DNA of 64,000 nucleotides, taken from contig JAMAHW010000015.1 in the NCBI GenBank assembly GCA_023627715.1, forward strand, positions 372,001-436,000, read 5' to 3'. Under the pieces are notes generated by a model. That model had not been told where the DNA came from. It did no database searches and saw nothing but the letters and a program-made list of their open reading frames with translations. Numbering within the stretch: position 1 is the first letter of the stretch; every line of letters starts with the position of its first letter. Positions 1 through 64,000 of this stretch are shown in pieces. This stretch comes from Periconia sp. R9002 (lineage: Eukaryota; Ascomycota; Dothideomycetes; Pleosporales; Periconiaceae). The position numbers and the translations under genes were made by a program.

Positions 1-365
1 CCGACCATCAGAAAACCCCGCTTGCGACCTAGGATTCGGCGTTGCTGGGGCGGGACTCCTCGGAGGCGCAGGCGGGGGTTGTTTCGCCATCTCAGCCTCG
101 AGCATCTTCTTCATCCTCTCAGCCTGGGTCAGGCGGCGGGTCGGTGCCGGCGCATCGTCAGGTTTTTGTATCTGTGCATCAGAAGCAAACTGCGGTGCTT
201 TGCTCGATGAAGTGAGATGTCGGACTTGACGGGTGGCGCAAAAGATGCAGATTTCGCGGGTCCTGGAGGGAACCTGTATCGATGATTGTGAGAAAGGGGG
301 AGATGGAATGAAGAGAGATAATTGAATTGATGTATACTAACCCTTAGCATAGTTGCTCTACGCAT
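1..365 (-). CDS. 5' end of a probable mitochondrial protein (partial, runs off the left edge)
   Basis: Read on the minus strand, a 24-nt first exon (365..342) ends at a GTTAGT donor. An intron (341..274) ending in ATACAG follows, and exon 2 (273..1) stays open to the window edge, giving 99 visible residues. The N-terminus (MRRATMLR, then a Cys-rich CIFC and an RQVRHLTSSS stretch) is basic, rich in Ser/Thr and free of acidic residues for the first ~15 positions, as in a mitochondrial presequence. It is followed by a proline-rich, low-complexity linker. A very short first exon encoding the presequence is common in fungal mitochondrial genes. The catalytic part lies outside the window. Mitochondrial translation factors such as IF-2 have similar N-termini, but no domain is visible, so no product is assigned. 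The 366..667 gap before the next gene holds nothing recognisable. Confidence 0.55.
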
Positions 366-667
366 GGCTGATGAAGTACGGACAATAGTGACGGTGGTGT
401 TGAGGAAAAAGTCTTGATGCGTTGCAGGATGAGACGTGAAGTTTAGCGGACCCCAGCTGGACTGCCAGAGGCTGTGATTGGTCGAATAGCGGAGATGCCG
501 TCACCCATGTCGTCCAGCAAAATCAGGCACATCAGACGTCCCGAGTACAACGCATAAACATTATCGTGATAAAAAGTACCAGACAAAACCCAATGCCTAA
601 AAAATACAAGAAAAGCCATCCCCCCTCCCCTCAACAATGAACCACATCTAGACCCTTTCCCCTCTCA

Positions 668-1094
668 CTAACCCACCGTCCTACCACCCTCCCCAATCCT
701 CTCCTCCTCCCGACCCCTCTCTTCATAAGAGTTCTGCATCTCACGATACCTCTTCAACAAATGATTCCTGCGAAACTCGCCGATATCAGCAGAATCGTCG
801 CCCTCTTGCTTCCTGATGTTCCGCTCCTGCGCCTCCAGCATCTGGTGCTCCTGCATCTCTTTTTGTATCTGGCGCCATTCGCCGTACTGGTCGTTGATGG
901 TGCGGCGGGAAAGGATGTGGTCGCACCAGAAACCGCAAATGGAGAGGATGCAGAGGGGGATCGCGAAGAGGGGAATGCCGGTCGCGATGAGCCACCAGGT
1001 TTTGGTGTGGCCGGGTTGTGGCTAAGAGGGAGGTTAGGGGTTTTTGGATTGTGAAGGGGGAGAGGGAAGGAGTGCAATTTACCCCTGCTGGCAT
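668..1094 (-). CDS. small single-pass membrane protein, unknown function
   Basis: Two exons: 1094..1083 (MPAG) and 1021..668. They are separated by an intron with a GTAAAT donor, a CTAAC branch point and a CTTAG acceptor. The product is 121 aa. Residues ~12-36 (WWLIATGIPLFAIPLCILSICGFW) form one clear transmembrane helix. The rest is a highly charged, probably coiled-coil cytosolic tail rich in Glu, Arg and Gln (QIQKEMQEHQMLEAQERNIRKQ). The start was chosen because the ATG at 1094 is the one that keeps frame across the intron; the nearby ATG at 1118 does not. The family is not recognised. One helix plus a charged tail would suit an accessory subunit or assembly factor of an organelle membrane, but that is inference. 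Confidence 0.6.
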
Positions 1095-1505
1095 GCCTTC
1101 AGGTTGGAATCCGCATTGATCATTCCTGGGTTGTGGTGAGTACAGTGGGTTTGAGGTAATGTGAGTAGGTTAGGACTGTTACGGACATTTGCGTTGTGAT
1201 GAGAATTGGCTCGTTGTTTGCGAAAGAGAATGACAGTGCGTTGGCGTTTGGGCGAAAATGTGCTGAAACGTAAATCTCTTGATGTGATATCGAAGACGGC
1301 AAAATGAAAACCGACAATTTGATCCCGAGATCGTTGTATGGACACAGCAATCGATTTGTCAATGGAAGAGCGAAGTGTAAGAAACATCCGCCTCGTCAAA
1401 AGAGAAGCTATCGCGGCACCGAAGAGCCCAGGTCCTTCCCTCTCACCAAACTCCGGAAGTACTCTCCTCTTCTGCCCAATCAAGAACTCACCAATTTCTG
1501 CCCGC
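1095..1505. other. intergenic, no gene seen
   Basis: Convergent/upstream spacer between the small membrane-protein gene and the 3' end of the haloacid dehalogenase gene, both on the minus strand. Open frames on either strand have no conserved domain and look like chance readings. Confidence 0.6.
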
Positions 1506-2300
1506 CTACCCTTTCCTCTCCAAAAACCCTTCCACGGCATCCACCACCTCACTCACGCCCTTCACCACAACATCCGGTCCCACCTCTTCACCACCGAGAC
1601 AATCCACCCAACCGTTCCCCGCCCTATCAACCCAACAAGCTCTCATACCAAACGACCTCGCGCCCAAAACATCAAAAGGATTCCCACTAACCAACCACAC
1701 TTCCCCCTCCCTCCCCGTTTTTCCCACCTTCTCACAAAGTAACCGATACACACTCGGGTGCGGTTTGAACTTCCGCGTAGGTTCGACGACAATGATGTCC
1801 TTGAAGAGCTTGGCGTGGGGCGAGAGAGAGGGTGATGAATTAAGAGACGTGCTGATTTGCGCGTGGGTACCGTTTGAGAAGAGGACCGGGTGAATGTGTG
1901 GGGAGGAATCCAGGGATGGGAACAAGGGGGCGACGTCCGGGAAAAGGGAGAGTGAATTGTACGACTCTAATAGAGAGTGCAAGGTTGAGTCTGGGAGGGT
2001 GATGGAGGAGAGGGAAAGGGCGTGGCGGAGCGATTTCAAAGTAATGGTGGTGAAGGGTTCGTAGGTTTCTTTTACAGGTTGTTAATAGGGGATAAGGTAG
2101 TATGAAGGAGGTATACGCGTACCCATACTATTACATCGCCACGTGTATTCCAGCTGCAACCGCCTCCATTCCGCCGCCACGCCGGCTGCTTTGTCTTGTC
2201 CGATGTGCTCGCCGAGTTGCTTTGCGATGCTCTCGGTCGATAATAACGTGCCGTAGACATCAAACGCTAGAACAATTTGCTTTTTATGTTGAGCGGCCAT
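1506..2300 (-). CDS. (S)-2-haloacid dehalogenase-type HAD hydrolase
   Basis: Exons 2300..2123 and 2068..1506 give 246 aa. The intron has a GTACGC donor and an AAAAG acceptor, and splicing restores the family signature YTWRxNSMxTYEPF. HAD motif I is AFDVYGTLL, with the predicted nucleophile Asp14. Motif II is SNGTHAQI. The motif III lysine lies in EPTRKFKPHPSVY, and the motif IV region reads SGNPFDVLGARSFGMRACWVDR. Length and motif order match type II L-2-haloacid dehalogenases, which hydrolyse 2-haloalkanoates through an aspartyl ester. In fungi the real substrate is usually unknown, so dehalogenation is a family inference. The ATG at 2300 is the first in-frame ATG; the frame extends 36 nt further upstream but without one. 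Confidence 0.9.
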
Positions 2301-5162
2301 TTTTGTCTGCTGATTTTCTTCTATTCGAAGCTTCAAGCACGTTTGACAATATCGACTTATTCAAGAATAGGATGTTGGGTAGTGTTTGGGCAGGATGCTT
2401 GACGGTTATGATTATGGAAGGTCGTAAAGTAGAAGATGTCAAATGCAGGTAATTTCTCGTTGATTTCAATCCGCACGACATGTACAAAAACAAATTATGA
2501 ATTTCGAATTGCCATTTATAGGGAAGAACCACAAGTCTATGATTAGTGAGCTCGATCATTTTCGAGTGACGTTGGGACGATTCGTTGATTACATAATGGG
2601 GTGTAGGATAGATCGGAAGACCCCGCGTTAGCCACCCCGCATTTGTACTCGAACCCGACGGATGCATTGCCATTGATCGTTCTGTCCAAACACATTGTTT
2701 GCTTTTGGTTTTGTTGTTTGGCGTTTCTGGGGTGGAGTTGTGCATTCCACACATGAGTAATTGGAATCCTACACTGGGATATATTTATTCCGGTGTGGGA
2801 ATATTGAACTGAATGGCACACGACCTCCGTTTACGTCCACCTACGAAGCTTACGTTTTATGTACCCCGGGTGTACTTGGATGCGTAGGCTATAGTTGCAA
2901 CGCTCATACCTATATATACAAGCATGCATAACCTATACAGGATATCTCGTCCATGATATATGCCATAAATACATATATGATTTCTTGCAAACGTGGCTAG
3001 TCAAGACGGAGGGGGTGGGCATATCAAACACAGGGTGCATGGAGGGTAAACAGCTGCAACACTGCTGTAGATGAAGTCGCGAGTATTTGTCAATGTTTCG
3101 CTGGCATCCCGGACTCCACGGCCAGCAACGAAAATGACAGGAACGTGCAATTGTCGCAAGGTTGAATGTTTTGGTTGGAGGCTGAGGATTACACATGTAC
3201 CAAGACGTCAGGAATGTCAGCGTAGAAGGAGCTGCTCATGTCAGCCGTGTCTACATGTCTAGATGTGTAGGCGGGACAGTCATGATGAGCAACTGTGCGG
3301 TGGCAGGGTAGGGCATTGCATTGTCCCATCAGCTGATGAGATTGAGTTTGCCTGCAGGACACGGAGATTCTTCCAGGCTGAGCGCGTACGGCGTAAGTAG
3401 CACAGAAGATGGGGGAGGCGAGTACTGTAGCTATCTAGTGGCGGGATCGGAAACGATGGATGGAGCTGGGGAAGTTACACAAGCCTGGCCATGTGGAACT
3501 GCCGCGGTGGAAATGAGGTGAGTGGGGATGGCAATATTGCAGGTTTGCTACATTGTGTGGAGAGAGGGGCAAAGGCATGAAGTGGACGGGCAAGGGCAGC
3601 CGAATTGCGGTAGCGGGTGGCGCAACACGAGGGCAGATGCAAAGCATCTCTGTGAGGATAGCGCAGCGACTTGAAACACCGATTTAAGAGGGCACGGTAA
3701 CGGAGATAAGTGGTCAGCAGTAGGAAAAGAATCAGGCTGGCTGTGAAACCCAAGGGGATGGATAGATGAAAGGAACTATAGGTGTGGAGTGGTATAGGCA
3801 AGTTGGATCGCGTAATTGGTGGTTATGGCGTTTACGTAGATGGATGGTGTGCGTCTGTTTGAGGGTGTGCAATGAACAGCTGAAGGGTACGTTAGCTTTG
3901 TAGAGTAATGCACTACCGAGGATAGGTAGCGAGTGGATAGGAAAAAAAGACGCCTCGTCCCCCTGAATGAGTTTCATCCACGGTTACACGACTCGGACTG
4001 GGCCGGTGAGGGCGGGAGAATCCGTTTTGGCCGCCTTTGCAAAGCCAACTGCCGTGTTTTGGAAATCATGAAGATGGATCGGTTGTCAGCAGCCATGCTG
4101 AACAAAGAGAGAAGATGAAGATGTCAACAGGAAAAGAAAGGAAGGAGAGGCCCGTGTGCCTTGATTGAAAGTTGATGATCTGCTCCCCTCCCCTGATCCC
4201 TGTGCCAGCGCGTGCCTGTTCTGTTCTCCTCCATCCATGACCCCTGTCCCTGTATCCCTGCCACTGCTCCGTTCGCCTCCAGCGTTTCCCCTGGTTGACC
4301 TGTTCGTTGCCAGCAAAAAGAAAACAAGACGAGCGAGAGGGAAAAAAAAATAATCCCCTTCCGGGGGCTATAGACCGCTCTGTTAAGCATCCTCAATTGC
4401 CCATCCCCTATTACTTGTACACCTTATTACCAGCTATACGACGCCTGCCATCCAATGAACCCTTTTGGTCCTTCAACAAGCCAAAAAGTCCGTTTTCCGT
4501 TGGTTGCCCCTGCACACCATCTACACCCCACTGTACAACATTCACCACCTCCTCCTCTTCATTATTCACCATACATACTGTCCAGTATATACATACATAC
4601 ATACACACGTATGCATGGAATGCTCTAATCACTAGCCATCCCTGGTCCGTACTTCTCCTTTCTGTCACTATTGCCATCATCCATTCTTGGTTTGCGGCGT
4701 GCTTGCCCCGGAGCTATCCAAGTATTGATCCAACACGGCCGTCTGCAGCCCCTGGACGCGCCCACCCACTGGCACCTCCACACCTCGTCTGCCCCCATCC
4801 TTCTTACCTACACCACCACCACCACCACCGCTACCATCACCACTTCTCCCATCCCCCATTCCACCCGGTCGCCTCTCCGCCCCATCATCGGCTTGGTTCC
4901 CCCAGTATTGCTTCTGACAATCCCCCTAGCATTATATCATTTTTCCTTGCTCTCTTGGTACCGCGAACCCTACTTGGCCGCCCGCGCGCATTGCTTGCTT
5001 TTGCTTTTTTGGGGGGATACAACGCCGCCGCCAGTCGGAGAATGCCAACTTGCATCGCTGCGGCACCCAATCCCGAGCTTGCTGAACTCCGAACCTCCAC
5101 TCTGATCTGACTTGACGGCCTGATCAGCACACCAGCACAGCAAACCATCCCACAGCCTTACC
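2301..5162. other. long intergenic / upstream region of the Sec7 gene
   Basis: No conserved protein is seen in 2.9 kb. The last ~1 kb (4.1-5.16 kb) is strongly pyrimidine-rich on the plus strand with CCT and CAC runs, a short CATA run (about 4588-4607) and TATATAC near 4583. This fits the promoter and long CT-rich leader of the Sec7-PH gene. A 271-codon open frame at 4295..5110 is low-complexity Ser/Pro/His/Tyr and reads as leader sequence, not a gene. Confidence 0.5.
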
Positions 5163-8100
5163 ATGCCTGCCCTCGGGTCCAGAGACAGAGCCCGCGACCC
5201 GTCTCGGTCGACATCTCGTTCGCCTTCTCGTCCCACCACCCCGACTCGCCCTCCCTCACCATACACGTCCAACAGCCGTGGTGGCATGCGCGCCCTCGAC
5301 ACCCGCCTACAGACACCCGAGACATTCTTCCACGACGCTACCCCCGTCGATACCAAGTCGGCCAACTCGAGGGACCGCGATCCCGTCCGCCTCTCCCATG
5401 ACCTGTCCTTTGGCGACGGGACAAGAGACTCGGTCGTGGATAACATGCTCATGTCCTTGGACCAATTCAGTCAACCTTCACTACTGAGCAACTCCCACAA
5501 GTTTGGCGACGACCTCTTCTCTACAGACACCACCTACGCAACCAAACCTCCCCGCCAGCGCGGCCACACCTATGCGTCCTCGCACTCTTCCGACTTCGAT
5601 CTACACGCCGACGACACAGCCTCGCGCTATTCAGACTTCCTTTCCAACTCGCGGTCGAGGAGGAGCAACAGCGACCACAACATACCCAGTCTACCCTCTC
5701 GCAGAACCAGCTTACGCGGAGGAGCAGGAGGTTGGTCCAACAAGATGCCGTTAGATCACCCACCCGCTGGCCACAGTCGCAGCGGCGCCAAGAAGAGTAG
5801 CAGAGGTAGCAACTCGTCTAGCATGGACATTGGGCATGGTATGGTTCTGGGGACCCACCGCTTGGGCTTTGGACATGCTATCAGTTTTGATCGCAGCAAC
5901 AAACCCTCCCGATCCGCCCCCGTGAAACCCGAAGAAATCTTAGACAGAGGCAGATCGGAGAGGAATGTCCCTACGTACCAAGATTACCACAGCGAATTTG
6001 ATGCAGCTCCAGAGCCCACGATTCCCGCTGGTCCCAGGAGGCACCAGGAGACGGCCGTTGCTCCACAATCGCCTCTCCCGTATCCCGCCCAGCCAAACTA
6101 CGCGCCCCCGCAAGCCCCAGTACCGAGGAGGAAGGGTAGCATACGGTCCACCACGAGCTACAAGACTCTGCGGAAAAAGAAGAGTCAGCCCGAGCCCAGC
6201 ATGTGGCATCAGGCCCAAGAATTCGTCAACGCGAGCAATCTTCGGGACCTACCGCCCCTCCCACCCTTTCAAGACCCTCCGGCCCCCTCCCCGAACGTGG
6301 CTACCCGCAAACAAGCCAATGCGCCACCGCCCGCTCCTCCGCAAAAGGAAAAACAGCCTGGCTTTTTTCGGCGCGTCTTCGGCGGTGGCATGCCCAAATC
6401 CCAATCACAGCCGTCTGGCTCCTCGATGAACTCGTCCAGCTCGCGTTCGCGCACGGATGCCTCGCCCGTCATGTCACCACATCGACCTGCTGAAATAGAT
6501 TCACTGTATTCTCAAACACGGCCGCGGACTACCCCCAATGGCGGCTCCCACATTGCTTCTCAATTGAAACCTCAGACAGCAAAGAGCCCTCAATCAGCAG
6601 TCTCCATGCAGGATCTGCAACAGCCATCGCCGCCGGGACTCACCAAGAAGACATCATCATTTTTTCGACGACGGAAGAAGTCGGTCACGGAACCTCCCAA
6701 GGTCCCCGTCATGCCTCTGGATTTCCAAACTCGCAACCGCCCCGAGATGCTCCCATCGTACTTTGCTCAAGACAGCCCCGGTGTCAGCAGCCTGAGGCAA
6801 GTCATGAACCCCTACCTCAACGACGCAGATGGAACCCACCAAAAAGTCTACGAACCTCGCGAGCGCCGTCCCTCTGCCAGTGCTACAGACAATGCAGAAC
6901 AGGCGCGTGGTTTCTCGCCGGGATACAAGCCGCATAAGGATGCGACTGTCCGTAGCGTCACTTCCAACTCGCAACACAATGAGAGTGCGTCGCCGTCTAC
7001 GAGAAGCAAGCAAGTTAAAACGGGGGCTGCAGCGAGCACAGACAGTCCCAAATTGAAGTTGAAGATGAAGCGAGGTCACACATCGGTGGTGCAGGAAGAT
7101 ACATTCCTTGCCGATAGCAGCAGCTGCAACGAGGATCGCAGTGGTCGTGCCACCCCATCAGGTGACACTGCGTTTGACGGCGCGCGTGAAACCCGGCGAG
7201 ACGGCAGCCCGGCATCATCCGTGTTGCTGCGCAAGGCCACAAGCAGCGACAGGAACAGGAGCAGGAGCAGGAGCCAGAGCCATCAGGGGCGAGACGGCGG
7301 CGACAGGCGAGCCGATCTCCTTAGCCCACAGTCCAGCGAGGCCAACACGGCACCGTCCGCATCGCCCTCCCAGTCCGCATCCGAAGCTGAAGAAGACCAT
7401 TGGATTCTCGAAGCCTCTCCAAGCAACGGAAGGACGCCCGTCAGCGGCTCGACAGATGGTGCCAGGTCCAAACGCGTATGGCTGGAGCCCACTTCGTCCG
7501 AAGAAAACCTAACCCGTGCCGCCGAGGACTTGTCGCTGCCCCTGGAAGGTGCGCGCCCGTCGTACCTGCCCCAACAGCCCCAGCAACCACCTTCGGAGCG
7601 AGAATCCCCCTCCCTCGCCGTTGTATCCCCCTCGGTCCAGTCCGAGGGTGCCAGCGACATCTTTTACTCGGCCACCAGCTTGCCCACGCTGCAGGTCGAT
7701 GGCCGCGACACCACCGACGACCCCATGCCCTCCATCACCGAGAACTACCCACCCCGCAATCTGCCCTCCGATGCAGATCGAGAGCGTGCCCTGCGCATCT
7801 TCAACGGCGACGACCCTCAAGTTCCCAAGTCCCAGTCAGCCACCGTCTTGGGCGATGTCACTCCTTCCAGCACCCAGCTACGCAAAGCCTTTATGGAGCT
7901 GTTCGATTGGTCCGCCTTGAACATCTTGGAGGCCATGAGAGACCTGTGCGGAAAAATTGTGCTCAAGGCAGAGACGCAGCAGGTCGATCGTATCCTCATG
8001 AGTCTCTCGGAGCGATGGTGCGAATGCAACCCAAATCACGGCTTCAAAGCTGTTGACGTTGTGCATACTATTTGCTACTCTATTCTTCTACTCAACACTG

Positions 8101-10083
8101 ATCTCCACGTGGCAGACATTGAATCTCGCATGACCCGCAGCCAATTCGTCAAGAATACCCTCCCTACAGTCGTTCGAGTATGCAAAGATGCAGTCCGCGA
8201 TGCCGCAGCCGAGGAGACACTCCGACCCCAGTCCACTCAATTCAAGCGAGGCTCGATTCCCTGGACCGAGAAGTCGGAGCCTGGCTCTCCTGGTGCTGAA
8301 GAAACAACATTCCCCTCCGACGTCGCCGCCGCCGCCGAAGAGCCGCTCGAGAATCGACGAGCTCGCAGCCGTCTTTCACTCCGACCCCCATTCCGCAGTG
8401 GTTCCGAAGGTCAATCAGGAGAGAGCGCACTTTCGGAGGCGAACCTTCTTATCCACGCTCCATACAACGGACCTTTCAAGGGCTGGGAAAATCAAGTGGA
8501 AACCGTACTGAGGGAATTCTACGACTCCATCCGAAAGAAGCGTCTGCCTCTGCACGGTGCCACCAACCTGCAGGTCCACGAACAGCCTTCGTCCAACAGC
8601 CTTTCTGTCGGTGGCATGCTTCGACGTACCCCTAGCGTTCTTAGTAAAGCGGGCTCTACAGACACCGGCCATCGCGGCCGCTCTCAGACAGATTTCCGAA
8701 GTGCGGGTAAGAGTTGGAACTCCAAAACGAGATCGCGCCCTCGACTGTACCCCTCATCCACAGTCGCCTCGAGTCGCACCAGCTTGGACGATCAGTCGGT
8801 GTGGAGCCCCACTGGCTCCAGCACCTGGAGCAGGTATTCTTATGGAAAGACCGGGACTTCCATGTCCATGGAATCTCTCGGTTCGCATTTCGCATCTGGC
8901 GATTACCAGCAGGCCATTGGATTTGCGAACGCTCTGAGCCAGGCCATTATTCGCGAAGAAGGCATGACGATAGCTAGCGACGAGGAGTTTACTCGTGTCG
9001 CACCACTCCTCGAAGATGAAACACTTGAGCTCGTCGGCGCACCGTGGGCCAAAGAGGGCATTTTGAAACACAAGCATCACCTGGAAGCTCTGGACAAGAA
9101 GGCCAAGGACAGAACATGGAACGAATGTTTTGCCGTTATCGAAAAGGGCTATTTCCGTCTGTTCTCCTTCAGCATGAACAGCAAATCTATGCGCCACAAG
9201 AACAAGTCGCGCACGGGCGGTGTCGTGGGCGGTGGTAATTGGATGGATAATGCTGAAGCATTAGACAGCTTCCTCCTGCGACAAACCATCGCCAGTGCTC
9301 TGCCACCACCCGGCTACTCCAAGAGTCGACCCCATGTGTTTGCGTTATCTCTTCCCACGGGCGCTGTACACCTCTTCCAAGTCGGTACGCCTGATATTGT
9401 GCGCGAGTTTGTGTCGACGGCGAATTATTGGTCGGCAAGGCTGTCAAAGGAGCCTCTGATGGGTGGTGTCAGCAACCTCGAGCACGGCTGGGGAGACAGC
9501 GTCATCAATACCGCCCTCATTCGCCCGGAGAGCAAGTCCTCCACCTACGCCCAGGGTCATATGCCTCGACCTAGTATGGCGAGCTCTCTCCGCAGCTCCA
9601 TGGATCATGGCCCGGGTACCGTTCGAGCTCGACTCCCCGGTGACAAGGTCGTTTTGTCCGACTGGAGTCCCCCTGTGCAAAGTATGATGGCGAGCAACTT
9701 GATGGAGGTCGACCAGCTTAGAGCTCTTACCGACTATGTGAAGAATGTGGAGGAAGAGTTGTCTCGGCACAACGAGCTTCGAGCGCCCATGCTTATTGCT
9801 GTAAGCTTTTTTCCCGATCTTTGTGCACACCACATGCTAATTTTAGTAGTTCTCACCACGCCATCCCAACGCCGCCAAAGCCATGGCCAACTGGGAGCGC
9901 AAATCTTCCTATCTTCTACGTGAGATTGTCAAGTTCCGCACTTATATCGACTCCCTCACCGCAGCGCAAGCTCAGAAGAATAAGATTTACGCTGAGCGCG
10001 AGCAGCTGGGGGAACGACCTGCCGCAGGTGAAGAAGATGGTGCGAACGGAGTCCAAGCATGCCCCGAGCCCGTTGCTGCCTGA
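5163..10083 (+). CDS. Sec7-PH domain Arf guanine-nucleotide exchange factor (Syt1/EFA6-like)
   Basis: Exons 5163..9800 and 9850..10083 give 1,623 aa. The intron has a GTAAGC donor and a TGCTAAT branch point. The first ~860 residues are disordered, Ser/Pro/Arg-rich, with basic FFRR(V/R) patches (FFRRVFGG, FFRRRKK). A divergent SEC7 domain spans ~870-1000. It keeps the glutamic-finger context KAETQQVDRIL (Glu937) and the NTDLH hydrophobic-groove motif (~978), so exchange activity on Arf is expected. A PH domain follows (~1293-1434, starting KEGILKHKH), then a C-terminal coiled coil (~1515-1600) split by the intron. This order (disordered N-terminus, Sec7, PH, coiled coil) is that of EFA6/PSD and yeast Syt1 exchange factors, which act on Arf GTPases at the plasma membrane or Golgi. 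The FRIEFGLPGE-type start of classical SEC7 domains is poorly conserved here. Confidence 0.9.
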
Positions 10084-11280
10084 GATGCATTTTTCCCCCT
10101 ACGCCCCTTAATGTCTCCTTCGTCTTCTGATCTCGTTCGCATACACTGACGATCTTTTTCCTTTATTCAAAATTTTGATGTTGAAATCTAGATCTCACAC
10201 CTTTGCGGCGTACTGTACGGCGGCTCAAAGCTCTACACTCTTCCCGGGGGCGGCGAGGCTGGGGACGGCTTTAGCTGTTTCGTCTTTCTTATGAGTCTTG
10301 TAATTATACCCACGCCCTCCATCTCCTGACACGCTTCTTTATGTAATATTTGCATATCTTGTTTTTTTCTTCGGCGCGATACGCGTCTCGGGGAGACCTT
10401 GTCTTTTTTGCTTGCTTGCTTTTTTTCTGCACCACATCTAGCGTTCCAGCATTTTGTTTATTGTTTATTGTTTTTTCCTTCTTCTTTCCGACTGACGACG
10501 GAGGACATGAATTGTCTTGTTTTTTACTCGTCTTTGTCCCGTCTCAACCCGATTCATGGCATTGCGGGAGATGAGCGAGGGATTACCTGCATTTTTGAGG
10601 AAGTGGTCTTTTGACAAACGAATGTCCGTTTTCACATTGCATGGGCATGCTTACAACGAGGTTTTGCCACTTGCTCTTTTTTCTTTTCTTCTATTCATAT
10701 TTTTCACTTTTGCCCCCTCTGTACGTATGTCTTGTAAACGGCTGGGTTTGGTTGGTCACTTGGTAAGAAGTAAAGAGTAAAAGAGCGTCAAGTGTAGAGT
10801 AAATACATATGTAATCACGAAAATATGGCAAGGATTCCGAATGGAAACAAACAATGACCCAACGAAAAAAAAAGGGGGGGGGAGAAGGGAAAAAAAGACA
10901 CATCGTGTTCCCTGATCTTAGATATGTACTGCTGTTCGTATATAAACCTACTTCATCTCATTTCTCAGCCCCCCATTTCATTTATTCATTTACCGCAACC
11001 TAAAAAAACGTCCTTTGAAGCTATGTTAGAGAGAAGTGAAACTGTTATCGACCCACCAATCCATATCAATACCATATCCACCTACGTTTCCTCGCCTCCC
11101 TGCCTCCCTCCCCTGTCCTCTCTTTTTTTTTCTTTTCTTTGTCTTCTTCTTCTTCCCACTCGTTGGGTTTTCGCGGGGATTGGAATAGGGTACGCATGTA
11201 GTATCCATCAACCCTTTCCCCCTCCTCCTTCCACCCTCTTGAATCATTCATTCATGTTCATTTTCGTTCCGTTTTTCCTC

Positions 11281-11305
11281 ACACACACACACACACACAC
11301 ACACA
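11281..11305. repeat. (AC)n microsatellite
   Basis: Uninterrupted AC dinucleotide run of 25 bp. Confidence 0.95.
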
Positions 11306-11662
11306 ACACTCACTCCCCCCCCTCACACAGACTCTCTCTTCTCGCCCCTATATTTTTCTTTTTTATATTTTATTGATTGATTATTCATCACGTTTTGCTG
11401 TGTCGTTCGTGGTCGTTGGTCAGTGGTCAGTCAGTTGGTGTGTCAATGGCCGGAAAAAAAAAAGAAATAGAAAGAAAAAAAAAAGGTATTTCGTTTGATT
11501 CGTTTTTGTTTGCTAAAGCGGAGGTATGTATATGTAGGTACCTACGTACTTTTTTGGTATTTCTCTGCGGATGATATATTTATTCGTTTTTTGTATATGT
11601 AACTGTTTTTTATCGCTGGCTGTCGTACCCACCACTAACTAACTAACTAACCAGGAAGAGGG

Positions 11663-11685
11663 AAAAAAAAAAAAAAAAAAAAAAA
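11663..11685. repeat. poly(A) run
   Basis: 23 consecutive A residues, just after four AACT repeats at 11635-11650. Confidence 0.95.
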
Positions 11686-11846
11686 CAGGGAGGATTGAGA
11701 AGGACGTAGGAAGAAGGGAAATAGTTGAAAAGAAAAAGGAAAGGAAGGAAAGGAAAAGAAAGGTAGATTATCTAGATAACTACGAGAGAGAGGGGGGTGG
11801 GAACAAGAAACAAAAAAAGAAAAAAAAAGAGGGAAAGGAAAATAGG

Positions 11847-11873
11847 GAGAGAGAGAGAGAGAGAGAGAGAGAG
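11847..11873. repeat. (GA)n microsatellite
   Basis: Uninterrupted GA dinucleotide run in a purine-only stretch downstream of the SDS23-like gene. Confidence 0.95.
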
Positions 11874-12105
11874 GAAGCCAAGTAGACATATGGAAAGACG
11901 CATGCAGGGGGGGAAAAAAAGGACAAATTTAGAAAAGGGTTTGAAAAAAAAAACCATCCATTATCAAACGCCAGAGACGAAGAAGAAGAAATCTATGTCA
12001 TTCGATAGAGAGAGAAAAAAAAAAGGAAAGCCTCCCACTTTCATACTTCATAATAAAAAAACAACCGACAAGTCCATTAGACACGAAACAAACAAGACAA
12101 TAACA

Positions 12106-13999
12106 TCACTCCCTTCCCCGTCCCCTCGTAATCCCCAACCCCGTAGCCGCACCACCATTGCCCCCCCGCTCCCGTTCCCTCTCATTCACACTCCCCCGCC
12201 GACTGCTACCCAAAACCACCCCAAGCCCGCTGATGCTCCGTCCCATGCTCTCGCTCCGCGAACTATCCATGCTCCTCCGCATGCTCGAGCTGCTGCTCCT
12301 GCGCCTTGCCCGTCTCGCCTCGTCCGGATCATGCGGGTGGAGTCCGCTCGCGCGCGCAAACAGATTTAGGATGTCGGTGAGACTGATGACACCGCTGAGA
12401 CGACCAGACATGCTGCCTCCTTGGGTGGGGATGGCGGAGGCGGAGATGGCGGGGGCGACAGCGATACCTGAGGTTGCGAGGTGCGTTGGGGTGGGCGAAG
12501 TGAAGGCGACGGGGGCGGTAGGATTTGCGGGAAGCGAGGATGTAGAGGCGGAGGTCAAGGACGGGGCGGAGATGGTCGGAGGTGGGGACTGAGGCGGTGG
12601 GAGGAAGACGGCCGGGGTTGCGGCGGGTGTTGGTGGGCCAGAAGAGGCAGGTGAAGGTGCGTCGACGACCCACATGCGGTGCGAGCGAGTTGCGACGAGT
12701 TTGGCCACGGTGTGTGCGAGGGTTGAGAAGGGCGTAATGTGGAAGACGGGGAAGGAATCTTTGCCATCGTTGACGCCGCGTTCGGAGAGGATGACGGAGA
12801 TGAAGTGGATGCAGGAGGAGCGGAGGAGGGGGAGTGAGGTGGATTTTGTAAGAAGCTGGTGAATGTTTAGCATGGTACGGATAAAGGTTTGTAGACCAAC
12901 TTACCCGGACATCCACATGGGAGATATTGCCGATGACATTGTTTTGTGCGTCCAGAACTGGAAGAGATGTGACACCCTCGTTGTTCATGAGCTCAAGAGC
13001 TGTAGCCAGAGGCTTGTCTCCGCTAAAATTATCCCATGTTAGGGTCCGTAAAATCTCAATCATAACAATGCACACTCACTTGATAGCAATCACCGAGTGA
13101 CTTCCCAAATTCAAATCCTTGATCAACTGCGGGTACAGCTGATCGACGGCCGGGAAACTCTGCCTATTCTCCCAAAAGAACCGGACCAGTCTCAATTGCG
13201 TGAGCACCCCAATGACGTTGGTCGTTCCCTCCTCGGAAACCAACACCCTGTGTACTCCGCTGCCAAACACTTCCATTATCTTCGTCAGATCCGCGGATTC
13301 GGGGAGCGTAATCAGAGGCTCTTTCTTGCCCAGATCCTTGACGTCTTTGAGAGGAATCGGTTTGCCTTCGCGGCCTTTCTTGGCCAGCTCGTCGAAGGAA
13401 GCTACATCTGCTTCGTCGGGGTGTGCGAGTCCGACCACGAGGAGGAGATAGGCGTTTAGGTCTGAGTAGTCGAAGGTGCCCGTTGCCGTCCTTGAGTTTT
13501 TGTCTTCGCGGAGGAGCACTACGTTAGGTGCACCAGATTGAACGAGGAGCTGATATTTCCACATTAGCTTCAAAGTACGTATCCAGGCAGATATCCCTCT
13601 TCCATCCAATAGCGGAATAGAAAGACTCACATTAGTAGCCTCCTCCACACTGGTATCATACTGTACGAACCTGACCTCACCCCCCTTCTCATCCTCCTTG
13701 ACAATCTCTCCAACTTTGAGCGTGCGCCAATCCCTGCCCGCGAACTTGGGTTCCGCGCCCTTGAGCGTGGGTGGGTTGTTGAGGAGTTCCTGGAGGGCTT
13801 GCTGGGAGAGCGAGGGCTGCCTGGTGGCGCGCGGCGAGACGGGCATACCGCGCATGTTCTCGGCGAAGCTGGAGCGGTGATTACTCGAGTGCGAGCCCGA
13901 CATATTGAGCGGAGCCGGGGGAGAGCGCGGGGACGGGTGTGCGTTGGGGACGGGGTGGAGGGGGGATTTTCGGCCCGGGGTAGATTCGTGGTCGACCAT
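12106..13999 (-). CDS. SDS23: CBS-domain protein of the Sds23/Moc1 family
   Basis: Four exons: 13999..13631, 13549..13080, 13022..12905 and 12855..12106, 568 aa. All three introns have GTRAGT donors; introns 1 and 3 have GCTAA branch points and intron 2 has CCTAACA. A Ser/Pro-rich N-terminus precedes RDWRTLKVGEIV. CBS-type modules follow, including GVHRVLVSEEGTTNVIGVLTQLRLVRFF, GDKPLATALELMNNEGVTSLPVLDAQNNVIGNISHVDVR, and a fourth split by a ~100-residue Ser/Pro/Ala insert between HRMWVVDAP and LSGVISLTDILNLFARA. The Ser/Arg-rich tail (RRSSSSSMRRSMDSSRSES) is a likely phosphorylation region. Yeast Sds23/Sds24 and fission yeast Sds23/Moc1 restrain PP2A-type phosphatases during nutrient stress and cell separation; that role is inferred by family. 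It is convergent with the Sec7 gene. Confidence 0.9.
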
Positions 14000-14850
14000 G
14001 TTGTTGTTTTCTTACGCTCTGAGATTTGGGGTTCGGTAGGCGATTGATTAATCTGTGTGTGGGCAGAGTGAAGGGTCGTGGTGTTGGACGCGTCGGGGAG
14101 AGGTGGTACGGTGATGTTTTTCGAGATGATATATATTATTGGAAGCGGCGGGGGTGGGTGCGGTGAGGAAGGAACCCTGCAGATAAGTTCGTATAAGCCT
14201 CTCTCTCTTCCAGACGCGAAATCACACAGCACAGTATCAGAAAGTTCCTCGAGGCAGCAAGGACGTAGAATCCAAAAATTTATTCTGCGGAAGAAGGTGA
14301 GTCGGAGAAGGGAGAGAAGGTCGGTGAGATATGTAGACGGAGAGCTCCTGATTGCCCGTCCGGTCTAACTACCCCACCAAAATCCACACCCACCTCCCCA
14401 CCCCCTCACCCAACGACGGCTCAAGCCATCCCTTCCCCTCTGATTGGCCCACTATTTACCTGCCCACCGATGAAGGAAATGTTCGATCAGCGATCCGAAT
14501 ACGTCCTTGGTGCAACGGATTTGGAGAGGGTGAACTTTATGTTTGGTGGTTTTGATAGGGTTGGGGGGTGGTACTCGTGACATCATCTATCTGCGGAGAG
14601 ACTGGCCGACGGATTATGTCATTCGGGGGTTTTGGCTAGGTACACGATCTTAGAGAAGGGGGTTCGGATTTGGGCGTTGACGATGAAATGTTTCTGTGAA
14701 GGAGCGAAGGAATTAAGTTTGATTTCCCCTTAGATGCCAACAAAATGATTTAATACCTGTATTAGAAGTGGCTGTCTAAACTCAACTAACAAGCACCATA
14801 TCCAATATCAATATCGATAATTGTACAATTCAACACCACGACTCCCAAAT
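14000..14850. other. intergenic, upstream of the SDS23-like gene
   Basis: Contains the SDS23-like promoter/leader and the 3' flank of the next minus-strand gene. No coding signal was seen. Confidence 0.5.
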
Positions 14851-16419
14851 CTACACATCTAACATACTCCTTATAACCTGCTGTGGCGGGCCATTCCCGT
14901 TTCCATTCGCATTCGCAGCAGGACCCAGCGTCTGCCCCGTCAAATCCGTCCTCGCAGACCTCACACTAACCGTCTCGCTCTCCATCCTCCTGGTCCCCAC
15001 CCCCGTCGACGGACTCTCATCGCGGAACGGATCATTCGGCGGGCGACTCGTACTCCGATTCCTAATATTCATATTCGCGGAATCCAGATCGCGCATCTCC
15101 ATCGCGGTCCCTCTCGTCGTCGACCGTCCTTCATTCTGACTGTCTGTACGGCGATCACCGCCGTCGCCGAATTCAGTCGCCATCGCACGCAGTCTCTGGT
15201 CGTCGCTCGCGAAGCGGCTCATCATATGGCGATTCCACCAATGCGGCTTGCGCACGATGTTGAGTTCCGCGTCGTGGATTCGGCCCCGCGCGATGCGCTG
15301 CGCGACGAGTTGTTTGTCTTCGTTTTCCTCGAGGAAGCCTGCGATTTCGAAGACGATGATGATGGCGAGGATGGTGCCGTAGCCGAGGCCGAATGGCCAT
15401 CCGATATGTACGTGTTGTTGGAACACGCTGAGGTCCCAGATCCAGGCCGCCGCAAGTCCGTATGCGACGCGCGCGCCGAGTAGGAGGATGCCGGTGAGGA
15501 GGTGCCAGGGGCAGTTGCGGATGTAGGATGTGAGGGTTGGGAAGAAACCTGGCGGGCTAGGTTTGTAGTGACGCATGGAGTGGTGTAGGGAGATGCAAAT
15601 GACGAGCCACGCGATGGCGGCCATGACGGCACCGACTTTGCCTCTCGCGTTGGTCGCGGCGGGACGAGCGATGAACTCAATTTGCTCGGCATTGCTTTGC
15701 TTCTGGAGGGGCGTCCAGGAGCGGGGGATAGTCATAAAGAACTCGATCCACGCGAAGAGGTAAAAAACCAGAGGAATCCAAAACTCAAACTTCGCCCGTC
15801 GGTCGTCCTGCGGCATGCCGTACGGATCCGAGTCGACGATTTGGCGCTCCTGCCAGGACCCCCAGTGCCGCACCCCCTCCCAAACCATGGCGAGCGCCCC
15901 GGGAACCATGAGCATGAAGAAGAAGCATTGTAGGATGATGGGTAACTGCTGAATGTATAAGCGATCGATATCCACGCCCGTGAGCGTGCTGATCATCCCG
16001 CAGGCCGCGGCGAAGAGCATCCAGTACCACTGCCACCTCCGCCCCACAGCTCGAAACCGCTTATCCTCTCTTATATACAACCTCCCATGTTTATTCAAAT
16101 TGATCAACGTGAACATGATGGTAAGTCCGAATGCGGCGCCGAACGCGATACTCGCTTTCCCTCTCGTCCCAATGCCGTAGTAGGGTATGTAACATGTCGT
16201 CGTGTGAAGCCACGTCCCGTTGTCCAGCATCGACGGCTTGAACCGGTCGAAGGCGAGGTAGCAGTGCGATTCATTGGAGATGGTGTTGTTGCTGTAGAGC
16301 TCGTACTTGAATTCGCGGAGCGCGTCGAGATTGAAGGGGATGCCGTTTATTATGGTTTCGGAGCGGTTGGAGCTGGTGGGTGTGAAGGGGACGAGGGAGC
16401 GGGATGTGAGGACCGCCAT
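14851..16419 (-). CDS. seven-helix membrane protein (resembles fungal DUF2434 family)
   Basis: One uninterrupted 522-aa frame; the ATG at 16419 is the first. An N-terminal ~88-residue ectodomain carries several N-glycosylation sequons (NRS, NNT, NES, NGT). Seven hydrophobic helices follow at about 90-108, 131-149, 158-181, 212-231, 264-279, 305-328 and 341-362. A ~160-residue basic then Ser/Thr/Asn-rich cytosolic tail ends the protein. The layout matches the fungal DUF2434 proteins as I remember them, which have no assigned biochemical role. A seven-helix topology with a glycosylated N-terminus could suggest a receptor-like protein, but no GPCR motif is visible, so that is not claimed. Confidence 0.75.
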   Translation of the reverse strand: MAVLTSRSLVPFTPTSSNRSETIINGIPFNLDALREFKYELYSNNTISNESHCYLAFDRFKPSMLDNGTWLHTTTCYIPYYGIGTRGKASIAFGAAFGLTIMFTLINLNKHGRLYIREDKRFRAVGRRWQWYWMLFAAACGMISTLTGVDIDRLYIQQLPIILQCFFFMLMVPGALAMVWEGVRHWGSWQERQIVDSDPYGMPQDDRRAKFEFWIPLVFYLFAWIEFFMTIPRSWTPLQKQSNAEQIEFIARPAATNARGKVGAVMAAIAWLVICISLHHSMRHYKPSPPGFFPTLTSYIRNCPWHLLTGILLLGARVAYGLAAAWIWDLSVFQQHVHIGWPFGLGYGTILAIIIVFEIAGFLEENEDKQLVAQRIARGRIHDAELNIVRKPHWWNRHMMSRFASDDQRLRAMATEFGDGGDRRTDSQNEGRSTTRGTAMEMRDLDSANMNIRNRSTSRPPNDPFRDESPSTGVGTRRMESETVSVRSARTDLTGQTLGPAANANGNGNGPPQQVIRSMLDV

Positions 16420-17297
16420 GGTGGGTGTTTTCCGGTCTCTTCAACAATTTCACACCATTCTCTCCGTAAATCGCATCCTTTTCAGAACAAGAAGGCCGTG
16501 AAATTTCTGATTAATCAACAAAACCTCCTATTGATCCCAAACCTCAAACAAGAAAAAGGAATATCCGCTTCCTCGTTCCGCACCCTTCCGCCCGGCTCAA
16601 TCTCCAACTCTTTTGTAACCGACCTGTTCGGTATGGGACTATCAACTATTGCAGCGCGGAGTATACGGCGGCGTGAAAAAGTTAATGGAGGATACCGCGC
16701 CCGTTTTTCAAGGGATTAAAAAATACTGCGCGCGGGAGAGCGAGTGAAGGGAAGAGTGAAGTTTCGTAGTTTCCGCTGTGATGATAAAAGATCGGCGCGC
16801 CGAGAGAAGAGCTTCTTGGCTCCGCCGCGCAAAGCACATCCTGGACCGAACACAATCGCACAAGAGTTTGTTTCTCAGTTTGCTCATTTCGCCCTTCTAT
16901 ATCAATCGTTATACTCCCAAAATACAACCGAATAGAAAAAACCCCTTCGGCGCCATACGCTCTCGACATTGAAACATTCAACGGGCGTGGCTTTCCACTA
17001 GATATGTACATTGATGATGTGGTGAATGAATGGGAGTGAAAAAGAAAGGTATAAACCTGATGATCCATTTACGTTCCCATTCCTTGGTGTCCCTTTTTAA
17101 AACGCGATTGCCTTCCCACCTTGTCCTGTCCGGTTCTGATCCTATGCTGTCCTGCCATGCCGTACCCTATGTTGCATGGCTTTAATAATGACCGGTATCC
17201 ATCCAATCCTTCTTGGTATTAATCAAAACAGAGTAACAAGCGTGAGAAAATAGGGGTATGGCAATTCACGCGAATATAATAGAAGTGACTGTTCAAT
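16420..17297. other. intergenic, no gene seen
   Basis: Promoter of the seven-helix gene and 3' flank of the metacaspase gene, both minus strand. Overlapping open frames lack recognisable features. Confidence 0.5.
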
Positions 17298-18993
17298 TTA
17301 CATAACGTAAAGGAGATCGACATCTGCACTCGATATTAGTGACTTGTGCTATAGGAGAGATAGGTATTGACTTACTTAAAGGATGACTGCAGCTCAACTG
17401 CGGCTTCTGAGCGTATTTGCCCTGGAGCTCATCACGGATACTGTTGAGTAGTTGCACGTAGCTCTGGTTCGGGTTCTTCTTCAACGAGGCAATGAAGGCG
17501 TAGGACATGGCGCCCGTAGCCTCGCCGGCAATATTGGCATCGGCCCTGGAAAGTCCTGTTAGTATTCGACTTTGTGTTGCATAATGCATTGTAAACTTAC
17601 GAAGTTTGCGTGTCCTTGGAACCACTCCACATAATGACATCCGCCGGACTCGTCTTCGTCTGCAAATTCTTCTTGTAGACGGAATCGCCCTGTGCGACCT
17701 TCTTGAACAACCCAGTAGCACTTGATAGCATGCCGCTGATATCCTGGCGCGCATAGCTCGACACGATACCCAAAAGGCCTTGGCCAGCCTCCTTCGCAAG
17801 GTTGGGCTCCTTGAGCACACCTTGTGTAGAGTAAATATATGGCAGATCGAGCGCGGATCCAGAATGGCAGGAGTCGAAGATGGCCGTCAATCGAACACCC
17901 GGTTGCAGAGGATTGACCATGATGCGGTGCATTTCGTCGTCCACAATATGTCCATTCGTCCGGAAATCGACCGGGTAGATGACCTCGTCGTAGCCATCGT
18001 CTTCATCGCCGTCCAGATCTTGAGTCTGCCCACCATGCCCTGATATTGTTAAATTCTGCTCGCGATTCAGGTGAAGTTTATTGCATACCTGAGTAGTGGA
18101 AAAAGAGCGAGTCGTTCGGTCTAGCATCCTTCACCAGCCAATGCATTGCTCTGAGTATGTTCGCCTTTGTGGGTTGACTCATGGGGTTTTGCTGATCGTC
18201 GGTCAACGTTACCATATCCTCACGCTTATACCCAAAGTGATTGTTCAAGTACGCGCTCATGTTTTTGACGTCGTTGATGCAGCCACGGAGCTGCCCTCGC
18301 TGTCCAAAGTAGTTGATACCGATCAGCAGAGCTTTCCGGCGTCCGTTGCATGCCGAGTATTGGAAGTTGTAGCCGCTGGGAGCGCCGTGGCCGAAGCCTT
18401 GAGGTTGTGTTGGGGGTGGAGGCGGCGCTCCTCCTTGGCCGTGGTGGTTTTGACCTGCAATTGTGAGCTCTCCCCTATACGCACATTCAAGAGCATGCCA
18501 TACCTGGTGGTCCGCCATACGATTGTTGCCGCGGAGGACCCTGTGGGGGACCTTGGGGAGGACCCTGTGGTGGTGGTGGACCATATCCATACTGCTGCTG
18601 AGGTGGAGGAGGGCCCTAATTCCATGCCATTAGCTTCTGCGCGATATACCTTTCCGCAGGAATATCCGAGTTGTCGCATACCTGACCATAACCGTATTGC
18701 TGTGGGGGAGGGGTCTGTTGGTATCCCCCATACTGAGGTTGGGGAGAAGGCGAAGGATGATAGCCGTATCCTTGTTGCGGTGGTCTACACAGTCGATGTC
18801 AGTTGTGTTTCTTTATGGGCAATGACGCTTGTGATTCGACGTACGGAGGGCCATAGTTCTGCTGGGGCGGCGGATAACCTTGTGGAGGATAGCCCTGGGG
18901 CGGGTAACCCTGCTGTTGTGGAGGAGGCCCGCCGTAACCTTGCTGCTGCTGCTGGTGGCCGCCATTGTACCCTTGACCGGGATAGTAGGACAT
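17298..18993 (-). CDS. MCA1: type I metacaspase (Cys peptidase family C14)
   Basis: Seven exons: 18993..18845, 18784..18682, 18615..18504, 18454..18089, 18039..17601, 17545..17376 and 17323..17298, 454 aa. Every junction has GT-AG ends and keeps frame; the last exon is only 26 nt (VDLLYVM-stop). The prodomain (~1-150) is a Gln/Pro/Gly/Tyr-rich low-complexity repeat (YGPPPQ-like) typical of fungal metacaspases and possibly aggregation-prone. The catalytic domain starts at [14 protein letters not shown]. The His is in YSGHGGQ (~245), completed across an intron, and the Cys is in DSCHSGS (Cys301). Metacaspases cleave after Arg/Lys, need calcium, and act in stress-induced death and protein quality control. 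Length and motifs are normal, so the enzyme should be active. Confidence 0.95.
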
Positions 18994-21681
18994 GATGGCG
19001 ACGGTGGGTGTGTCGTCACGTCACGACGCGATGTGCTGCGGTGGAGTGGAGTAGTGTATAGCGAAGTACGTGGTTGTTTGTGGCTGCGTGCGTGTCGGCG
19101 TGTCGATCTTCTCTGGTTAGAACTAGAGGGGTGAGCCGAGGTCGGGATGAGGCGACGAGGCTCTGACGGGGGCAGAGGTGAGGTTATAGCGCGCGCGCGG
19201 AAAGGAGAAGTCGATGGCGCGTAGGAGAGGTAGGGTAGGTAGTGGAGGTGTCAGAAAGTAAGTGAAGACGAGGCAAAAGGTGTGGCGGTATGCTGGGAGG
19301 ATGTAGGGTAGGGTGAGAAAGAAGTGCGGCTGACAGAGCGGAGCTTCGCAATCGACTTCGGCGGGGTCGGGCTCTACTGTAAGCCAGGGACAAGGAATAG
19401 GGACCAGGGCTGAACGACGACGACAACGTGCTAAATGATGATGACACCCTCCAAGCTTCAAGGATTGCCGGGCTCCGGGCGTGGCGCGTAAATTTCTGAA
19501 TGGAGCAGCAATGCAACGGAATCTTTTTTTTTCTCTTCGAAGGATTCAATAATCGGTACTTTTGTATACCTAGATGTAAGCGAATAGGCGAGGGTGGTAG
19601 ATCAGGAGCAACTCTACCAAGTAACCTAGGTATGTAGCTACATACAACAACACAGGTTCATCCCTACAGTATTTGGTATACACACACTTGAAGCCAACAT
19701 AAAGACCGAGTCAGCTCGCACGTGCATGCGTTCGCAAAGTTTCAACCCTTGGAACCATTCCTATTCCGCTACTTGACACGTCTTATAGGTACACGTAAAC
19801 ACATCCATCCCAACGAACAACAAATCCATCCCCATGGCCCTATCCTCCGCGAGAATTTCATTCATTTCATCGTTAACGCCCGAGGCCACCATCTTCTACC
19901 ATTTTTAACACTCCAGCTCGCTTGAAGCCCCAATCTCCACCCACCGTACCCCTCGAACCAATAACACGGCGTAGCCAGGGTGTTTAGCGGTCACATCCGC
20001 ACCGAGTGCACGGTTGCTGTCTGTCTGTGTTGTCGTGCATGCGAGAGCCATGTGGGCACCCGTGCAGAGGATTGATTCCAGAAGAGAAGAATCTTCGAGC
20101 AGAAAGGAAAAAAGGGCGATACAAGGGCCAACGTGCACGGTTCGCTGCTTCGTCTGATGCGGTTTATACTTAACGTTACCTAGGTATGAGAGGTGTTGAA
20201 CGGTAGGTAACGTACTGCACGTGAAGAGATGGACTGCCGACGGCAATGTCACTGTGGCGCAGTCAGGGTCTTTTCTTGCACAGCCATACATTCTGTATCG
20301 TTACACTCCAACACCGAGAATCATGGAGGAAATGGATTGGTTCTTGGTACGCCCCGTGACCCCTAATCATCTTTTTCGATTGCTGTGTCGATACCACGGG
20401 TGATTCCATTCATGCGAGGATATCATTGTCACCTTTATAAACCTAATTATGCAGCCTCACAAAGCGTCGATCCAATGTCCATTATCCAAGTAGAGAATCC
20501 AACAGGAGCAATAAGCATCCGTCATCGATTCTCAAATCCAACATGACTCGGATCTCACATGTCATAATGCCCTTTCTAAAAGATGTCTCGCCCAAGAGCC
20601 GAATATGATGGGGACTTATCGCAATTTTGATTCCATTGTAGACTACCTATGGACGTTAATCGAGAATTCACAATCTGACCCATCCCCTTTCCTTCTCTCT
20701 ATACAACCAACGTCGCCCTAATTCATGAGCTACACTCCCTTTTCTATCCACGCCTTATCCAACGACTCAAGTTCACTCGTGGCTTGCATATACCTAGCCC
20801 TGTGGCTTGTGTAGTGGACACCCTCGCTTAGTTTAGATGGGAAGATGCGAAGCTCGTATCCGCCTTGTGTGGGGGTTCGGCCATTGCGTTATATCTATGA
20901 CAACAAAAATGTCGAAAGTCTACGCATGTATTTATGTGATTAGGAGTTATTGGCCGGGACAAGGACCAAGTCCCTTCAGCTATAGGCATTTCAGCTGTCA
21001 TCAATGTCGCCATGCGGGGAGAAAGATTTTTTGGAAGGATCGTTTGGCTTTGGAGGTCCGTTCAGCGTTGAAAAACGTTGGTGTGGTAGATTTGTTTCGC
21101 CATCTATCTTGTCATCGGACGTTGTACATAGTAGCTGTGCATAAGCGTTCGTTAAACCATTGGTCGTGCGGTGCAGTCCGTTATGCTCCCCACGCACCAC
21201 CATCGCCATCACCGACACAATGGGACTCTTGTCTTCCACTCCTGCACCCGCATGTTGCAGCCGTGACTGCAGCCGCATATGCGACATGACGAAAAAACCA
21301 ATTGGAGAGCTAAAATTTGGTCAAGCATGTCTATGCAACTCTTCAGCCTCAACCTTGGCTAATCTTGGCGTCAGCATCTTGACCGCAGTGCGTTTTTTGA
21401 GAGGCTTTTTCGAATCTAGGCCTTCAGACCCAAATCCTTTGACCGCCTCACCTCGTCATGATTTTTTGCAAAGAGCGGGATGCTAGAGAAAGACATCATG
21501 TCGTCAGCTCGTACCTGCATGCAGAAGCAAAGACAGACAGGCATTTGCCAGATTTGAGATAAACGTTGGGCAAAAAGTGAAGTCTCCTACGCGTTGGTGG
21601 GTCGTCGGAAACCGAATCAGTGGACATGACGTGTGTCGTTTACAACGTTACATCCACGAGAAAATAGGCTTGCTCCCGGTT
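18994..21681. other. 2.7-kb intergenic region, no gene seen
   Basis: Holds the metacaspase promoter/leader (18.99-19.55 kb; open minus-strand frames there are low-complexity). About 2.1 kb of unique sequence with short, unconvincing frames follows. No tRNA, known repeat or domain was recognised. Confidence 0.5.
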
Positions 21682-22562
21682 TCATGGTACCGGAAACCCA
21701 CTCTCATCGAAATGCTCAGGCAATTCCTCTGCATACTGAGTATTAAGATCCCACTCCCGAGGCCTCCTGTACGGACTGCGCATCCATGCGTTCAACTCAT
21801 GTAAAAATAGCCTAGCATTAGGGCGTCCTAGATATTCCTGTAGCAAATCCTCCGCATGTCCATTGCTGGATTTCAATTCCACCTTTTTCATGACGGCGAC
21901 AATGTATGAGAGTAAAAACTCGGCATTGCCACTAGTTGTTGCGCCTTGGGACGGCGTTTCCTGTGAGTCGGTATAGAGATAACTGAACACGCGTAATTCT
22001 CTCCTAACCCACGTACGCGCCTTTGATTGCAGTTCGGGGGATGAGGCGATCATGAGCGGGGTGATTTCGCGATAGCCTGACACCGGATTGCTACCGACGT
22101 GGTACGAATAGAGCTTGTGGCGATAGACATGCCTACGTCGAAGCACGTTAGTATCGACTAACGGTTGTTCGTAGGGTCGACGCGATCGTCTAGGAGGCAA
22201 AGGATGCCGCGACTGGGAAGAAATAGTACCCGGAAGGTGGACGTCATGCTGGGAAGGAAAGGTGCGGCGAACAGCATAAGTTTTGAAATCGGTGGGCGAC
22301 GCCCAGTCGTATTGCACGGCAGTAACTTCTGTTTTGCCTACCACCAGATTAGATTAGCCATAAACAAGGTGTAGATAGAGTTTAGATGCGACGTACATAA
22401 GGGGCATGCTGAACGGTGCTGCAACCAGCTCACCAGGCAAACGAAATCGAAGGTGTAATGGTTACAGGGAACGGTGATGGCTCTTTCTGTGATGGGTGAC
22501 AAGCAAATCACGCAGGTATCATGGGACTCATGATCATGTGTACGGTCCTGTTCTGTTTCCAT
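21682..22562 (-). CDS. RING-finger protein (putative E3 ubiquitin ligase)
   Basis: Exons 22562..22397 and 22337..21682 give 273 aa. The intron interrupts the last zinc-binding Cys codon (CPLC|KTEV) and has a GTACGT donor, a GGCTAAT branch point and a GGTAG acceptor. The N-terminal RING reads C17-x2-C20, C33-x-H35, D39, C42, then C53-x2-C56. The position normally held by Cys/His is Asp39, so it is a variant RING. The remainder is a basic linker (RRHVYRHKLYSYHVGSNPVSGYR) and a helical C-terminal region ending in LNAWMRSPYRRPREWD. The same RING-plus-helical arrangement is widespread in filamentous ascomycetes. Substrates are unknown. It is divergent from the next gene, with ~320 bp between their starts. 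Confidence 0.85.
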
Positions 22563-22886
22563 GCGACAAGAGGAGAGACGTGCGTGATGGACCGAATCAT
22601 AATGATGTGATCAGAGTTGTTGGATTAATGCGGGAGCCGCAGTGGCGGGGAAGCAAGAGCTGGCGCACGGACCCGGCCGCGACCTCCCGTGCGGCGTACC
22701 AAATAGATCTTCTTCGCAGTCTACAGGACGACTCATCATCACTGACCACCGTCTTTCTTCAATCCTACTCCCTTGAATGGGCCAGCAAATGGCTCTTTGC
22801 TTTTGCTAGAGGTAAGAAACATTTTCCCCCTCTGTATGCCACTACCCACAATACGACGTATTCCTGTGCGACTTCCTTCTCCCGCC

Positions 22887-24521
22887 ATGCTTGCGACACA
22901 GACCAGGCCAACAGGCCTTCCTGGCAAGACTGCCCCCCACACCATCACCGCGTTGAAGAGATGGTCATGTCATGACCAAGATCTACCGCCCGTGGGCAAT
23001 ATCAAAGCGATTCACGTTTACGATTTCGACAACACCCTGTTCGCAAGTCCCTTGCCCAACAAGCAGATCTGGGCCGGTATGACCATTGGCCAGCTCCAAT
23101 CGGTCGACATATTTTCCAACGGGGGCTGGTGGCATGATTCGACCCTATTGGCAGCCACTGGCGAGGGCTCGGAAAAGGAGGAGCCACGTGCATGGAAAGG
23201 ATGGTGGAACGAGACCATTGTGTCCTTGGTGGAATTGTCCATGCAGCAAAAGGATGCTCTTAGTGTCCTGTTGACGGGTCGATCCGAGCCTCAGTTTGCT
23301 GATCTCATCAAACGCATGGTAAAGAGCAAGAAGTTGGAGTTCGACATGATATGCCTGAAGCCAAGCGTTGGACCGATGGGCCAGAAATTCAAGTCTACCA
23401 TGGAGTTCAAGCAAGAGTTACTCAAGGAGATGATATACACGTACAAGGAGGCCGAAGAGATACGCATCTATGAGGACCGCCCGAAGCACACAAAGGGTTT
23501 CCGCGATTTTCTATTTCAGTTCAACAAGGACTTAATGGCCGGCTCGTTGCCCACTTCGCGCAAGCCTATCACCGCAGACGTGGTTCAGGTCACCGAGAAT
23601 GCAACCGCGCTAGACCCGGTGACCGAAATCGCAGAGGTTCAGAAAATGATCAACGTTCACAATGCCAAGGTCAAGGATGGCACTGCACCCCCGAATGCAG
23701 TGCCTTACCAAATCAAAAAGACTGTCTTCTACACCGGATACATGATTTCCAAAGCCATGTCAGACAAGTTGGCGACCTTGGTCAAGCTTCCACACAACTG
23801 TCCGGAAGGCGACGTGCGATACCTTGCTAACAGCATCCTCATCACACCCAAGCCTTGTCCGCAGAGCATATTAGATAAAGTGGGTGGTATCGGTTTCAAG
23901 GTTGTTTGGAAAGTGACTGGAATTGCGTGCTTCGAGAATAAACTCTGGGCAGCGCGCGTTGAGCCGGTGCCCAAATCAACAAAGTACTACTCGGAAAACC
24001 CGACGCCGACTGTGGTTCTTGCCCTTAGAAGAGGCGCACAGCCAAAGGATGCGTCGCGCATCCACAACTGGCACCCTGTTCCCGACGAAGAGGCTCATGT
24101 GTTTGAGACTGTTGTCGGCGAAAAGGTGCAGCTGAGGATCGAGGAAGAGCAGTTGAATGAAAGTGAGTATGAAAGCTATTTTCATAAAACCCACCACAAG
24201 CGGACGCGTGATGAGGCTGGCGATCGGGATTCTAGCAGAGAGTCGCGACCACCTCACTTACGGGGCGACGACCGACGTACCAACGGCACATCAGCATATG
24301 CAGCACATCGTGGCGTGAACCAGCCTCGAGGGCGTGGAGCAAGCCGAAATCCAGCGTACGGAGGAAGAGGTGGACGTGGTGGGCATCGCGGTGATCGAGG
24401 CGGAGGTGGCCGTGGTCGTGGTCGGGGAGGTGGAGGGCCCTCTTCGTCGTACCGGAGCCTCGACGATGTGGACAGAGGCCCTGGTAGAGGTGCCCATGAT
24501 GATCCGGATCGATACTACTAA
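22887..24521 (+). CDS. HAD / 'Swiss Army Knife' RNA-repair-like protein with C-terminal RGG tail
   Basis: Single exon, 544 aa from the ATG at 22887; an upstream in-frame ATG at 22836 would add 17 residues. The later ATG was preferred because the conserved part starts soon after (LPGKTAPHTITALKRWS). The HAD nucleophile motif is HVYDFDNTLF (Asp46/Asp48), followed by WWNETIVSLVELSMQQKDALSVLLTGR and EIRIYEDRPKH, the layout of the fungal HAD_SAK family. A second conserved region (AVPYQIKKTVFYTGYMIS... to QLRIEEEQ) follows. The last ~80 residues are RGG/GRGR-rich, typical of RNA binding. HAD_SAK proteins were proposed to process RNA ends; activity is unproven. A GTAAG at 22812 could be a donor of a 5'-UTR intron. 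Confidence 0.8.
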   Translation: MLATQTRPTGLPGKTAPHTITALKRWSCHDQDLPPVGNIKAIHVYDFDNTLFASPLPNKQIWAGMTIGQLQSVDIFSNGGWWHDSTLLAATGEGSEKEEPRAWKGWWNETIVSLVELSMQQKDALSVLLTGRSEPQFADLIKRMVKSKKLEFDMICLKPSVGPMGQKFKSTMEFKQELLKEMIYTYKEAEEIRIYEDRPKHTKGFRDFLFQFNKDLMAGSLPTSRKPITADVVQVTENATALDPVTEIAEVQKMINVHNAKVKDGTAPPNAVPYQIKKTVFYTGYMISKAMSDKLATLVKLPHNCPEGDVRYLANSILITPKPCPQSILDKVGGIGFKVVWKVTGIACFENKLWAARVEPVPKSTKYYSENPTPTVVLALRRGAQPKDASRIHNWHPVPDEEAHVFETVVGEKVQLRIEEEQLNESEYESYFHKTHHKRTRDEAGDRDSSRESRPPHLRGDDRRTNGTSAYAAHRGVNQPRGRGASRNPAYGGRGGRGGHRGDRGGGGRGRGRGGGGPSSSYRSLDDVDRGPGRGAHDDPDRYY

Positions 24522-25562
24522 ATCTGGATCGGCTCAAATTCTGGTATGCAAGGAGCGATGCATGAATTTAAGCACTGCTGCTGGTCTTGTTATTACCCAT
24601 AGATGCGTGGGAGGTGGATTCGGTAGCAACGTCGGACGTTTGACGCGTCATATATGAGCTTTCTCCATGTACGATTGTCAGAGCAGCATCTTGTTTTGTA
24701 CTATAGTCCAACAGTCGATACCCCAAATGGTTTATGATGATTATTTACTTGGAAATGGAATGAGGTTGAGTGAGGCTTCAACGTGATCAAATTCACGCGC
24801 CACAACATTTGAATGGTGTCTGCAAGGCTGGAAACAAGCTTCACTTCGACCCCCGGCCCCCATCCTCACCACTCCGCAAAGGGCAAGGCGGGCCCAAAGC
24901 CCCATTGATTCCCGCAGGGTCCCTCCCCACGTGCCTGACATGACGAGCCATCTGACTGGCCTCCAGGCAGTAGATCTTCATCACGTCTCATATCTCACGC
25001 CAGCGACCTTCCTTGTGACCTGCAACGCCGAGCTGCCTGGTGCTGCGCAATGACTGGCCGAGGCTGTGCCAACGCCCTCTTCTCCTTCATTTATCAACTG
25101 CAACCTGGAACGTGAATATACAACAACCTACTTGCCTCTCTCCATCGTTTCTTGATCGCTGCATTCTCCCGGTACCTTGCAGGCGCCTACGCACATTACC
25201 TGCATTCCAGTACCATACCCGCTCCACTAGCCCCCATCGCCTGGCCACTCGGGATTCGCCTTTGTACCTCCTCCCCATTTACGACCTGCCATTCCCAGTC
25301 GGCCTCCCCGGAGCTACGCACTTGTCCACACACTCTCCCACGCCCTTACGAGAGATAATCGAAGCCTTTGCCCAGCCTCCGGCGAATAGGAAGCTAAGCT
25401 CGCGGCAACGTGCAATCTGCCGACGTGTAGATCGTCGAGGTGTTGCGTTTATAGACCTTCTTACTGGAGTTTAGACCGGCTCGGGAACTTGGACTAGTGG
25501 ACCGGTGCCGTGAATACCTACCCTATCTTTACTACCGTGCAGCACATACACACTGCCCTACC
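24522..25562. other. intergenic, promoter/leader of the RNase T2 gene
   Basis: 3' flank of the HAD gene followed by a pyrimidine-rich leader upstream of the RNase T2 start. No coding signal was recognised. Confidence 0.5.
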
Positions 25563-27038
25563 ATGGCCATTATCGATCTATCCAGTATAAAAGATGCCTT
25601 CTCCTCCGCTCCCTCATCGATACCCGCATCTTCCTCCTCCTCGTCAGAGAACCTAATATCAGACACAATGGCTTCTCTTCCGTCAGTTCGGAGCTTATCG
25701 AAGCTCGCCTTCGGCGGGGCACAGGTGTTGCTTGGTGGGGGACAGACCGTTCTCGGTGGGACACCGGCTACGTGCTCGAACCCGCAATTGAGCTGCCATA
25801 ATACCACCATCGTGCAGGATCTTTGCTGCTTCAACGCGCCCGGTGGACAGTTGCTGCAGACGCAGTTTTGGGATACCAATCCTCCTACTGGACCTAGTGA
25901 GTGATCCCGGGTACAACACCTCATTGGTGACGGTTTGAGGTTTTTCAAACATTGAGATATCCAGTTGAACTTTACTGACCATTTTCTGTGTTTCAGGCGA
26001 CAGCTGGACCCTTCACGGCTTATGGCCTGATCGATGTGACGGCACATACGACGCCAACTGCGATCCCTCCCGCGCGTACACGAACATCTCAGCCATCATC
26101 AAGGGCTTTGGCAAGACGGATTTGCTCAACGACATGAATACATACTGGAAGGACTACAAAGGCGACGACGAAACTTTCTGGGAGCATGAATGGGCAAAAC
26201 ACGGAACCTGCATCTCCACATTGGAGCCACAGTGCTACTCTGATCACACGGCGACCGAGGAAGTTGTAGATTACTTCCAAAAGGCAGTCGATCTTTTCAA
26301 AGCACTTCCCTCCTACGAGGTTAGTCGTTCATTTCCATCTCCCCACCCTACACAGCTTGTTAACGATCATAGTGGTTAGCAGCAGCCTCCATAACCCCGT
26401 CCACAACAGCAACCTACACATTCGCCCAAATCCAAGCCGCTCTCGCTGCAAACCGCCCAGGCGTCTCCGTAACCCTGGGCTGCCAATCCGGCGTCCTTAA
26501 CGAAATCTGGTACCACTACGACGTCCGCGGCTCCATTCAAACCGGCGAGTTCGTCGCCGCCGACCCAGACGGCACAAAATCCTCGTGCCCCTCAACCGGC
26601 ATCCGCTACCTCCCCAAGGGCTCCAGTGGCGGCGATCCCCCCTCCACAACAACCTCCTCCGGCCCTGCCCCCACCGGCGTCCCCTTCTCCGGCCGCGGCT
26701 TCCTCAACGTCAACGTCAACGGCGCGCAGAAGGGCTGCATCATCTCCGCTGGCACCTGGTACACCAGCGGTACCTGTGCCACATTCACCTCTACCACCTC
26801 CGGCAGCGGCTTCACGCTCTCCTCCTCAAAGGGCAAGTGCGGCGTGGTGAGCGGAGTGTTCACCTGTGGAAGCGGCGTCACGACCGCTACGACGTTTACG
26901 AATCTCGACGGCAAGTTGGCTGCTGGCGGGAATGCGGGATGGAGCGCGGATGCCGTCGCGAGTGGATCTACGCAGGAGAAGGTTTATGCTGGGACGGATA
27001 GGGCTGTTGGGTTTGGGATTAGTTGGCAGGCTGTTTAG
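25563..27038 (+). CDS. secreted ribonuclease T2 with fungal C-terminal domain
   Basis: Exons 25563..25896, 25997..26319 and 26373..27038 give 440 aa; donors are GTGAGT and GTTAGT. An alternative start at ATG 25668 (MASLPSVRSLSKLAFGGAQVLLGG) looks more like a signal peptide and would give 405 aa. The mature part begins CSNPQLSCHNTT...DLCCFNAPGGQLLQTQFWDT. Both catalytic segments are intact: CAS I HGLWPD (His118) and CAS II WEHEWAKHGTC (His175, His180). A Thr/Ser/Pro linker (GGDPPSTTTSSGPAPTG) leads to a ~110-residue C-terminal domain with paired cysteines, as in the Rny1-type fungal RNases. The enzyme cuts single-stranded RNA through a 2',3'-cyclic intermediate, outside the cell or in the vacuole. 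The promoter-like repeat array starts ~130 bp after the stop. Confidence 0.93.
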
Positions 27039-27280
27039 AGCCGCTGACTCCTATGATTTTTTATGATAGAATTTTTGTAGTGGAATGGGATTCATGTTCG
27101 ATCCCTCCTTTTTCGAAATCGTAGAACATACACTCATGTTTCCCATGAAATCGAATCGAATCACATAACAGTGATATATCTCATCACCACCACCATTCAT
27201 CATCGTCACCACCACCACCTTATACAATCCCCGCCCCCCTTCTCCCCTAGCCAAACATACTCGTACCGGAGCATTGGATC

Positions 27281-27362
27281 TTACTAATCCTCACCCTCTC
27301 GCTGTGTATATAAACCCCTCTCCTTTCCTCCTCTTGGTCTCTTTTCTTCTTCACACTGGTGT
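27281..27362 (+). promoter_or_regulatory. first core-promoter unit of the array
   Basis: TTACTAA at 27281, TATATAAACC at 27307, an uninterrupted pyrimidine-rich stretch, then CTTCTTCACAC with CACAC at 27352. This is the textbook layout of a fungal TATA promoter with a CT-rich initiator region. Transcription from it is inferred, not shown. Confidence 0.6.
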
Positions 27363-28707
27363 TTGTTTGGGAGCTGTTTATTTCTGAAACTCATGGATTG
27401 ATGAGCATGGCTGGGGTCGTGTGTGGTTGGAGTTCTTTTTATTAAAGACCCCGTTCACAAATATAACATGTGTGTGTCTCTCTCCTTATACCTGGGGTAT
27501 ATTTTCATGTGTTGTGCTCCCTATGTATCTTACGTTTTTGAAACTCACGATGGTGATGAACTCCATCTCTACCACCAACCTTCATCATCGTCACCACAGC
27601 CTTTCTTCAATTAAACACCCCCTTGTCGGAGCTTGTCAGTCAGTGCTTTGAATCTTACTAATTCTTGTCTGTGGTCGTGTATATAAACCCCCCTCCTTCC
27701 CTCCGTCCTTCCTCTTCTTTTCTTCACACTGGGGTTATGTGGGTGTTGTTTATTTCTAAATAGGTACTTCAGAAAGTTGACGGATGGGGATTTGTATGGT
27801 CTGTGTTTTTTTTTTTTTTTTCCAATTAAAAGTTTTGCGCTCCACCATATGTGTGTTTGTGCATGTGTGCATGTATGTCCGGATCCCTATCGTATACCCA
27901 TCGACACCTCTTATATGTTCGAAACACGCGATGGTAATGAACCTCATTACTACCACCGACCTTCATCATCGTGACTACCACTATACCCACAAGCTACATA
28001 TGTCTTGTCCCTTGTCCCTCGTACTAACAGAATCTTACTAATCCCCGCATTGTGTTGTCTATATAAACCTCCTACTTTTGCTCTTCTTGACTTTCTTCTT
28101 TTCTTCACACTAGGGTTGTGGGGGGTTATTTATTTCTAAAAAAAAGATGTCGGTGGACGATTGTATGGTTGGTTTGTGTGTTTGGTGTTTTTAATCAAAA
28201 ACGTCTAGCCATCCCAGCATGAGGGAGAGAGTGTGTGCCTCTATATCTTTTGTTGGTGGACTCATGTGTCTCACATTTTCGAACACCTGTTATGATGCTG
28301 ATGCCATTCACCACCACCACCATCATCATCACCATCATCACCGTTGAACCCACATACACCCCTTGTCAATTCCTTACTAATCCTTGTTTATGGCTGTAAA
28401 TATAAACCTCCCTCTTCTCCTTTCTCCCTTCTTCTCTTCTTTTATTCACACTAGGGTTGTGGGAGGTTGTTTATTTCTAAAACACAATTGATCAGATCTA
28501 TGGGGTTGGTGTGTCTGTGTACTTTTTATTAAACCCGGCAAAACGCTCAGCCATATGTGTGTGAGTGAGGAGGGAGTCTGTGTTTGTGGTGTGTGAACTC
28601 ATGTTTCTTATATTTTTCGAACACCTGTTGTGATGATGATATGCCTCGTCACCATCGTTGGGGATTATTACTACACTGTTCATAATCAGACACCCCCTGT
28701 CAGGTTC

Positions 28708-28805
28708 TTACTAATCCTTATGTATATCCGTGTATATAAACCCCCTTCTCTTCGTTCTATGCTTTCTTCTTTACACAGGTGTTATGGGGAGGCGTTTATT
28801 TCTAA
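28708..28805 (+). promoter_or_regulatory. well-preserved core-promoter unit of the array
   Basis: TTACTAA 28708, TATATAAACC 28733, CT-rich tract, ACACAGG around 28773, then GTTTATTTCTAAAA. It shows the fixed 25-bp step from bZIP-like site to TATA box. Confidence 0.6.
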
Positions 28806-29212
28806 AATTAAAGATATGGACGAAATGCTCGATGGTTGTGTTTGTGTGCGGTGTTTCTTTTATTAAAAACGACACATCAATGTCTGCGATGGGTCTGTGT
28901 GCCTGTGTGCTTCCTAATTTCTCAAGTACATGTATTCATTCCTCTTGTTTCCAAAACGATGATTCTCTTCATCACCACCGTTACTATCCCCTAACCAAAA
29001 ATCGTCATGTCAGGTAGCGGCTTTCTTACTAATTAACGCTTTCTGGCTGTGTATATAAACCCCCTTCTCTTCCTCCTTTCCCTCTTCTTCTTCTTTACAC
29101 GGGGGTTGTGGGGGATGTTTATTTCTAAAAATTAGAAATATGTTGGTAGTATGTGTTTGTGTGTGTGCGTGTGTTCTTCCTATTAAAGGACAAGTGGCTC
29201 AAGCCTTATGGC

Positions 29213-29214
<2 letters not shown>

Positions 29215-29244
<30 letters not shown>
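29215..29244. repeat. (GT)n microsatellite inside the array
   Basis: Expanded form of the GTGTGTG part of the GGCTGGGTTTGTGTGTG motif, showing that microsatellite growth helped the units diverge. Confidence 0.9.
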
Positions 29245-29248
<4 letters not shown>

Positions 29249-29784
29249 TCGATCAAAATTCCAGCTGCAGAGTCTGGATGGGTGCGTTTGGGTCTGTATG
29301 GGCCCTGGTCCTAAGAACATGCCCACGTTTTCGAACCCAATTGCGATGGTGATGGAATTCATCGTTCAGCATCATCATCATCATCATCATCATCCGCAAA
29401 TCTACAGCTACGAACTATACCTTGTCTCTTGTGCTAGTAGAGTCTTACTAATGTCTTGGGTTTTATCTTCTATATAAACTGCGTCTTTCTTCCCTTCTTT
29501 TCTTTTTCCTACTCACAGGGGTGTATTGTGCGGATTAGTCCATTTCCAAAAATCTCCAAGCACGTTTTAACATGTGTGTGTGAGTGTGTGCTTCTTAAAA
29601 AAAATTCTCAACGCCCTTTCTGATGGGTGCGTGTATACCTGTGTGGGTCCTAGTCCTGAGAATATGCCCATGTTTTCGAAATACAGAACGGTGATAAGTC
29701 TCATCACCACTGTTGATTATCATCATCACTGTCCCCCTACCGTACTTCTCCCCTAACTAAATATCTCCTTCTCAGGACAGAGTA

Positions 29785-29893
29785 TTAGTAATCGACGCTT
29801 TCGAGCTGTGTATATAAACCCTCCTTCTTTTCTTGTTCTATCCTTTCTTTTCTTCACACAAAGGGGCGGGGAATTTATGTACTTCTAAAAGGA
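29785..29893 (+). promoter_or_regulatory. array unit with reverse-complement bZIP site (TTAGTAA)
   Basis: TTAGTAA at 29785 is the reverse complement of the usual TTACTAA and keeps the same 26-bp distance to TATATAAACC at 29811. The base change therefore preserves a palindrome-tolerant bZIP half-site pair. Confidence 0.55.
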
Positions 29894-30714
29894 CAGACGC
29901 AAGCGTGCATGGTCGCGTTTGTGTATAGCCCCTAGCTTGATTAAAAAAGCCTCGAGAGATCCTGATGTGTGCGCTTGTGTGTCTGTGTGTGTCTTGGACC
30001 TGGAAGTATATACCCCCAGTGCTTGTTTTTCAAAATGATGATAGCCTTTAGCATCATCACTATCATCACCATCATTACTAAGTGAACACCTCTTATTAAA
30101 GCTTCTTGGAACCTTACTAATCACCCCCTTCTTGGTGTCTATATAAACCTGCCGTCCTTCTTTCTCTTCTTTCTTCTTCTCACTGGTGTCGCGGGGAAAT
30201 TTGTTCGTTTCTAAAAAGAGCAACATCTACATCTACACGGTTTTGTGTCTCTTCGTGTGTGTATTGAGAGAATTCGTTAAGCCCCTAGGGTTCCAGTTCA
30301 TGGCTGGGGGTTTGGCGTGTGGTCTGGTGTAGAGAAGTGTCAATGACGCTCGTTATCATCATCATCATCACCGCTGAACCCACATGCATCCCTCTCTTAG
30401 TCCCAGAGCCTTACTAATCCTCTCCTTCTCCCTCTCCCTGTGTATATAAGCTCCCATCTTTCTTCCCTTTCTTTCTTTTCTTTTCTACACGGGTGGAGGA
30501 AGGACTTTTTTGTTTCTCAAAAAAAAAAGAATCTCTGGACTCGCGTATGGCTGGTTTGTGTGCCGTGGGTGAGATTCGGTCAATTTTCGAAACCAAAAAG
30601 CTAATGTTGTGGGAATACCTATGTTCCATATGTTTTCGAGCTACAAAACGGTGTTGGGCCTCGTCATCACCACTCACTACCCCGTATACCTTGTCCCCTT
30701 GTACCAACAGAGTC

Positions 30715-30815
30715 TGACTAATCATCCTCCTGTTGGTGTCTATATAAACCCCCCGTTTTCTTCTTCTCTCTTCTTTTTTCTTCACACTGCAGGAGTAGGG
30801 ATTTGTTTATTTCTA
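30715..30815 (+). promoter_or_regulatory. array unit with TGACTAA variant
   Basis: TGACTAA at 30715, another AP-1/Yap-type site, 26 bp before TATATAAACC at 30741. CT-rich tract and CACACTG follow, then GTTTATTTCTAAAA. Confidence 0.55.
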
Positions 30816-33379
30816 AAAATGAGCTATCAGATGATACATGTGGTTGTGTCTGTTTGTGTGCTCTTTTACTAAAATTCCAACCCGCACTCTCAGATGGATG
30901 TGCGTACGTGTGGTCTTTTCTTACTAAAAAATCACTTATCTTCATCGCATGTGTGTGTCGTAGGTGAAATTTGCCTATCTTTCAAAGTGCTCAAACCCTG
31001 AGACATGTTCGTGTTGCTCATGTCTCTTATATTTTCGAATCCCGTGGTGATGGTGAATATATTCACCACCACCATCATCATCATCGCTACCGCCTTCCCC
31101 CTAACTGAATGCCCGTGTATCGGAGCCATAGTCTTAGTAATCGCCGCGTTGGGTCGTCTATATATATCTGCCTTCCTTCTTCCCTTTTCCCTTTCTTCTT
31201 CACACAAGTGTGTGTAAGGAGTTTGCTCATATATGAAGCTCATAAGCACGAAAAATATGACTGGATTTTTTGTTCGTTTGTTTTGAGTTTTTTTTATAAA
31301 AGATGATCAATCTTCTGGTCCATGGGTGTCTGTGTCTGTTTGTGGGTGCCGTGGGGAGTATACTCATGTTCCTTCATTCTTAAAGTGTACCCTCCTGACG
31401 ATGCCACTCTTCATCATTATCATCATCACCAGTCATTGCGGTCCTCCAAAACCCACAACCCTTAAGAACTCTACTCCCCTTCCTGAACACTCCTTATTTG
31501 AGCCTTTCTTACTAATCCTTATGTACAGCAGTGTATATAAACCCCCTCCATCCGTCTTTCTTCTGTGCACAGGAATGCGTGGAGGGGATTTATATATTAT
31601 GAAATTACCACAAAAGATTGCAATGGTTGGTTGTCTATGTTGTCTTTCATTCAAAAACTACACAATATCTAGAATGATGTGCCGGTGTCTGTAGGGAGCT
31701 TAGTATACTCATGTTTCGTATGTTTCGAAACTTACCAAAAGTGGTACTCTTCATCGTCATCACACCACCACCACCACCATTCATTACTGTCCTCCCAAAT
31801 CAACGTGACAGTGTCTTACTAATCCTCGTCTCGCCGTACGTATAAATTCCCTTCTCTACTTGTCCTCTTTCTTTCTCCTCTACGCAGGTGTGCTAGGTGG
31901 CATTTGTATGTTTCTAAACGACAAGGACTATTACCATGATTGGGGTTCTGTGGTGGAGAGGTGTGCATGTTTATAAAAGACAATGACCCTCTACACATGG
32001 CTGGATTTGTGTATCTTGTGTTCTTTGACGAAAACCTAGAAAACTCATATACCATGTCCGTGTGTGCCTGTGGGTGTGGTGGAGAAGTATCCTCACGTCC
32101 CTCACATTTTTGAAACTCCTGATGGTGGTACTCTTCACCGTCATCATCACACTCATTATCGCCACTAACCTCTATATGTTATCAACTCTACCTACGCATA
32201 TGCATCCTCCTATTAAATAGTGCATTTACTAGTAACCTACCTCCTCGGATGTGTATATAAATATTCCTCCTCTTCTTTCCTTAGCTTTACTTTCTCTTTA
32301 CACAGGTGTGAGATTGGTGAAATTTACTGATTTCTAAAAACAAAAGATCACCACACTTTATGGCTGGATTTTGGTTTACAGGGGAGTTTACTCACTTCTA
32401 AAAGGTACCCTGGCAGCTACAGTATGAACCTTGTCTTCCACACCCACGATGATACTATCCATCATCATCATCATCACTGTAAACCCACAACCTATCATCA
32501 GACAGGGCTTTAAGCCTTACCAATTCTCTTCTATCCGGCCGTGTATAAAAACCCGCTCTTCTCTTGTGTCTCTTTCTCCTCTTTGTATTTCACAATTATC
32601 ATGGGGGGAGATTTGTTTGCTAAAACGAACTCGGTCTAAATATCATGGCTGGGTGTTTGTGTGTTGTTGCTTTTTTATTAAAATGCGCTGGATTTGCGAA
32701 ACAATGGGTGTATGGTTGTGTGTCTGAGTTGCTAGGGTGTGCTCATGTGTCCTATTTTCGAGATCGTACAATGCTGACACTCATTGTCATTACTATAAAT
32801 GTCCTCATCGCTAGAATATGCTGATGCGATTCAAGGTTTTGAGAAAACGAGCGTGACGTGACTCATCACCACTCTGCATTACCGTCACCCTAAACCCTCT
32901 ATCCCCTCTCCAGACGTCTATATAAAGCCCCCGCTCCCTTTCTTCCTTTCTTTACACGAGCATGGTGCGGATGAAATTTGTTTATTTCTAATTTCTAAAA
33001 GCAAGTAATGAAGACACATGGCTGGGGTTGTTTTTGCAAATTTGTCTATCTTTTAAAAGACAATGGGAAAGCCATTATGATTTGTTTGTGTGAGGAAATT
33101 TGTTTCTTACCAAAAGGTGCTCTCACGACCACCAGAGTATGCTTATATTTCTGAATCTTCGCAACGATGATACTCATCAGCGTCATCATCATTACCGACC
33201 ATCCGTCCCCATCGACCACACACATAGATCCCATGACCACGGTCAGTGCTTTATCCTTACTAATCCACTTTCCCGTTTTGTATATAAACTTCCTCCTTTT
33301 CTCTCTCTTCTCTTCTTCTTTTTTCTTTTCACACGCTGTGGTGGGTGATAATTGCCATTCTTTTTTTAAAAAAAAGTGG

Positions 33380-33830
33380 AATGCTTCCTCATGGCTGGGG
33401 TTGGGTTTGTAGTGTTTTTGCTATAAGCCCAATGCAGATTTCATTATGGGTGTGTGCGTGTGCAGTACACAACTTTAATTTTTTCAAAAATAAGCTCATG
33501 CAATGGTATGTTGCTGGGTTTGTGTGTGGGTGTGTGTTTGATTCAAAACTCCTCGTAATGTTTGAGAATCTGTGTATGTGGAGAAAACATCTGTCTACCT
33601 CTAAACAATTCGGAATGAAAGATGGTACATGGCCCGGCCTTTGTGTGAGAGATTCGTCAAATTCTAAAAGTCCTGGGCAGACACTAGATGGCTGGGTTTG
33701 TGTGTGGGATAATTTGTTTATTTCTAGAAAACTACAAGGAGCGCACAAATGGCTGGGTTTGTTTGTGTGTGTTGGAGAACTTTTGATATGTCTAAAAAGG
33801 GGCCTAACGAACACATGAGTTAATTCTTTC
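33380..33830 (+). repeat. promoter-less sub-repeat block within the array
   Basis: About six copies of a ~65-75-bp module follow one another without TATA or bZIP boxes: ATGGCTGGGTTTGTGTGTG, a short spacer, TTTGTTTATTTCTAAAA or a decayed form, and a variable 15-20-bp tail. The clearest copies start near 33389, 33504, 33628, 33691 and 33748. This module is the transcribed-side half of the larger unit and appears to have multiplied on its own. Confidence 0.65.
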
Positions 33831-35330
33831 ACGAGAATTTTTCCTAAGTGTGATCATGTTTCATGTGTTTGATGAAGTCTTTCATCATCCCCAGCTATAT
33901 GTAAGCATCTTTGTCTGTCCCGATAGTGGGAATAATATATGTTTGTTAAAACAAATGCTTGAATTTATCAATGGCGGGATTCCTATGTGGTGATTCTTTT
34001 TGCGACCAGTGATCAGTGTCTGTGTGCGCGTGAAAAGATTTTGGATTTATCAAAATACCCACCACCCCGGTCCACGGGTACCTACTTATCTCTGTCTGTA
34101 TGGGCTTGTGTTCGGTTTGAAAAAAACAGCTAGTTGATCCTATGTTGTCTCTGTGTGTGGTGTTTTGATTTCCAACTATGTGGCCATGTTTTAGGGTTCA
34201 AAAAGCCACAGTTGAATTGATGGTCGAAAAAGAGGGCGAACGTTTCATAGTAGATATTGGTTATGACGCTCAACGTTATCGTCACTACACTTACGAATCT
34301 TGCACATCCACAGCTCGCAGTGCTCTTATATATTGGATCGGCGGATGCTTAATAATCACCACTTTCCGCCGTCTATATAAACCTCCCTTCGACCCTCCCT
34401 ATCCCTACCTCTTGTTGATTTTCAAAAATGTGTTGTGGGGAAGTCGTCTATTGTTTTGATAAAAATCGACCCAAAAGAAAACGTATGTGTGGTGTGTGTG
34501 CTCTTAAAAATTTTACGTCTCATGTATGATGTCTGTGTGTGTTTCATTGTATTTTGGCATATTCCAAAAGATATTCGAAGTGGAAATTATGGCTGGAGTT
34601 GCCTGTGTACGGCGTTTGTTTCTGATCTGATTAAAACACCCCGAATTTTTATAGCATGAGTATGTGTGTGTCTCTCTTGGTATCCTTTTTTTCTTAAAGA
34701 AATTCAAAGTGGAAATTATGACTCGTGTCTATCTTTACATATTTAGATATCGGTGGTGATGATGAAGCTCATTGCTACTATTGCCTCAGTTACAAACAGT
34801 ATACACCTTCAATTTGCCTTTCCTATGTCGGTTGGATATTAGAGCATTACTAATCCACTTTATGGCCATGTATATAAATACCCTTCCTTTGTTACTCTTT
34901 TTCCCTTTCTTCTTCTTCACGCACAGGTGGGGTGGGGAATTTGTCTATTTTCTAAAAAACGAACGCATTGAAATCGGCGGACGAACTATGGAATGTCTGG
35001 CCTTTTTCGGTCGCGATCAACCCAGCAAGCCCAGAAAAATTGAGAACATGAGGACATCAAAAATGGAGAAGTGAAGACCGCGAAGGCCCTTGACACTCGC
35101 ACGAAAGGCGATGCGGCGAAGGACATTCTGACACGGCGATGATTTTCATCGTGAGAGCACTTCCTCTAAATCATACATTTGAAACCTGACTAACTTCTAC
35201 TCCCGCTGTCTATATTAACCTCCATTCTCTTCTACTTACCATTTTTCTTCTTCACACGAGTGAGTGAGTGAGCTTTAGCAGGTGCTTCGAACCAGGCTGG
35301 AACACCCGGAGTAACGAAGTGAAATGGCGG

Positions 35331-36253
35331 TTCAAAAGCGCTCCTCACCATATATATGATATTTTGGGATCATGTGTGCTTCTTCATGAAAGTGCCAGCC
35401 TCGTTTTAAGAGAGGAGAAAGCTCAGTCGTAATGATGATGATATTTATCACTTACGCCATTTGACACTAGAATCCTTCGCGTGGTGGGCTTTGGCGGCAC
35501 CTGTGCGATTAAGGATTCAAGGAAAGAGGCCCTAGTATTATGAATGTTTGAATAGAGGCGTAATATTTTGTAAGCGATCTCTGAGAAACATGTTGGCTAG
35601 GTAGTAATTTTAGATGAATCTGCTTTTCTTCGCTTATATTCATCTTAGTTCTGGCGTTCATGTATAGCTAACACCTTTGAACACAACAGCTATAATGAAA
35701 CGGTACCCACTATCATCATCATGCTGAAGGATGAAACCATATGTCCTCACTACATCTGGATAATGTTTATTGACATTGATTGAAGCTTCCATAAACAATT
35801 GATCTGTCCTTTCTATAAAACCACCATCAGACCCCTTTCCTTAGTTCTTTCCCCCGCACATCTGAGACTTTCGCTCTTTTCATCTAAGAGTAAATCTGTA
35901 ATTTTCAACGGATGACTGGATGTTGTTTTTGGTACATTGTTTTTGAGGTATTCGAATTTCAGTGTAATGACGACGAAATTATAACGAGACTGTTCAGAAA
36001 TGCGCGGATTCATTCTCTTCACTCCTTGTGCACTGAATAGTGAAATATTGTTTACAAAGGAAAATCTCTCAATCCTATAATTATGCACTTGCTGAATAGA
36101 ATTTTCCTTTCCACGACTCCCAGAGACTAACTAAATCCTCTATTCTAAAACAACTTATACAGCCCTATGCCCAAAACAGTTTGCAATGCACCAGTTCAAA
36201 TCTGGAATAGTTCCAGAACAATCTTTATTGCAGTTCAGGGGCCTACCATGTCA
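35331..36253. other. decayed array sequence, no gene seen
   Basis: AT-rich sequence with a weak TATAAAA at 35814 followed by a CT-rich stretch and CCGCACA, probably a degenerate unit. No ORF of interest. Confidence 0.45.
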
Positions 36254-37004
36254 TTAGTATAAAACTTGAAAGAACGGAACCACAAAAGCATACCCTTGTG
36301 AAGGACCAGGTCCATGAAGGCCTTTGCACTCTGGATTTCCAATGTTTCCGCAAATTGGTTTTGGAGCTGGTTGCGGCTCTGGCGGCAGTAGCGTGTGGCA
36401 TATTGGTCGGTTAGCGTAGATTGGAGTGCATGCCACGTTGTCAGTGGTGTATGGCGGATTCTCCCTTGTATATGAGGCTTTCAGTGAATCCAAGTCCAGT
36501 GTGAGGATTGGCTCAGAATCAGGTGCTTGGTACTTTGAGGGTGCTTTCCCGTTATCGTCAACAAAAACGTAAGGTTGGAAGGGATTGGCGGCTATATTCA
36601 AGTGGTATGACTCCCCCTCATGTTCAGAATCAGAGTTAGAGTGACCCATTGCAAAACAGGTGTCGATAATGTCCGACTGAGAAATAGGTTAGATTTATAC
36701 ATTGTGGAGGAAGTCGAGGCCTTACAAATGCATCCCCGCAATACTTGAACTCTTTTGAAGGGGAAACTCCTGTCATTGTGACAACCAAATCATCGCTAAT
36801 CCGCATCTTCTGCCGACATGTGCCGTCCGAGAATGTGGAGCACATACGTGTGTTGCACATGTTATGACGAGCTGTCTGTAGTAAAGCCGCGTCAAATTTC
36901 ATGCCGCCGGTGAGATCGGAAAGATCTTGAGGACCACAGTTAGCGGCGCGGGCAAGAGAGCCAAAGAAGAGGATAGTCAGTGCATGAACTGCGTGTTTTT
37001 TCAT
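36254..37004 (-). CDS. secreted cysteine-rich protein, unknown function
   Basis: Exons 37004..36726 and 36676..36254 give 233 aa; the intron has a GTAAGG donor, a CTAAC branch point and a CTCAG acceptor. The signal peptide is MKKHAVHALTILFFGSLARA, with predicted cleavage before ANC. The mature protein has ten cysteines, six of them in the first ~80 residues (NC, NMC, RMC, TC, YC, TC), an even number that suits disulfide bonding. The second half is Pro-rich (PPEPQPAPKP) and has no domain I recognise. Size, secretion and gene-poor repeat-rich surroundings are those of fungal effector candidates; a role in host or microbe interaction is inference only. Confidence 0.7.
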
Positions 37005-37603
37005 GGTGACTGAAGTTTCAAGTGTTGATGAGTAGAATGTGTTACTTGTTGTTGGACTATCGCTCTATTTGAACAATTACGTGGTGGACAAACAATTCCC
37101 TTGACATGCGCCACGTTCGGCACTCTATTCAACTGCATAAGCTGTAATCGGTTAGTCCAACTGGAAACGCGAGTTCCTAAGCTTATTTGAGTTGTTGTCA
37201 TTTCAGTAACCTAACCTAATTAAGCATATGTGCAATGAGAATATTATTCATAGATCTATACATAAGCCTCGGAGTATTAATCAACGTAAGCACATAGGGC
37301 TGTCTACCATGTCTCTGCGCCAAGTCTTATACTAGGATACTATTCCAGTGATTTGCAATTTTTGAAGCGCAGCTGAACTGTGCGGATAAAGACATTCCGT
37401 CCACTCTAATCAGCATAGATATACAATCTAGCTTGATGAGGAATATATGCTACGGTGATGTTGTCCTAGATCTGTATATAATTTTCTGTGCCCCATCAGA
37501 CAGTAACTATATATTCACGGAGAAATTGCCTTTGACTGAACCATTCTTTCTTTAACCATTCACTCGTTTTCTCCTATTCTGATATCAACTTCGTACGCTC
37601 ATT
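37005..37603. other. divergent promoter region between two secreted-protein genes
   Basis: 600 bp separating outward-facing genes. On the plus-strand side TATATAA at 37487 and a second TATATA near 37508 lie ~95-115 bp before the metallopeptidase-like ATG. Nothing coding. Confidence 0.5.
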
Positions 37604-38843
37604 ATGAATTTTTTTTCTATTCTGGCCGTAGCAGGCTATCTCTCTTTTCCAGCACTTGCTCTCCCTGCACCGCATACCAAGGACACGAAGCTCACCACGC
37701 CACATAATACTTACCCAAACCTTTGGAAGCGGTATCCAAGCGTTATTTTCAACGAGAACTGCACCGAAGAGCAGAAAGAAAAAATTCGTCAACTTTTGGA
37801 AAACGTATCCATATATTCAGAAGGAATCGCCGCGGCCGTCGCCGCCAATCCTTACAGTTTAGTTTTTCAAAAGATCTTCGGAACTAAAAAAGTTGCGGCC
37901 GCGGTGAAAAACGGCGGCGTGAACTTTGATCATGTGGTGGAAACGGTGCAGCGGAATTTTGAGACTCTCGCTCGCTTTGATGATTTGGATGAGCGTGTGG
38001 TCATCGAGTTCAATTGCGATGACGGGGGTGTCAACAAAACGCCAGGACTGAGAGATCCAAGCGGAGAGCACGCAAATGTCAGGCAAATGACAGTGATCAA
38101 TCTCTTTCGCGAGTTCTGGGCAAACTTTCGTATGGATGAAGTGTGGACGAGGACATCAGAAGACTTGAACTATATGACTACTACTAATCTGGACCATCTC
38201 CGTACCCAAGAAAGTATATTGCTCCATGAGCTTCTTCATATTCGGAACATTGGTTGGAACGAGCATTTTGGTACAGGTGAGCAGTGCCTCGAATTTGCAA
38301 ACCTCACTAGCATATTGACTGACGGATTTATAGACAACGACGCTCTTATAGATCGAAATATGCCGGACACGTATGAAGAATACGATTCTACCCCAGGAAA
38401 CAATATACGTGCATATGGCCAACACCTCGTCGAGCAGCTCGCCCTCAACAATCCTTCTCTAGCAGCAATCAACAATGACAATTACATGGTCTTTTTCAAT
38501 GGTACGTGCAACGTTCTCCTTTACCCAGCTGAACCAAGCCCGCACAGAATACTAATAATACTTATTCACAGCCGTCATTTTCCACCACCATGAGTATTAT
38601 GGTCGAGCTAGAGCTGAGCAGTTTGCCCACGTGGTTGATCGCGCTGAATATAGACTCCGACAGCTCGCTGCGACTGTGCCTATCGGCCAGGAACCCTCGT
38701 TCAACGATCCAATTGACGGCGATGAGCTTCCTGGATATGATATGAACATGATGGCGCAGCCACCTCCTCGCATAACTGATACGGAGAGGGCGCGATGGGC
38801 ATTCATAGGCGGACTGCATGGGTGGTCGATGCCGGTAAAATAG
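37604..38843 (+). CDS. secreted zincin-like metallopeptidase (HELLH)
   Basis: Exons 37604..38501 and 38572..38843 give 389 aa. The intron has a GTACGT donor, a TACTAAT branch and a TTCACAG acceptor. The signal peptide is MNFFSILAVAGYLSFPALA, followed by a short propeptide ending near KR. The zinc-binding motif ESILLHELLH (His208, Glu209, His212) is followed by IRNIGWNEHFGTGEQC; a third ligand, perhaps in the conserved-looking ECLEFANL/ILTDGF stretch, cannot be assigned with certainty. The overall size and the position of the motif resemble secreted fungal M35-like and related putative peptidases, but the GTxDxxYG motif of deuterolysins is not seen, so the subfamily is open. The C-terminal exon starts AVIFHHHEYYGRA. 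Confidence 0.75.
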
Positions 38844-40073
38844 ATTGAATGTATAGATATGCTTTCTTATTCACTTCTCCTGTCATTCTTTTTAAACATT
38901 TGCGGTCGGCAATGATCTTTGCCCTTTTTAGAAATGAGCAATGCAGTACGATGGCGGTGCTCGCTGTTTTTACACTTTCAATGAAAGCCGAAACGTCATG
39001 AGTACCGAATAGGTAGTTTTCGAATCACAAATAGATACAGCACTCCCCCATGGAAGAATTCTAAGAAACTTCAAATGATCACCGTGACGACTCTCAGCAT
39101 CTTCAAAGCACATATCCCCACTCTACAATCCTTGCTAACTACCTTGGTTTCTCTATATAAGAATCCGGTTCCCTATTTCTATTCCTTTTACGCTTTCTCT
39201 CGCTCTAAAATAGGCCCGAAGTGTAAGACTAGCCATGTAAAAAAACTATGTGGAATGGCAAATGACCCTTTTCACACATTGATTTGATGCGTTAGGGAGG
39301 GATGACTTTAGATTGAAAGTTCATGAGCAGGTTTTCCGAAAGGAGTCGAAAGCGGTGATAATGATTATGATGATGATAGGCTCATCAAGTATGTGTTTTT
39401 GAATACATTTGATTCCACACAGTGATGCAGGAATTTGTCAACACCAATTACATAGTTTGAGGGAAAGGATCTCGAATGTCGCAAGTTTTGTATCCCTGCT
39501 ACCCCATAAATTAGCTGGGTGCAGCAGTTTAAAAGTAATGGATGGAACACACACAGTTGCTGCTTATGCGGAGTGACATGAAATTTATTGGTACTGCAGG
39601 AAAGAAAAGTAAAACCGTCCCAAAGAACGCAAATGTTATGTTGAATCGAAAAATGGCGCGACCCCGATTTGTATTTGATTTGTGATATGAGATATTTTAT
39701 ATATACAACACTTATTCAACGGAGAATTTTATGCATGGCGTTAATCGCGACGATGATCTACAGGATCGGATCTGGTAAATCTCCGCATTTACGCGAATGC
39801 CTTCGAGGGACTAGCCACGCCCCACAACGCAGTGGACTGACAAATACGATAGACAATTTCTGTATTAAAGCAGATGGATGGCAATGGCCCAAGTTGTTCG
39901 AATAGGGTTATGTCTATCCAAAAGTTACATAAATCAACAATTCACTCATCTACATTGAATATATACCCTCTTGATAGCATCGCTGCTATCCTTGTCGAGC
40001 CTACTAACTATATACATTGAATTGAAAGATTCCAGAGTGGAATATATGCTGTGCCTCGCGCTTTGTAACTTCT
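38844..40073. other. gene-free stretch with one relic promoter unit
   Basis: No coding sequence. It holds an isolated array-type unit near 39.08-39.19 kb (listed separately) and a short GATGATGAT run near 39365. Confidence 0.5.
39132..39215 (+). promoter_or_regulatory. isolated relic of the array's promoter unit
   Basis: TTGCTAA at 39132 and TCTATATAAG (TATA at 39154), with a CT-rich tract after it. GATCACCGTGACGACTC precedes it, matching the inverted-repeat side of array units. It lies 4 kb beyond the main array. Confidence 0.5.
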
Positions 40074-41008
<935 letters not shown>

Positions 41009-41048
41009 TCACCCGTTCTTCCTTGGTCATGCACCCACCCCGATAGTC

Positions 41049-41057
41049 TTATATACT
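41049..41057 (-). promoter_or_regulatory. TATA box of the GH12 gene
   Basis: GTATATAAG on the minus strand, about 100 bp upstream of the ATG. Confidence 0.5.
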
Positions 41058-43429
41058 TCCATGCTTGTATACGGTCATTTCGGTCGGGGTTTTGTTTCTA
41101 GTTAGATCGTTTAACAGTAAGTCAGTGTCATTAGGCTAATAATAGCGGCCCGGGCTTCTGTAAATATGGGGAAAAGAATACAGTCATGCAATCTAGTTTC
41201 CCCGATGAATTTAGTGTAATTTATGTTGTCCGGCTTTTTTAGTAAGAATGGGTCGAACATTCTTGTCTGGTTCCCTATGTAGTATTTCGTATTACATCAG
41301 GTATTATTTTCCCCCAAAAGGGAGTAATTTGTCCGATGAATCAGGAAAGCATCCAGGATTTCGGACAATGCGATCAATAGTGGCTGTACTAGAGCACAGA
41401 TTAAATTAAACATTCGCCAAAATCCGGGTTACCAGCACGGCAACCCTGCGAACAAAGCTTGATAGGTGGAACAACAATGCGGAGAACGGCATTCTAGTAA
41501 TGGTAGTGTTTACGACCGTCAGCCAAGCCTGCATGTCAATCATCGCTCCTGTTTTACTAAAATAAAATCTAATTGATCTTGGACAAGAACGCTTCCCGCT
41601 TTAGGTTGTGATAAAGGGGAGTTGTTCTGTTCCGGTAAGAAGCTGCCAAGCTGTTCGGAGTTTAGGGACGATACCCGTTTTTTTCTCCACACACTGCACG
41701 ACATCGAGCAGGGTAGAGGTTAGTTTTTAGGTTCGGCAATTTGGTATAACGAATCACTTAAGGTGAAATAGAAGCTGCGTGAAAATAAGAACGATAGGCA
41801 TATTGCGATGCATTGTTTATCTCGAACACACTAAACAAGCGGCAACAAGTTTTCGGCGGGTCCTCGGCCACACCATTGCGGTTCAATTGACATTCTCCTT
41901 TGAAAAACGATGTCAACCCTATGCTCCGACATTTCCCATTTATGTATCTGCGCGCATGGTCTAGAGAAGATCTCATAATAGAACAGAAAGGGGCACACAA
42001 ATGACTTGTGGTTGGCCACTCTTCTCATCAAGAGATATGAAAATGCAGTGACTGTCTGTTTGCAACAGAAATTAAACCATTAGGTTGCAGTCGGTCGGTA
42101 TAGGCAAACACGCGTGGACAAGGATGCGCAACAAGATCAATCCCCGCCTAGAAAATTCCACATCTTTGAATATTCTCCCTACTTAATATCACTGTTTGAC
42201 TCGGAACTGCTCTGATGCTAGTAAAACTTTGAAATAATACTCCGTGTAAGTTTTTGGTTTGGAGAAAAAGATACGGACAGCGATAAAGACAGTCATCCGG
42301 GATGAGCTGAACACTTAAGCGTATACAGACGGCGTATAAGCAATTTACTTTGTTCCTTTCTCACTTCTTCTTGCCCTTGCGCACATGTTGCAAGCCCCGC
42401 TTCTATTTTTGCCAATTCAATGTCTCGAAATGAAAAGGAAATCACTCTCATTTCTGCAGCACATCAAGTAACTAGTCCAGCAGGGCTCCCATTCGACGGT
42501 CGTCTTGTCGAACATGATCCAGTCACGGCGTGTACATGTGCCCTAGAATATTATGTAATTTCCTGTGAATTTATCGCAATTTCTGTATACAAGATTCATC
42601 TGCACTCATATCATGCCAAAGTATCCCTGTAAGTCTAGAAGGGTGCAACGTCAGTGACGACCCCAATCATGTTGTAGGAATTCGAGTAGTTATGGCGACC
42701 CCACATTGGGTCACTGCTTAGGCATTTAGTATGTTTCGCGTGATAATGCACGCATGCAGCTTTACAGCATTGCCCTCCGCATCAGTATGGCAAGCTACTT
42801 GATTTCTTGATAACAAACGACTCTCTACCTTGGGTTTAACATCAATCGATAGGACCTGCTTGGGAGAAATCACTCAAGAGCAAAGCTTTTCAACTGATAT
42901 TTTTGTAACTGCATATCATACCAAGAGAAAGTTGTACCACAACATCAATGGAGAGCGTATGAAACTCCGTACTCATTGATGATGGCAGGTTTGTTCCTTG
43001 CGAACTGCCTAAGGACAGCGCTAACACAGCCAGTGTTCTTAGAGGCTGGTGAGATGCCATCTAACCGAAGATCAGTTCTTCCTGGTCAGCTTTGTAAATA
43101 AATTGCAGAAGGTGTGTGGTGTCTCGGCTTGTAGTAGTTGATGACAGTATATATATTCCCTCTGACACTGCAGCACAACACACGAACTCTCGTGAACACC
43201 TTAACAGAGCAAACTGTGGAGCTGATCGAAAAGCATTGGAGCGGCAGGCTTTTCGTGCAAACAACCTTCTTGTAGCTCACAAGTTTGCGTAGCCAAACCC
43301 ATGACGTGACCTTCTTTCCTCTTTCACCGCAGCACAGACCACCTCACCTTGTTTACTACATCCTGTAACAGACTTTTGTCATCTACAAATAACTCATAAA
43401 CAAGACAAATTACCAGATAGAAATGGAGC

Positions 43430-43546
43430 AGTCGTCCAGCTGGCGGACTGGGTACTAGCAGCCGCGTGGCCGCCTTGTTGGTGCCTGGTGTCAAACCGTC
43501 AGTTGGGCGTCAGTTCGAACCTTACATGGTTACATTTCTTTTTTGC
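43430..43546 (+). other. tRNA-like / SINE-like element with A box, B box and T-run
   Basis: TGGCGGACTGGG (43441) resembles the A box. AGTTCGAACCT (43512) resembles the B box and forms a near-perfect T-arm: GTCAG, a seven-base TTCGAAC loop, then CTTAC (4 of 5 pairs). Six T residues at 43539 could terminate RNA polymerase III. No acceptor stem pairs, so it is not an intact tRNA; a tRNA pseudogene or SINE head fits better. Confidence 0.4.
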
Positions 43547-43849
43547 CATTTTTTATGCCTTTATGCAATTTCTGAAGTGTGTTACACAAGATAGATGCAG
43601 TTGGAATAGGCATTCGGACAGAAAAGCTTACGGTGATTTTTTTGATGGAACCAGTTTGTAGCAGCTTTTTGCGTGAACTTACTGGAGCTTTCCAGTCACA
43701 ATTGTACTACATATCTTGTGGCTTTTCGAGTAATCTGTAAAAATAGGTCGACCAAGACAGATTTATGACTCTTTCTTGCGCTGACGCGTAAGCGCGCAAC
43801 GAACATTATTCATAGCCGTTAGAAATTATTTAAGGTTCCACACGGTAAC

Positions 43850-43980
43850 GGTGATGACTTTCCATATCATCATCGTCGTCGTCATTTTCAGCATCTTCCT
43901 GTTACGGCTATTCAAGTACGTTTTGTATATAAACTCTTCGTTCCTCGTTTTCTTCATGTCCTCACACACGTAACCCTTCA
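43850..43980 (+). promoter_or_regulatory. isolated relic of the array's promoter unit
   Basis: GGTGATGAC...ATCATCATCG inverted repeat, TTACGGC 24 bp before TATATAAACTC (43926), then CT-rich sequence and CTCACACACG, the full unit order. Confidence 0.55.
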
Positions 43981-45009
43981 CGGAGTTACGTAGAATAAAA
44001 TTGATAATGCCGTTTCTGACATGAACCCGGTGCTCATGTGTAATGCGAAGGATCATTTTTAAATGCTTTGGGGTAGAAGACGATGATGTAAATCATTATC
44101 ACATCGACTCATTGCTATTTACGTCTACAGCATGACAATTTCGGCGGTCGGCTGCCTGTGACTATATCTTGATCAATCTGATTGCTTTGCGAAGATCGGT
44201 ATTCATCATCATCATCATATCCTTTGAGGCAGAAAGGACGGTATAACATCTTCCCATATCCCTCCTTTCGCTTTGTATTGCCTTTCAACATGTTTCTGCC
44301 GACAAGAACTCCTTCGAAAGCTCTATGGTCATTCGCTTCTAAAATCAACATTCAAACAATTCATGTTTTGGCGGTGAATCACTATCATGTGCTATAATTT
44401 AGACTACACATAACAGTGTGACACAGCATCACACGTCTTGCTCTAATCAGCCATGCCGTTGGCTTGATTATCTTTCTGTTTTTCTACCGTCTGTTCCATT
44501 TTTTGAGCCGACATTTCGCAGCGACTAACAACAGACAAAAACAGGCGAAAAGAATGACTGATTTTTCTGATACTAGGGTGCGCCTACTCTAGAATACATC
44601 TATTAACATGAATCTTTTGGTGCGAACCATGTAGCACATTCCCAATAAATGACAGTGGTAATGCATTTGGCCATTACATTCATGTTTATCGTCAAGCATC
44701 ATGTGTGTAAGACGGTCATGGATCATGTATGTATATCTGGATATCTGCCATGAACGGCATTTACCTCGCCATGTGACCCGTACCGCAATTGCATCTACCT
44801 GGCACCACCTGACATCACATAAATAGACCTGTTCCCACTTCCATCTTTCTTTCTTTTCTACACTCTCCTTGAAGCTCCTTCAAGAAAGGGTAATCTGCAC
44901 AAAGTGGATGCTTGCGTCGTCTGTGTGAGTTTCAAAACGGTCGATGATGTGGACTATGTTTTGAGCGAACGTTTGGTATCCACCTCACGTACACCTTTTT
45001 CAATCATGA

Positions 45010-45130
45010 AGATCTTCATTACCAATTTACACCCACGTTAGTCATCACCCACAGTATATAAACCACAGATTCTTGCCTCTGGCTTCTGTTGGCTTCTTCT
45101 TTACGGCCCCTTCTTCTACATTTCATTCAA
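45010..45130 (+). promoter_or_regulatory. relic promoter unit
   Basis: TTAGTCA (reverse complement of TGACTAA) at 45038 and TATATAAACC at 45055, a shorter 17-bp step, then a TC-rich stretch. Confidence 0.45.
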
Positions 45131-45285
45131 AATGTAAAGATTGCATGCTATGTTTGTTCGTGTTGCTTTTGTTCTTCCAAAGCTCATGTGTATGTCTGTG
45201 CAAGCCATTCAATCTTTTTCCTACCATGTAACGTTGATGGTGGTGATGACGAAACGCGTTATCCTCAACCACCGTTGTACTCTCA

Positions 45286-45365
45286 TTACTCATCCAGAAC
45301 ACGAACTATTGATATTTAAACCCTCTCATCCAACCTCATTACCTTCTGTCCTTCTCTTTACACGC
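45286..45365 (+). promoter_or_regulatory. relic promoter unit
   Basis: TTACTCA at 45286 and TATTTAAACCC at 45313 (27-bp step), followed by CTCTCATCC... and CTTTACACGC. GGTGATGACG precedes it. Confidence 0.45.
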
Positions 45366-45524
45366 TCTTGTGTTTTGCCTCTGCAATCAAAAAAAGGTCT
45401 GTCTTCTGGATATATGTCTTTGCTGTGTTGTCCGTCTTTTTAAATCTAGTCACGAACATGAAATGTTGTTTCGTGCGAAACTATCATGTTCATGCTCTCT
45501 ATTTTTGATTCGCTCAATGTGATG

Positions 45525-45695
45525 CTCATCATCATCATCATCATCATCATCGCAAACGCCGCCACCATTCAATGTCTGCTGACTAACACACAGGTAGATT
45601 GTGTATATAAACCTCATCATCTTCCCTCTCTCTTCCTTCTGTTTCTTTTTTTTTCACGCTGCGATTTGGTTTCTCACTTTTTCTAAAAACCGCAT
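45525..45695 (+). promoter_or_regulatory. well-preserved outlying promoter unit
   Basis: An ATC trinucleotide run (45530-45552), TGACTAA at 45580, TATATAAACC at 45604 (24-bp step), CT-rich tract, TTTTCACGCTG and TTTTTCTAAAAACC. Every module of the main array is present, 10 kb away from it. Confidence 0.6.
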
Positions 45696-46725
45696 AGAGG
45701 TGTCTGTTTGATCGCCCGCCCTGAGAACGCGACGATTACAAGGTTGAGTCCACTGTAGGGCTTTGAATCTCGGCAGACCACCAGGGTTCACGCCGACCTG
45801 TTCTGGGGCAACTGGCTCAAAGGCTACGTCCAGCGAAGTGGACTCATTGCGACCTCCGCCACCGCTTTAGAGATCTTTGCGAGTTGTAACATCGTTGTTG
45901 ACGGCTTATTCACGTGATTTCGAAAGTTCACGACGATGGTGAAGTTCATCATCATCAGTACTCCTCTAAATAGTGCAAGTATTAATCATCATTCTAAATT
46001 AATTGGGATGTCGAACAACATTCGCGGTATATATCTTACAGAACAGTGCGCAGCATCTTTACACCACTGAAGCGGCAATGTACTACCCTCTCTGCGGGTG
46101 TACATTCTTGGAGTACATCTAAATGCATGCAACAAACCCGCCAAATCCAGTTACTGTGAATTGAATCCCTGCAGAAGTTTCTTGACATCCAGTTCCGGCA
46201 GGGGAGTATGAGTTTTCTTACGTGTAGCAATTCATTTCAACAATTCCTCCGAGAGGTTGTGCTTTTTCGCTTTTGTCATTCTGTTTTCACTTACGTTGAA
46301 CGGTTTTCCCATTCGAGGTACGCGTATGTGCCGTTGCTGTATCTACGTATACGCTGCTCTATCGCACAACTGAGATAAAAGTAGGCATGCCAACTACTAA
46401 CAACATTGCATCCAATGTAGATGGCCTAATACAAGCGTGCCCTTCGTTTTTTCGGAAATTGCGCAAGATTGCATAGGTGTGGATTGAGATTGAAGGATCG
46501 AATGCGAGGCGGGGATTGTGTAGCGTTTTGGATTGACCCTATAATGACATTTCACTCTGAGCAATGGGCTGGTGCAGGGAATCAAATTCATTCTTTTCCT
46601 ATCCTTTATATTGTCCGCGGACATGCTCCCATTGGACAGCATATATCAATCAGATAGGAACCTGCATATGAATCATGCAATTCAGTTTGTCGCCATGTCC
46701 AACCCATCTCATTGGAGAGCTCCAT

Positions 46726-46777
46726 TTTCCCCGAGATTCAATCTTTCTGATTCCTCCATTCATCAACCATTTTCCTG
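46726..46777 (-). repeat. duplicated 3' flank, copy 1 (BTB gene pair)
   Basis: Shares the block AATCTTTCT..TTCCTCCATTCAT.AACCA (plus-strand reading) with 47932-47985. It lies 66-117 bp after the stop of the first BTB gene. Confidence 0.75.
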
Positions 46778-46842
46778 TCTCTTGGTGTTGTTTCTGCAAC
46801 CACAGTCGAAAGCAGTGGTCTGCTTCTCGAGCATCACCTTTC

Positions 46843-47584
46843 TCACTTTTGGCTCTCCATATACTCCTCGCCATCAGATCCCAATAGCTTTTGATATGCA
46901 CTTGGATTTTTGCCTTCGCTAAGGAGCGCGATGGCCAAATCGGCAAGGAATGCGTGGGGAAATTGTTCCGGGTACACTTGCAAGGGTCCCGTCCAACCGA
47001 AGTCCGAGAATGAGTTTACAACAAGGCGTCGTAGTGGGCTACCGTGAGGTGTTCCTCCATATATCAAACTGACGGTATTGGCACCAAATGTCTCTAGATG
47101 GCCATTAGGATTCGGCTTCTTCAATTCTCCGACCAGTGACTTGATAACCGAATTCTTGGTTGAAACATCTTGCAGTTTCTCTGCAAGGATATAAAGCTCA
47201 GCCAGATTTTCTAATCCCGTGCCATTCTCGGGCGACAGCGGAATATCTCCAGTATATATAAGGTTCATATAAGCCTCAAATATGTCCGCACAATCTTCTG
47301 GAAGTTTGACAATTCGAGCGGATGCCTCGGCCCAGTTACCATTTATCGCCCGACGAAAGAACTCGGAGCGCTCACACACGATTCCCTCATGAACTGGGAA
47401 GTCTTCTTGGTGCTCATCTTTGCCAACAACAACTTTCAGGAACGATGCAGGATTGAAACTAGACTTTTAGCCCTGAACTTAAGAAGTAGATACCGAGAAC
47501 TCACCTTTTCGCACTCGTTTTTTTGGTAACTCGCGGGGTCATCCTGCTTCTGTCCGAAGTGTTTGTCTGGTTACTTGACGACAT
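46843..47584 (-). CDS. BTB/POZ domain protein (paralogue A)
   Basis: Exons 47584..47505 and 47458..46843 give 231 aa; the intron has a GTGAGT donor and a TCTAG acceptor. A short basic N-terminus (MSSSNQTNTSDRSRMTPRVTKKTSAK) precedes a BTB fold: FLKVVVGKDEHQEDFPVHEGIVCERSEFFRRAINGNWAEASARIVKLPEDCADIFEAYMNLIYTGDI, then the helical LAELYILAEKLQDVSTKNSVIKSL. This is the layout of small fungal BTB-only proteins, which form dimers and may act as Cul3 adaptors, though no Cul3 box or substrate domain is visible. A minus-strand TATATAAACCCC at ~47701-47712, ~120 bp upstream, is the same TATA form used in the noncoding array. The adjacent gene is its paralogue. Confidence 0.85.
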
Positions 47585-48276
47585 TGCTGATCTTCACCCT
47601 CAAGGATGAACTGGAGGTATCATGGAGATTGTGAATACAGAGAGTGTAGACTCCGCTGGCAAATATTGTGTATGCTCCAAAGAGTAGGTGAAGCGAAGTC
47701 GAGAAAAAGGGGTTTATATAAGTTCTAGATTGAGGAGAGCGATCAAAAGTGCCTCAAGAGGTAGAATAGGTGGGCGAGGGCATATATCTATGCCTTGCAT
47801 GGGGCAGCAAACACCAGGGAGGTCATGTGACTGGGGTATCAAACCAATAGTTTAAGCATTTATATTAGCCCAAGTCGGCGCTAGGGGTTTGCAAGAAAGG
47901 AAAGATGAGCGGCACGTGCCGACCCTGTAGAAATTTCCCTCCGGGATCCAATCTTTCTAGTTCCTCCATTCATTAACCAATTTTGTGTTCCATTTTCCAT
48001 TCTTATTTTTCGAAGCAATTGAACCAATGCTGGGCTAGCATTGATGGCTTGGATGCAGAACCTGAACATGACTCTGACCTCGTCAGACGTGAAACTCAAA
48101 TACAGAAAGGTCCATCGAGCGAGTATCTCCACTAATATCAGCATGATTGACTAAGACCAAACGAAAAAATGGGTTCTCATACCTTGAGATTTAGTTACGC
48201 CAGCTTCCGGTATCGCGATCTTTTCATGATTGCGCCGTGCGATCCATCCTTCATTGACATGGTTTCCGTATCAGGT
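47585..48276. other. spacer between the two BTB genes
   Basis: Contains the promoter of paralogue A (TATATAA near 47705, minus strand) and, at 47932-47985, the second copy of the duplicated 3' flank. No further intact coding sequence. Confidence 0.6.
47932..47985 (-). repeat. duplicated 3' flank, copy 2 (BTB gene pair)
   Basis: Homologous to 46726-46777 but ~290 bp after the stop of the second BTB gene, so sequence was inserted or lost on one side after the duplication. Confidence 0.7.
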
Positions 48277-49040
48277 TTAATCTTGATCAGACCCAATTTT
48301 CTCTAGGTATTGCTCGCAATGATTGTCCTGCCAATCTAGATTTTTATACGTGGCTAGTGCAGAGATAGCAAGGTCATGGAAAAATTCCTTAGGAACTACA
48401 TCCAGTACTCCTTTCCGCATCAGCCATGAAACACCCGATTGGCTCTTGAAAGTATCAACGATCAACTTTCTTAATGGGCAGTTTGGCGGTGTTCCCATCC
48501 ATACTTCTCTAACCATCGTCGTCGAAAATCGATGTCTTATGTTCATTTCACTCTTGGTTCTGCGCGCGCTCCAGATTGATTTTAGAACCGCATTCTTAGC
48601 CAATACATCCTGTAGCTTCTCCGCAAGAACATAGACTCGACCTAAATCTTCGTATTCTGCTTTTAATTGATCTTTCGTTGGTGGTGTGGTTGACACGTTT
48701 AGCTGTGTCGGAATTCTGCCGGTATATATGAGGTTCAAATACGTCTCGAAGACATACACACTGTCCTCCGGGAGATTGACAATCCGATCTGATGATTCAA
48801 CCCAGTTACCGTTCATCGCTCGGCGGAAGAATTCAGAGCTTTCGCATACAGTCTCCTGGTGGACTAAGAACGTTTTTTGGTCCGGATTCTTCCCAACAAC
48901 AACCTTGAAGAATGAGTCGACATCGTAACTGACTTTGGTTAGACATTTTCAGGCGATGGTGGATTAACTTACCTTCTCCTGCTCTTCTTGGGGGTACTTT
49001 GCATCACCTCCTCAGCACTTCTCTTGTTATCCGACGCCAT
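48277..49040 (-). CDS. BTB/POZ domain protein (paralogue B)
   Basis: Exons 49040..48973 and 48928..48277 give 239 aa, with the intron at the same place as in paralogue A (phase 2, just before the BTB domain). N-terminus MASDNKRSAEEVMQSTPKKSRRS is basic. The BTB domain reads DSFFKVVVGKNPDQKTFLVHQETVCESSEFFRRAMNGNWVESSDRIVNLPEDSVYVFETYLNLIYTGRI, followed by LGRVYVLAEKLQDVLAKNAVLKSIW. The two proteins share the FFRRA(I/M)NGNW block and the C-terminal PLR(R/K)L(V/I)V(N/D)(S/T)F stretch. B has a longer loop after TGRI. Function is unknown beyond protein-protein interaction. Confidence 0.85.
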
Positions 49041-49445
49041 TTGCGCAACTCAAGTTCGGATTTACTCGAGCCTTATGATGGGAAACCAGAGACTTGTCGA
49101 TTTTGGGAGGGCCAGGTATGCTCTGGAGTGGCAGATGTCGTGGATGACCCTAGACGAGGTGAAGGTGGAGAGCAGTCGAGCGAGACAGCGCGTGGAGGCT
49201 TTGGCAACCCGCGTCGACGCTAAGAAGGTTCCCGAAAGTCGAGACAAGTAAAGGTGAGTGAGAGGTAGGAGCCCAATATTCGAATAGTCAGGTAATAACA
49301 CGTGACACGCGCCGACCCCGCAAACAAACAGTAGAAATATCACAGCAAAGATAAAGATGCCCGTCCTGGACAAGGTATCACATGTATTAAAACCCATACC
49401 AGCAAATCAAAGTGACTACTAACTCCAAGCGCCGAATACACAATC
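49041..49445. other. intergenic, no gene seen
   Basis: Promoter of paralogue B and 3' flank of the DUF726 gene, both minus strand. Open frames on the plus strand overlap the BTB first exon and are chance readings. Confidence 0.5.
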
Positions 49446-52221
49446 CTAATCCTCCAACGGGAGCGGTTCAACCATGCTCAACTCTCCAAACTCACTACTG
49501 ACCTCCTCCTCATCATCACTGAACTCCTCCGCCTCGCTCTCAATTTCCGTCACCGCAACCGCAGGCGTCGTCTTCGGCAGACCAGCCGCATTCACCGGCG
49601 CCGGTATATCTTTAGGCTTCTTCAGCATCTCCTCGAGAGGCGGCGAGAACTTCTGCGAGTCGATATCGCGCATCGTGATCTTGTAGTTCGCTTCTTCGTC
49701 TTCCGAGTCCGGCTCGGTGAAGTTCGTGCGTTGACGGGGTGCTGCTGGGGTTGGGACCATGTTGGAAGGGACTTGGCGTTGTGTTCGCATTGAGGCGACG
49801 GGGAAGCTGGGTTCTCTGCTCGGAGGCTGCGGAGAGTGTGACTCTACCTGAATGGAGCCCGACAAAGGATCTAGCGTGGATGCCGGCGAGGTGGTAGGAG
49901 GTTGCTGTTGGTTTATGGGCACCAACGCCGGCATCATCATTGACTGCGCGGGTTGCTGCCCGGATCGATTTTGCGTCCTGAAAGGCCGTCGAGCTGGTGG
50001 CTGTGTGCCGTTACGAGCTTGCTGGGATGGGGTATTGTCGGAGAGGTTGATCAATGTGTTTGGCTTGGGCTGCCCAGGTACCATAACCAACTCCGCAGTT
50101 CCACCTTGTGCAGAAGGGTCAGGCTGTTGCGTCTCTTGCTTATGTCTCTTGACATGTTCTCTGGCTTGCCTCTTCTTCATCTCCGCTACCTCTAACAGCC
50201 GCTCCTGTTCAGCAATCTTGTTGAAATCAAGGTCGCTGAACCCGATCTTCACCAGAATGGACCCAACCCGATACCGGTACTGGTCGTGACCGTTGACCAC
50301 TTTACTCATATCTGCATTTTCAATGCCGTGCACATCTTTGACTTCTTGCAAGCCTGCGACTCCTGACTGCAGCTTCGTCGAGCGATAGAGGAAGCCGAGA
50401 ATATAGTCCTCAGTGCTGTATACGTTTACCACACGAGCTGAAACGACTGAGCGTATCTGTCTCCAGGACCTGCTGTCCGAGGGAGTTGGCGCTCCCATGA
50501 GCACCGCTGATTCAACAAGGCCGAAAGCTTGCTGCTCGGCAAGTTCAACGAGGCAAGCGTAAATCACACGGGCTCCAATGGAATAGCCCATCAGGGTTAC
50601 CGGACGTTTTCCTTGTACCCCGTCGATAAGAGCATGCGCTAGCACCTTGCCCGCTTTGTCTGCTCGTGTCAATGCGACGCTGAAGGGATTGTCCAGAACG
50701 CTTGCAACCTTCACAAGTCCCAAGGGCCAGAGTCCTGCGTATAAAGCGCCCAACAATGTACGGCTCACAATAGTGTACGTGATACCATCCCAAGCATAAC
50801 TGAAAAGGACATCGTTAAGAGAGTTACCGAGACGAAGCATAGATTCCAGCTCGAAACGCAAGGCGAAGGATTCGGTGCCCGCACCATCAATCACCTCCCA
50901 TGGTTTATTAACATCGGCAGTTGAGCTCAACCAGCCGCTGATGCCGATAGAAACACGTAGACGGTGCTTTTCGCGTTTTTGCGGATCTCGGGCATCAAGT
51001 TCGTCAGCCCATTCGTTGCGTCGCTGGGCTAGCGGTCGTTCAGGGTCTATTGTAAATCAGCAAGGGGAGTTGGACGGAGGGCTTTTCTTCCAACATACCT
51101 TGAACTGGAATGAATTCAAAGTCATCAACTTCCTTCGCATACCGTTCCATGAGACGGCCTGTCATCTTCGCACCATATGCACCAAACAGTGACCCGACTA
51201 GAACGGAACTACCCGCTAACGCTCCGAGATAGGTTGAAACCACCCCAAGACCCAGACCACCCATAACGGTGCCGATTCCAGCGGCGAGTAATGGAGCAGC
51301 AAGACCACCAGTGACTCCAATGAGTACAGCCCCACCTACTGCAGCAAGACCAACCTTCCATTTCCGGGAGACCGCATCGTTCGAAGCCTGCTTTTTCGCC
51401 GTCTCCTCGGCATCCATGTGAGAAGCAGCAGTCGCCAGTAGTCCTTGCGCAACAGAGCGTTCGTGCTCGGCCAGCAAATCGGATTCTAGCTGTAAGCTAC
51501 TGGCCAGACGCATGAGCAGAACGCGCGAATGTCCGGAGTAGTTTTCCAGGCTCAGAATCAACAGCAAAAGGCAGTGAAGAATGAGCACCTTTTTCTCCTC
51601 TTCGAAGCCGAGAAGCTTAGTCTCAATCACATAGTAGTAACCATACTTTTTCTTCTCTTGCTTTGCGAACGTTTCGGTATTGAATGGGTCTCCATCGAAG
51701 TCGATCAGCAGCGAATTCCCTTGCCTTTCGCGTTGCGTGTTCTCCATCATCTGCTTCCGCCTGAGTTTCGCCTGCCGAACAACTTCGCCTCGCACACAAA
51801 GCACATCGCAAATACGATGCATTACGCTCGCCCGCCACTTGTCGAAGTACGTCAATGCGCCTCTTCGCAGACCCTGCATCTGCGTTGATTCTACTTCTTG
51901 CTGCCTAGCTCTTCTCGCTCTCTCGGTCGCCATTGCAGCCTCATCCGGTGAATCATCGAAACTGATAAGGTCCTGTACAGCGGGTTTTGGGCTCGGTTTA
52001 CGAGCGGGAGCAGGAGCCGACGAGCCTGTCTCGTGGGTCTTGTCTGGATCGAAAGTCGCTTGCAATTCGCTCCGCATTGCATCCGTACACAGGAGCACTA
52101 ACATCGCGAGCTCCACACGCAAGGCAGGCGTTTCGAGCACCGATGTGAGTGATGCCCCTTCATCCTGCTTGGCGTCCTGCGAACCCGCGCCTGTGATAAC
52201 ATTGGCGACTTTGTAGAGCAT
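49446..52221 (-). CDS. DUF726 / TMCO4-like alpha/beta hydrolase
   Basis: Exons 52221..51099 and 51046..49446 give 907 aa; GTATGT donor, TTGCTGAT branch region, AATAG acceptor. The N-terminal helical domain includes LAMLVLLCTDAMRSEL. A Gly/Ala-rich hydrophobic segment (GLAAVGGAVLIGVTGGLAAPLLAAGIGTVMGGLGLG..., residues ~305-360) is the family's membrane hairpin. The hydrolase core holds VTLMGYSIGARVIYACLVEL with the presumed nucleophile Ser530 in GYSIGA, and ends near VNGHDQYRYRVGSIL. A ~240-residue disordered, Gln/Pro-rich then acidic tail follows. Yeast Mil1 and human TMCO4 share the core; the lipid or protein substrate is not established. The frame is open 75 nt upstream of ATG 52221 without another ATG, so a further 5' exon is possible. 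Confidence 0.85.
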
Positions 52222-53799
52222 CGTGCCGGCAGGTAATTGGGAGTTTGAACCGGAGCGCTTGCTCAGAATAGGAGCCTGGAGGAGGAGAATATTCACCGAA
52301 GGTGAACGCAGGAGGCCTAGCGCTCTATTTTAATGTTCGGCCCCCATCAGGGGATTGCCCATTTGGATTACATACGCGGGGCCGCGATGTATGATCACCA
52401 AGGCGTCTGGTGCAGGTGATGTATCAATTCATCCAGATTTCTCACTGTTATACAACCCCAATGGCGGGTTTTGAAGCAATCAGAAACATCATGTAAAGGC
52501 AAAACATCTGGAGCAATCGAGCTCAAGCGCAAGGAGGGTCTGTCACGTGACTAAGTGCCGCCTTTCGAACATTAACACCAGTAACACCGTATGGAGAGAA
52601 AACAAATATGATCATGTATGATTATTACAATATATATCTTTAATTTTGCGTCTCATGCAAGACTGAAGTAAATTTTCTGCCTTCCATTACACTTGCATTC
52701 CGCTGATCCTGTGAGAGCACCAATTGAACTGATGGACTCAAGTGCTTCTGACATCGATGCATCTCAAGACAGCACGTTATACCATACCCAAATCTCATAT
52801 CACACTTTTCATCTCCACCTCTTCAGAACGTTTCGGACACCGGCTTTTCTTTTCCCATTTCCAAAAATGCATCGACGACCAACCACTTCATCAATATCAA
52901 TTTACCGTGAACAACCCCCTCAACTAACACACACCACATACCAGCACCACAAGCAACCCCTCTCACCCATCAACCCTCAAAATTCATCTTCCCACTCTCT
53001 CTAGTTCAGACCGAACCCCATCCCTCACAACCCCACACCACCACCAATCCCACTAACCCAAACTATCCGAAAATAAGTGCACCATATCACACCACATCAC
53101 ATCTCTTCCGCCTTACCAAGACCCCACAAACCCAACCCACGCAGGCACATCCCCACACCGCCACTCATCAGTAAGCTCAAAGCCAAGGAAGCCCCTCATA
53201 CATGCATGCATCCGGGGGACTCGTCCTCAACAATGAGGTACGTACATACATACATATACAAAGATAGCATTTGTATCTAACCAGACAGACAGCGATACTA
53301 ATAAGCAAAGATAAACGGCTTACTGGTTTGTTGTTATGGTGATGGGTGGGTGTGTGGGGGCCGGTAAATAGGTAGTGTAAGCGAGACAGCTCACGCTGCA
53401 TTGCATGGAGAGAGATGTGTGTGTTGCTTACGGGAGGTGGGGACGTATGTATGTGATATTTAGGTGAGGTCCTTCAAGGGGGGATGTTGTTCGGAGGATG
53501 GGAAAGAGGTGTCAAGGAGCGAAGGAGGAAGTGAATGAGTGAACGGGTGAAGGAGTGTTGGCGATGAGGCGGCGTTGCTAAGATTAGGACAAAGGATTTG
53601 AATGGATTGATTCATGGATGGCGGGACCGGCATGAGTATAGAAAGAAGAATAGGGTGATCATGTCATGGGGTCCTTGTGAGGGTATCGATCTTGATAAAT
53701 GCAATCTTCTATGCTAATAAGCCCCCTTCAGTGTGTAAAGTGGGTATGCAAGTTCGTGAAAGTCAAATGATACCAATTAGTGTTTACTATACTTATATG
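52222..53799. other. 1.6-kb intergenic region, no gene seen
   Basis: Upstream of the DUF726 gene and downstream of the F-box-like gene. 52.9-53.2 kb is unusually rich in CAC/CCA on the plus strand with no coding signal. A CATA run occurs near 53245. Confidence 0.5.
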
Positions 53800-55041
53800 T
53801 CACGATTGGCAGGTACTGGGTGAGGTGGTAGTGACATCGCTCTTCGTTTCACGTGTTACGATCTCCCAATCTTCTGCGTTTGCGTTGCTCGGAGCATCGA
53901 ACCACTCCTCGTCAGATATTTCATCTTCCAGCTCCAAGCTCTTCTGTGGCGTGATTTCCTTCTTCGACGCGTCCCGCATGACCGCCTGAGGTAAGCTGTT
54001 TTCCAAGCGTCGCAGCAGATCAGCTTTTGTCGCGATCATTTCATCGGCTTCCGCTTCGTCTTGGACCTCCTCCCACCTCGGCACCACTTTCGGGGGTGTC
54101 GTCTGCGTTGGAATTCGGCGTGGAGGTTTGGTCTTTCTACTGGGTGGTTTCGTTTTCTTTTCACTTTTAATAGGGCTAGTTGTCCCTTTTGTAAGTGTTT
54201 CTATTGCTTCGTCGAACGTGGCTTTATCTTTGCATCGGATATGAGGAGTTCGGGTTTCTTCTAAGCTCAGAATAATTTCGACCCCACTCTTCTCAAATAC
54301 ACTACCGAATGACTTCGTGGCGATTCCCATTCGTGCATTCCAAAGGTTCACACAAAGCGTTTGAAAAGACGGGAGACATAACTGGATGAATCCAGCCAAA
54401 ACACGATACGAGTCCTCGGCGTCCTTGACATTGGCGTCTTCTTCGTAGGGCAAAGAAATGATAGACAAAGATGTGACATTTGCTCGCGCCAAGGGGGAAA
54501 GTCGAGAGAGGAAAACCCTGGTAGCATATGCTTGGAATCTTCCGCGTGGACATGGGCCAGAGAGAAACAGGAAGTTGCGATTGCGATAAAGAACACCCAC
54601 TGCTTCCTCGTACACAGCCTGGCAAGTGGCGAGGATCCCAACTGCAACTTCAAGCCCTGCCTCGTGCCTAACGCCGGGCCGTAGAAAGTTGATCTGGCCG
54701 CTATTTGGATATTCGTCTCCACAAACCCAAAGATCCTCGCTTCCGTGATGAAATCGTACGTCGGGACCGTAGCATTTGGACCGCGAGTATATATGATCTT
54801 CGGTCTTGCTGTTTCCCGTGCGTGGTCTTGGCAAGTTTTGAGGGCAGCGGCATAAATCGATCTGGACTGCGCCGTTGAACGTGGTATTCGACGGGTTCTC
54901 AAACCATGGCCATCGAAGGGTGTAGTTGATCGTTGTCACGGTTTCCTTGGCGTGTGGGGCCAGCAGATATATATAGATTCGTTGCCGAACATGTGAGGGT
55001 AGGCGAAGAAAGGGGGAAGAAGGGGAAGAGGTAGCAGCCAT
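53800..55041 (-). CDS. F-box-like / DUF7730-type fungal protein
   Basis: Single exon, 413 aa. The N-terminus SPFLRLPSHVRQRIYIYLLAPHAKE is the 'LP-x-x-IR-x-x-IY-x-x-LL' motif that opens many F-box-like fungal proteins. ILATCQAVYEEAVGVLYRNRNFLF is the second hallmark of this group. The middle is a predicted alpha/beta region (NVTSLSIISLP, FQTLCVNLW). The last ~150 residues are Lys/Pro-rich then acidic (KTKPPSRKTKPPRR; ELEDEISDEEWFDA) and probably disordered. Such proteins are numerous in ascomycetes and mostly of unknown function; substrate recruitment to SCF ligases is possible but the classical F-box is not clear. Confidence 0.7.
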   Translation of the reverse strand: MAATSSPSSPFLRLPSHVRQRIYIYLLAPHAKETVTTINYTLRWPWFENPSNTTFNGAVQIDLCRCPQNLPRPRTGNSKTEDHIYSRSKCYGPDVRFHHGSEDLWVCGDEYPNSGQINFLRPGVRHEAGLEVAVGILATCQAVYEEAVGVLYRNRNFLFLSGPCPRGRFQAYATRVFLSRLSPLARANVTSLSIISLPYEEDANVKDAEDSYRVLAGFIQLCLPSFQTLCVNLWNARMGIATKSFGSVFEKSGVEIILSLEETRTPHIRCKDKATFDEAIETLTKGTTSPIKSEKKTKPPSRKTKPPRRIPTQTTPPKVVPRWEEVQDEAEADEMIATKADLLRRLENSLPQAVMRDASKKEITPQKSLELEDEISDEEWFDAPSNANAEDWEIVTRETKSDVTTTSPSTCQS

Positions 55042-56495
55042 AAGAGTTGCTGATAGATGACGGGATTCAACAAGTAGGTGGTCCCCCGTTGCAATATGTA
55101 GTGTAATGAATTCAAGGACACGATGTCAGCTAGGTCTATACAAGATGATGATGATGTGCAGGGAGGGTGGTGAGGCATTCGAGGTCTGAAGCGAATCCAA
55201 AAATAGGGAGCTGCGTCAAGTAAGAACGTTTCTCTACCGCTCTTTGGGTAACACGACAGAAAACCGTAGCCTTACGAAGCACCCGATGAGGAAAGGAATG
55301 AATAGTCTCATGCCAAATATAGGCAGGTGAGCATAATAGTTGAGCAGATGATGGGACTGATGGATGCATCGATTGCAAGCATGAGCAGGTGAGAACCAAG
55401 GCATGAGCGCGCATGTGGCTGGTGCAGCTGTGGCACTGCATTTCAAAAAACCCTTCATTGGACCAAGACCGACGACGAAGGCGCTGTTTCTATAAGTATC
55501 GAGGGTTCCCGTTATTACATCTGAATATGGACGTAATGTTTTGATCGAAGACCGTAATCTCGTAAAGTCTAGCCTAATTCGCACGTTGTAGTCCTCACCG
55601 ACTCTCCAGTCATTCCAGCACGCAAACGCGGCAGTGCAGGTCGAAGGCTGGGGCTGTCTGCACGAGAAGACCAATTTTGCGCATCAGAACGAATATATTG
55701 GAATCAATCGCTTGTAGCCGCCCATGTGACGCGATAGTAAGACTGGTGCGGACTTCCGATGGACCATGGATCGCCCCCCAAAAATGGAGTGCAGTGCAAA
55801 GAAATGTGCCGTCAAAAATATTTACCTTCGCTCCATTCGCCAGGTGGCTAGAGAGAAGGGGGTAAGCAGACGTAAAGCTGATGCATCAATCTGCCCTCCA
55901 CTTTCCCCTCCAGCATCTCCATTGATGGGAAAAGAGCAGAGTGAATATGAAGGGTCGTTTCAGTTTGTTTTATGAAGAAGAGAGGGTGGGAGCGCGAGAC
56001 GAGATGAAAATTGAGCGCAGGTGTGTTAGTCAGCAGCGCATGGACGCTTCAGCCACGCCAGCGATGGAAGTGGACTAGCGCGCGGAAGACTGATCTTAGT
56101 AGGTGGGGAGACAGACGAAGGCGGGGCGTTTTGTTGTCCCACCCCTCTATCGCTACATAGAAAAGGAGTCACACTCAACACGCTACTCAAACACAATCCA
56201 ACTTGGTGGTAAGTGTATTGCCTCCATAGCCTCTCTCGATCTAGCCTTCGCTGCCTTGTGGAACCCATGCTGACATTCACAGCCGCCGTCCCATTCGTAT
56301 ACAAGAACGCCGCCCCAGAATAGCTGCCTTCTGATCTCACACGAGCCTCCCTCACAGTCACACTCCGACACTTTTTCCATACTCACACTCGCCACGTTCC
56401 AAGAATATAACAGTCCTTTCCCGATCTACACCTAGACGGAGCACGAGCCCCATCGTTTCTTTCTACGACACCTATATTCTACATCTTCATCCAGC
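55042..56495. other. intergenic region between divergent genes
   Basis: Promoters of the F-box-like gene (minus) and the PP28 gene (plus). An open frame at 55234..55674 (minus) has no domain, no good start context and no codon pattern like the neighbours. TATATAT near 54967 lies inside the coding sequence and is not a promoter. Confidence 0.5.
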
Positions 56496-57268
56496 ATGTC
56501 TAGCGCAGCACGCGGTCGCGGAGGCAAGTTCAGCAAGCCCAAGCGTGGAGGCGGCAAACACTTCTCGCGAGACCTCCAACCACTGAATGCAGATGGAGAG
56601 GTCATGGGCATGTGGGGCGTACGTACAATCCTTACGCGGGTCTGCGTGTCTGTGGCAAACTAACACTGCTGCAGGAAGAGAAGCCCGTGAAGGAGGAATC
56701 CGAAGAGGAGGAGGAGGAGTCTTCAGAAGAGGAATCCAGCGATGAAGAGGAGAAGCAGGAAATGACCCGCGAGCAGCGTCGTGCCGCTGCAAAAGCCCGC
56801 AAACAAGCCGCGATAGCGAAGCAGAACCAGAAAATCCCCGAAGCTGGCGACCTTCCCACCGACTCCGAGGAAGAAGAAGACGACGATGACATGCCCGCAA
56901 ACCCGAACCACACTGCCAAAGCCCGCAACCAGGCATCCAAGGCTCCGAAAGTAGCTGAGGAGACCAAGGTGAAGGGCAAGGATCTCGGTCAGTTAAGCAG
57001 GCGCGAGCGTGAAGCTATCCAGGCCCAACAAGCGAAAGAGAACTACGAGAAAATGCATGCTGCAGGGAAGACGGAGCAAGCGCGCTCTGATCTTGAGCGT
57101 CTCGCTCTGGTCAAGGAGCGACGTGAAGCTGAAGCAGCCAGAAAGAAGGCCGAGGCCGAGGAGCGTGCTGAGCATGAGAAGGCCAAGGCAGAGCAGATCG
57201 AACGTGAGAACAAGAGGCGAGAGGCTGCTTTGGGCAAGAAAGCCCGAGGCGGCAAGAAGAAGGCTTAA
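56496..57268 (+). CDS. PP28/PDAP1-family casein-kinase-substrate phosphoprotein
   Basis: Exons 56496..56618 and 56675..57268 give 238 aa; the intron has a GTACGT donor, an ACTAAC branch and a CTGCAG acceptor. The N-terminus [30 protein letters not shown] is basic and Gly-rich. An acidic Ser/Glu block ([21 protein letters not shown]) gives many casein-kinase-II sites. The conserved PP28 core is [64 protein letters not shown], followed by a highly charged single-helix tail ending [10 protein letters not shown]. Mammalian PDAP1 is a 28-kDa heat- and acid-stable phosphoprotein; its fungal homologues are conserved but poorly studied, with suggested links to translation and signalling. Confidence 0.92.
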
Positions 57269-58254
57269 ACTCTTTTCCATGTTCTCGCCCTGCAAAAGGA
57301 GCAAGGGCTGCATCTTTACGACTCGATTTGGAGGACTGGATGCGTATCACCACGTTGCACAATATACGAGCAGAGCTTACCCGTGTTACTCAAAGATACA
57401 AAGGTACAATTCATACCCAAGACATTGCATATCCAACATACGCGTGATTCTATTCTCCTTGTTGCCTTACTACGTAACTACGTTGTCCATGGCTATTTCG
57501 TATTCGACTGCATAAACGGCTTGAGCCTACCTTCTATCCCTGCTCCAACCGCCCTCTACCATTTAATGCCACGTCTTCTTCAAGTCAAGCAATGCGATCC
57601 TTGTGTCGCGCCCTTCTTCTTTTGGTCCCGCCTTCCCGCCTCTTCGTACCCCGCAGCGCAACCAATCACAGCTCCCGCCCTAAACTAACTGCATTTGCAT
57701 TGTTGAGGTAGGCTACGAGATGCTCCCTCCAAGACAAAATAAATTCACATGCACTTGCTCGGCGTGTATTTAGGCAACACCGCTGCATGTGTACTCCATG
57801 TTCCTACTCAATGATCATATGAAGATTGGTGTTTATTTCAACACATAAATAGTCTTTCGAGGTGCCGTCGTTGATCTACATATACCAGGACGTCCATCCA
57901 GGCCGGCACGTATCCCCAACTCCCACCTTCGAACTACTCCTAATAAAATCTACAGCCATTCATCATCCCAAATCCTCCATAATATCCATCTACCTCTTTC
58001 CTGCCCTTCCGCCACAGCACATACACACTCTCCTCCTCGGTCGCCTCCATGTGATCCACCAATGACGTAATCCATATCCCTCCCATAAACATCACTCAAC
58101 ATTGATCGGAATACATACGCTCATAAGGGCCATCACGCTCAAATCCCAAATAATTTCAACTCACCACCTAACCAACTATCCATGAAATCAATTACGGAAA
58201 CACCTAGAACCTCCCCTTCCATACGAAACCGCAAACAACTCTTTCCTTTCAACC
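57269..58254. other. intergenic, no gene seen
   Basis: 3' flank of the PP28 gene followed by the CT/CA-rich upstream region of the HNH-like gene. Confidence 0.5.
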
Positions 58255-59442
58255 ATGACCCAAGGCATTCCCCCAGAAGAACAAGAAAACTACAACCACT
58301 TCCTCGACTGTCTCAGCGAGCCTATTCTCCGTGTTCTAGCGATCCCGTCGGAGCAAGATTCGGATGTAAAGAGGAAGAGGAAAGGTAGGAAGGAAAGGAG
58401 GAAAGGGAAGGCGAGGAAGAATGGGAAGAAGGGTGGTGGGGAGGAGGAGGAAAAGGTTGATGGGGTGGATTCAGGTGTCGGAGAAATGTTTGGGAAGGGT
58501 GACGGAGGTGGTGAGATGAGGCAGGAGGAGGAGGGAAGAAGTGGGGATGGGGATGAGGAGCAGGGTGATGATTTGGGCGAGTTTATTGAGGTACGTATGA
58601 TGAGAAGGTTTTCTCTTGAATGTGGTGTTCTTTTTCTTGCAGCTATGTAATCGGTTCGTGAATGAAGAACGAGGTCCTCTCAGCGATCTTGTGTTCGCCT
58701 TCGAGGTCCTTCGCTGCTGTACGTCAAGTCAATCAGGCAAGACGAAAGGAAGCAAGCGCTGAACTACCCTTAACTCTCTGCAAGAAACCCCATTCTACCT
58801 CATCCACAATCCCTCACATCAAAACCACATGCTAACCTCCACCCACAGTTCCTCTCCACCCTCATCTTCCCCACGCTGCCTCTCCCCCTCCGCACGCTTA
58901 CCCACACAACCTACCTCGCCTCGCCCAAACTCCAATCCCTCTACCCCAGCCCCCTCCCACCCCCCACAATCCTCCACCTAACAACCCACATCCCCCCAAC
59001 CGCCCTCGACATCCTCTCATCCGCATCCCTCCTCCCCCTCTCCCCAGACCCGACCGACCTGCAAAACTTCTTTACCCCCGTCCTTAACACCTACCTAACC
59101 GCCATCACCGCACCCCCACCCATCTGGGCCACGACGCGGACGAGCGAGTGCGAGTTATGCGGACGCAGCTGGATCCCGTTGACGTATCATCATTTGATAC
59201 CGAAGTCGACGCATGAGCGTGTGTTGAAGCGGAAGTGGCATAAGGAGGAGGCGTTGAATAGTGTCATGTGGTTGTGTCGTGCGTGTCATTCTTTCGTGCA
59301 TCGGTTGGCGTCGAATGAGGGGTTGGCGAGGGGGTTCTATACGAAGGAGTTGGTGAGGGAGGGTGGGATTGGGGAGGAGAAGAGGGAGGAGGTGGAGGGG
59401 TGGGTTAGGTGGGTTGGAGGTGTGCGGTGGAAGAGTCGGTAG
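58255..59442 (+). CDS. HNH-like treble-clef zinc protein
   Basis: Exons 58255..58590 and 58849..59442 give 309 aa, with an unusually long 258-nt intron (GTACGT donor, TGCTAAC branch, CCCACAG acceptor). Joining these exons makes GEFIE|FLSTLIFPTLPLPLRTLTHTTYL, which reads smoothly as one helical domain; using the CTTGCAG acceptor at 58642 instead leads to a stop. The first exon carries a Lys/Arg/Gly/Glu-rich low-complexity insert. The C-terminal domain has CELCGR, YHHLIPKSTH, LNSVMWLCRACHSFVH and SNEGLA, an HNH-nuclease-like zinc fold (two CxxC plus HH). The family is common in ascomycetes; nuclease activity is unproven, and the domain may be only structural. Confidence 0.8.
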
Positions 59443-60348
59443 GACGGCGTCTGAGGAATGTGGTAGGGGAAGGGGTCGTTGGGGGTAATTTACTACTTAC
59501 ATTGTGAAGATACATCCAATGCTGTGGATGTGTAGGAGATATATTCATGTACTATGTAACCACATCCAAATGAATCACTGTGACTACTTGTATGTACATA
59601 ATGTAGCATATCTCAAAAATACATAAAAAGTCAGAAACAGTTCCTCCGAAACTTTCATTTCAAGCCTCCCACACTACTATATAAGATGTATACTTAAGAA
59701 CCAAGTCTTTCATGACTGGATATATACCGTCAAAGTCTTTTATGACTACTATATACTCCCACACACACTTTTAAGTCCTCAGGGACTTCTATATATTCTC
59801 ACACATCTTCATGTCCTCGGGACTTCTATATACTGTCCTACACCCTCAAAGGCCTTCATGGCTTCTATATACTGTCACACATCCTCAAGGTCTTTCATGG
59901 CTTCTATATACTCCTACACACACCTTCAAAGTCGTCACTTGACTTCTATATACCTTACTTCACCTTACCGTTGGTCCATTTCTAATAATGGCAGTTCAGC
60001 AGGAGCTATTATGGCAATGCACGTTCACATCAACTATACTCTCACACAGTGGGAAGCACATTATGGGAAAGTGGAAATCGCATGTCAGTCATTGATTTGT
60101 CTGTTCCTTGACTACCTATAAAGGAAGAAGGAGACCACCACCTCATAAACCTCCCCGCATACCAAAGCCAGTGACCTTACCATTCAAAGAAAGTAGCGGC
60201 TAGAAAAATTGACCGGGGGGATTGGGTAATAAACATATCAGTGAAACCATTTGTAGAGTGCCCTTAAAAACTCTTCCGAGGAAGATACCGTGGGCCTCCT
60301 GAGAGTGTAGAGTGTTGTTGATAACACCTCATCGTGTCGGTCAAAGCA
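59443..60348. other. intergenic with a short tandem repeat
   Basis: Lies between the convergent HNH-like and Argonaute genes. It holds the ~40-bp repeat listed separately; the rest is featureless. Confidence 0.6.
59700..59965. repeat. ~40-bp minisatellite with internal AAGTC/GACTT palindromes
   Basis: About seven diverged copies, each of the form (A)AAGTC-n6-GACTTCTATATACT-n-CACAC-n. Copies start near 59700, 59728, 59771, 59810, 59847, 59886 and 59927. Each holds a short inverted repeat (AAGTC/GACTT) and a TATATA core. Confidence 0.85.
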
Positions 60349-63227
60349 CTAGATGTACCACATAACCTCCTTGATAGCAGAGCTGCCCATCTTGATGAGG
60401 GGAGCAATGTTGACATCGCGGCGACCGGTAGAGCCTGTAGACGACTTCTCCTCCTTGGCCTTGCTCTCCTTCTTGCCTGAAGAGACGGGGTTCTCGTTCA
60501 AGTGAGCTCGGGCACGATCAGCAGCCAAGTGGGCGTAGTAGACAGCTGGATGCATAGAGACTGGGGTGGTTGATCGCACGTAGGAGAAAGCGTGCTCGAA
60601 GATGAATTGCTGAATCTCAGGAGCCGTCCACTCGCCCTCGTTGAGGATACAGTGATAGTGAATTGGACGAGCTGTACCCTTGATCGCCACGTGAGAACAC
60701 ATGTAGAAGTCGAACTCAAAGGGATGAGTGACTCCAGCTTCCACCAGGGTACCAGGGACGGGATTTCCGTTCTTGTCGCCCTTCTGGGGGAAGAAGCGAA
60801 CGTGGTGGCGCTTTCCAGCAATCATGACCGTGAACTTGGGGGCCTCCTTGGCGCCAACACGCATAAAAGCCTTCTTCATATCATGGATTTCCTCCTCAAG
60901 AACAGCGGCATACTGACCCTCAGAGACACCGTCACGAATGTACATGACTCGCTTCGGAGGGTGACCGTTACCAGCGCGCTGCATCCAGAGCTTGATCATT
61001 GGCGTGAAGTGATTTTCGATATTGTTAGAGGTGATCATCTCAATGCGGTTGCCGTTGGTCTGAACGTCAGCCCAGTAGCGAGTGAACTTGGTGTCCTGGG
61101 ATACCGTAATGGCGGCAATGGATGCAGCCTCTCCAGAACCAGCACCGGGTGCAGGGTGAGAAACGTCGGCTCCCACGACCATGGTAGGAATCTTGTGGTG
61201 GTTGGGTGCGATCTTGTTGATAGTGTTTGACGTGACAACTGTAGTAGACCCACCCAGCTTTGCGTTGACCTTCATGCAGACGTTTGAGATGTACTGTCCA
61301 GAGCAAGACATGACCTGTTTAGATTGTAGAACCTGAGACACGATACCGAAACGACAGTCCAAAGACTTCTTGAGTCGTCGATAGACTTCGGCATTGCGGT
61401 CGTTGACGATGAAGAACATCAAGGCAGGATTCACGCCCCAGTATTTGCCAGTGGCATTGTAAGCTTTCGCGACCAGCTCACCACCATCGGCGAGACTACC
61501 TTGTCCCATCCATGGTGCTTTACCCAGTTGAGGGTGAGACATGATCCGTCCGCCGTGGCCTTCGTAGATCCGAATAAATTCAGAGAAGAACTTGGTGACC
61601 ATTTCCCTAGGAACACCCGGATCAGTCTTGCGGGTCGGCATAATAACGCAAACACCCCAGCCCTTCAGAGGATTCTGGTTGGGTACAGCGAACTTGCGCC
61701 CATCAAGACGCCATCGGCCGGCGGTCAGATCCGAATCCTTGATCTTAGGCTCCTTGCTACCTGCACCGAAGTTGACGGTAGGGTTTGGAAGGATGCGAGC
61801 CTTGACTTGAGAGGGATTGGAATTGATGCTCAGGCCATAGTGCTTCAGGTATGGGTCCTTCTGCCAATTGAGAAGAGAGACGCCAAACTGGATGGCCTTC
61901 CAGCGGTTTGCGGGAACAGAGACGGCAAACTTGATCATAGCTGATGTCTGCTGGTCGCTTAACTTGGTAGTATAGCGCTGGTTCTGGTCGATGCGGAGGA
62001 ATTCCAGTGGTAGATAGACAGGACCTCCACGAATTTTCTTGGTCATCTTGACGACGGGAAGTTTGGGTGAAAGGGATTTGCCGTACTTCTCCCGGAAATA
62101 TGTCATCAGAGAGATTTGTTTGTTGGCGTCGTCAGGGTCCGGGAACTTTGCCTCGTCTGGAGTCATATTGACGAACTCATCGATAGTCCACTGCTGAGGA
62201 GTACCGTGCGTAGAAGTGACACCGACGTGCCTATAGCGACGAAGATCTTTCTTGAACAGAGACTTGTTCCAATCCTTGCGAGCATCTTGGAATCGCTGGG
62301 CGAACTGGGCCTGGTTGCAGTTGAATGCCTGAATAACGGAGCGACCGAGATCTTGGGCGCGCCAGAAGGTACCATTGGCCACGTCGACGTTGACACCGAG
62401 AGACTTTTTATAGTTGTCGTTCAGGACAGGGCGAAGTGACGAGAAGACACCTTTGAAGGCCTCGACTCCACCACCAAGATCGTGACGTGTCTCGCCACGC
62501 TGGAAGAATGACTTCTTGATCTGCGTGTATCGCTGAGATGGATACTCGCGCATGAGGTGATCGAGAAAGTTGATTGCATCGATACATTCCGGATGCCAGT
62601 CAGCCGACTTTTGTAGGAACGCATCAAGCCCAGCAAAGTTGACTTTGCGCGTGCGGCGAAGGAAGAGCGTGTGCTCATTGTTGTTTCCGTCAGCGCGAGG
62701 CTTGCGAGGCTTTCCAGTGACGTTCTTCGGGTCGTCGAGATTGACTTTGATACGGGTTTCCTCCCTACCAAGGTCAAGAGTAGACCTAGACTAGTTAGTA
62801 AAACACAAATGGATAAAGTAAGGGCAAGAGACTCACCAGGCAAGCTTGTTGCCATCAAAGATCCAGTGGTGATTCTCCTCTTTCAAAGCGTCCTTGACAG
62901 TTCGTGAATTCCAGATCTTCTTGGCAAAGACGCGCATATTCTTTTCTTCCTTCATGTTGGCAGGCTTGGGAATGACAATCTGCATCATATTAGTATCCCT
63001 TCAAGATCTCTGCATGAGAGCTCCCAACTTACATCGTATTGCCAGACATCTCGAGAAGGAAAGCCGACCACGTTGAAGGAATTGAGCATAACCAGAGTCT
63101 CTTTACCAAGCTTGTTGAACTCGGTTGGGCGCTGAGGAAGGCCAGCGGGAGGAGTGATCTTGAAGGCGTCAGTATCGATTTTAAAATGTGTTGCTTGATG
63201 AGGGTTGTGGGAGATTGGGGTCGCCAT
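60349..63227 (-). CDS. Argonaute (QDE-2-like RNAi effector)
   Basis: Exons 63227..63033, 62979..62837 and 62785..60349 give 924 aa from MATPISHNPH. Introns have GTAAGT/GTGAGT donors and ACTAAT/ACTAAC branch points. The Argonaute N domain starts at LPQRPTEFNKLGKETLVMLNSFNV. PAZ-like sequence follows (ERxTxL1 region near LRRYRHVGVTSTHGTPQQWTIDEFVN). The MID domain includes NPALMFFIVNDRNAEVYRRLKKSLDCRFGIVSQ. The PIWI tetrad is intact: Asp653 (VVGADVSHP), Glu695 (NRIEMI), Asp731 (YIRDGVSEGQ) and His822 (RPIHYHCIL), so slicer activity is expected. The C-terminus is IKEVMWYI. The protein binds small RNAs and silences matching transcripts, defending against viruses and transposons. A further 5' exon may exist (63475..63704). 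Confidence 0.93.
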
Positions 63228-63474
63228 GGTGATGAAGACGTGAGATAAAGAGTTGGTATCAAAGGAATGTATGAAAAGACAGTTGATAGAAAAAAAAGAC
63301 AATGGATGGGAAAACGACGAAATATATAACAAGCGGTAAGGCGCAGATGTCAAAACTTTTTCGACGCCAACGAGGCAGATGACACTCAAAGGTCGTACAG
63401 ACATTGACATAGTGGGTGGTGACAAGGGAGATGCAGGGAAGGGATGCTAGGAGTAGGTCTGTGTACTTACACCA

Positions 63475-63704
63475 CGCGCAGTATACCAACCCCGGAGCGA
63501 CAGACACTCTGAGAGGTTCTTCAGATCCTTCTCTTGGGAGTATTCGACCGGGGGGCGGTAAGCGTCGGGGTCGCGGGATCCATCGAGGCGCGAAATTGAC
63601 TTGGGAGTTGAACGATTGGTACCCTGGTGAGAAGCAGATGAGCCACCTGACGAGCTAGATGGCTGCTGCTCAGCGTGGGCGCGGCGTTTTCCGGGGCCAC
63701 CCAT
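63475..63704 (-). CDS. probable alternative or additional 5' exon of Argonaute
   Basis: From ATG 63704 on the minus strand a clean frame encodes MGGPGKRRAHAEQQPSSSSGG...SRLDGSRDPDAYRPPVEYSQEKDLKNLSECLSLRGWYTARG and meets a strong GTAAGT donor at about 63471. The Ser/Gly-rich start and 'SRLDGSRDP' look like the low-complexity N-terminal extension of fungal Argonautes. No AG between this donor and ATG 63227 joins it in a plausible coding frame. An in-frame join needs the weaker GTGTAA donor two bases upstream and an AAG acceptor near 63196, inside the first codons of the short form. It may be an alternative first exon with its own promoter, or the start of another gene. Confidence 0.45.
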
Positions 63705-64000
63705 GATGATTACTGGTTAGAGTTAGCAATGGGCATTTGAGACGTAGGCCTGAGCTCATAGACATGCTTGCAAAAGCTCGCATAGCTTGTTTGCATCAGG
63801 CCAATGGCCGTGACGAAATAGCTACACGAGCGAAAATGCAAGCAAACCGTCCAGAGGGTCGACCCAATAGGGCTGGGGGGCAAACTTACTCCGTGCAAAG
63901 TGGTGTACCGGTCAAGCGCGTGATGAAAGTTGGGTACTAGGAAGCGGTCAGCGGACGCTCCGAAAGACTGAGCCCAAGAGCCTGTGAGGTTGCACACGGA

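Follow-up and report, generated by a model that had tools for sequence, protein, structure and literature searches.

Tandem arrays of promoter-shaped units with recurrent Yap1/AP-1-type sites in the genome of Periconia sp. R9002

The window, the whole stretch of 64,000 nucleotides analysed here, carries an array of 21 TATA-like boxes on the + strand (starts 27307 to 35211) that follows the end of an RNase T2 gene (Table 1). Units 1 to 18 are packed into 6 kb (TATA 27307 to 33281), and the distance from one TATA start to the next is 290-497 bp, with the single exception of 1093 bp between units 18 and 19. An earlier note on this DNA had described 21 same-strand TATA units, 18 of them in 6 kb, and all were found where it had placed them. 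The array is real: between 27160 and 35330 there are 15 copies of TATATAAA, whereas 300 dinucleotide shuffles gave 0.19 on average and never more than 2. TATATAAACC is present 10 times, compared with 0.01 in the shuffles, and the minus strand of the array holds a single TATATAAA. With 15 copies of the one and 10 of the other, it is therefore an overstatement that nearly all boxes are TATATAAA followed by CC. A profile built from the units recovered all 21 of them (59-103 bits, the best background score in 440 kb of simulated sequence being 5.5 bits) and in addition the decayed unit at 45.5 kb, which was also matched by a genome-wide pattern; relics lie at 43.8-46 kb of the window. Partial profile matches were also obtained at 33642-33762, within the promoter-less stretch. 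An Argonaute gene is located 25 kb from the array, an observation that proves nothing.

Table 1 Features of the array and its surroundings, in window positions
Feature	Position	Strand	Elements	Profile score (bits)
RNase T2 C-terminal part (flanking gene end)	26373..27038	+	Pfam PF25488 (E 3.4e-42), PF00445; directly 5' of array	
Upstream element, unit 1	27124..27220	+	TTTTTCGAAA and GTGAT..ATCAC dyad with CAC/CAT triplets	
Unit 1	27276..27419	+	TTACTAA 27281, TATA 27307, CT tract, CACAC, TTTATTTCTGAAA	102.8
Unit 2	27649..27792	+	TTACTAA 27655, TATA 27680	100.5
Unit 3	28027..28174	+	TTACTAA 28035, TATA 28060	101.7
Unit 4	28366..28510	+	TTACTAA 28374, TATA 28399 (AATATAAACC)	91.6
Unit 5	28699..28845	+	TTACTAA 28708, TATA 28733	92.6
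Unit 6	29023..29166	+	TTACTAA 29026, TATA 29052	97.8
Unit 7	29438..29589	+	TTACTAA 29445, TATA 29471	61.9
Unit 8	29777..29922	+	TTAGTAA 29785, TATA 29811	91.2
Unit 9	30107..30248	+	TTACTAA 30114, TATA 30140	91.4
Unit 10	30404..30556	+	TTACTAA 30411 (32 bp from TATA), TATA 30443	78.0
Unit 11	30707..30853	+	TGACTAA 30715, TATA 30741	89.5
Unit 12	31126..31269	+	TTAGTAA 31134, TATA 31159 (TATATATA)	80.5
Unit 13	31505..31636	+	TTACTAA 31509, TATA 31534	70.5
Unit 14	31807..31949	+	TTACTAA 31816, TATA 31841 (TATAAATT)	78.3
Unit 15	32226..32370	+	TTACTAGTAA 32226, without exact TKASTMA; TATA 32254	73.2
Unit 16	32511..32658	+	degenerate TTACCAA 32517, TATA 32544	72.1
Unit 17	32902..33031	+	without site at -25; TGACTCA 32859, 60 bp upstream; TATA 32919	76.3
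Unit 18	33253..33402	+	TTACTAA 33257, TATA 33281	73.2
Promoter-less stretch	33389..34300	+	repeated ~60-nt modules (GT-rich, T-run, AAAA), read from sequence	
Unit 19	34342..34494	+	degenerate TTAATAA 34349, TATA 34374; without clear CACAC	76.5
Unit 20	34839..34981	+	TTACTAA 34847, TATA 34871	87.0
Unit 21	35181..35305	+	TGACTAA 35187, TATA 35211 (TATATTAACC)	59.4
Decayed unit	45499..45691	+	TGACTAA 45580, TATA 45604, CT tract, CACGC, TTTTTCTAAAAA; E 1.6e-14	47.5

The units of the array family are mostly 240-420 bp long. From the 5' end they contain a dyad or CATC-rich element, in about half of them an exact Yap1/AP-1-type site, a TATA box about 25 bp past the site, a pyrimidine tract (~35-50 bp) and a CA initiator (TTCTTCACAC). 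Past the initiator come a 5' segment rich in G, a T-rich part that closes with CTAAAA, and GT-rich sequence. Many units have an element like the one upstream of unit 1 in front of them, in most cases between about -130 and -75. Downstream, T[TC][CT][AT]AAA peaks at +70 to +89 and GTGTG at +100 to +130; the motif-position count, which reports dense 10-bp bins only, gave no peak for the dyad or for TTCGAA. In the window, a CT tract with a CACAC-like end follows TATA in 20 of the 21 units, the end lying 38-52 bp from the TATA start. The earlier note had ascribed this arrangement to every box, and the exception is unit 19, where the pattern matcher detected none. This spacing fits the layout given for Aspergillus nidulans in the portion of PMC4046813 consulted, where TATA lies 30-45 bp upstream of the transcription start site (TSS) in a pyrimidine-rich context with a CA start. 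The units have the look of full Pol II core promoters, with no evident gene attached.

Pattern searches of the genome revealed related arrays on other contigs. In all, seven arrays of ~4-10 kb and one single-promoter relative were read, on six contigs of this one genome, to which the comparison of arrays is confined. Models trained with one locus left out found 116 units in the left-out loci, all sense and none antisense. When a strict TATA-CT-CACAC pattern was run over 42.9 Mb, all 15 matches fell inside loci of this family, which argues against the units being just the normal fungal core promoter. A looser version gave 29 matches (21 in the loci read, 7 in two further clusters and 1 elsewhere); the sole isolated match of the strict patterns was at C3:78.4 kb. 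Clusters beyond the loci read are located on C49 (91.5-99.0 and 119.8-120.1 kb), C3 (75-78 kb) and C1 (1345 kb). A still looser site-plus-TATA pattern gave 17 matches outside the arrays read; ordinary promoters may account for some of these matches. DNA queries with two single units matched their own array alone and missed the related arrays as well, because it is mainly element order and spacing that are kept. The window array is a member of a family sharing one grammar. Contig C1 carries three of the arrays, and the idea that they mark centromeres was therefore dropped.

Of 110 units, 58 carry the motif TKASTMA at -32 to -20 of TATA; its density elsewhere (14 sites in 41,002 other positions) predicts about 0.5 such units. 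Near-consensus MTKASTMA/TTASTAA sites above background upstream of a start are the mark of Yap1/AP-1-type targets, MTKASTMA being the Yap1p/Cap1p consensus according to the part of PMC3111461 consulted. Among the 67 sites located between -45 and -5, 39 lie 24-26 bp from TATA. The exact site is absent from 52 of the 110 units, and also from C106. Several arrays were found with site-containing patterns, so the share of site-bearing units may be biased upward. When units were instead detected by TATA and pyrimidine tract without using the site, in the same eight loci and hence including arrays found with such patterns, 56 of 118 carried TKASTMA. These site-free units numbered 118 in sense and 1 in antisense orientation in the eight loci, and 3 in 41.9 kb of the window outside these loci. 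The forms of the 58 sites (TTAGTAA 22, TTACTAA 18, TTAGTCA 6, TGAGTAA 5, TGACTAA 5 and TGAGTCA 2) are variants of a single dimer site, swapped in strand or differing in a half-site, and the swapping argues for a double-stranded bZIP site. Outside C15, identity in the fixed bZIP segment is barely above shuffle level (C3 0.38/0.33, C12 0.35/0.32, C60 0.40/0.33). A Pap1-family gene is present in the genome.

Comparison within arrays showed that in the same units TATA is conserved well above shuffle level (C15 0.85 vs 0.41, C3 0.81 vs 0.43, C12 0.62 vs 0.41, C60 0.79 vs 0.40), whereas the spacer between bZIP site and TATA stays near it (C15 0.48/0.38, C3 0.39/0.35, C12 0.38/0.35, C60 0.40/0.35). 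Adjacent units resemble each other scarcely more than distant ones do, which leaves without support both the suggestion that the family spreads and a conveyor-belt growth with new units added at the 5' end. The other part of the earlier proposal, that the units are shaped and kept as promoters, agrees with their core promoter look, the retained TATA and element order among near-shuffle spacers and the recurrence of the grammar in other arrays. Profile scores fall from 5' to 3' in five of the seven arrays; the fall is missing in C1c and reversed in C1a (4 units read). TATA identity in C60 rises toward the 3' half (0.72 to 0.84), and spacer identity along the array is flat in C15 (0.49, 0.50) and falling in C12 (0.45, 0.36). 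We infer that the score fall reflects relaxed selection on distal units, perhaps via read-through of upstream transcription. Alternatively the distal units may be older, and given the near-saturation of divergence there may be an age gradient along the arrays. The earlier note had overlooked the Yap1/AP-1-type site, the post-start elements, the TGATG/CATCA dyad, the score fall and the other arrays.

Conserved RNA structure finds little support. An Rfam 15 scan of the window at gathering score gave 0 matches, and in the 21 window units none of the 5 dyad pairs had changed on both sides. In 17 of 110 units the dyad was reached by at most 5 of 100 shuffles, where about 6 to 7 such units are expected. 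The case for a conserved RNA hairpin is weak on these counts, hence our term dyad.

Several other explanations of the arrays have to be weighed. A DNA decoy, in which a Yap1/AP-1-type factor (and TBP) would be soaked up by the arrays and transcription be incidental, would account for 58 consensus sites coupled to TATA in 110 units and for spacers under little constraint. A sponge, however, has no need of a CT tract, a CA initiator, a single orientation or post-start elements, nor of sites placed mostly at a fixed distance from TATA, and we consider this explanation unlikely. The transcription-factor sponge of the earlier note may still describe part of what the arrays do, but in pure form it leaves orientation, initiator and post-start elements unexplained. 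It is quite improbable, in our estimate, that the arrays are a neutral remnant, a genuine promoter region that was duplicated in tandem long ago and is decaying without function. The near-shuffle level of most non-element sequence, the 3'-ward drop of profile scores and the relics at the far side of the window array are what such a history would leave. Decay would nevertheless hit elements and spacers alike, and it would hardly preserve one element order in seven arrays or an orientation bias of 118 to 1.

RNA-processing signals deserve attention because yeast 3'-end signals have a similar layout, with UAUAUA, a U-rich tract and then cleavage at CA, and because TACTAA looks like a branch site. 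Units read in this way would be poly(A)/termination signals, or branch site, polypyrimidine tract and acceptor, and not promoters. Each of the seven arrays read does start on the 3' side of a gene or long ORF of its own strand (in two cases an ORF without Pfam match). The 3' neighbours, judged from long ORFs, are same-strand in 3 of 6 cases and convergent in the other 3, so the count of seven out of seven mainly reflects avoidance of divergent intergenic regions. Moreover, 33 of the 58 sites have the form TTAGTAA, TTAGTCA or TGAGTAA, against 18 for TTACTAA; as double-stranded DNA these are the same site as TTACTAA, but as RNA they differ from it and are no branch sites. On this ground we rejected the view that TTACTAAT, CT tract and CACAG form a branch site with a 3' splice site. 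The length of the arrays also speaks against processing signals, which we regard as very unlikely. Protein genes, either very short or encoding repeat proteins in the module stretches, appear even less probable. The earlier note had reported that the units share no reading frame, and we saw none: the median length of first-ATG ORFs is 15 aa (107 units, 8 loci), equal to that of all 1054 array ATGs, and no open frame from the first ATG is shared as in a protein family. The recurrence of ATGGCTGG (11 copies in the window array, 1 elsewhere in the window) could point to coding, but with ordinary first-ATG ORFs its reading as a short peptide was rejected. Stop-free sense frames of 176 codons (33288-33818, reached in 1 of 300 shuffles) and of 134 codons in the C106 module stretch (14 of 300) likewise favour coding. 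Against this, the antisense frames of the two stretches are nearly equal in length (154 and 125 codons), as expected from stop-poor composition, and the C106 modules, measured from the module ends chosen, are spaced at 56-67 nt, with 5 of 11 steps not a multiple of three. Least probable of all is an array derived from solo LTRs or another transposon, or a classical satellite. Such an origin would suit units that are a few hundred bp long, stand head to tail and contain TATA and an initiator, but Tandem Repeats Finder reported just simple runs (GT, TCA) inside the array and no near-identical tandem units, the units are not homogenised, and non-element sequence is near shuffle level. The array-finding patterns gave one isolated match genome-wide; that the queries with two single units found their own array alone is a weak argument, since they missed the related arrays too.

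Our preferred explanation, to which we attach moderate confidence, is that the arrays are a tandem family of small, probably noncoding, bZIP-inducible Pol II transcription units. It draws on the observed anatomy and recurrence of the units, on TATA and element order kept against near-shuffle spacers, on ordinary first-ATG ORFs and on the presence of the Pap1-family gene. Oxidative or similar stress would activate a Yap1/Pap1-family bZIP factor, presumably the Pap1-family protein binding at the sites, and once active the factor would assist the recruitment of TBP and Pol II to each unit. The units would then be transcribed, each array yielding many short GU-/G-rich RNAs from one strand, and RNA, beyond the promoters alone, would be the selected product. 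Much more tentatively, the arrays may be a fungal counterpart of autonomous small-RNA clusters: more than 100 mini-genes that each have a TATA promoter, and in about half of the cases an exact Yap1/AP-1 site as well, would respond jointly to stress and flood the cell with noncoding RNAs of diverse GU-/G-rich sequence. Inheritance in such mini-genes, a suggestion we hold just as loosely, would preserve the promoter grammar together with a loosely defined RNA module (G-rich, T-run, CTAAAA) and not the RNA sequence. Possible roles of these RNAs include supplying RNA silencing, sequestering RNA-binding proteins, and acting on the array itself through transcription and R-loops.

Among known systems, the 21U-RNA (piRNA) loci of Caenorhabditis elegans resemble the arrays, as far as the sources consulted go, in comprising many separate, strongly clustered small Pol II units with their own upstream motif. 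Their product sequence is also little conserved. Such piRNA clusters are marked by short capped precursors that enter a Piwi-clade Argonaute. The arrays differ in being fungal, tandem on one strand and mostly 240-420 bp apart, in having TATA, Yap1/AP-1-type site and CA initiator in place of the Ruby motif, and in not being known to produce a small RNA. Arrays of 5S rRNA, spliced leader and snRNA genes are head-to-tail with one promoter per unit, homogenised, and conserved in their RNA. They share with ours head-to-tail units with their own promoter, but in our arrays identity is near shuffle level over most of the sequence, and the window has no Rfam match. Yap1/Pap1-regulated fungal stress promoters share the MTKASTMA consensus (PMC3111461, seen in part); in our arrays no gene follows, the site lies mostly 24-26 bp from TATA, and dozens of units stand in a row. 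The core promoters of A. nidulans have the same lead-in and start, yet TATAA lies upstream of only 11-21% of TSSs there (PMC4046813, same portion), whereas the strict patterns used here concentrate in family loci (15 of 15 and 21 of 29). No known repeat kind was matched in the searches made (Tandem Repeats Finder, Rfam in the window, unit DNA and patterns), and no description of such arrays was found in titles and starts of abstracts of open-licence PubMed Central. One long exact pattern gave 0 matches in a viral sequence collection, a result of little weight.

The arrays raise the question of why profile scores drop along most of them away from the 5' end. If the units fire, they would represent a large and easily missed class of regulated noncoding genes. 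They would also form a natural library of more than 100 promoters in which TATA, pyrimidine tract, initiator and often the bZIP site are shared while most of the remaining sequence varies, so that the rules of fungal core promoters could be read from evolution.

Same-strand units resembling Pol II promoters, put at about 21 by the earlier note, were indeed counted as 21 between 27.2 and 35.3 kb of the window. From 27160 to 35330 we found 15 exact copies of TATATAAA, against a mean of 0.19 and a maximum of 2 in 300 dinucleotide shuffles, and 10 copies of TATATAAACC, against 0.01 in dinucleotide shuffles. Successive units start 290-497 bp apart, with a single wider gap of 1093 bp. A profile derived from the units recovered all 21 at 59-103 bits, while the best score in 440 kb of simulated sequence was 5.5 bits. 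Profile searches also revealed weak dyads around 43.8 and 45.9 kb and, with a longer profile, one decayed unit (47.5 bits, E 1.6e-14). An exact TKASTMA lies 24-26 bp 5' of TATA in 16 of the 21 units and 32 bp 5' of it in one more, unit u10; site (b) agrees in form with MTKASTMA, the Yap1p/Cap1p site given in PMC3111461. The TATA element, pyrimidine tract and TTCTTCACAC agree with the mapped start sites of A. nidulans, with a TATA peak 30-45 bp upstream, a pyrimidine-rich region and a CA start, as described in PMC4046813.

Elements of the unit in 5' to 3' order, and coordinates of other features (C, contig; L, extracted locus)
Feature	Form or content	Position
(a) dyad region	frequent TTTTCGAAA, then GATGGTGATGA-n-TCATCACC grading into CAT/CAC triplets	mostly ~130 to 75 bp 5' of TATA
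(b) bZIP-type site	CTTACTAAT	5' of TATA
(c) TATA element	TATATAAACC	
(d)	pyrimidine tract	3' of TATA element
(e)	TTCTTCACAC	end 38-52 bp past TATA start, 20/21 window units
(f)	G-rich stretch	3' of TTCTTCACAC
(g)	TTTATTTCTAAAA	~+70 to +90
(h)	GT-rich stretch, frequent start ATGGCTGG	3' of TTTATTTCTAAAA
(i)	more T-rich/AAAA stretches	3' of the GT-rich stretch
Decayed unit		window 45499-45691
BTB-domain genes	tandem pair	window 46843-48948 (-)
Minisatellite	39/76-bp period	window 59730-59953
Argonaute gene	25 kb from window array	window 60349-62790 (-)
RNA-dependent RNA polymerase gene	near array C1c	L087:1968-2942 (+)
Single-promoter relative	one promoter, then modules	C106:46.4-47.2 kb; L083:1076-1860
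Possible further arrays	pattern matches	C49:91.5-99.0 kb and 119.8-120.1 kb; C3:75.1 and 78.4 kb; C1:1345.1 kb

The assembly comprises 42.9 Mb in 267 contigs, the window lying on C15. It encodes an Argonaute with 88% identity to the Periconia macrospinosa protein, on which basis we regard the host as Periconia-like (Pleosporales). Searching the assembly with site (b) plus TATA gave matches on C1, C3, C12 and C60, and direct reading identified these loci as more arrays with the element order of C15 and different sequences. In all, we covered seven arrays, some in part (C15, C3, C12, C60 and three on the minus strand of C1, named C1a to C1c), and C106, a relative with one promoter only. Leave-one-locus-out models, whose training units were originally reached by iteration starting at C15, recognized 116 units in the left-out loci, all sense and none antisense (C15 22, C3 21, C12 29, C60 15, C1a 4, C1b 12, C1c 12, C106 1). 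The all-loci model gave two weak antisense matches in C12 (12.5 and 9.3 bits). Detection with TATA and pyrimidine tract alone yielded 118 sense units and 1 antisense unit across the eight loci; the 41.9 kb of window sequence lying outside 26.9-49 kb yielded 3 and 0, respectively.

The pattern TATAWAARC-Y7-N12..40-YTTYWCAC, through which C106 was discovered, has 15 matches genome-wide, all within the eight loci (reversed control 0). A looser TATA-CT-CACAC pattern has 29 (control 0), of which 21 fall in the loci read, 7 in two C49 clusters and 1 at C3:78.4 kb. The loosest, site plus TATA, has 52 against 5 in the control; 35 lie in the arrays read, one being the 45.5-kb relic, and the other 17 comprise AT-rich sequence as well as isolated sites that may belong to ordinary promoters. 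These counts indicate that the complete TATA-CT-CACAC combination hardly occurs outside the array family, whereas the bZIP-TATA pair alone does. Short pattern matches within AT-rich sequence on C36, C57, C94, C98, C190 and others, many near contig ends, are perhaps RIP-affected repeats.

TKASTMA occurs at -32..-20 of TATA in 58 of the 110 units that the eight loci provided, where ~0.5 would be predicted from 14 sites over 41,002 other array positions. Between -45 and -5 there are 67 sites, 39 of them at offsets 24-26. Because the site was part of the profile and seed patterns, we recounted it on units detected without it, and 56 of 118 carry it. The exact site is absent from 52 of the 110 units and from C106. 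Its forms are TTAGTAA (22), TTACTAA (18), TTAGTCA (6), TGAGTAA (5), TGACTAA (5) and TGAGTCA (2), the commonest differing by array: TTACTAA in C15 (13/18), TTAGTAA in C12 (10/12) and C60 (6/7), TTAGTCA in C3 (5/9) and TGAGTAA in C1c (4/8). A Pap1-family gene is present on C68 (305 bits).

Since alignment inflates all identities, pairwise values are quoted with shuffled values in brackets. Identity in C15 is 0.85 (0.41) for TATA, 0.55 (0.33) for the bZIP segment, 0.48 (0.38) for the bZIP-TATA spacer, 0.52 (0.40) from initiator to TTCTAAAA, 0.59 (0.54) for the pyrimidine tract, 0.46 (0.43) for the dyad side and 0.46 (0.42) for +95..+145. The values for C3, C12 and C60, respectively, are 0.81 (0.43), 0.62 (0.41) and 0.79 (0.40) for TATA, 0.38 (0.33), 0.35 (0.32) and 0.40 (0.33) for the bZIP segment, understated by the fixed window because the site varies in position and form, 0.46 (0.40), 0.45 (0.41) and 0.48 (0.41) for the initiator, and 0.39 (0.35), 0.38 (0.35) and 0.40 (0.35) for the spacer. 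TATA thus stands out in all four arrays, the other segments exceeding shuffles moderately in C15 and slightly elsewhere. Inter-unit distance has hardly any effect on identity (rank correlations -0.19 to +0.03 in C15, C3 and C12; -0.29 to +0.23 in C60), and the arrays appear to be old, without homogenisation of their units.

Left-out-locus scores drop 5' to 3' in C15, C3, C12, C60 and C1b (rho -0.61, -0.78, -0.59, -0.54 and -0.84; each p < 0.05), are flat in C1c (-0.02) and rise over the four units covered in C1a. From the 5' to the 3' half of C15, TATA identity falls from 0.92 to 0.79 and that of the bZIP segment from 0.67 to 0.45, with no drop in the spacer (0.49, 0.50). The spacer drops in C12 (0.45 to 0.36), and TATA identity climbs in C60 (0.72 to 0.84). 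Weaker selection on distal units fits best in C15; their greater age could also account for the score drop. Each of the seven arrays has a same-strand gene or long ORF upstream (RNase T2, protein kinase, zinc-binding dehydrogenase, PH-domain protein, AAA_28 protein and two ORFs without Pfam match; that of C1a ~2 kb off). Because the 3' long ORFs of the six arrays covered are split between same-strand (C15, C3, C60) and convergent (C12, C1b, C1c), placement seems mainly to avoid divergent intergenic regions. The RNA-dependent RNA polymerase and Argonaute genes probably lie near arrays by coincidence.

Among five alternatives we place foremost a decoy, in which the arrays titrate a bZIP factor. 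In C106 a single promoter precedes a row of 12 modules, each ~60 nt long (G-rich, T-run, CTAAAA), and the row decays towards its 3' side. At E <= 1 the module model has weak sense matches in C15 (5, at 6 to 12 bits), C1b (1) and C1c (1) but not in C3, C12, C60 or C1a; no antisense match was seen, nor any match in the 41.9 kb of the window outside the array. These matches suggest a modular transcribed part, which would speak against a pure promoter decoy. Next comes a decaying remnant, although neutral decay would not readily leave element order and TATA in such old, non-homogenised arrays. For RNA-processing signals, placed third, the site forms are difficult: they are half-site or strand-swapped versions of a single dimer site in double-stranded DNA, which speaks against a signal on one strand as their common denominator. 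In 17 of 110 units (~6 to 7 expected), no more than 5 of 100 shuffles reach the TGATG/CATCA dyad, and no covariation was seen across the 21 window units; given this weak excess and absent covariation, an RNA hairpin is not established.

Protein products, including a repeat protein in the module stretches, come fourth and seem very improbable. Stop-free sense frames of 176 codons (window 33281-34300; reached in 1/300 shuffles) and 134 codons (C106; 14/300) would favour them, but antisense frames there are also long (154 and 125 codons), so stop-poor composition is likelier, and first-ATG ORFs of 107 units have a median of 15 aa, equal to that of 1054 array ATGs. A transposon or satellite comes last. 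Against a satellite, Tandem Repeats Finder reported only simple runs in the window array, and the units are not homogenised; no described family was matched by Rfam (window), own-genome DNA searches or literature listings on such arrays. We lean towards a reading in which a Yap1/AP-1-type factor would bind and induce the units as Pol II promoters, their transcripts would be short, functional noncoding RNAs, and selection on promoter grammar, as conservation within this one genome suggests, may have kept old tandem arrays genome-wide.
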